From Campylobacteraceae bacterium (lineage in GTDB: Bacteria; Campylobacterota; Campylobacteria; Campylobacterales; Campylobacteraceae): a stretch of 41,560 nt of DNA. Below, in pieces: positions 1 through 41,560 of this stretch; the stretch's first letter is position 1; every line of letters begins with the position of its first letter. Location of the stretch: the NCBI GenBank assembly GCA_031270285.1, contig JAISXY010000093.1, positions 1-41,560 on the forward strand, in the 5' to 3' direction. The translations under genes were made by a program, and so were the position numbers. The notes under the pieces are model-generated. The model was not told where the DNA came from. It saw only the letters and a list, made by a program, of their open reading frames with translations, and searched no databases.

Positions 1-596
1 CCGTCCTCTCCAAGCCAACCTCCGCCCCAAACCCAGTGAGCTATCGGCGCATAAACAGCGATGACCCAAAGCGCCGAAAAGATAAGCCATGTGCTGAATT
101 TCAGCCTTTCTATCAATGCGCCGCTGATAAGAGCAAGCGTGATGCCGGCAAATGTCAATTGAAAAACTGCGAAAAGAATTTCAGGGATTGTTCCATGAAG
201 CTTATCCATTCCTATACTTGTCAAAAAGAATCCGTCAAACCCCGCAATGCCTCCGCCGATATCCGGTCCGAATGCTATTGAAAAGCCGATTATGACCCAA
301 ACAAGCCCTGCCACTATATAGCCTCCAACGCTCATGGCTATAGTATTCAGCAAGTTTTTAGCGCGAGCCATACCGCCGTAAAAAAGCGCCAAACCGGCAG
401 GCGTCATAAGCATAACAAGCGTAGTCGCAACTATAATCCAAGCCGTATCTCCGCTGTTTAACACAGCCTCTGCCGCAGCTTCTGTAGCATCAGCAACTTC
501 AGTAATAACTTCCGCAACAGCCTCTTCCTCTTCCTGCGCAGCCAAAACGACAGGCAACGCAAACAGTGTTAAGAGAGAAAGTAATTTTTTTCTCAT
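1..596 (-). CDS. amt: Ammonium transporter Amt, 5' part only (gene continues past window edge)
   Basis: This is an ammonium channel of the Amt/MEP/Rh family in the inner membrane, importing ammonia/ammonium for nitrogen assimilation. About 198 residues are visible. They begin MRKKLLSLLTLFALPVVLAA, a cleavable signal peptide, followed by an acidic stretch (EEEEAVAEV) and then the Amt core: the first helix with LFYGGMARAKN, later helices, and the AHWVWGGGWL motif that carries a conserved pore histidine in this family. Start ATG is at 594-596 with AAAGGAG a few bases upstream on the minus strand. The C-terminal helices and stop lie outside the window. In many bacteria amt is followed or preceded by glnK, which cannot be seen here. 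The identification is very secure; the substrate is inferred from the family. Confidence 0.93.
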   Translation of the reverse strand, partial: MRKKLLSLLTLFALPVVLAAQEEEEAVAEVITEVADATEAAAEAVLNSGDTAWIIVATTLVMLMTPAGLALFYGGMARAKNLLNTIAMSVGGYIVAGLVWVIIGFSIAFGPDIGGGIAGFDGFFLTSIGMDKLHGTIPEILFAVFQLTFAGITLALISGALIERLKFSTWLIFSALWVIAVYAPIAHWVWGGGWLGED

Positions 597-810
597 CTGT
601 ACTCCTTTGTAAAAATGATTTTGTAAAATATTAGCATTTAAGATTTGTATTTTTATGCAAACAACTGATTAATTTTTAACCATCGCCTAAAAAGCTATTT
701 ATACATTAATGGAGCTATTACTTGACTAATTTAAGTTTTGATTATTATTATTTGGAGTAAAATAGTCTTACATCAGTTTTTGCTGATAAATTTTATTATT
801 GGAGGCTGAA

Positions 811-888
811 ATGGCGTGCTGCGGTTCAAAAAAAGATGCTAAAGCGACGAAACCCGCTGAAAAAGACAGCAAGAAAAAGTCAAAATAG
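811..888 (+). CDS. 25-residue Cys-Cys-Gly micro-protein, function unknown
   Basis: A very short gene starts at ATG 811 behind a perfect GGAGG (801-805, 5-nt spacer) and ends at TAG 886-888. The product begins MACCGSKKDAK and ends in a Lys/Ser/Asp-rich tail (KDSKKKSK). The neighbouring cysteines at residues 3-4 could bind a metal, or be modified, but no family is recognised. A strong 9-bp terminator follows the stop by only 5 nt, so the gene has its own complete expression unit: possible -10 TAAAAT at 758-763, leader, SD, coding region, terminator. It is divergent from amt and upstream of the DASS carrier. It could alternatively be a small RNA that happens to contain an ORF, but the ideal SD argues for translation. 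Confidence 0.55.
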   Translation: MACCGSKKDAKATKPAEKDSKKKSK

Positions 889-893
889 TTCTA

Positions 894-925
894 TCTGCCG
901 GCAAATGCCGGCAGAATTTTGTTTT
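894..925 (+). terminator. Rho-independent terminator of the micro-gene
   Basis: A perfect 9-bp stem, TCTGCCGGC at 894-902 with GCCGGCAGA at 907-915, has an AAAT loop and is followed by ATTTTGTTTT. It ends the transcript of the 25-residue gene. Confidence 0.85.
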
Positions 926-1329
926 AAATCACAACTCTCTCATGTAAAGCGTTATTTATAACACTGCCGTTACAATATAAAGCTTTCCATGATCAATCCT
1001 TGCAAATTTCATTACCGTTTGAGACAAAAAATAGGTTTTACGTAGGGATTTAAACTGTAAAAAAACGATGAAATATATTTACTTAACTTTGCCGACAAAG
1101 CCGTTCCGTCAATTTGTATTGCTTTTAATAAGCTTAAATATTAATATTTAAATTTCTACTGTCAATATCATAATAGTTACAATTTTATAACACTTTATGC
1201 TAATAAAAAATTTGCTCTTATATAAGCTGTTGTTTTATAATTTCTTAATTTATTTAGTAATACAATGAGTTAGTTTGATATATTAGTCTTAGCTATGATG
1301 ATTTAAAAAAATTATACTAAGGAGAATGT
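926..1329. other. A+T-rich intergenic region before the DASS carrier
   Basis: No coding sequence with a plausible start and SD was found in this 400-bp stretch. Its only interpretable elements are a promoter-like pair near 1212-1241 and the SD AAGGAG just before ATG 1330. The remainder is A+T-rich without clear repeats. Confidence 0.5.
1212..1241 (+). promoter_or_regulatory. Putative sigma70 promoter of the DASS carrier
   Basis: TTGCTC (1212-1217), an 18-nt spacer and TATAAT (1236-1241) precede the carrier gene by about 85 nt. The boxes are seen; their activity is inferred. Confidence 0.45.
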
Positions 1330-2862
1330 ATGAATAAGTACATCAAGCTTGCAATACCGTTTGCAGTCAGTATTGTTGTCTATTTCGCAGGTTTATGGCA
1401 GATAGATTTTTCGGAAGTAGCTGTAATAGATAATGTGCCGCAGCTAACTCATGGCATTTGGATATATTTGAGTATCTTTGTCGGCGTTATAATAGGACTT
1501 ATTTTAGAGCCTATTCCGCCTGCATTGGTGGGACTTATCGGCGTTGCCGTAGCAGTCTTTTTTAAGGTTGGTCCTGCAAAATCAGGTGATCCGACAGCTG
1601 TTATCAGCAGCAGTGCGTCTATCAATTGGGGGCTATCCGGTTTTTCAAACAGCACCGTTTGGCTCATCTTTGCAGCTTTTGCTATCGGTCTTGGATATCA
1701 GCAGAGCGGACTTGGTAAAAGAATTGCGTTAACGCTTGTCAAAAAGCTTGGAAAATCTACGCTTGGTATCGGATATGCCATAGCTTTTACAGATGGCATT
1801 CTCGCCCCTTTTATCCCAAGCAATACGGCAAGAAGCGGCGGCGTTATTTATCCGATAGTAAGTTCGATTCCTCCCATGTTCGAATCCTATCCCGATAAAA
1901 ATCCGCGCAAAATAGGCGGATATGTTATGTGGGTATCGCTGGCTGTTACATGCGTAACAAGCTCTATGTTTTTGACAGGTTTAGCTCCGAATCTGCTCGC
2001 CGTAACTACAGCGGCAAAATCAGGCGTTGCCGAAATAAGTTGGTTTAGTTGGTTTGTAGCATTTTTGCCCGCAGGTCTTTTACTGTTTATCTTAACGCCT
2101 CTTTTGGCGTATATTATCTACCCTCCGGAAGTTAAAGGCTCTTCCGGCGTTATAGAATGGGCTAAAGAGGAATGCTCTAAACTCGGCCTAATAACAACAA
2201 AAGAGAAGTGGATGGTAGTTATATCCGTGTTTGCTCTTGTTTTTTGGATACTCTCTTCAGTTGATACACTAAAGGGAAGTATTATAGAGATAAACGGCAC
2301 AACAACGGCAGTATTTGTTATTATTTTCATGCTTGCCGCGAAAATTATCTCATGGAATGACTTCTTAAGCAATAAGCCTGCATGGAATGTTTTGGCATGG
2401 TTTGCTACATTAGTCGCTTTGGCGGAGGGTTTAAAGAATGTCGGCTTTTTAGCTTGGCTATCAGAAATACTTAAAGAATCTCTTTTAGGCGTTTCTCCTA
2501 CTACCGCTATCATAGGGTTAGTGCTGGCTTTTTATCTGCTGCACTACTTTTTTGCATCAACAACGGCTCATGTTACGGCGCTGCTTGCACTGTTTATTAT
2601 AATAGCTCAAGCAATTGAAGGCGTTAATGTCTATCTTGTAACGGTTCTTATGATGCTCTCTTTGGGTATTATGGGTATTATCACCCCATATGGAACAGGA
2701 CCTTCGCCTGTATATTTTGGGTCGGGTTATATCAAAGGCTCAGACTTTTGGAAGCTTGGTACGATATTCGGACTGATATTCCTTGCAGTATTTTTAGTTA
2801 TAGAGATACCTTGGGTTATGTTTGTCGTAGGAGACTGGATAACTCCTGGTGCCATACATTAA
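1330..2862 (+). CDS. DASS-family anion:Na+ symporter (CitT/dicarboxylate-carrier like)
   Basis: This 510-residue polytopic membrane protein belongs to the divalent anion:sodium symporter family (SLC13/CitT group), which imports or exchanges citrate, tartrate, succinate, malate or 2-oxoglutarate. Visible support: more than ten hydrophobic segments, the first substrate/sodium motif PSNTARSGG (SNT at residues 164-166), the repeat-related motif ASTTAH (STT at 410-412) and the C-terminal TPYGTGPSP (452-460), all typical of CitT and plastid 2-oxoglutarate/malate carriers. Start ATG 1330 has AAGGAG upstream. The gene stands alone, convergent with the haem operon and sharing a terminator with it. The exact substrate cannot be told; a C4-dicarboxylate is the best guess. 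Confidence 0.88.
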   Translation: MNKYIKLAIPFAVSIVVYFAGLWQIDFSEVAVIDNVPQLTHGIWIYLSIFVGVIIGLILEPIPPALVGLIGVAVAVFFKVGPAKSGDPTAVISSSASINWGLSGFSNSTVWLIFAAFAIGLGYQQSGLGKRIALTLVKKLGKSTLGIGYAIAFTDGILAPFIPSNTARSGGVIYPIVSSIPPMFESYPDKNPRKIGGYVMWVSLAVTCVTSSMFLTGLAPNLLAVTTAAKSGVAEISWFSWFVAFLPAGLLLFILTPLLAYIIYPPEVKGSSGVIEWAKEECSKLGLITTKEKWMVVISVFALVFWILSSVDTLKGSIIEINGTTTAVFVIIFMLAAKIISWNDFLSNKPAWNVLAWFATLVALAEGLKNVGFLAWLSEILKESLLGVSPTTAIIGLVLAFYLLHYFFASTTAHVTALLALFIIIAQAIEGVNVYLVTVLMMLSLGIMGIITPYGTGPSPVYFGSGYIKGSDFWKLGTIFGLIFLAVFLVIEIPWVMFVVGDWITPGAIH

Positions 2863-2867
2863 TATTT

Positions 2868-2902
2868 AAACTCTATCTTGCATGCGCAGGATAGAGTTTT
2901 TT
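2868..2902. terminator. Shared bidirectional terminator between convergent units
   Basis: A 14-bp stem (2868-2881 with 2886-2899, one G-U pair) has a 4-nt loop, an A-run on its left and TTTTTT on its right. It lies between the stop of the DASS carrier and the stop of the minus-strand iron-sulfur gene, so it can serve both. Confidence 0.85.
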
Positions 2903-4178
2903 ACTCTTGATTTATAACTTCTGCGATTAATTCCAGCGGATGCTTGAAAGCAACTTTTACACTCTTTTGATCTAAAGCGTTTGTAAGCTGCATTCTGCAT
3001 GCGCCGCACTCCGCACTGACAATTTTTGCATCCGTTTTTTCTATCATCTGTACTTTTGTGCCACCTGCTTTTTGAGAAAATTTAAACTTTTCACTTTGCA
3101 TCGTTACGCCGCCAAATCCGCAGCACTGCGCAGGGTCGCTCATCTCTTTTATATCGTAATTTGCGCCCAAAAGTGCACGCGGCTCTTTGAAAACTTTTAA
3201 AACTTTTCTTGCATGACACGGGTCGTGATATGTAATACTCTCTTTGGCTTTTATATTTACACTGTTCAAAAGTTCCAAAAGTTTGGTTTTTTTATAAAGC
3301 CATTCGCTTGCCATGAAGACTTTTCCCGTTATCTTTTTTATGCGCACAGACATCTCTTTATCTTCACACATAAATCGTTCCCAATCCTCTTTTATCATCG
3401 CCGCACATGTAGCTTCAGGTATAATAACAGCGTCCACTTCATCTAAAAAAGTCTCAAAATAGTCCACATTTGTGCGTATAAGTTTATCTACGGTTTTAAA
3501 ATCTCCCGTAAAAAGTGCGGGCGCACCGCAGCAGCGCTGTTTTTTAGGCAACATGACATTGATTTGTAAAGCTTTTAAGATTTTAAGCAGACTATCTCCC
3601 GTTTTTGTATAGTGATAATTTGAAAAACACCCTGCAAATACGGCAACTTTCAAAGCGTCATCAGAACTGCTGTTTTGTATAAATTCGTCATGAGAATTTA
3701 GAAAACTTTTTTTATTTAAGCGCGGAAATACACGCTTGCCTACAAACGGCAGATTAAAACGCGGCTTCATGGACTGGGCGTTTTTATCAACCTTGAAAAG
3801 TAACGGGATAAAAAATGCACCCAAAGAGATAGAAAAATCCATAATTTTTTTATGTCTTAAAAGAAAAAAATAGACTCTTTTAAACCATGTTATGCCGAAT
3901 TTTTTTGCAATGTCATGACGAATGTTTTCTATAGCGATATCCGTTGGCAGTGAAGTCGGACAGATACTCACGCATGTTGTGCATAAGAAACATTTTTCAA
4001 ATATCTCTTTTGCGTTTTTGTCTAACTCCAATTCACCTCTTTGATACGCTCCAACAAGTTCTAAAAAGCCGCGCGGACTCGTAACTTCATCGGCATTTAT
4101 CTGGTGAATCGTACAGCTTGGAATACATTTGCCGCACTTTACGCAAGCATCGCTTGTCTTTGTAAAATCAAAATTCAT
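2901..4178 (-). CDS. GlcF/GlpC-like iron-sulfur oxidoreductase subunit (two 4Fe-4S, two CCG domains)
   Basis: This 425-residue protein has two ferredoxin-type clusters at its N terminus (Cys12, 15, 18, 22 and Cys63, 66, 69, 73, the second ending CP) and two cysteine-rich CCG domains, with RCCGAPALF near residue 214 and DPCH...QCCGFGG near 318-355. That is the layout of glycolate oxidase subunit GlcF, GlpC, LutA and heterodisulfide reductase subunit D, which pass electrons from a flavoprotein dehydrogenase to quinone. No flavoprotein partner is adjacent. It is the last gene of the minus-strand operon; its start overlaps the hemN stop by 4 nt. I recall a ferredoxin-type oxidoreductase in the same place next to hemN in Campylobacter jejuni. 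The family is sure; the substrate is unknown. Confidence 0.85.
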   Translation of the reverse strand: MNFDFTKTSDACVKCGKCIPSCTIHQINADEVTSPRGFLELVGAYQRGELELDKNAKEIFEKCFLCTTCVSICPTSLPTDIAIENIRHDIAKKFGITWFKRVYFFLLRHKKIMDFSISLGAFFIPLLFKVDKNAQSMKPRFNLPFVGKRVFPRLNKKSFLNSHDEFIQNSSSDDALKVAVFAGCFSNYHYTKTGDSLLKILKALQINVMLPKKQRCCGAPALFTGDFKTVDKLIRTNVDYFETFLDEVDAVIIPEATCAAMIKEDWERFMCEDKEMSVRIKKITGKVFMASEWLYKKTKLLELLNSVNIKAKESITYHDPCHARKVLKVFKEPRALLGANYDIKEMSDPAQCCGFGGVTMQSEKFKFSQKAGGTKVQMIEKTDAKIVSAECGACRMQLTNALDQKSVKVAFKHPLELIAEVINQE

Positions 4179-5545
4179 ACTGTTTTGCTGAAGCGGCGCA
4201 GCTCTTCAGGCACCTTTTTCAAATAAGCGTCAAACGACATGCATATATTGCGTATCAACAGCGTTCCTGTATCGCTTACATGTAAAGCTTTTTTTTCAAG
4301 CGTTACCAGCCCCTCGTCTATAAATGTACGAAGCTCTTCCATATCTTTTTTAAAATAGTCAAAAAAGTCTATATTAAAACGCTTCTCAATATTTTCAATA
4401 TTTAGTTTAAAATTACTCATCATCTCCATAATCACAGCTTTTCTAATCATATCGTCTCTATTTAGGTTCAACCCTCTCATGACAGGCAGTATATTATTGT
4501 CTATACAGGCTTCGTATTCGCTCATATCTCTGAAGTTTTGCACATAATGCTCTTCGCCTTCACCGATACTTGTAAGCCCAATACCTATCAGATCCGCACC
4601 GCCTTTTGTCGTATAGCCTTGAAAATTACGGTGCAATTCTCCTTTTTCTATCGCCAGAAAAAGTTCGTCCGTTGGTTTTGCAAAGTGATCCATACCTATC
4701 ATTTTATATCCGTTTGACTCTAAAAAGTCTATTACATGACGCATTATCAGCAGTTTTTCTTTTGGGGAGGGCAGCGTTGTTTCGTCAAATTTTCTCATGG
4801 TTTTTTTAAGCCACGGCACATGCGCATAGTTAAAAACTGCGTATCTGTCTATATCAAGTTTTAGTGATTTTTCCAAAGTTTTGCCAAAACTATCCAAGCT
4901 TTGATACGGAAGCCCATAAATCAAATCCGTATTGATTGAAGTTATGCCTGCCATTCTTGCGATATCTACGGCATTTTTCGTAACTTCAAAAGATTGTATG
5001 CGGTGTATTTCATGTTGAACTTTTTCGTCAAAATCCTGTACCCCAAAACTGATACGGTTAAAGCCGTTTTCCGTTAAAACGCTCATGTGCTCTTTGGTTA
5101 AAAATCTGGGATCCGTCTCGCAGCTTATCTCAGCGCCTTCGGCTTGATTTGGAAATGTCTGCCAAATAGCTTTGATAATCTTCTCTAACTGCACCGAATC
5201 AAAAAAAGTAGGCGTTCCGCCGCCAAAATGCAGCTGCAAAACTTCTCTGCTTGTATCAAGAGAACGGCTAAGTATCTCAAGCTCTTTTTTAAGATATTCT
5301 ATATAGCGCTCTTTTTTTTCTTCTTTACTGGTAAAAACGACATTACAGCCGCAAAAATAACATGCGGATCTGCAAAAAGGCATATGAAAATAGAGAGATA
5401 ATTTTCTGTTTTTATCCTGTGATTTTAGTATATTTTCATAATCAACCGCACTGAAATTATCGCCAAACTCGGGTGCGGTCGGATAACTTGTATATCTGGG
5501 TCCCGGCTTTGAATACTTTACAAACTGCTCAAAATCTATCATCAA
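4175..5545 (-). CDS. hemN: Oxygen-independent coproporphyrinogen III dehydrogenase HemN
   Basis: This radical SAM enzyme oxidatively decarboxylates coproporphyrinogen III to protoporphyrinogen IX without oxygen, in the cytoplasm. The 456-residue protein has the expected opening GPRYTSYPTAPEF (residues 15-27), the HemN cluster motif HMPFCRSACYFCGCN with Cys58, Cys62 and Cys65 plus the following Cys67, and GGGTP (108-112) for SAM binding. The length matches E. coli HemN rather than the shorter HemW. Two Met codons open the frame; both lie by the stop of the DUF2603 gene, which overlaps by 4 nt, suggesting translational coupling. Together with hemB upstream in the same operon and hemE elsewhere in the window, it indicates a haem pathway suited to anoxic or microoxic growth. 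Confidence 0.95.
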   Translation of the reverse strand: MMIDFEQFVKYSKPGPRYTSYPTAPEFGDNFSAVDYENILKSQDKNRKLSLYFHMPFCRSACYFCGCNVVFTSKEEKKERYIEYLKKELEILSRSLDTSREVLQLHFGGGTPTFFDSVQLEKIIKAIWQTFPNQAEGAEISCETDPRFLTKEHMSVLTENGFNRISFGVQDFDEKVQHEIHRIQSFEVTKNAVDIARMAGITSINTDLIYGLPYQSLDSFGKTLEKSLKLDIDRYAVFNYAHVPWLKKTMRKFDETTLPSPKEKLLIMRHVIDFLESNGYKMIGMDHFAKPTDELFLAIEKGELHRNFQGYTTKGGADLIGIGLTSIGEGEEHYVQNFRDMSEYEACIDNNILPVMRGLNLNRDDMIRKAVIMEMMSNFKLNIENIEKRFNIDFFDYFKKDMEELRTFIDEGLVTLEKKALHVSDTGTLLIRNICMSFDAYLKKVPEELRRFSKTV

Positions 5546-6048
5546 TTTTCCTGATGCAGTATATTATGCGGAGCTATATTATAGAGTCCTTTTAGATCCA
5601 CAAATAGCGAAGGATGTTTTTTCTTGATATTTGCGATAAGTTTTTCTATATCTACTTTTACGGCCTGTGCGTTTTGACTTGTTTTTGCCATATTTTTTAT
5701 CTCGTCCATAGCGACAACCCAAACATCTCCAAAATCAACGGGTAAGTGCTTCCATATCGTCTTTTCAAGTTTTAGTTCAAAATTTTCTTGCCCTAAAGTT
5801 TTTAAATTTTCCACCATTTTTGTAAGCGTATCTATAGAAATAAGCGCATGAATCTTTTTCTTTTCATCTATAACAAACCACGGCTCTTTAGCCTCCCAAC
5901 TGCCGGATTTAAGGATTAATGATTTAATATCGGGATTGTCCGTGATCTCTACTTCAAGTATTGTTTTAATGCTTTCATCGTCTATACCGGTTTTTTTTGA
6001 AATTTTGTCTATTTCGTCATAAATTGCTATCTTATTTTCGTTTTCCAT
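5542..6048 (-). CDS. DUF2603 / UPF0763 conserved hypothetical protein
   Basis: This 168-residue soluble, acidic protein has no signal peptide or membrane segment. It contains patterns such as WEAKEPWFVIDEKKKIHALISIDTL-type strands around residues 50-75 and a Lys-rich C terminus. I recognise it as the small protein found between argF and hemN in Campylobacter (UPF0763), a family of unknown function that appears restricted to Campylobacterota. Start ATG at 6048 has AGGAGAG upstream. It is 28 nt downstream of argF and overlaps hemN by 4 nt, so it is expressed with both. The context hints at a role with arginine or haem synthesis, but this is only guilt by association. Confidence 0.75.
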   Translation of the reverse strand: MENENKIAIYDEIDKISKKTGIDDESIKTILEVEITDNPDIKSLILKSGSWEAKEPWFVIDEKKKIHALISIDTLTKMVENLKTLGQENFELKLEKTIWKHLPVDFGDVWVVAMDEIKNMAKTSQNAQAVKVDIEKLIANIKKKHPSLFVDLKGLYNIAPHNILHQEN

Positions 6049-6076
6049 AATCTCTCCTGTTTTGTGGTTTGTAATT

Positions 6077-6997
6077 TTATCTCTGTTTGTCTAACCAAAC
6101 CATAACAGCTTTTTGTACATGAAGTCTATTTTCGGCTTCGTCAAATATCTCTTCGCTATGTTTTTCAAAAACCTCATCGCTGACCTCAAAACCTCTATAT
6201 GCAGGCAGACAATGCAAAAATATCGCCTCTTTTTGGGCATAATCCATCATTTTATCATCAACAATAAACCCTTCAAAATCTCTTATTCTTCTCTCTTTTT
6301 CACTCTCCTGCCCCATAGATATCCAAGTATCTGTTGTAACAACATTTGCGCCAGTAACGGCATTTTGGGGAGTATCGCATAATATAATTTTTGCACCGCT
6401 TTTTTCTGCAAAATTATATGCGTTGTTTAAGACATTTTTATTTACTTCATAACCTTTTGGCGAGCAGATACGAAGTTCAAATCCAAGCTTTGAAGAGAGC
6501 ATGAGCCAAGAGTGAGCTATATTGTTACCGTCTCCGATATATGCCGTTATCAGGTTTTTATCATATCCTCTTTCGCAAATCGTCAGATAATCCGCCAAAA
6601 GCTGCATTGGGTGATACATGTCGCTAAGTCCGCTGATAAGCGGTACAGAGGAGTATTTCGCAAATTCTTCAAGTCTCTCCTGCCCAAATGTTCTTATCAT
6701 CACCATGTCAACCATACGGCTCAAAACTCTTGCTGTATCTTTCAAAGGTTCTCCGCGTCCCAATTGTATATCGGCAGACGATAAAAAAAGCGGTGTGCCG
6801 CCGAGCTGACGAATGCCTACCTCAAAACTCACTCTTGTTCTTGTGGAACTTTTTTCAAAAATCATTCCCAAAAATTTCCCTGTCATGTAGGGTTTAAATT
6901 CTCTTCGTTTTGTTTCGTCTTTTATATTTTTTGCAAGAGAGATTATCTCTAAAATCTCCTCTTTATTAAAATCTCTCAATGTTAAAAAATGTCTCAT
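6077..6997 (-). CDS. argF: Ornithine carbamoyltransferase ArgF
   Basis: It joins carbamoyl phosphate and ornithine to give citrulline in arginine synthesis, as a cytoplasmic trimer. The 306-residue sequence shows the carbamoyl-phosphate motif STRTR (residues 51-55), HPMQ (129-132), the ornithine-binding DTWISMGQE (223-231, the DxxxSMG motif that separates it from aspartate carbamoyltransferase) and the catalytic HCLP (262-265). The length is normal for the family. The start overlaps the hemB stop by 4 nt, so the two are translationally coupled; DUF2603 follows. Confidence 0.96.
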
Positions 6998-7977
6998 AAG
7001 TTTTTGTCCTTTAGCAGTTTTGCCACTTCTTTAGCATGATAAGTGATGATAATATCCGCACCTGCGCGTTTAAAGCTTATCATAGTTTCAAGTAAAACTT
7101 TATCATAATCTATAACTCCCGCTTGCGCCGCCGTTTTTAGCATAGAGTATTCGCCGCTTACATTATAAACGCATATGGGAAGTTTTGTGTTATCTCTTAT
7201 CTCGCGCACAATATCAAGATATGCGAGAGCCGGTTTTACCATCAAAATATCAGCTCCTTGCGCTTCGTCCTCTAAAGATTCGGCTATGGCTTCGCGCCTA
7301 TTTGCGGGATTCATCTGATAAGTTTTCCTGTCTCCGAAACTTGGAGCAGATTCGGCGGCATCGCGAAACGGTCCATAATAAGCGCTCGCAAACTTTGTGG
7401 AGTAACTCATGATCGGCAAATCTACAAATCCATCGCCGTCCAATGCTTCTCTTATCGTCTTTACCGCACCGTCCATCATGCCGCTTGGCGCTATGATATC
7501 GGCTCCCGCATGAGCATGTATCAGAGCCTGTTTTGCGGTTATCTCTAAAGTTGCATCATTATTTACGCTTGCCTGCTCCAAATTTAAAATGCCGCAATGC
7601 CCATGATCTGTATATTCACAAAAACAGAGATCCGTTATCGCAACTATATTTTGTCCGAAACTTTTTTTTATTGCCGTTAATGCTTTTGCTATGATGCCAT
7701 CGCTGTTTAAAGCGTCGCTCCCTATACTGTCTTTGACTTCTGGTATGCCGAAAAGTAAAATCTTATTTATGCCGAGCTTCAAAAGCTCTTCGCACTCTTT
7801 CAAAGCTTCGTCTATACTCATCTGAAAGAGTCCCGGCATGGAAGCTATCTCTTTTCTAAATTTCTCTCCTTCACGCACAAAAATCGGATATATAAGATCG
7901 TCAATATCAACTCTTGTCTCCTGCACCATATCTCTTATTATGCCATTCATTCTAATGCGTCTGAATCTTTTGAACAT
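6994..7977 (-). CDS. hemB: Delta-aminolevulinic acid dehydratase (porphobilinogen synthase) HemB
   Basis: It condenses two 5-aminolevulinate molecules to porphobilinogen, the second committed step of tetrapyrrole synthesis. The 327-residue protein carries the zinc-type cysteine cluster [12 protein letters not shown] (Cys118, Cys120, Cys128), so it is a zinc-dependent form, and the two active-site lysines in [13 protein letters not shown] (Lys195) and MVKPA (Lys248, the Schiff-base lysine). Start ATG at 7977 is preceded by GAGGAG inside the end of the creD-like gene, with a 1-nt gap between the two genes. argF overlaps its end. Confidence 0.96.
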
Positions 7978-7978
7978 A

Positions 7979-9322
7979 TTAATTCTCCTCTACATACCAT
8001 TCAATGTTTCTTGTCATGTACATGATAACTCCAAGTGCGGCAAAAAGTCCTATTGAACCGTAAAGTAAAGACATATCCTGAAGCTGCAGTAAAATATACA
8101 AATATCCGTATAAAAACAGAAGAGAGACGATAATAAGTATGATATTTTTCAAACTCAAATCTTTTACTATGCCGAATTTTGCATACGCCGTTATAAGCGA
8201 TATAACAGCAGCCGCAGCAATAATATATGATAAGGAGAAGTTTATAAATTCCGATATAGATATAAGCAGCGTATAAAATATAACCATCGCAAATCCCACC
8301 AGAAGATACTGTATCGGATGTACGGGACGGCGCGCCGCAATCTCAAAAACAAAGCACACGATAAATGAGAGTGCGATAAACAGCACGCCGTATTTGATGG
8401 CGCGCTCGGCATTTCTGTAATTGTCCACAGGTATCAAAAACGATACGCCGAATTTTGAATCGGACAACTCCTTGCCGTCAATTCTTTGAGGCACGGAACT
8501 TGCAAAATAATTTATGTTCCATGAAGCGTTAAAGCCCTTATCCGTTATATTTTTATCTTCAGGCAAAAATGCTCCGTAGAAACTCGGATTTGCCCAGTTG
8601 GAATTTATATGAAATACACTGTTTTTACCAAGCGGAACAAACTCTATATTGCCGCTTCCCTTGATACTGAATTTCAACTCAAATTTATTGGTTTTATTTT
8701 TGAAATCAATTTTGGCATTAAGCGCTTTTAGCGCTTTAGGGGCATAATAATTTCTATAAAAATTATCGTTCGTTTTATAATAAGAAGGATAAAGTGAAAG
8801 CGGCCTTCCAAATAGTGACGGCTCAAACTGCTGTTCTTTGCCTTCCCATGTCAAAACAGGCTCGGAAATGCCCTTTAAGTCGCTTACTTCCAGACTGATA
8901 AACGATTCGCTAAAACGTCCGCTGATATTATCAAAATATCCGCTTATCGTTATGTCAGCCGTAAAAACGGGCGTTTCAAAAATACCTATATATCGTATCT
9001 GTGAACTTATATTAATATCCGCGTTCAAATCCGCAGGAGCATATTTTGCATAAGCCGTTTTCGTAACAGTCTTTTGCGTGATTTTATTATCTATCGTGCT
9101 GGTTTCAATTTCATCATAAGTGTAAGGTATATTTAAAATCGGCGCAGCAAGCATAATGTTGTCGCTCCATGCGTTTTTTATTTTAGAGACGGCTTCATTT
9201 TTATACTGTTTTCTGTCCGATATAATATCTTTTACAAATACTAACGGTATAAGCATCAATAGTATTAAAACCGCTATCGTTATTGTTTTAAACAGAATTG
9301 ATTTGTTGATGGTTTTTCTCAT
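7979..9322 (-). CDS. creD: CreD-like inner-membrane protein
   Basis: About 447 residues: one N-terminal membrane helix (about residues 10-30), a large periplasmic region to about residue 315 (strand-rich, with motifs such as [12 protein letters not shown] and [22 protein letters not shown]), then five or six C-terminal helices. This topology and the [10 protein letters not shown]-to-helix junction are typical of the CreD family (Pfam CreD), whose molecular function is unknown; E. coli CreD belongs to the CreBC regulon. No creB or creC is nearby. I choose ATG 9320-9322 (MRKTINKS) over the ATG 18 nt upstream because AAGG sits 8 nt before it, while the upstream one has no SD. It is the first gene of the haem/arginine operon. 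Confidence 0.82.
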
Positions 9323-9357
9323 AATAACAACCTTTTGCATGAGATAAAAATATAAAG

Positions 9358-9386
9358 ATTATATTCTATCATAAAAAGATAAAAGA
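9358..9386 (-). promoter_or_regulatory. Putative promoter of the creD-hemB-argF operon
   Basis: On the minus strand TATAAT (9358-9363) lies about 35 nt before the creD start. The -35 position holds only TCTTTT, a weak match, as is common in Campylobacterota promoters. Confidence 0.45.
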
Positions 9387-9545
9387 TAGTTTTTTAAAAT
9401 TAAAACACAGACGCTGTTTTTTGATCTTATTCCATAAAAAAATGGCTTAAAAGCATTCATGTTATTTTTATTAATTTAATTAAAAATTAAGATGAATAAT
9501 ACTTAAATATAGGCATTTTTACATAAAAAATATATGAATGTTTGT

Positions 9546-9574
9546 TTGACAATGACCAAAATTTCTTATATAAT
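9546..9574 (+). promoter_or_regulatory. Consensus sigma70 promoter of the tetR-type gene
   Basis: TTGACA (9546-9551), a 17-nt spacer and TATAAT (9569-9574) form a perfect consensus promoter about 35 nt before ATG 9610. A TetR protein often represses its own divergent region, so an operator near here is plausible, but no clear palindrome was pinned down. Confidence 0.75.
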
Positions 9575-9609
9575 TCTATCGCAAAAATATTAAAAGAGCA
9601 GGATAAAAA

Positions 9610-10299
9610 ATGTCATCAATTCAAAATAAAAGATTTTCGTCTAAATCTACAAGAGAGAGAATATTTGAAACAGCAGTCAAAATGTTTGCAAATAATGAGC
9701 CGTCCACCGTTTCCATCAAAGATATTGCCGATGAAGCCAATGTTGGTATAAATGCCGTCAGCCGCCATTTTGGCTCAAAAGATCTTTTATATACAAACAT
9801 TGTAGAGTGTATCACAACAATGTTGCAATCATCGCTTGTATCGTTTCAGACGCACTATTACAGAGCAAAACAGTCGTTTAAATATACAGACGATGAAGAG
9901 TATAGAGAGTTTTTGATATTTTGGTTTGAAAAGTTCATGAAAGCAAGCGTCAAATCAATACTTGAAGAGATAAAAATCAACAACTTTATGCATAAGATTA
10001 TTTTCAAAGAGTACATGAGCCCGACAACAGGCTTTAATATACTGTACAGCGGTTTTTTAAAGCAGTGGTTTGACCAGTTTGACGAGTTTGTTTTTGGTAT
10101 TTCAAGCGATAAAGATATTTATAAAAACCGCATTCGTACGCATGCTCTTTACGGGCAGATATTGATTTTTGCGATCAGTTATACGCCGTTTGCCACAAGA
10201 ATAGGCTCAAAAGAGGAAAATATCAAAAATAAAATGATAGATGATATATCGGAAGTGGTATTGGAACATACGCGGTATATTATTCAAGGCATTAGTTAA
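9610..10299 (+). CDS. TetR/AcrR-family transcriptional regulator
   Basis: This 229-residue one-component regulator has a TetR-type N-terminal DNA-binding domain: TRERIFETAVKMFANN (helix 1) and IKDIADEANVGINAVSRHF (helix-turn-helix, about residues 36-54), then GSKDLLYTNI. The rest is a helical ligand-binding domain without recognisable identity. Its start ATG 9610 has AGGA upstream. It is divergent from the creD-led operon with a 287-bp A+T-rich gap, so it may control creD, itself, or both; the ligand is unknown. No efflux pump is adjacent. Confidence 0.87.
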   Translation: MSSIQNKRFSSKSTRERIFETAVKMFANNEPSTVSIKDIADEANVGINAVSRHFGSKDLLYTNIVECITTMLQSSLVSFQTHYYRAKQSFKYTDDEEYREFLIFWFEKFMKASVKSILEEIKINNFMHKIIFKEYMSPTTGFNILYSGFLKQWFDQFDEFVFGISSDKDIYKNRIRTHALYGQILIFAISYTPFATRIGSKEENIKNKMIDDISEVVLEHTRYIIQGIS

Positions 10300-10567
10300 A
10301 ATTTTACATAATTTTTCGGTATTTTTTTAAAAATAGATATGTCATGTAAAAAATATGAATTTAACAATTATTCATTAATTTTTATGAATATTGATAATTC
10401 TGCCAGTCTAAAAATTATTTGTCAAACGCTATTTTAAATTTTTCATTTCCATATACTTATAAAATGCGACTTTTATAGTTAAAATAGTAAACGCTGCTGC
10501 AAGAGATAAAATATATATCCGCATTCTCACTGTTTTATTGTAAAATATCCAAAACAAAAGGATAAGA

Positions 10568-11149
10568 TTGCGTTGCATATTATGTGAAAAATTAAACTTT
10601 AAAGGAATTTGCGACAAGTGCTTGAAAAAGCTTTTGCAAGAAGAGCGGCATGTTCGTATTTTAGAGGGCGGACTTAAAGTTTACAGTTTTTTTAATTACA
10701 ACTCCATACTGCCGATACTGTTTACAAAGCACCATTTTTGGGGACATAGAATTTTAAAAGAGATAGCTTCGCATACATTTAAAAAGTTTGCCCAAAATTT
10801 TGAATTCAGTGAAAAAGTTGCTGCTGTTGCAATTGACGATAAACCCTCCGGCGGCTACTCTCATACGGCGATTTTAACTCATGCTTTGAGATCTGCTTCT
10901 ATTGTGCCTGTTTACGGCGCATTAAGAGCCAAAAATCCTGTCAAATACAGCGGGCAAACTTACGAATTTCGCCGTAAAAATCCGCGCGGCTTTGTTCTGC
11001 TGCCAAAAGTAAGAAATTTTAAATATGCTATTTTAATAGACGATGTAGTAACAAGCGGTTTTACGCTTAAAGAGGCGAAAGAGTCTCTTGAAAAAGAGGG
11101 TATTGATACACTTTTTGCTCTTGTTTTAGCAGATGCAAAAGATAATTAG
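10568..11149 (+). CDS. comF: ComF-family phosphoribosyltransferase-like protein
   Basis: This 193-residue protein has an N-terminal zinc-ribbon-like Cys set (CILCEKLNFKGICDKC, residues 3-18) and a C-terminal PRPP-binding motif ILIDDVVTSGFTLKEA, the arrangement of ComF/GntX proteins linked to DNA uptake in competent bacteria. The start is TTG 10568, supported by AAAGGAT just upstream and by the Cys motif starting at residue 3. It precedes gyrA by 39 nt on the same strand. In Campylobacterota ComF has been connected with natural transformation; whether this organism is competent cannot be seen. Confidence 0.82.
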   Translation: MRCILCEKLNFKGICDKCLKKLLQEERHVRILEGGLKVYSFFNYNSILPILFTKHHFWGHRILKEIASHTFKKFAQNFEFSEKVAAVAIDDKPSGGYSHTAILTHALRSASIVPVYGALRAKNPVKYSGQTYEFRRKNPRGFVLLPKVRNFKYAILIDDVVTSGFTLKEAKESLEKEGIDTLFALVLADAKDN

Positions 11150-11151
11150 AG

Positions 11152-11157
11152 TATAAT
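11152..11157 (+). promoter_or_regulatory. Putative -10 box of gyrA
   Basis: TATAAT lies 31 nt before the gyrA start, right after the comF stop; no good -35 box is present at 17 nt. GAGGT then precedes ATG 11189. Confidence 0.45.
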
Positions 11158-11188
11158 CTACATTTTATTTTTAATTTGAGGTATACAA

Positions 11189-13690
11189 ATGAGCGATATT
11201 TTTGAACAAAATCAAGATATTCAGACCATTAGCATTGAAGATTCTGTAAAATCCAGCTATCTTGATTATTCCATGAGCGTAATTATCGGGCGCGCGCTTC
11301 CTGATGCCAGAGACGGACTAAAGCCCGTTCATCGGCGAATACTTTTTGCGATGAATGATTTGGGCGTAGGTTCGCGCAGTCCATATAAAAAGTCGGCTCG
11401 TATAGTGGGCGATGTTATCGGTAAATATCACCCTCATGGCGATACTGCCGTTTATGACTCGCTTGTGCGTATGGCGCAGCCGTTTTCCATGAGAGTTCCT
11501 GTAGTGGACGGTCAGGGAAACTTTGGTTCGGTTGACGGTGACAGTGCGGCAGCTATGCGTTATACGGAGGCAAGAATGACTACTCTTGCCGAAGAGCTTT
11601 TAAGAGATATAGATAAAGATACCGTTGATTTTATACCAAACTATGATGATTCTTTGACGGAGCCTGATGTTTTGCCTGCCCGCGTGCCAAATCTTTTATT
11701 GAACGGTTCAAGCGGTATAGCGGTTGGTATGGCGACCAATATCCCGCCGCATAATCCTACAGAGCTTATAGATGCGCTTTTAATGTTGATAGATAATTCG
11801 GAAATTACCGTAGAAGAGTTGATGAGCGTTATACCGGGACCGGATTTTCCGACAGGTGGCGTGATATTCGGCAAAAAAGGTATTTTGGAAGCTTATAAAA
11901 CGGGACGCGGCAGAGTTAAAGTAAGAGCCAAAACGCACACTGAGAAAAAAGGCCAAAAAGATATTATCATAATAGACGAGATTCCTTATCAGGTAAATAA
12001 AGCCAGATTTATAGAACAGGTGGCGCAGCTTGTAAAAGATAAACAAATTGACGGTATAAGCGAGATAAGAGATGAGAGCGACAGGGACGGTATCCGTGTT
12101 GTTATAGAGCTAAAGCGTGAAGCCATGAGCGATATTGTGCTGAATAACCTCTTCAAATCTACAAATATAGAGCAGACTTTCGGCGTTATAATGCTTGCGA
12201 TAAACAATAAAGAACCGAAAATCTTTTCACTGATAGAACTTTTGCAGCTATTTTTGACGCACAGAAAGACAGTGATAATAAGAAGAACTATTTTTGAGCT
12301 TGAAAAAGCCAAAGCCAAAGCGCATATTTTAGAAGGTTTAAAAATAGCGCTTGATAATATAGATGCTATCATCGCACTTATTAAGAACAGTTCCGATGCG
12401 CAAAGTGCAAAAGAGGGACTTGTAACGCAGTTTAGCTTAAGCGAAGCGCAGGCGGGTGCTATACTTGACATGAAGCTCCAGCGTTTGACGGGACTGGAGC
12501 GCGAGAAAATAGAAAACGAGTTAAAAGAGCTTATAAAAGAGATAGAGCGTTTAAGCGCAATATTAAAAAGCGAAGAGATGTTAAGCGATATCATTAAAGA
12601 TGAGTTAAAAGAGATCAAAGAGAGATTTAAATCTCATAGATTGACAGAGATAATAGACGATTATGACGATATAGATATTGAGGATTTGATAGTTAATGAG
12701 CCGATGGTTGTTACGATAAGCCATAGAGGTTACATCAAACGCGTTCCTGCCAAATCGTACGAGAAGCAAAAACGCGGCGGCAAAGGCAAAATCGCCGTTA
12801 CAACATATGATGATGACTTTATAGAGAGCTTTTTTATCTCAAATACACATGATACGTTGATGTTTATAACTGATCGTGGGCAATTGTACTGGCTTAAGGT
12901 TTACAGAATCCCCGAAGGAAGCAGAACGGCAAAAGGGAAAGCGGTAGTCAATTTGATACAATTGCAGCCGGATGAAAAGATTATGGCTATTATACCAACG
13001 ACCGATTTTGACGAGAGTAAATCATTGGCATTTTTTACTAAAAACGGTATCATCAAGCGAACAAACCTGAATGACTTTAAAAATATCCGCTCCATCGGAG
13101 TAAAAGCTATAGCGCTTGACGATGATGATGAGATAGTTACCGCAAGAATCGTTACAAAAGAGGTGCAAAACCTGTTTATAGTAACTAAAAAAGGTATGTG
13201 TGTAAGGTTTGATATAAACGACACAAGAGACATGGGACGAACGGCGCGCGGAGTTACGGGTATAAGATTTAAAGAAAAAGGCGATCTTGTCGTAGGTGCG
13301 GCTGTTATTTACAATGACCAAGAAGAGCTTTTAGCAGTCAGTGAAAATGGCATTGGTAAACGCACCACAGCAGAAGAGTACAGACTTCAAAAGCGCGGCG
13401 GCAAAGGAACGATTTGCATGAGATTGACAGTCAAAACCAAAGATTTGGTTGATGTCGTGATTGTTGATGAGACTAAAGATTTGATGGTTTTGACAAGTAA
13501 CGGCAAAATGATAAGAGTTGATATGCAGACAATCAGAAAAGCGGGACGCAACACAAGCGGCGTGAAAATTGTAAATATAGAGGGAGACGATAAGGTTGTC
13601 AGCATAGCAAGATGCCCTAAAGAAGAAGATGACGAAGACGAAGGCATAGACGACAATACGCTAAATATCCCTGAGAGCGGCGAAGAGTAA
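11189..13690 (+). CDS. gyrA: DNA gyrase subunit A
   Basis: GyrA is the breakage-reunion subunit of gyrase, which introduces negative supercoils with GyrB. The 833-residue protein shows the N-terminal winged-helix domain with [17 protein letters not shown], the catalytic tyrosine in AAMRYTE (Tyr125) and the quinolone-resistance region [13 protein letters not shown] with Thr86 and Asp90, the unaltered (susceptible-type) residues in Campylobacter numbering. The C-terminal beta-pinwheel contains the GyrA-box QKRGGKG at 527-533, which marks a true gyrase and not ParC, and a second QKRGGKG in a later blade. The tail is strongly acidic (KEEDDEDEG). It starts at ATG 11189 after GAGGT. Confidence 0.97.
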
Positions 13691-13703
13691 AGTTTGACTC
13701 TGT

Positions 13704-13788
13704 TTTAAGCAGATTTGTTCCGCAAGTCTGCTTAAACGCTTCATGTGCAATGCCTGTCGGCATAAAGACCATTTGCAAGTCTGCTTAA
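13704..13788 (+). repeat. Post-gyrA hairpin with duplicated 3' arm
   Basis: A stem of about 14 bp (13704-13717 with 13723-13736) follows the gyrA stop by 13 nt but lacks a U-run. Its right arm, GCAAGTCTGCTTAAA (13722-13736), occurs again at 13774-13788, where it is followed by a T-rich stretch. Either copy could pair with the left arm; together they probably end gyrA transcription. Confidence 0.5.
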
Positions 13789-13986
13789 AATTTATTTTAA
13801 AATTCTGCCATACAAATAAACAGCAATTCAGCCATTACAAGTTGGAAATTACCGCGCCAGTTCAGAAAAACAAAACAATAAAAATTCACTCTGTCAAACC
13901 GATAATTTAACTGGCATTTTCATAATCATATAAACCTTAAAAAATTAAAATCCATTATATAAAAACGCTATTTTTTGTATAAATTT

Positions 13987-13995
13987 TGATATAAT
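13987..13995 (+). promoter_or_regulatory. Extended -10 promoter of the GLUG lipoprotein
   Basis: TGATATAAT is an extended -10 element 47 nt before ATG 14043; no -35 box is evident. Confidence 0.45.
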
Positions 13996-14042
13996 GACGC
14001 AAATTTACCTTTTGTAAATAATTTTCTTTGAAAGGGGTCTAT

Positions 14043-15867
14043 ATGTCAGTACATGTTTCTAACGCTTTAACGCGTTGTTCAAGGTCGTTTGAGACTAATT
14101 CCATTGTTTCAGATTTGTTTAAGTTTAAAGCCTTCTCTCTCTCTCTCTCTTAGTAGATTAAGCAAATTTTTAGTTTTCCTGATTGTTCCGTTTTTGTTTA
14201 TTAATTGCGGTGGCGGCGGAGGCGGCGGAGGCGGAGACCAAACTCCATCCTACAAGGTTTCGTTCTACGATAGCAACCTTGATCTGTTGGCAAGTTTTGA
14301 TTTGCGACATGAAGTCAATCAAGCCGATCTGGATTCAAACGCAACCACACACAGCGTTAGCGGTTGGTATCAAAAAGAGAGCGCAACAGCAGAAACAGCT
14401 TTCTCTACGACGCTTAATAGCGATATTAATTTCTACGCTCTGCCAAATGTTCATGAGATAACCGATCAAACGGAATTAAACGCCGTTAGAAACGATTTAA
14501 GCGGCAAATATATTTTGCTAAACGATATAGCGTTAAGCGATAGCGGCGCTGGCGTTGATACTACTAACGGTTGGAATCCAATCGGCGAAAGTCCAAATCT
14601 CTTTACAGGTTTATTTAACGGAAACAACCATGAGATAACCAATCTGTGGATCAACAGAGCTGGCGCTAATTACATTGGTCTATTTGGTCGTATCAGCGGC
14701 GCTAATATCAGAAACTTAGGCGTTGAGATACCAGCTGGCAAAGAGGTAAAAGGGCAAGGCTCTGTCGGCGGTATCGCTGGAATTGTTTATTACGGCTCGA
14801 CCATATCAAATAGCTACGCCGCAGGAAGCGTTAGCGGAACAGACTCAGTCGGCGGTATCGCTGGATATGTTAGCAGCTCGACCATATCAAACAGCTATGC
14901 CGAAGGAAACATTAGCGGAAGAGATCTTGTCGGCGGTATCGCTGGAGATGTTTATAACAGCTCTATATCAAACAGCTACTCCACAGGAAGCATTAATGGA
15001 TCATACTATGTCGGCGGTATCGCTGGATATGTTAGCAGCTCGACCATATCAAACAGCTATGCCGAAGGAAACATTAGCGGAACAAACTATGTCGGCGGTA
15101 TCGCAGGATATGTTCATGACAACTCTATATCAAACAGCTACGCCGAAGGAAACATTAGCGGATATTACTATGTCGGCGGTATCGCCGGACATGTTGAAAG
15201 CGGCTCTATAACCAATAGCTACGCCGCAGGAAGCGTTAGCGGAATAAACAACTATGTCGGCGGTATCGCTGGATTTGCTTACAACGCGATCATATCAAAT
15301 AGCAACGCCGCAGGAAGCGTTAACGGAACAAACTATGTTGGCGGTGTTGCTGGAAAAGTTGAAAACAGCTCGAACATATCAAATAGCTACTCCATAGGAA
15401 ACATTAGCGGAAAATACCATGTCGGCGGTATCGCCGGACATGTTGAAAGCAGCTCTATAACCAATAGCTATGCCGCAGGAAGCGTTAGCGGAATAAACAA
15501 CTTTGTCGGCGGTATCGCTGGATATATTTATAGTAGCGGTACGATCCGAAATAACGCCGCTATTAACCCGTCCGTTACGGCGGCAGGTGGTAACGATAAA
15601 AATCGAGTGGTTGGTTATATCAGCGGCACAAATACTGTTACAAACAACTTCGCGCTAAGTACAATGCAAGGAACTTTCAGCGGCGGTAATGGCGGAACTT
15701 CTAAAACCATTGGCGAGTTAAAAACGCAATCAACTTATAGCGCCGCTATAAATGGCGACGGAGCTGGCGGTCTTGGTTGGAAATTTGGCGGAAGCGTGGC
15801 AAGCCCTTGGAAAATAGAAGCAAGCAAAAACAACGGCTTGCCGTATCTTTATTGGCAAGAGCTGTAA
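14043..15867 (+). CDS. GLUG-repeat surface lipoprotein, out of frame at a (CT)8 tract (phase OFF)
   Basis: The best start is ATG 14043, 6 nt after AAAGGGG. From there the frame runs 36 codons into a (CT)8 tract and stops at TAG 14151. The long open frame (to TAA 15867) is in the +1 register; one more CT unit, or two fewer, would join them into a 608-residue protein. Read that way it has an N-terminal Ser/Leu stretch from the repeat, a hydrophobic core and the lipobox-like FLFINC (Cys56), a run of nine Gly, an InlB-B/Flg_new-like region (YKVSFYDSN...GWYQKES...INFYA), ten GLUG repeats and a C-terminal LPYLYWQEL. GLUG repeats occur in large secreted or surface adhesin-like proteins. In the present register, translation would need TTG 14089, which has only a weak AAGG. 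Codon choice (AAC, GGC, AGC) differs from neighbours, suggesting transfer. Confidence 0.75.
14135..14150 (+). repeat. (CT)8 dinucleotide repeat, contingency tract
   Basis: Sixteen nucleotides of CT lie within codons 31-36 of the frame that opens at ATG 14043 and end directly at TAG 14151. Gain or loss of units shifts the frame, so the tract can switch the lipoprotein on and off by slipped-strand mispairing. Confidence 0.85.
14764..15534 (+). repeat. Ten tandem GLUG-motif repeats (81/84-nt period)
   Basis: Copies of the VGGIAG core begin at about 14764, 14848, 14929, 15010, 15091, 15172, 15256, 15337, 15421 and 15505, so the period is 81 or 84 nt (27-28 residues). A typical unit reads VGGIAGYVSSSTISNSYAEG plus NISG. 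Copies 2 and 4 are identical over about 70 nt, and copies 6 and 9 with their downstream neighbours differ by only a few bases over about 100 nt, indicating recent internal duplication. Confidence 0.88.
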
Positions 15868-15883
15868 GAGTTTTTGAAAACAA

Positions 15884-15919
15884 TTTGGAGTTGAGCAGTT
15901 CAACTCCAAATTTCTTTCC
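15884..15919 (+). terminator. Terminator of the GLUG gene
   Basis: A perfect 11-bp stem (15884-15894 with 15900-15910), loop GCAGT, is followed by TTTCTTT, 16 nt after the stop. Confidence 0.8.
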
Positions 15920-15984
15920 GTCATTCCCGCGCGAGCGATACTGCGTCAGCGTCATCGCGAGGAATGCGGGAATTATCCCATTTT

Positions 15985-16190
15985 GTCATTCCCGCGTAGG
16001 CGGGAATCCATACATTCCGTCATTGCGAGAGCGTGGCAATCTATTCTAATCCACTCCACGCAATAACAAAAAAGTATCAATATTAACGCATGAGAGCATA
16101 TTTTTATTTGCATGCATGAGTTATCTCATATCATTTTTTGATTCCCGCCTCCCCTCACGATATGCGCTTCGCATGGGTCGCGGGAATGAC
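15985..16190. repeat. Repeat unit A bounded by inverted GTCATTCCC...GGGAATGAC ends
   Basis: The 206-bp unit starts GTCATTCCCGCG and ends GCGGGAATGAC. It contains a 63-nt core (16062-16124) that recurs in unit B, plus an extra GTCATTGCGAG-type insert. Confidence 0.65.
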
Positions 16191-16252
16191 GAAGCGTCAT
16201 GCGTTAAAATTCCGTTATTCCCGCTACTAAGTGATAAAACACACACCACTAT

Positions 16253-16387
16253 GTCATTCCCGCGCAGGCGGGAATCCATTCTTTATAATAACAAAAAAGC
16301 ATCCATATTAACACATGAGAATGTTTTTTATTTATATGCATGAGTTATTTTAATTCCCTTTTGGATTCCCGCCTACGTGGGAATGAC
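16253..16387. repeat. Repeat unit B, shorter copy of unit A
   Basis: The 135-bp unit has the same inverted ends and a 62-nt core (16287-16348) matching the unit A core at roughly five of six positions. It lacks the insert of unit A. The layout resembles a non-autonomous mobile cassette, but no target duplication was identified. Confidence 0.65.
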
Positions 16388-16782
16388 GAAAAGAGGTGGA
16401 TTGCCGCGCTTGCTTGTAATGACAAAAAAGACTTTTGCAAGGCGTTTTTACGCCGAATACTATTGCATTGGCTCGCAATGACGGAAAAAGGAGTGCGGGA
16501 ATGACAAAAATTGCTATTTTGTCTAACTCCGTCATTGCGAGGCACAAAGTGCCGTGGCAATCCAGAGTTTTGGTAATTCTCATGTTCCCACTCTAAAAAT
16601 GCTTACGCTCATGCGAAAATGACATAAACGGTTGTCATTACGAGCCGTTAGAAACGGGCGGCAAATTCGGAACATTTTGCTTAGATTAAAGTTTTTTCAT
16701 TATCAAACTGCAATTTTAATGATTTTACAGAGCTTTTTTGATACAATAATATCTTTTAATTTTTAATCTAAAAAGGCATTTT

Positions 16783-17814
16783 ATGAGAAAGTATAATGTT
16801 GCCGTTGTAGGCGCTACAGGCGCAGTCGGCGAAGAGCTTTTCAGGATTTTGGAAGAGCAGAAATTTCCTATTAGAACACTGCTTCCATTAGCGAGCGCAA
16901 GAAGCGCAGGAAGCGAAATAGAATTTAACGGCAAAAGTGTTAAAGTAGTGGAATTAACGGAAAATGTTTTTGAAAAGCATAATATAGAGATAGCGTTTTT
17001 TTCTGCGGGCGGCGATGTTTCCGCTCATTTTGCGCCGTTTGCCGCAGAAGCCGGAGCTGTGGTTATAGATAATACAAGCCATTTTAGAATGGACGCAGAT
17101 GTACCTTTGGTAGTTCCCGAGTGCAATCCTGCCGATATACTGCTTTGGAAAACCAGAGGCATTATAGCAAACCCAAACTGTTCAACCATACAAATGGTTC
17201 AAGCTTTAAAGCCGCTTGACGATGCTTTTGGTATAAAAAGAGTAGATGTCAGCACTTATCAGGCAGTAAGCGGAGCCGGCAAAAGCGGCATGGAAGAGCT
17301 TGTTCATCAGATGCAGGAGTTTTTTGCTTTTCGTTTAGGCGATGTTGTACCGCAAAAATTTCCGCATCAAATAGCGTTAAATCTCATACCTCAGATAGAC
17401 GTATTTTTGGAGAACGACTACACAAAAGAGGAGATTAAAATGGTCAAAGAGACACAAAAAATTCTCCATAAAAATGTAGAAGTAAGCGCTACATGTGTAA
17501 GAGTTCCCGTACTTAGAAGCCACTCGGAAGCTATTACTATTCACTTTGAAAAAGATGTGGATGCCGAAAAAGCGCGCGATATACTGAAAAATGCTCCGAG
17601 TATTGTGGTGGTAGATGAGCCTGAAAATAAAAAATATCCGATGCCGCTTATCGCAACCGATACCGATTTTACTTATGTGGGGCGTATTAGAAATGATATA
17701 TATCAGAGCAATATTCTTCATCTTTGGTGCGTTGCAGACCAAATTCGCGTTGGAGCGGCTACAAATGCCGTTAGAATTGCGCAAAAATGGATAGAGTTAG
17801 AAGGGCAGGATTGA
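16783..17814 (+). CDS. asd: Aspartate-semialdehyde dehydrogenase
   Basis: Asd reduces aspartyl phosphate to aspartate semialdehyde with NADPH, the branch point to lysine/diaminopimelate, threonine and methionine. The 343-residue protein has the NADP-binding GATGAVG (residues 10-16), the catalytic Cys133 in NPNCST, Gln160 in STYQAVSG and the active-site His247 in RSHSEA. The start ATG 16783 follows the repeat island by about 120 bp; upstream is a possible -10 TACAAT (16742-16747). Its stop overlaps the next start by 1 nt, beginning a compact run asd-yqhA-hemE-radical SAM. Confidence 0.96.
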   Translation: MRKYNVAVVGATGAVGEELFRILEEQKFPIRTLLPLASARSAGSEIEFNGKSVKVVELTENVFEKHNIEIAFFSAGGDVSAHFAPFAAEAGAVVIDNTSHFRMDADVPLVVPECNPADILLWKTRGIIANPNCSTIQMVQALKPLDDAFGIKRVDVSTYQAVSGAGKSGMEELVHQMQEFFAFRLGDVVPQKFPHQIALNLIPQIDVFLENDYTKEEIKMVKETQKILHKNVEVSATCVRVPVLRSHSEAITIHFEKDVDAEKARDILKNAPSIVVVDEPENKKYPMPLIATDTDFTYVGRIRNDIYQSNILHLWCVADQIRVGAATNAVRIAQKWIELEGQD

Positions 17815-18311
17815 TGAATTTCGGCACAATTCTCTGGTCTGGCAGGCTTGTTACATTTCTTGCCGTAATTTTTAGTTTTATCGGCGGAATAATACTTTTT
17901 ATAATAGCAAGTTACGACATAGTCGATGCTGCTGTTACGGTGTTTAATTTCTTTTTCAAAAACTACCATCCGGATAATTTTCACGCAGATATCATAGGTG
18001 GGATCATGGGAGCGATAGATCTGTATCTCATGGCTATAGTGATGCTGATATTTAGCTTTGGTATTTACGAACTTTTTATAGGCAGTATAAAAGAGGCTGA
18101 CGAGAGTAAAACCTCTAAGATTTTGGAGATTCATTCGCTTGATCAGTTAAAAGATAAAGTGGCAAAAGTTATAGTCATGGTTTTGATAGTAAATTTCTTT
18201 CAAAGAATCATGCATCTTAATTTTGCCACAGGTACGGATATGCTCTTTTTTGCGGTATCTATTTTAGCTCTTTGCATAGGGCTTTATTTTTTAGGAAAAG
18301 GGGCTCACTAA
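17814..18311 (+). CDS. YqhA / UPF0114-family membrane protein
   Basis: A 165-residue membrane protein with about four hydrophobic segments (near residues 7-30, 60-85, 115-135 and 140-160) and the conserved-looking central SIKEADESKTSKILEIHSLDQLK, which I recognise as the UPF0114/YqhA family. The function is unknown. I choose ATG 17814 (MNFGTILW), which overlaps the asd TGA by 1 nt and has GGGCAGG upstream; an in-frame start 27 nt earlier inside asd is less likely. The hemE TTG follows directly after its TAA. Confidence 0.8.
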   Translation: MNFGTILWSGRLVTFLAVIFSFIGGIILFIIASYDIVDAAVTVFNFFFKNYHPDNFHADIIGGIMGAIDLYLMAIVMLIFSFGIYELFIGSIKEADESKTSKILEIHSLDQLKDKVAKVIVMVLIVNFFQRIMHLNFATGTDMLFFAVSILALCIGLYFLGKGAH

Positions 18312-19334
18312 TTGATCTTTATTGACGCATGTTTTGGCAAAAAGACGCCGTATACTCCTGTCTGGATGATGAGGCAGGCAGGTCGGTATCTGCCGCAGTA
18401 TTTGAAAGTGCGGGAAAAAGCGGGAAGTTTTTTACACTTGTGTAAAAATCCCGAATCTGCTGCCGAAGTAACATTGCAGCCTGTAGATATTTTAGGCGTT
18501 GATGCGGCTATTTTATTTAGTGATATTTTGGTAGTTCCTCTTGAAATGGGAATGGATTTGAGATTTTCCACAGGAGAGGGACCCATTTTTTCAAATCCTC
18601 TCATGACAAAAGCCGATTTGGATAAACTTCAAATCAACGAAGCGGCAGAGCGGTTAGAGTATGTATATAAAGCAATCAGGATTATTCGCTCCAAACTCTC
18701 ATCAGATAAAGCTCTTATAGGCTTTTGCGGCGCTCCATGGACGCTTGCTACATACATGATAGAAGGAAGCGGTACAAAAACATACGGCAAAGTAAAAAAG
18801 CTGCTGTATTCCAATCCAAGCTTTTTGCATGGAGTCCTTGCCAAAGTAACGGAAGTTTTAAAACTCTATCTGGAAATGCAGATAAAAAGCGGCGTAAATG
18901 CCGTACAGATATTTGATTCATGGGCGTCCGCACTTGAAGAGAAGGCGTTTTTTGAGTTTAGCTGGAGATATATACAAGATATATGCTCGTTTTTAAAAAG
19001 TAAATATCCTGATGTTCCGATTATCGTGTTTCCAAAAGGCATAAGCGGCTATCTTGATAAAATTGAGGGCGAGTTTGACGTATTTGGCGTGGATTGGTCA
19101 ACACCCATAGAGTTAGCCAAAGAGAAGCTTGGAAACAGATATGTTTTACAAGGCAACATGGAGCCTACAAGGCTTTACAGCAAAAGGGCGATAGATGAAG
19201 GCGTGGAGCATATAGTAAATGTCATGCAAAACAAAAGGCATATTTTTAACTTGGGACATGGTATTTTGCCTGATGTTTCGGTTGAAAATGCGAAATATTT
19301 CATAAATTCGGTTCATGAGAAAACCAAAATTTAA
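18312..19334 (+). CDS. hemE: Uroporphyrinogen III decarboxylase
   Basis: HemE removes four acetate carboxyls from uroporphyrinogen III to give coproporphyrinogen III, the substrate of the HemN encoded further upstream. The 340-residue protein starts [20 protein letters not shown], with the signature [32 protein letters not shown] (catalytic Asp region) and a C-terminal [14 protein letters not shown]. The start is TTG 18312, directly after the previous TAA with AAAAGGGG about 8-10 nt before; the family's N terminus fits it. It overlaps the following radical SAM gene by 1 nt. Confidence 0.96.
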
Positions 19335-20242
19335 TGTCAAATTTTATATTCGGACCCGTTCAGTCCAGACGATTTGGGTTATCTTTAGGTATTGATTTAA
19401 GCCCCGATAAAAAACAGTGCAATTTTGACTGTTTATACTGCGAACTAAAGGGCGCTAAGAGTGTAGATACCATACAAAATCCGCCAACTGTTCAAAGTAT
19501 AATAGACGCCCTCAAATCAGCGCTTATAAAATTTTCCGATATCTCCGTCATAACTGTTACGGCAAACGGCGAGCCGACTCTTTACCCTTATTTGAAAGAG
19601 TTAGCACGTGAGATAAACAGGCTGAAAAAAGATAAAAAGCTTCTTATCCTCTCAAACGGTTCGCTGATAGCCGACAAAAGCGTTCAAGAGGCTCTTTTGG
19701 AGTTTGACATAGTGAAACTCTCTTTAGATACCGTCTTGCCGAAAGTTTTCAAAAAACTTAACCGCCCGCATAACAGTGTAAAATTGGAGCTCATTATGGA
19801 AGGCATGAGAGAATTTGCACATATATTTAAAAACGAACTTGTGCTTGAGATACTGGTAGTAAAAAATTTCAACGACACAAGAGATGAGTTTATCGCTCTT
19901 AATCGCATCATAAACGAAATTGCACCCTCCCGTGTAGATATAAGCACCATAGACAGACCAAGCGCATATAAAGTTGATGCGGTCAGTTTAGAAGTGCTTG
20001 AAATCCTTTCGCGCGAGATAAAAAACATTCCTCTTCTTATTGCTAAAAGAAACAGCGCCGTCAACATGAGAGAGTTTAGTTTAGATGAGATTATTGAGCT
20101 GCTCCGTCGCCGCCCGCAGAGCGTTGAAGATGTGGATATGCTTTTTGACAAAAAGAGCAAAGAGCGGTTAAATAGACTTTTACATGAGGGCAGGGTGGAT
20201 ACGGTAGATGCGGCGGGAACTATTTTTTATAAAATATTATAG
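19334..20242 (+). CDS. Radical SAM protein (COG0731-like, Fe-S oxidoreductase)
   Basis: This 302-residue protein carries the radical SAM cluster motif CNFDCLYC (Cys29, Cys33, Cys36) after FGPVQSRRFGLSLGIDLSP, a combination found in a widespread family annotated as Fe-S oxidoreductase and distantly related to the wybutosine enzyme TYW1. TANGEPTLYP (about residues 77-86) is the SAM-binding GGE-type strand. The C terminus (LLRRRPQSVEDV) is helical and probably winged-helix. The substrate is unknown. The start ATG overlaps the hemE stop (TAATG), so the two are coupled. A connection with haem synthesis is possible but unproven. Confidence 0.82.
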   Translation: MSNFIFGPVQSRRFGLSLGIDLSPDKKQCNFDCLYCELKGAKSVDTIQNPPTVQSIIDALKSALIKFSDISVITVTANGEPTLYPYLKELAREINRLKKDKKLLILSNGSLIADKSVQEALLEFDIVKLSLDTVLPKVFKKLNRPHNSVKLELIMEGMREFAHIFKNELVLEILVVKNFNDTRDEFIALNRIINEIAPSRVDISTIDRPSAYKVDAVSLEVLEILSREIKNIPLLIAKRNSAVNMREFSLDEIIELLRRRPQSVEDVDMLFDKKSKERLNRLLHEGRVDTVDAAGTIFYKIL

Positions 20243-20250
20243 TTTTTCTC

Positions 20251-20279
20251 TTGACAAAGGTACTATTTTTCTCTATAAT
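20251..20279 (+). promoter_or_regulatory. Consensus promoter of tRNA-Asn
   Basis: TTGACA (20251-20256), a 17-nt spacer and TATAAT (20274-20279) match the sigma70 consensus perfectly, 19 nt before the mature tRNA. Confidence 0.85.
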
Positions 20280-20297
20280 TTCGTCTCTTTATTTTAT

Positions 20298-20372
<75 letters not shown>

Positions 20373-20600
20373 CTTTTAAATAATTCAAATCAAACTCTTT
20401 TTATTCTGCAAAAAACAAGCCTGTAACAAAAGCATTAAACAAATCAAATCAGATATGTAACGATTTTTTTATATCCTGATTTTTATGCCATATATTCTAT
20501 ACAGACTACATTTTTGTACTTTAAATTGAAGTTTTTTCTATTTTTTATTAAATTTTATCGTTATTTAAGATTCATATTAGATTTTTGATATATAATATAA
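20373..20600. other. A+T-rich spacer with a -10 box at its end
   Basis: No gene is seen. At the right end TATAAT (20591-20596) is positioned to start transcription around 20601-20603, exactly at the foot of the long hairpin that follows. Confidence 0.45.
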
Positions 20601-20755
20601 GTATATTTCTTGTGTAAGAAGATTTTTCGTATTGTTGTAAATTATTAAATTTTGGAAATCACCCAACTTTTATAAACCCCCCTCCCACCATTATTTACGA
20701 CAGCGAGAAATCTTCTTGCGCCTAAGAAATATTTACAGTGAAAAGTTGTATTTTT
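20601..20755 (+). ncRNA. Candidate structured small RNA with C-rich loop
   Basis: A long imperfect hairpin: 20603-20611 pairs with 20724-20732 (9 bp), 20616-20629 with 20704-20717 (14 bp, one G-U) and 20633-20642 with 20693-20702 (10 bp, one G-U). The 50-nt apical loop contains the single-stranded tract ACCCCCCTCCCACC (20676-20689) and a small TTGG/CCAA stem. Loop bases CAACTTTT (20664-20671) could pair with AAAAGTTG (20741-20748) just outside the stem, a pseudoknot or alternative fold, followed by TTTTT (20751-20755). A -10 box TATAAT ends 4 nt before it. No ORF is evident. It could be 6S-like RNA, a regulatory sRNA with an anti-G/anti-SD loop, or merely the inverted repeats of a degenerate element. 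It does not look like SRP RNA or tmRNA. Confidence 0.5.
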
Positions 20756-20805
20756 AAAAGTTAAGATATTAACCGCTTTATTAAGCTGTCTCCAATTTAT
20801 TAGTT

Positions 20806-21066
20806 TTATGCTTTAGCGGCAGTTTTAGCAGGTCTCTTTTTTGTCGCACTTTTTTTAACGGTTTTTACAGTTTTATTTTTTGCAGGCTTTACCTCTTTGC
20901 TTTTAGCACCCCTCTTTTTTTGTTCAGATTTGATATGTTTACTGTTTTCATCAATTGCGCTGCGGTTCAACTCTACCATTTTATTTAACATTTTTATCTC
21001 ACTGTCATACTTTTTGGCGATAAAAAATATTATTACGAATAAGACTACGATTAACAACCACTCCAT
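20806..21066 (-). CDS. Small membrane-anchored Lys/Ala-rich protein
   Basis: This 86-residue protein has one N-terminal membrane helix (about residues 3-18, WLLIVVLFVIIFFIAKK), a short polar helical region (LNKMVELNRSAIDENSKHI) and a tail of about 40 residues rich in Lys, Ala and Thr (KKSATKKRPAKTAAKA), similar in composition to histone H1-like tails. Such a tail should face the cytoplasm and could contact DNA, RNA or anionic lipids. The start ATG at 21066 has AAAGGAG at an ideal distance. No family is recognised. It lies between the candidate RNA and the type III system, on the opposite strand from both. Confidence 0.65.
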   Translation of the reverse strand: MEWLLIVVLFVIIFFIAKKYDSEIKMLNKMVELNRSAIDENSKHIKSEQKKRGAKSKEVKPAKNKTVKTVKKSATKKRPAKTAAKA

Positions 21067-21204
21067 TTTGTCGCTCCTTTGTGAAATCTATCTGAATTGT
21101 ACATTTTTTAAGCTAAATTTTTCATTTTATATTTTAAAAACTAATAGCTCATAATAAGTTTTTTTGTGGTAAAGTTCTTTTTAAAAATCGTAAAAAGGTC
21201 AAAA

Positions 21205-23182
21205 ATGACAAATAAAAATAAAGCCTCGTTCGGGGGGGGGGGGGGGGGGAAAAGCCGCTCTTCTTGAAAACGGCAAAAAAGAAGCAAACAGCGAATTTTT
21301 AGATACTCTCAAAAACTATTTCCCGCAATTTTTTGAAAAAGACCTTTACGACGAAGATGGAAATCTTGTCAAAAACGGCAGTTTTAAAACGGATAAATTT
21401 TTAGATGAACTTAAAAACGGTAATGTTTCAGAATCGCGCGATGGATACAAACTTAGCTTTGTGGGCAAGGATTACGCAAAATTGCAAACGGGACGCGCTT
21501 CAGAGACAGTAATTGTCCCCGACTGCAAACATAACGGCGAACCTGAAAACAAAAACAGCGGTAATGTATTTATAACAGGCGATAATTTGGAAGCTCTGCG
21601 CCACTTGCAAAACGCTTACACAAATAAAATCAAAATGATTTATATAGACCCACCGTACAATACGGGAAGCGGGGATTTTACATATTCGGACAAGTTTGAG
21701 TTTGGCGACGAAAAGTTAAAAAATGCGCTTGGTTATAGTGATAATGAAATTGCGCGGCTCAAATCCATTCAAGGCAAAAGTTCTCACAGCGCATGGCTGA
21801 CATTCATGTATCCGCGTCTTAAAATCGCACAGAAACTTTTGAGAGATGACGGGGTAATTTTCGTAAGTATAGACGACAATGAACAGGCAAATCTGAAACT
21901 TCTCATGGATGATGTGTTTGGGGAAGGGAATTTTATAAGCAATATTATATGGGAAAAAGTTAGAATTAGAAAAAATTCAGCACTATATTTTACATCAAGT
22001 CATGATTTTATTTTATGTTATACGAAGAAAGCCAAATTAAACAAACAAGATAGTGGCTGGGAAAGAAATTTATTGGAACGAGAAAATGGTTCATATAAAA
22101 ATCCAGATAATGATCCAAATGGTGCATGGATGAAAGGTTCGGTTATTGCTAATCATTATTATGATGCAGATTATACTATTACAAAGCCAAATGGAATTGT
22201 TTTGAGTAAACCAAAAAATGCCTCATGGCGATATAGTGAAGAAAGCATAGCAGCATTTATTAAAGAAAACAGGATGTTGTGGGGAAATGATAATTCATAT
22301 CCTATGGTAAAAAAATATGAAAAAGATGCTCAAAATGGGATAGTTCCAAAAACAATAATTTCTTTTAAGGAAGTTGGAGGAAATCCGCATGCTGCTGAAG
22401 AAACAAAAGCATTATTTGATGGTTTAAAAATTTTTGACAATCCCAAACCCGTAACACTCATTAGATATTTATTAGACATCGCAACTAACAAAAATGATTT
22501 AATTCTTGACTTTTTCGCAGGCAGCGGTACAACCGCTCATGCGGTGATGCAGTTAAATGTCGAAGACGACGGAGAGCGCAAATATATCATGGTGCAATTG
22601 GACGAGCCGACAAATCCGACAAGCGAAGCCAAAAAAGCGGGCTACAATACCATAGACGAAATAGCGCGCGAACGCATAAAACGCGCCTCGCAAAAGATAA
22701 AAATCGAAGCTGGATTAAACGCGCAAAATCTTGACTTGGGATTTAAACATTTCCGCCTGAAAACTCTTGATGTTAAAACGCTTGATAAAATTATTGAGTT
22801 TGACCCAAATAATGCAAGTCTTTTTGACGAAGACATGATAACACCTTTTGGTTATCCCGACGCCAAAACAAGCGGACTTGATACGCTGCTTGCCACATGG
22901 CTTGTCAATGACGGCTTTACTTTTGATAAGCATGCGGAAGCGATAAATTTTGCAAATTATCAAGCTCATTATATAAAAGACGCCGCGATGCTTTATCTTA
23001 TCAGCCAAGATTGGGATACGAATGCACTCAAATCTCTACTTAACAAAATCGGCAAAAATGAACTTTGTGTCAATACGATAGTCGTTTATCCCTATTCGTT
23101 TTCATTTGAAGCCATGAGAGAGCTGAAAACCAATATCAAGGCAAATCTTGACAACTCCCCGACAATCATAGAGAGATACTAA
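21205..23182 (+). CDS. mod: Type III DNA methyltransferase Mod, out of frame at an 18-G tract (phase OFF)
   Basis: Mod methylates adenine-N6 at an asymmetric site and gives specificity to the Mod/Res complex. The motif order is DPPYNTGSG (motif IV), then the target-recognition region, then DFFAGSGTTAHA (SAM motif I), that is the beta class typical of type III enzymes. The start is ATG 21205 after AAAGG; nine codons later come 18 G, and with that count the frame ends at TGA 21265. The downstream frame is open from 21251 (KAALLENGKKEANSEF) to TAA 23182. Loss of one G (G17), or gain of two, restores a 658-residue protein. The segment of about 21940-22450, between the motifs, is more A+T-rich than its flanks, as in other mod genes with exchanged recognition domains. 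res follows after 1 nt. Confidence 0.85.
21232..21249 (+). repeat. Poly-G tract (18 G), phase-variation switch
   Basis: An uninterrupted run of 18 G is located 27 nt into the mod frame. Runs of this kind are classical contingency loci in Campylobacter and Helicobacter. The exact count is sensitive to sequencing error and may vary between cells. Confidence 0.9.
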
Positions 23183-23183
23183 C

Positions 23184-26036
23184 ATGCGTTTGGACAAACT
23201 TCAATACCAATTGGACGCCATAGAGCGCATTATCGCGGCAATTGACGATAATAATATGAGCGCTAATCATAATTTTAATGCCAATCCTTTGCTGAAAAAC
23301 ACGCGCAATATTGATGTGAAAATGGAAACCGGTACCGGTAAAACTTATGTCTATACGCGCCTCATGCATGAATTAAAACAGCGGTTCGGCTTTTTTAAAT
23401 TTATCATTATCGTCCCAAGTATAGCCATAAAAGAAGGCGTTAAAATGTCTATCGGCTCAAATGAATGGAATAAACATTTCAGGCAGGAGTTTGCCAATCA
23501 ATCTATAAATTTGGGCATCATCAATGCGGGCGATTTTGACGCAAAAAGGAGCAAAAGAAAACTTATCCCTGAAAGCTTGCGTTCGTTTTGTGACAGTTCC
23601 AAAACCGAAGATAAAACGATTAATGCGCTTTTGATGAACGACGCTATGCTTGCGTCTGTTTCAATGACGCGAAACGATTATGATACTACTTTAATGGGTT
23701 CTGTCAGCTGTCCCATTGAGGGATTAAATACTGTGAAGCCGATAATAATTATAGACGAGCCGCATCGCTTTAAAAAAGAGGGCAAGGCGTGGCAAAATAT
23801 CATGGAAAATATCCGCCCGCAGTTAATTATCCGCTTTGGCGCAACATTTCCCGAGAAAACAATAGGAAGAGGCAAAAATAAAAAAACAGAAAAGGATTAC
23901 GAAAATCTGGTCTATGAGCTTAATGCGGTAAAAGCTTTTAACGAAGGATTGGTTAAGGGTGTGAATATTCAGTATCCCGCACTGAATGACCCAAACGGAA
24001 AAAAATATAAAGTCAAGTCAATCAGCAAAGGCAAAAGCGCGTTTATCGGCGATGTTGAGTTAAAAGTCGGCGAGCGTTTGTCTGTGATTGACAGCGCATT
24101 TGAGGGCAGTTTGACGCTTGAATACGATAAAAGTTATCAGACGCAGTTAAAATTATCCAATGAGTTGGCTGTAGAAGCGGGTTTAGAGTTAAGTCCGCAG
24201 ATTTACTCAAACGATTATCAAAGTCTATTGTTAAGTCAAGCGATAGAAGCGCATTTTGAAAAAGAAAAAGAGAATTTTTACCGCATAAACGCAGGAGAAA
24301 ATCCGCCGCGCATAAAAACAAACAGTCTCTTTTTTATAGACAATATCGCTTCGTTTAGGGGAGAAGGCGCAGAGAAAGGCTGGTTGAGAGTAAAATTTGA
24401 AGAGTTGTTAAAAACAAAACTTCAGAGCGAAATTAAAACAGCAGGCGGAGAATACAAAGAATTTTTAGAAGCATCGTTGAGTGATGTTAGCGCAACAATC
24501 GCAGGATATTTTGCCGAAGATAACACCAGAAAAGCGGACATAGATATACAAAAAGAGGTGGACGATATCTTGCGCAATAAAGAAAAAATGCTGCAATTTA
24601 AAAACAGTAACGGCAGTTGGAATACAAGACGCTTTTTGTTTTCAAAATGGACTTTGCGCGAAGGGTGGGATAATCCGAATGTATTTGTCATAGCAAAACT
24701 GCGCTCTTCAGGTTCTGAAATAAGTAAATTGCAGGAAGTGGGGCGCGGACTGCGTCTGCCGTTTGATGAAAGAGGCACAAGGGTTAGTTTGCAAAACAGC
24801 AATGAAGATTTTCGCTTAACATATATTATTGATTATTCGGAAAAAGAGTTTGCTAAAAAATTGGTCGGCGAAATTAATTCGGATGGCGGCAGAATGGCTG
24901 AGGGTAAAATTACCGATGAGATTTTGTCTTTGCTTGTGAAATCTGGCTATGCTATAAGTAATGCGAAAGTGAAAGCAAATTTATTGAATGACGATATTAT
25001 TGACGAACATGATGCGATAATAGACCAAGAAAAACTTTTTGCATTACTGCCAGAAGAGAGCAACATAAAGATAAAAGAGGGCAAAATTACGGGCGAAGGA
25101 ATGAGCGCTCGCCCGAAAGTACATCTGAATAAAGCCAATTTTGCCAAACTAAAAGATCTTTGGGATAAGGTAACCAGACGATATATTTTGTGTTTTGAAA
25201 AGGTTGATGGGGTTGATTTGCAAGCGGCGGTGGAAAATATATTTTCAGGCAAAGATGTATTTGCAAAACCTTCAACACAAATTATCAGTGAAACGCTTAG
25301 CGGCAATGACGATAATATGGAGATCAAAACCTCTTCTCATGCCGTAAAAACGGCTTTGGAAATACTTGATTACGGCAAATTTTTAAAACTCTTAAATAAA
25401 AAGACTTCGCTTCCTCTTTCTCTGCTGCATAACGGCATAATTAACGCCCGCAAAGGAAAAGCAACGCCGCGCGAATTGTTTAATACCGTAACGCTTGAAA
25501 ATGCCATTAAAGCTTTTGATAAAATTTTTCTTGAAATGTTTAAGCAGAAATTTTCTTATCATGCACTTGGTTATAAGGCACATACAAGCATCTTTACCGC
25601 TGAAGGAGAATTTGTGTCGGAATTGGAGCAGGGAGTTGTCGGCGGCAAAAAAGCAAGCGATATTGAGGCGGATAAAAAGCGATATTTATACGATGAAATC
25701 GTGTATGACAGCGAGATAGAGCATGATGTATTGAAAGTAAAACCGCCCAAAGAGGTAATCGTATATGGCAAACTGCCCAAACAGAGTATCAAAGTGCCGA
25801 CATATACGGGAGGAACGACAAGTCCGGATTTTGTCTATGCGATACAAAATTCGGAGGATATTGAGCTGCACCTTGTCGTTGAGACAAAAAGCGATAATCA
25901 GCGTCTTTCGGATACCGTCGCAGTAGAAGCGCAGAAAAAGGCTTTTGAAAAAATCGGCGGCAATATACGGTGGCGTTTGGAAACAGATGCCGCGTCATTT
26001 GAAAGAGAGTTGAAAAGACTTGCGGACGGTGTTTGA
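23184..26036 (+). CDS. res: Type III restriction endonuclease subunit Res
   Basis: Res is the ATP-dependent translocase/nuclease of the type III system; it cuts DNA only in complex with Mod. The 950-residue protein has Walker A METGTGKT (47-54), the Walker B/DEAD-like IIIDEPH (DEPH at 191-194), helicase motif VI in EVGRGLRLPFDERG, and a C-terminal PD-(D/E)XK nuclease with SPDF (Asp882) and ETK (Glu900, Lys902). All motifs are present and the frame is intact, so Res would be ready whenever Mod is switched on. The start ATG follows the mod stop by 1 nt without a strong SD, which points to coupled translation; with mod off, Res would be poorly made. Confidence 0.93.
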   Translation: MRLDKLQYQLDAIERIIAAIDDNNMSANHNFNANPLLKNTRNIDVKMETGTGKTYVYTRLMHELKQRFGFFKFIIIVPSIAIKEGVKMSIGSNEWNKHFRQEFANQSINLGIINAGDFDAKRSKRKLIPESLRSFCDSSKTEDKTINALLMNDAMLASVSMTRNDYDTTLMGSVSCPIEGLNTVKPIIIIDEPHRFKKEGKAWQNIMENIRPQLIIRFGATFPEKTIGRGKNKKTEKDYENLVYELNAVKAFNEGLVKGVNIQYPALNDPNGKKYKVKSISKGKSAFIGDVELKVGERLSVIDSAFEGSLTLEYDKSYQTQLKLSNELAVEAGLELSPQIYSNDYQSLLLSQAIEAHFEKEKENFYRINAGENPPRIKTNSLFFIDNIASFRGEGAEKGWLRVKFEELLKTKLQSEIKTAGGEYKEFLEASLSDVSATIAGYFAEDNTRKADIDIQKEVDDILRNKEKMLQFKNSNGSWNTRRFLFSKWTLREGWDNPNVFVIAKLRSSGSEISKLQEVGRGLRLPFDERGTRVSLQNSNEDFRLTYIIDYSEKEFAKKLVGEINSDGGRMAEGKITDEILSLLVKSGYAISNAKVKANLLNDDIIDEHDAIIDQEKLFALLPEESNIKIKEGKITGEGMSARPKVHLNKANFAKLKDLWDKVTRRYILCFEKVDGVDLQAAVENIFSGKDVFAKPSTQIISETLSGNDDNMEIKTSSHAVKTALEILDYGKFLKLLNKKTSLPLSLLHNGIINARKGKATPRELFNTVTLENAIKAFDKIFLEMFKQKFSYHALGYKAHTSIFTAEGEFVSELEQGVVGGKKASDIEADKKRYLYDEIVYDSEIEHDVLKVKPPKEVIVYGKLPKQSIKVPTYTGGTTSPDFVYAIQNSEDIELHLVVETKSDNQRLSDTVAVEAQKKAFEKIGGNIRWRLETDAASFERELKRLADGV

Positions 26037-26116
26037 AATATTTTATGCCGCGCGTTGAAAAGTCAGAAAATAATATAGTAAAATAGTTAATTTTTGTAAA
26101 AATATCTCCCCCTCTC

Positions 26117-26145
26117 TTGACTTGTCAGCTCTTTTCGGTTATAAT
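26117..26145 (+). promoter_or_regulatory. Promoter of the tRNA-tuf cluster
   Basis: TTGACT (26117-26122), 17 nt and TATAAT (26140-26145), 22 nt before tRNA-Thr. It is probably the main promoter for the tRNA cluster and part of tuf transcription. Confidence 0.8.
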
Positions 26146-26167
26146 TTGCGCTTTGAAAATTCACGCC

Positions 26168-26243
26168 GCCGGCGTAGCTCAGCTGGTAGAGCAACTGCCT
26201 TGTAAGCAGTAGGTCGGGGGTTCGAGTCCCTTTGCCGGCTCCA
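26168..26243 (+). tRNA. tRNA-Thr (TGT)
   Basis: The acceptor GCCGGCG pairs with TGCCGGC, the anticodon loop CTTGTAA holds TGT, and CCA is encoded at 26241-26243. Confidence 0.95.
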
Positions 26244-26290
26244 TTTTCAAAATGTAGCAGTGTTTGACCAGATAATGGTAAAGTCGCTAA

Positions 26291-26376
<86 letters not shown>

Positions 26377-26387
26377 TTTATTTTGAT

Positions 26388-26464
26388 GCGGGAATAGCTC
26401 AGTTGGCTAGAGCATCAGCCTTCCAAGCTGAGGGTCGCGGGTTCGAGTCCCGTTTCCCGCTCCA
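26388..26464 (+). tRNA. tRNA-Gly (TCC)
   Basis: The acceptor GCGGGAA pairs with TTCCCGC, the anticodon loop CTTCCAA holds TCC, and CCA is at 26462-26464. Confidence 0.95.
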
Positions 26465-26636
26465 AAATTTTTTGGCGCGTTTTTTAGTCTGTTTGTTAAA
26501 AACAGAGTGAAATTGCTCAAAAAGCGACATATTTGACTGGGAGCTGTTGAATTAACCTGTCGTTACTCAACTCCTTCTGTCATAACTTTTTATTATTTTG
26601 AGAGTTTTTATAATCATATTATAATAATAATTTGAG

Positions 26637-26642
26637 TATAAT
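26637..26642 (+). promoter_or_regulatory. Putative -10 box before tRNA-Thr (GGT) and tuf
   Basis: TATAAT lies 24 nt before the second threonine tRNA. The preceding 170-nt spacer (26465-26636) has no gene. A second promoter here would boost tuf. Confidence 0.5.
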
Positions 26643-26666
26643 CACCCTCTTTGACTTTTGAGCACT

Positions 26667-26741
<75 letters not shown>

Positions 26742-26742
26742 G

Positions 26743-26785
26743 TTACGCTTTTTTGAGCGTAAAGTTTAAGCTTTTTAAAAAGCTT
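26743..26785 (+). promoter_or_regulatory. tuf leader hairpins
   Basis: A 7-bp hairpin (TTACGCT 26743-26749 with AGCGTAA 26756-26762) directly follows the tRNA, then the 18-nt palindrome AAGCTTTTTAAAAAGCTT (26768-26785). They may guide RNase processing between tRNA and tuf mRNA. Confidence 0.45.
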
Positions 26786-26845
26786 TTAGATTAAGTTAGA
26801 CATTAATGATTTTAAAAATCAAAACCTAAAGTATGGAGGAAGAAT

Positions 26846-28045
26846 ATGGCTAAAGAGAAATTTACAAGAAATAAGCCACATGTAAACATAGGTACTATCG
26901 GTCATGTTGATCATGGTAAAACTACGCTGACAGCTGCTATTTCAGGTGTTTTGGCAACCAAAGGTCTTGCAGAGCTTAAAGATTATGATAATATCGATAA
27001 CGCTCCTGAAGAGAAAGAGCGCGGTATTACAATCGCTACATCCCATATTGAATATGAGACTGAAAAGCGCCATTATGCGCATGTTGACTGCCCGGGTCAT
27101 GCTGATTATGTTAAAAATATGATTACAGGAGCGGCTCAAATGGACGGCGCAATATTGGTTGTGTCTGCAGCTGATGGTCCAATGCCGCAAACGAGAGAAC
27201 ATATTTTACTTTCACGCCAAGTTGGCGTTCCGCATATCGTTGTATTCATGAATAAAGCTGATATGGTTGATGATGCCGAACTTCTTGAGTTGGTTGAAAT
27301 GGAAATTAGAGAACTTCTTAGCGAATATGATTTCCCGGGAGACGATACTCCTATCATTTCAGGCTCTGCTCTTAAAGCTCTTGAAGAGGCAAAAACCGGT
27401 ACAGTCGGCGAATGGGGACAAAAAGTTCTTGATTTGATGGATGCAGTTGATAGCTTTATTCCAACTCCAAAAAGAGATACAGATAAAGATTTTTTGATGC
27501 CTATAGAGGATATTTTCTCTATTTCAGGACGCGGTACGGTTGTTACGGGGCGTATTGACAAAGGTGTTGTAAAAATTGGAGATACTATAGAGATAGTTGG
27601 TATCAGACCTACTCAAACTACAACAGTTACAGGCGTTGAGATGTTCAGAAAAGAGATGGATCAAGGCGAAGCCGGCGATAACTGCGGTATTCTTTTAAGA
27701 GGCACTAAAAAAGAAGATGTTGAGCGCGGTATGGTTTTGGCTAAACCAAAATCAATCACTCCTCATACAGAATTTGAAGGTGAAGTTTATATCCTAACTA
27801 AAGAAGAGGGCGGACGACATACTCCGTTTTTTAATAACTATAGACCGCAATTTTATGTAAGAACGACGGACGTTACAGGCTCTATCGCGCTTCCAAGCGG
27901 CGTAGAGATGGTTATGCCCGGAGATAATGTAAAAATTACGGTAACGCTTATAGCTCCTATTGCTCTTGAAGAGGGCACACGATTTGCGATTCGCGAAGGC
28001 GGACATACGGTAGGTTCGGGCGTTGTATCTAAGATTTTAAAATAA
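26846..28045 (+). CDS. tuf: Elongation factor Tu
   Basis: EF-Tu delivers aminoacyl-tRNA to the ribosome as a GTPase. The 399-residue protein shows GHVDHGKT (19-26), DCPGH (80-84), NKAD (135-138), the switch-I segment EEKERGITI, and the intact domains 2 and 3 ending VSKILK. The start ATG 26846 has GGAGG at a good distance. The gene is in the thrU-tyrU-glyT-thrT-tufB-type arrangement known from E. coli. No second tuf is seen before fusA, where E. coli carries tufA beyond fusA outside this window. Confidence 0.98.
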
Positions 28046-28051
28046 GTAATT

Positions 28052-28080
28052 TCGCGGGGATTTTTCCCCTCGATTTTTTT
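28052..28080 (+). terminator. Terminator/attenuator between tuf and rpmG
   Basis: The stem GGGGA/TCCCC is extended by TCG/CGA across one mismatch (28052-28060 with 28065-28073) and followed by TTTTTTT (28074-28080). The rpmG SD AAAGG begins at once, so read-through probably feeds the next genes. Confidence 0.7.
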
Positions 28081-28091
28081 AAAGGTATTTT

Positions 28092-28265
28092 ATGGCTAAA
28101 AGCAACAGCAGAATTAAAATAGGTTTGAAGTGTTCTGAAAGTGGAGACATCAATTATACGACTACCAAGAACAGTAAAACTATGACAGAGAAATTTGAGA
28201 CGACGAAGTATTCTCCCCGCCTTAAACGACATACTGTTCATAAAGAGGTCAAGTTAAAGAGTTAA
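28092..28265 (+). CDS. rpmG: 50S ribosomal protein L33
   Basis: The 57-residue protein begins [20 protein letters not shown] and continues with [29 protein letters not shown], which is the L33 pattern. Zinc-binding L33 forms have two CxxC pairs; here only Cys14 remains (CSES, then KYSPRLK instead of KYCPxC), so it is a zinc-independent (C-minus) form. The start ATG 28092 has AAAGG at 28081-28085. It lies between tuf and tRNA-Trp, upstream of secE, a common order in non-enteric bacteria. Confidence 0.93.
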
Positions 28266-28294
28266 ATCCTTAAAAATCAGGATTTATCTTTTAC

Positions 28295-28370
28295 AGGGTA
28301 GTAGCTCTAATGGTAGAGCGTCGGTCTCCAAAACCGCAGGTTGGGGGTTCGAATCCCTCCTACCCTGCCA
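28295..28370 (+). tRNA. tRNA-Trp (CCA)
   Basis: The acceptor AGGGTAG pairs with CTACCCT, the anticodon loop CTCCAAA holds CCA, the T-arm is GGGTTCGAATCCC, and the 3' CCA is at 28368-28370. Confidence 0.96.
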
Positions 28371-28388
28371 TTGTTAAGGTTAAAAGTT

Positions 28389-28568
28389 ATGGAAAAGTTT
28401 TTAAGTTATGTACAAAACGCTAAAGCTGAACTTGGAAAAGTTATATTTCCAACAAAAGAGCAGATTAGAAATGCTTATTTTTCAGTCTTTATCGTTGTAA
28501 CAGTTATAACGCTCTTTTTGGCGCTCGTTGATTTGATAATGTCTTCTACCCTAAAGGTTGTTATATGA
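28389..28568 (+). CDS. secE: Preprotein translocase subunit SecE
   Basis: SecE stabilises the SecY channel in the inner membrane. The 59-residue protein is the short, single-helix type common outside enterics: an amphipathic N part (NAKAELGKVIFPTKEQIRNA) with the conserved W/F-P region, then one membrane helix (about residues 31-51). ATG 28389 has TAAGG 8 nt ahead; an in-frame start further upstream would lie within tRNA-Trp and is rejected. The nusG ATG overlaps its end by 4 nt. Confidence 0.93.
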   Translation: MEKFLSYVQNAKAELGKVIFPTKEQIRNAYFSVFIVVTVITLFLALVDLIMSSTLKVVI

Positions 28569-29095
28569 ATCATAAGTGGTATGCCATACAAACTTATGCA
28601 GGCAGCGAACAAAGCGTAAAACACGCTATAGAAACGCTTGTACTTGATCATGGCATAGAGCATAAGCTGGATGGAATTATAGTTCCCACAGAAGATGTTA
28701 TAGAGGTCAAAAACGGCAAGAAAAAAATCAGTGAAAGAAGTCTTTATTCGGGATATGTTTTTGCAAATTTGGACTTGGATACGGATTTATGGCATAAGAT
28801 TCAATCGCTGCCAAGAGTCAGCCGCTTTATCGGCGAATCTAAAAAACCTACGCCGTTAAGCCAAAAAGATATATCGTTGATTTTGGAAAAGGCTGAGAAA
28901 AAAGGCGCTCCAAAACCTAAAATATCATTTGACGATGGAGAAAGCGTGCGAATAACAGAGGGTCCTTTTGCAAATTTTACAGGCATAGTTGAAGAGTATG
29001 ATATGGAACATGGAAAGCTTCGTTTGAATGTTTCTATATTTGGAAGAAGTACTCCTGTGGAGATTTTATACTCACAAGTTGAAAAAATAGTGTAG
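28565..29095 (+). CDS. nusG: Transcription termination/antitermination factor NusG
   Basis: NusG binds RNA polymerase clamp and couples transcription to Rho or to the ribosome. The 176-residue protein has the NGN domain opening [26 protein letters not shown], and a C-terminal KOW domain with [21 protein letters not shown]. The start overlaps the secE stop by 4 nt. rplK follows after 20 nt with SD AAGGAAA. Confidence 0.95.
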
Positions 29096-29115
29096 TAATT
29101 GTAAGGAAAATAAAA

Positions 29116-29541
29116 ATGGCAAAAAAAGTAATCGGCGAAATTAAACTGCAGATAGCGGCAGGCAAAGCAAATCCATCACCTCCGGTTGGTCCTGCATTAG
29201 GTCAGCGCGGCGTTAATATCATGGAGTTTTGCAAAGCCTTTAATGAAAAAACAAAAGATTTGGCAGGGTTTAACATACCAGTTATAATTACAGTGTATGC
29301 TGATAAAAGTTTTACTTTTATTACAAAACAGCCTCCTGCTACTGATTTAATCAAAAAAGCGGCAGGCATTACAAAAGGCTCTGACAATCCCTTGAAAAAC
29401 AAAATTGCAAAAATAACAAAAGCTCAAATTCTTGAGATTGTTGATAGAAAAATAGTAGATATGAATACAAGCGATAAAGAGCAGGCTGCAAAAATTATTG
29501 CAGGTTCTGCAAGAAGTATCGGTATAGAAGTTGTTGATTAA
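29116..29541 (+). CDS. rplK: 50S ribosomal protein L11
   Basis: L11 forms the GTPase-associated stalk base with 23S rRNA and is needed for RelA activation. The 141-residue protein has the hallmark [19 protein letters not shown] and the C-terminal RNA-binding domain ending [12 protein letters not shown]. Normal length. It starts at ATG 29116 in an rplK-rplA pair. Confidence 0.97.
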
Positions 29542-29596
29542 ATAACCCCAGACCGTCGGGGCAAGGCGGCAGCACATAAAATATGCGGAGATAGAT

Positions 29597-30301
29597 ATGT
29601 CAAAAAAAATTTCAAAAAGATTTCAAGAGTTGCTCTCAAAAGTAGATGTCAAAAAAGAGTATATACTAAATGATGCCGTAAAAACTATAAAAGGGTTAAA
29701 ATCTGCAAAGTTTGATGAGACTGTAGAAATAGCGTTAAAGTTAAATGTTGACCCGCGTCATGCAGACCAAATGGTAAGAGGTTCTGTAGTATTGCCTGCG
29801 GGTACCGGTAAAACTGTGCGCGTAGCAGTTATAGCAAAAGATATAAAAGCAGATGAAGCTAAAAATGCGGGAGCTGACATAGTTGGCGCTGAGGATTTGA
29901 TTGAAGAGATAAGCAAAGGAGTTTTCAACTTTGATGTTTTGATTGCTACGCCAAACCTCATGGGTTTAGTAGGTAAAGTAGGACGACTTTTGGGACCAAA
30001 AGGTTTGATGCCAAATCCAAAAACAGGTACTGTTACTATGGATGTCGCAAAGGCTGTTGAAAATGTAAAAGGCGGACAGGTAAACTTTCGTGTAGATAAG
30101 CAGGGTAATATTCATGCAGGACTTGGTAAAATCAGTTTCAGCGAAGAGCAGATACTCGATAACATCTCAACATTTATTAAAGCTATTAATAAGCAAAAAC
30201 CATCTACTGCAAAAGGAAGATATATAAAATCAGCGGCGCTTTCATTAACAATGAGTCCTTCCGTAAGTTTAGAGACTCAAGAGTTGATGGATTTAAGATA
30301 A
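29597..30301 (+). CDS. rplA: 50S ribosomal protein L1
   Basis: L1 binds 23S rRNA at the E-site stalk and in many bacteria represses its own rplK-rplA mRNA. The 234-residue protein shows [40 protein letters not shown] and a C-terminal [17 protein letters not shown]. The start ATG 29597 has GGAG. In the 55-nt rplK-rplA spacer a short GC-rich stretch (ACCGTCGGGGCAAGGCGG) may be part of an L1-binding mimic. Confidence 0.97.
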
Positions 30302-30509
30302 TTGACCAAATAGTTTTAAGGAGTTTTTGCCGCAGGGGTTCCAAGCGTTTTTAATGCTTTTTGGTGGTATATGGTAAAAAGATTTTAAAAAATAGCGGAC
30401 AATGTCCGATTGAGAGATTTATCTTTGATTGGAGACAGCAGAGGCGCGAGCTTAATTCAAAAGTTTTATTTTGGCTCTGCTTGAAATCACCGGTCAGAAA
30501 GGAGAAGAA
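30302..30509 (+). promoter_or_regulatory. Probable L10 leader (rplJ 5' region, autoregulatory)
   Basis: The 208-nt spacer before rplJ has several stems: CGGAC/GTCCG (30396-30408) and GCAGAG (30438-30443) with CTCTGC (30475-30480), the last ending 20 nt before the SD. The position and size match the L10(L12)4-binding leader known from many bacteria, which represses rplJL. The match to the published consensus was not computed. Confidence 0.5.
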
Positions 30510-30998
30510 GTGACAAAAGACGAAAAAATCAAATTAGTAAGCGAACTTACGGAAGAGTTTAAAGCTTCCAAAGCAATAGCAGTTTGTAACTATAAAGGGT
30601 TAAATGTAAAATCTATCGAGCTTTTAAGAAAAAAAGCTAAAGCCGCTAATGTCAAAGTGCAGGTAATTAAAAATACACTTGCCGCTATAGCTGTTAAAAA
30701 TGCCGATATAAGCGATTTAGCGTTAAAAGATACAAATATATTTGTTTGGGGCATAGATCAACTTGCCGTAAGTAAAGTTGTAACAAGCTTCAAAAAAGAG
30801 ATTGATTCGGAATTTTTCGTTATCAAAACCGCTTTTGTTGACGGCGCTATAGCTGATGCTTCCAAAGTAGAAGCGCTTGCGACTATGCCGTCGCGTGAAG
30901 AGCTTATCGCTATGTTATTGCAAGTCTGGAATGCACCGATTACAAATTTTGTTGTCGGCTTGGATGCTCTTAGAGCTAAAAAAGAACAATCAGCATAA
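30510..30998 (+). CDS. rplJ: 50S ribosomal protein L10
   Basis: L10 anchors L7/L12 dimers to the ribosomal stalk. I choose GTG 30510 because GAAAGGAG lies 5 nt before it and the family begins [17 protein letters not shown]; the in-frame start 39 nt upstream would cover the SD. The resulting 162-residue protein has [29 protein letters not shown] and a helical C terminus for L12 binding ([13 protein letters not shown]). Confidence 0.95.
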
Positions 30999-31027
30999 TT
31001 TAAATTATGAAACAGGAGAATAAAAAA

Positions 31028-31408
31028 ATGGCAATTACTAAAGAAGATGTTTTAGAGTTTATCTCTAATTTAAGCGTTTTGGAATTAAGCGCTCTTGTAA
31101 AAGAGTTTGAAGAAAAATTCGGCGTATCGGCAGCTCCGGTTGTTATAGCCGGCGCGGGCGCAGCGGCAGGAGATGCGGGCGCAGCGGCAGAGGAGAAGAC
31201 TGAGTTTAATGTCGTGCTTTTAGATGCAGGCGATAAAAAAATCAATGTTATTAAAGTTGTAAGAGCATTAACAGGTCTTGGTCTTAAAGAGGCTAAAGAT
31301 GCAACCGAGCAGACACCTTCAATTATTAAAGAGGGTATTAATAAAGCTGATGCTGAAGATGCCAAAAAACAACTTGAGGAAGCAGGCGCTAAGGTAGAAC
31401 TCAAATAG
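31028..31408 (+). CDS. rplL: 50S ribosomal protein L7/L12
   Basis: L7/L12 is the multi-copy stalk protein that recruits translation GTPases. I choose ATG 31028 ([12 protein letters not shown]), with AGGAG 9 nt before it; an ATG 21 nt upstream would overlap that SD. The 126-residue protein has the N-terminal dimerisation domain, the Ala/Gly hinge ([15 protein letters not shown]) and the C-terminal domain [20 protein letters not shown]. Confidence 0.96.
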
Positions 31409-31432
31409 TTTTATTTATGAGTTTCATTAAAA

Positions 31433-31453
31433 AAAGGGGGATTATCCTCCTTT
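31433..31453 (+). terminator. Attenuator-like hairpin between rplL and rpoB
   Basis: A 9-bp stem (31433-31441 with 31445-31453, one G-U) has a 3-nt loop and only a short T-rich tail (GTATTTT). In E. coli a partial terminator at this place sets the ratio of ribosomal protein to polymerase synthesis; the same is inferred here. Confidence 0.65.
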
Positions 31454-31483
31454 GTATTTTAAAGTTAAAAAACCGTTATGGGG

Positions 31484-31512
31484 TTGCTTGCCTTGGGGGC
31501 AGTTATTATAAT
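31484..31512 (+). promoter_or_regulatory. Putative internal promoter of rpoBC
   Basis: TTGCTT (31484-31489), a 17-nt spacer and TATAAT (31507-31512) stand 32 nt before rpoB and after the attenuator, so rpoBC may have its own start. Confidence 0.55.
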
Positions 31513-31538
31513 CTTTTCAAATTTTTACTACGAGGTAA

Positions 31539-40192
<8,654 letters not shown>

Positions 40193-40199
40193 TAGTTGA

Positions 40200-40233
40200 G
40201 GTTAGATTAAGAAACTTAATTTAACCTTTTTTT
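40200..40233 (+). terminator. Terminator of the rpoBC operon
   Basis: A 12-bp stem GGTTAGATTAAG (40200-40211) with CTTAATTTAACC (40215-40226), one G-U pair, an AAA loop and TTTTTTT (40227-40233). Confidence 0.9.
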
Positions 40234-40247
40234 AAGTATATTTTAAA

Positions 40248-40281
40248 TAAAATCACGGGTATTTTTCTTTATGAAAAATAC
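40248..40281 (+). promoter_or_regulatory. rpsL promoter/leader with a 9-bp hairpin
   Basis: A possible -10 TAAAAT (40248-40253) is followed by the perfect stem GTATTTTTC (40259-40267) and GAAAAATAC (40273-40281) with loop TTTAT, 26 nt before the rpsL start. It may be a leader structure for autoregulation or stability. Confidence 0.45.
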
Positions 40282-40307
40282 TACTAATATTAAAAAAAGG
40301 AAACAAT

Positions 40308-40691
40308 GTGCCTACTATTAATCAGTTGGTAAGAAAAGAGCGCGAGAAAGTTTTAAAAAAATCCAAATCGCCCGCTCTAAAACAGTGCCCTCAAAGGCGC
40401 GGAGTCTGCACAAGAGTTTATACTACAACTCCAAAGAAACCAAACTCGGCGCTTCGTAAAGTTGCCAAAGTGAGACTCACCAGCGGCTTTGAAGTTATCA
40501 GTTATATCGGCGGTGAAGGACACAATCTTCAAGAGCACTCTATAGTATTGGTAAGAGGTGGAAGGGTAAAAGACTTACCCGGCGTTAAATATCATATCGT
40601 AAGAGGCGCTTTAGATACCGCAGGTGTTGCAAACAGAAAGGTAAGCCGAAGCAAATATGGTACTAAAAGACCGAAAGCAGCGGCTAAATAA
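40308..40691 (+). CDS. rpsL: 30S ribosomal protein S12
   Basis: S12 controls decoding accuracy at the A site. The 127-residue protein starts at GTG 40308 ([10 protein letters not shown]) with AAGGA upstream. The streptomycin-related residues are unaltered: Lys43 in TTPKKPNSA and Lys88 in GRVKDLPGV. It is the first gene of the str-type operon rpsL-rpsG-fusA. Confidence 0.97.
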
Positions 40692-40773
40692 CTAAAATTA
40701 AGTAAATTTAAAACACAGGCGCTGCCATTAAATTTTGGGCAGAGTTTGAGTAAAATTGCTTTAATCAATTTGA

Positions 40774-41256
<483 letters not shown>

Positions 41257-41266
41257 GAAATACCAT

Positions 41267-41304
41267 GAAAACAACCTTTTATTTATTTGCAAAAGGCTGT
41301 TTTC
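41267..41304 (+). promoter_or_regulatory. Intercistronic hairpin between rpsG and fusA
   Basis: GAAAACA (41267-41273) pairs with TGTTTTC (41298-41304) and CCTTTT (41275-41280) with AAAAGG (41291-41296), with one mismatch between. There is no U-run, so it is more likely an mRNA processing or stability element than a terminator. Confidence 0.5.
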
Positions 41305-41336
41305 TTAATAATTTAAAGATTATAAAGGACTGACAA

Positions 41337-41560
41337 ATGGCAAGAAAAACTCCAATAGAAAGAGTCCGAAATATCGGAATCGCAGCGCATATAGACGCTG
41401 GTAAAACTACAACAACAGAGCGTATTTTATATTATACAGGCATGTCGCACAAAATCGGCGAAGTTCATGACGGCGCTGCTACAACCGACTGGATGGAGCA
41501 AGAAAAAGAGAGAGGCATTACGATAACTTCAGCCGCTGTTACATGCGTTTGGAAAGATTA
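41337..41560 (+). CDS. fusA: Elongation factor G, 5' part only (continues past window)
   Basis: EF-G is the GTPase that drives ribosomal translocation. The visible 74 residues start [20 protein letters not shown] and continue with [15 protein letters not shown], so the P-loop AHIDAGKTT is at 17-25, and then with [22 protein letters not shown], the switch-I region that characterises EF-G. The start ATG 41337 has AAAGGA 7 nt upstream. The remaining about 620 residues are outside the window. Confidence 0.97.

Follow-up and report, generated by a model that had tools for sequence, protein, structure and literature searches.

The DNA analysed here (the window) is a 41,560-nucleotide stretch, contig JAISXY010000093.1, from a Campylobacteraceae genome of 1.50 Mb (106 contigs, 91% complete). 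It carries, between genes for tRNA-Asn and tRNA-Thr, a type III DNA adenine methyltransferase gene (mod) and, one nucleotide behind the mod stop codon, the gene for an intact restriction subunit (res; Table 1). The closest relatives of this mod-res pair are found in two Campylobacteraceae metagenome-assembled genomes (MAGs), JAITAB (G008) and JAIROK (G013). As both fall within the accession range JAIRJQ-JAITXW assigned to termite-gut MAGs (PMC11257099), the host of the window's organism is probably a termite as well, and the genus, which is uncultured, appears to come mostly or wholly from termite guts. Elsewhere in the window (14089-15867), a 592-residue open reading frame with GLUG motifs lies between gyrA and a semialdehyde dehydrogenase gene.

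Table 1. Features of the mod-res site, in window coordinates.
Feature	Position	Strand	Evidence
tRNA-Asn(GTT), left border of the mod-res site	20298..20372	+	tRNA comparison
Promoter-like element ATAAGTTTTTTTGTGGTAAAGTT: T-run and extended -10-like TGGTAAAGT	21154..21176	+	identical in window, G008 and G013
Shine-Dalgarno-like AAAGG	21194..21198	+	sequence; AAAAGG kept in G008 and G013
OFF-state frame, MTNKNKASF-Gly6-KSRSS-stop	21205..21267	+	ATG 21205, nine codons, G18, TGA 21265
Poly-G contingency tract, G18 (putative)	21232..21249	+	equivalent position: G16 in G008, G17 in G013
mod, type III DNA adenine methyltransferase, 643 residues past the tract	21251..23182	+	PF01555, 3.6e-44; T3RM_EcoP15I_C, 2.2e-26; 4zcf_A, 1.5e-97
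Catalytic motif DPPY	21647..21658	+	sequence
Target recognition domain (approximate)	21940..22450	+	identity drop versus G013; G+C
AdoMet-binding motif FAGSGT	22514..22531	+	sequence
res, type III restriction subunit, intact, 950 aa	23184..26036	+	NF012027, 6.2e-304; ResIII, RE_endonuc; 4zcf_C, 1.5e-126
tRNA-Thr(TGT), right border of the mod-res site	26168..26243	+	tRNA comparison

An out-of-frame type III mod gene

Mod matches the N6_N4_Mtase family and the EcoP15I C-terminal domain and resembles EcoP15I Mod over nearly its full length. With DPPY ahead of the target recognition domain (TRD) and the FxGxG motif behind it, the enzyme falls into the beta class, and the adjoining full-length Res, in which TGTGKT and DEPH helicase motifs are combined with an endonuclease domain, assigns the pair to type III. 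Both subunits align with those of EcoP15I (structure 4ZCF) over almost their entire length, a similarity that in our judgement already settles the fold of Mod and identifies the gene as a genuine EcoP15I-type type III mod. The likeness to EcoP15I Mod starts, however, only at residue 12 of the latter (which pairs with residue 11 after the tract in the alignment to 4zcf_A), and the aligned chain has no reported tract; the homopolymer therefore precedes the conserved Mod fold.

The G18 homopolymer sits inside the 5' end of mod, and a run scan of the window revealed no other G or C run of at least 8. Under a first-order Markov model, runs of 18 or more are expected ∼5e-9 times per window and ∼2e-7 times per genome. 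The initial annotation had described an ATG with an AAAGG Shine-Dalgarno sequence, followed by nine codons, the G18 tract and a TGA, and a downstream frame that is open to 23182, bears DPPY and FAGSGT and would be joined to the ATG by the loss of one G or the gain of two. The coordinates and frames proved exact, the register was confirmed and both motifs were located in the downstream frame. The Mod frame, which runs from 21251 to a TAA at 23180-23182, is one base off the register of ATG 21205, and its closest upstream stop (TGA 21206) overlaps this ATG. A scan for start codons from that stop to GTG 21461 found no ATG, GTG or TTG in the Mod frame, such that no start for Mod is present before or inside the tract. 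GTG 21461 itself was rejected as the Mod start: it has no obvious Shine-Dalgarno sequence and its use would cost ∼70 residues, most of which can be aligned to EcoP15I Mod. The Mod frame therefore lacks a usable start before the catalytic domain. The statement that the gene is switched off thus holds insofar as G18 puts it out of frame, but it describes the consensus of a single metagenome assembly, in which the homopolymer length determined from short reads is uncertain, and the population may hold mixed tract lengths. Upstream, ATAAGTTTTTTTGTGGTAAAGTT is retained in a leader that is otherwise poorly conserved among the window, G008 and G013, and presumably acts as the promoter.

The mod-res site in three species

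In three species of the genus, represented by the window, G008 and G013, mod-res occupies one and the same place in the chromosome, and the tract falls on the same codon of mod. In the window and G013, the genes have tRNA-Asn on one side and a tRNA-Thr/Tyr/Gly cluster on the other; the two flanking contigs of G008 bear the corresponding tRNA-Asn and tRNA-Thr cluster borders, and the empty site is seen in G003, G004, G011 and G012, where tRNA-Asn and tRNA-Thr are 0.3-1.0 kb apart without mod-res. The tract comprises 18 G in the window and 17 G in G013, both out of frame (OFF), and 16 G in G008, which is in frame (ON) and reads MADKNKALF-Gly5-VKAALL (27 nt before the tract, then G16 and T). The G008 assembly is split exactly at this position: contig C17 ends with the nine codons, G16 and TAAA, and hence bounds the tract fully, while contig C43 starts with G16-TAAAAGCC. 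A simple repeat of a unit that is not a multiple of three thus sets the frame of a coding sequence, as befits a phase-variable gene, and does so differently across species, although the lengths are compared between species rather than strains and are counts from assembled MAGs with the uncertainty that homopolymers entail.

Beyond the tract, the dN/dS ratio of mod between the window and G008 is ∼0.12 over all 643 codons, and that of res is 0.10-0.17, values indicating that purifying selection acts strongly on the sequence past the tract. The TRD departs from this conservation in the comparison with G013: its identity is 21-30%, as opposed to mostly 78-92% in the flanks, and its G+C content is 0.31 versus 0.39-0.40. 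Judged by this mosaic pattern, the TRD has been swapped between the window species and G013, in a typical TRD exchange. The broken frame in both the window and G013 could also be that of an ordinary pseudogene, a mod killed by a frameshift with the tract being incidental. We rejected this reading as exceedingly improbable in light of the low dN/dS, the 643 codons free of stops, the intact res and a tract that is common to three species and in frame in the G008 orthologue.

Two termite-gut Helicobacteraceae MAGs encode Mod orthologues (59% identity in the best segment) that carry GGC GGC GGA or GGC GGA GGA, in frame and without a tract, at the corresponding place. Together with the three tract-bearing species, these orthologues suggest that the switch may have originated from a glycine-codon stretch at a dispensable N-terminus. 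When 199 relatives were searched for the pattern of the tract context, the match in G007 turned out to belong to a gene for polysaccharide pyruvyl transferase, in which TAAAAGC occurs by chance, and the matches outside the genus gave no mod match by tblastn. A mod 50% identical to that of the window occurs on a termite-gut MAG contig labelled Planctomycetaceae (JAIRWK010000349.1), reflecting either horizontal transfer or misbinning.

Poly-G tracts and mismatch repair in the genus

G runs of at least 9 are present in 13 of the 14 genomes of the genus, and tracts of at least 12 G number ∼38 where 0.06 would be expected (a count that leaves out duplicates, the contig end G007:C11, and the double counting of the split G008 tract); their length distribution has a second mode at 14. 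Many of the tracts lie in genes for TonB receptors, OmpA and restriction-modification (R-M) systems, and others precede genes for pyruvyl transferase and F5/8-type proteins. Six TonB-dependent receptor genes (L175, L177, L181, L216, L218 and L236) have G9-G14 directly before the plug domain. Among the R-M genes, G013 has another type III mod (contig C91, L179), divergent from the first, that is OFF with G14 near its start, beside an open res frame, and a Type ISP R-M enzyme gene in G008 (contig C49, L235) is broken by G14, with long open frames in different registers on each side. In the source genome, the sole other poly-G of at least 9 is a G12 (G000:C6:9920-9931; L039:1921-1932, minus strand) in the signal-peptide region of a gene for an OmpA-like outer membrane protein, where it is out of frame with the ATG. 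Four tracts are clustered within 7.6 kb of G008 (L232, contig C38:19500-27100); F5/8 type C-like domains are encoded by two of the genes that follow them, and for one long gene Pfam gave no match.

Searches for MutS_I and MutL_C returned none of the 14 genus genomes, whereas each search recovered 11 of 14 controls; six of the genus genomes are at least 90% complete and several are incomplete, which weakens the absence for individual incomplete ones. The lack of detectable MutS1/MutL offers a plausible reason for the instability of long tracts. It also bears on the concern that an assembly or sequencing artefact has altered a tract whose real length is in frame, such that mod is constitutively on. 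The source genome is indeed a fragmented assembly, that of G008 breaks precisely at the tract, and the G007:C11 contig end (L158), with runs of G18 and G23, has the appearance of a poly-G sequencing artefact. The mod tract, however, is flanked by unique sequence on either side, and separate assemblies show it at the orthologous position; while the exact count (18 or 17) is unsecured, such a length without detectable mismatch repair would be unstable regardless. We therefore consider such an artefact very unlikely.

Phase variation of methyltransferases by poly-G has been studied mostly in mammalian pathogens, and the mod locus and the genus-wide tracts extend its reach to uncultured termite-gut bacteria; a limited literature search turned up nothing published on phase variation in Campylobacterota of termite guts. 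Evasion of adaptive immunity, the usual explanation, is inapplicable in the termite gut, and phage pressure is the natural alternative. As a tentative proposal, the long-poly-G phasome of this uncultured Campylobacteraceae genus might jointly switch phage entry points (TonB receptors and OmpA) and several restriction systems (type III and type ISP), with mod-res serving epigenetic regulation, here in a symbiont of the insect gut instead of a pathogen of mammals.

A probable poly-G switch and related systems

The tracts at the same site, the purifying selection, the TRD swap, the lack of detectable MutS1/MutL and the many poly-G tracts of the genus argue for a contingency locus as opposed to a dead gene or an assembly error. 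With the family assignment and the in-frame allele, they also lend the initial annotation's central claim, a type III mod placed out of frame by a hypermutable poly-G, good support at the level of comparative genomics, and poly-G slippage that toggles Mod ON and OFF is very probably the correct explanation as a whole. The slippage rate, switching within one population, enzyme activity and function are features that we infer. In the proposed mechanism, slipped-strand mispairing at the 5'-terminal poly-G would alter the number of G and would be left unrepaired in a genus that seems to be without MutS1/MutL mismatch repair. Out-of-frame alleles would yield no more than a short peptide, of 20 residues in the case of G18; in-frame alleles would yield full-length Mod and differ from each other in some N-terminal glycines alone. 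Since the tract lies before the conserved Mod fold, extra glycines should be tolerated and the in-frame alleles are predicted to be functional.

Type III Res acts only together with Mod, as established for EcoP15I-type enzymes. Because Res depends on Mod to recognise DNA and its gene follows directly behind mod, the OFF state should end both methylation and restriction, and the ON state should restore both. Thus, with res intact and closely coupled to mod, Res would be co-switched with Mod and restriction is probably toggled as well. The benefit likely lies in bet-hedging, with restriction of phages weighed against uptake of DNA, and gene expression may be affected secondarily. Polymerases and ribosomes alike tend to slip on long homopolymers, and transcriptional slippage or ribosomal frameshifting could in principle yield some full-length Mod at every length, with the tract merely tuning the level. 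We regard such leakiness as unlikely, as the ON/OFF state of modH5 follows tract length in a published reporter (PMC5700931).

A different question is whether the main selected effect is a change in the methylation and expression of many chromosomal genes (a phasevarion in the strict sense), with restriction being secondary. Such an effect, which the initial annotation brought in by analogy, is conceivable, if on balance doubtful: modH5 of Helicobacter pylori, with its G tract, is a precedent (PMC3230613, PMC5700931) and the TRD exchange resembles that of phasevarion mod alleles, but some modH loci have a broken res (PMC3230613), unlike the intact res here. As all three species keep an intact res on which purifying selection acts, restriction is probably maintained, and phase-variable restriction appears at least as likely as a phasevarion.

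The locus belongs with the type III mods switched by simple sequence repeats. In modA of Haemophilus and Neisseria and its relatives, N-terminal repeats of multi-base units switch type III mods; these share with the present gene the repeat in the 5' part of mod and the exchange of TRD alleles, and differ from it in that the tract here is a mononucleotide G run. The initial annotation had invoked the poly-G mod tracts known in Campylobacterota. Akin to the gene described here, modH of H. pylori (HP1522 family) is a Campylobacterota type III mod with a poly-G that sets the frame ON or OFF, exchanged TRD alleles and a neighbouring res. Its tract, however, follows the recognition domain at a distance of 104 bp (PMC5700931) and comprises ∼8-15 G (PMC3230613), as opposed to 16-18 G at codon 10, before the conserved fold, so that the precedent stands for the poly-G in mod and is loose with regard to position. 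The Campylobacter phasome (including cj0031, type IIG) likewise has coding-strand poly-G in R-M and surface genes (PMC6321876), but its tracts are mostly 9-10 G and rarely 13-15 (PMC6321876), in contrast to the second mode at 14 and the tracts of 16-18 seen here. Compared with both systems, a tract of 16-18 G is unusual in its length, subject to the uncertainty of counts taken from assemblies; this length, the N-terminal position and the host are what distinguish the locus. Poly-G switches in mod have arisen more than once, as a genome of another Campylobacteraceae genus (G020, contig C2, L021) has a different type III mod that is out of frame through a G11 tract ∼40 codons in.
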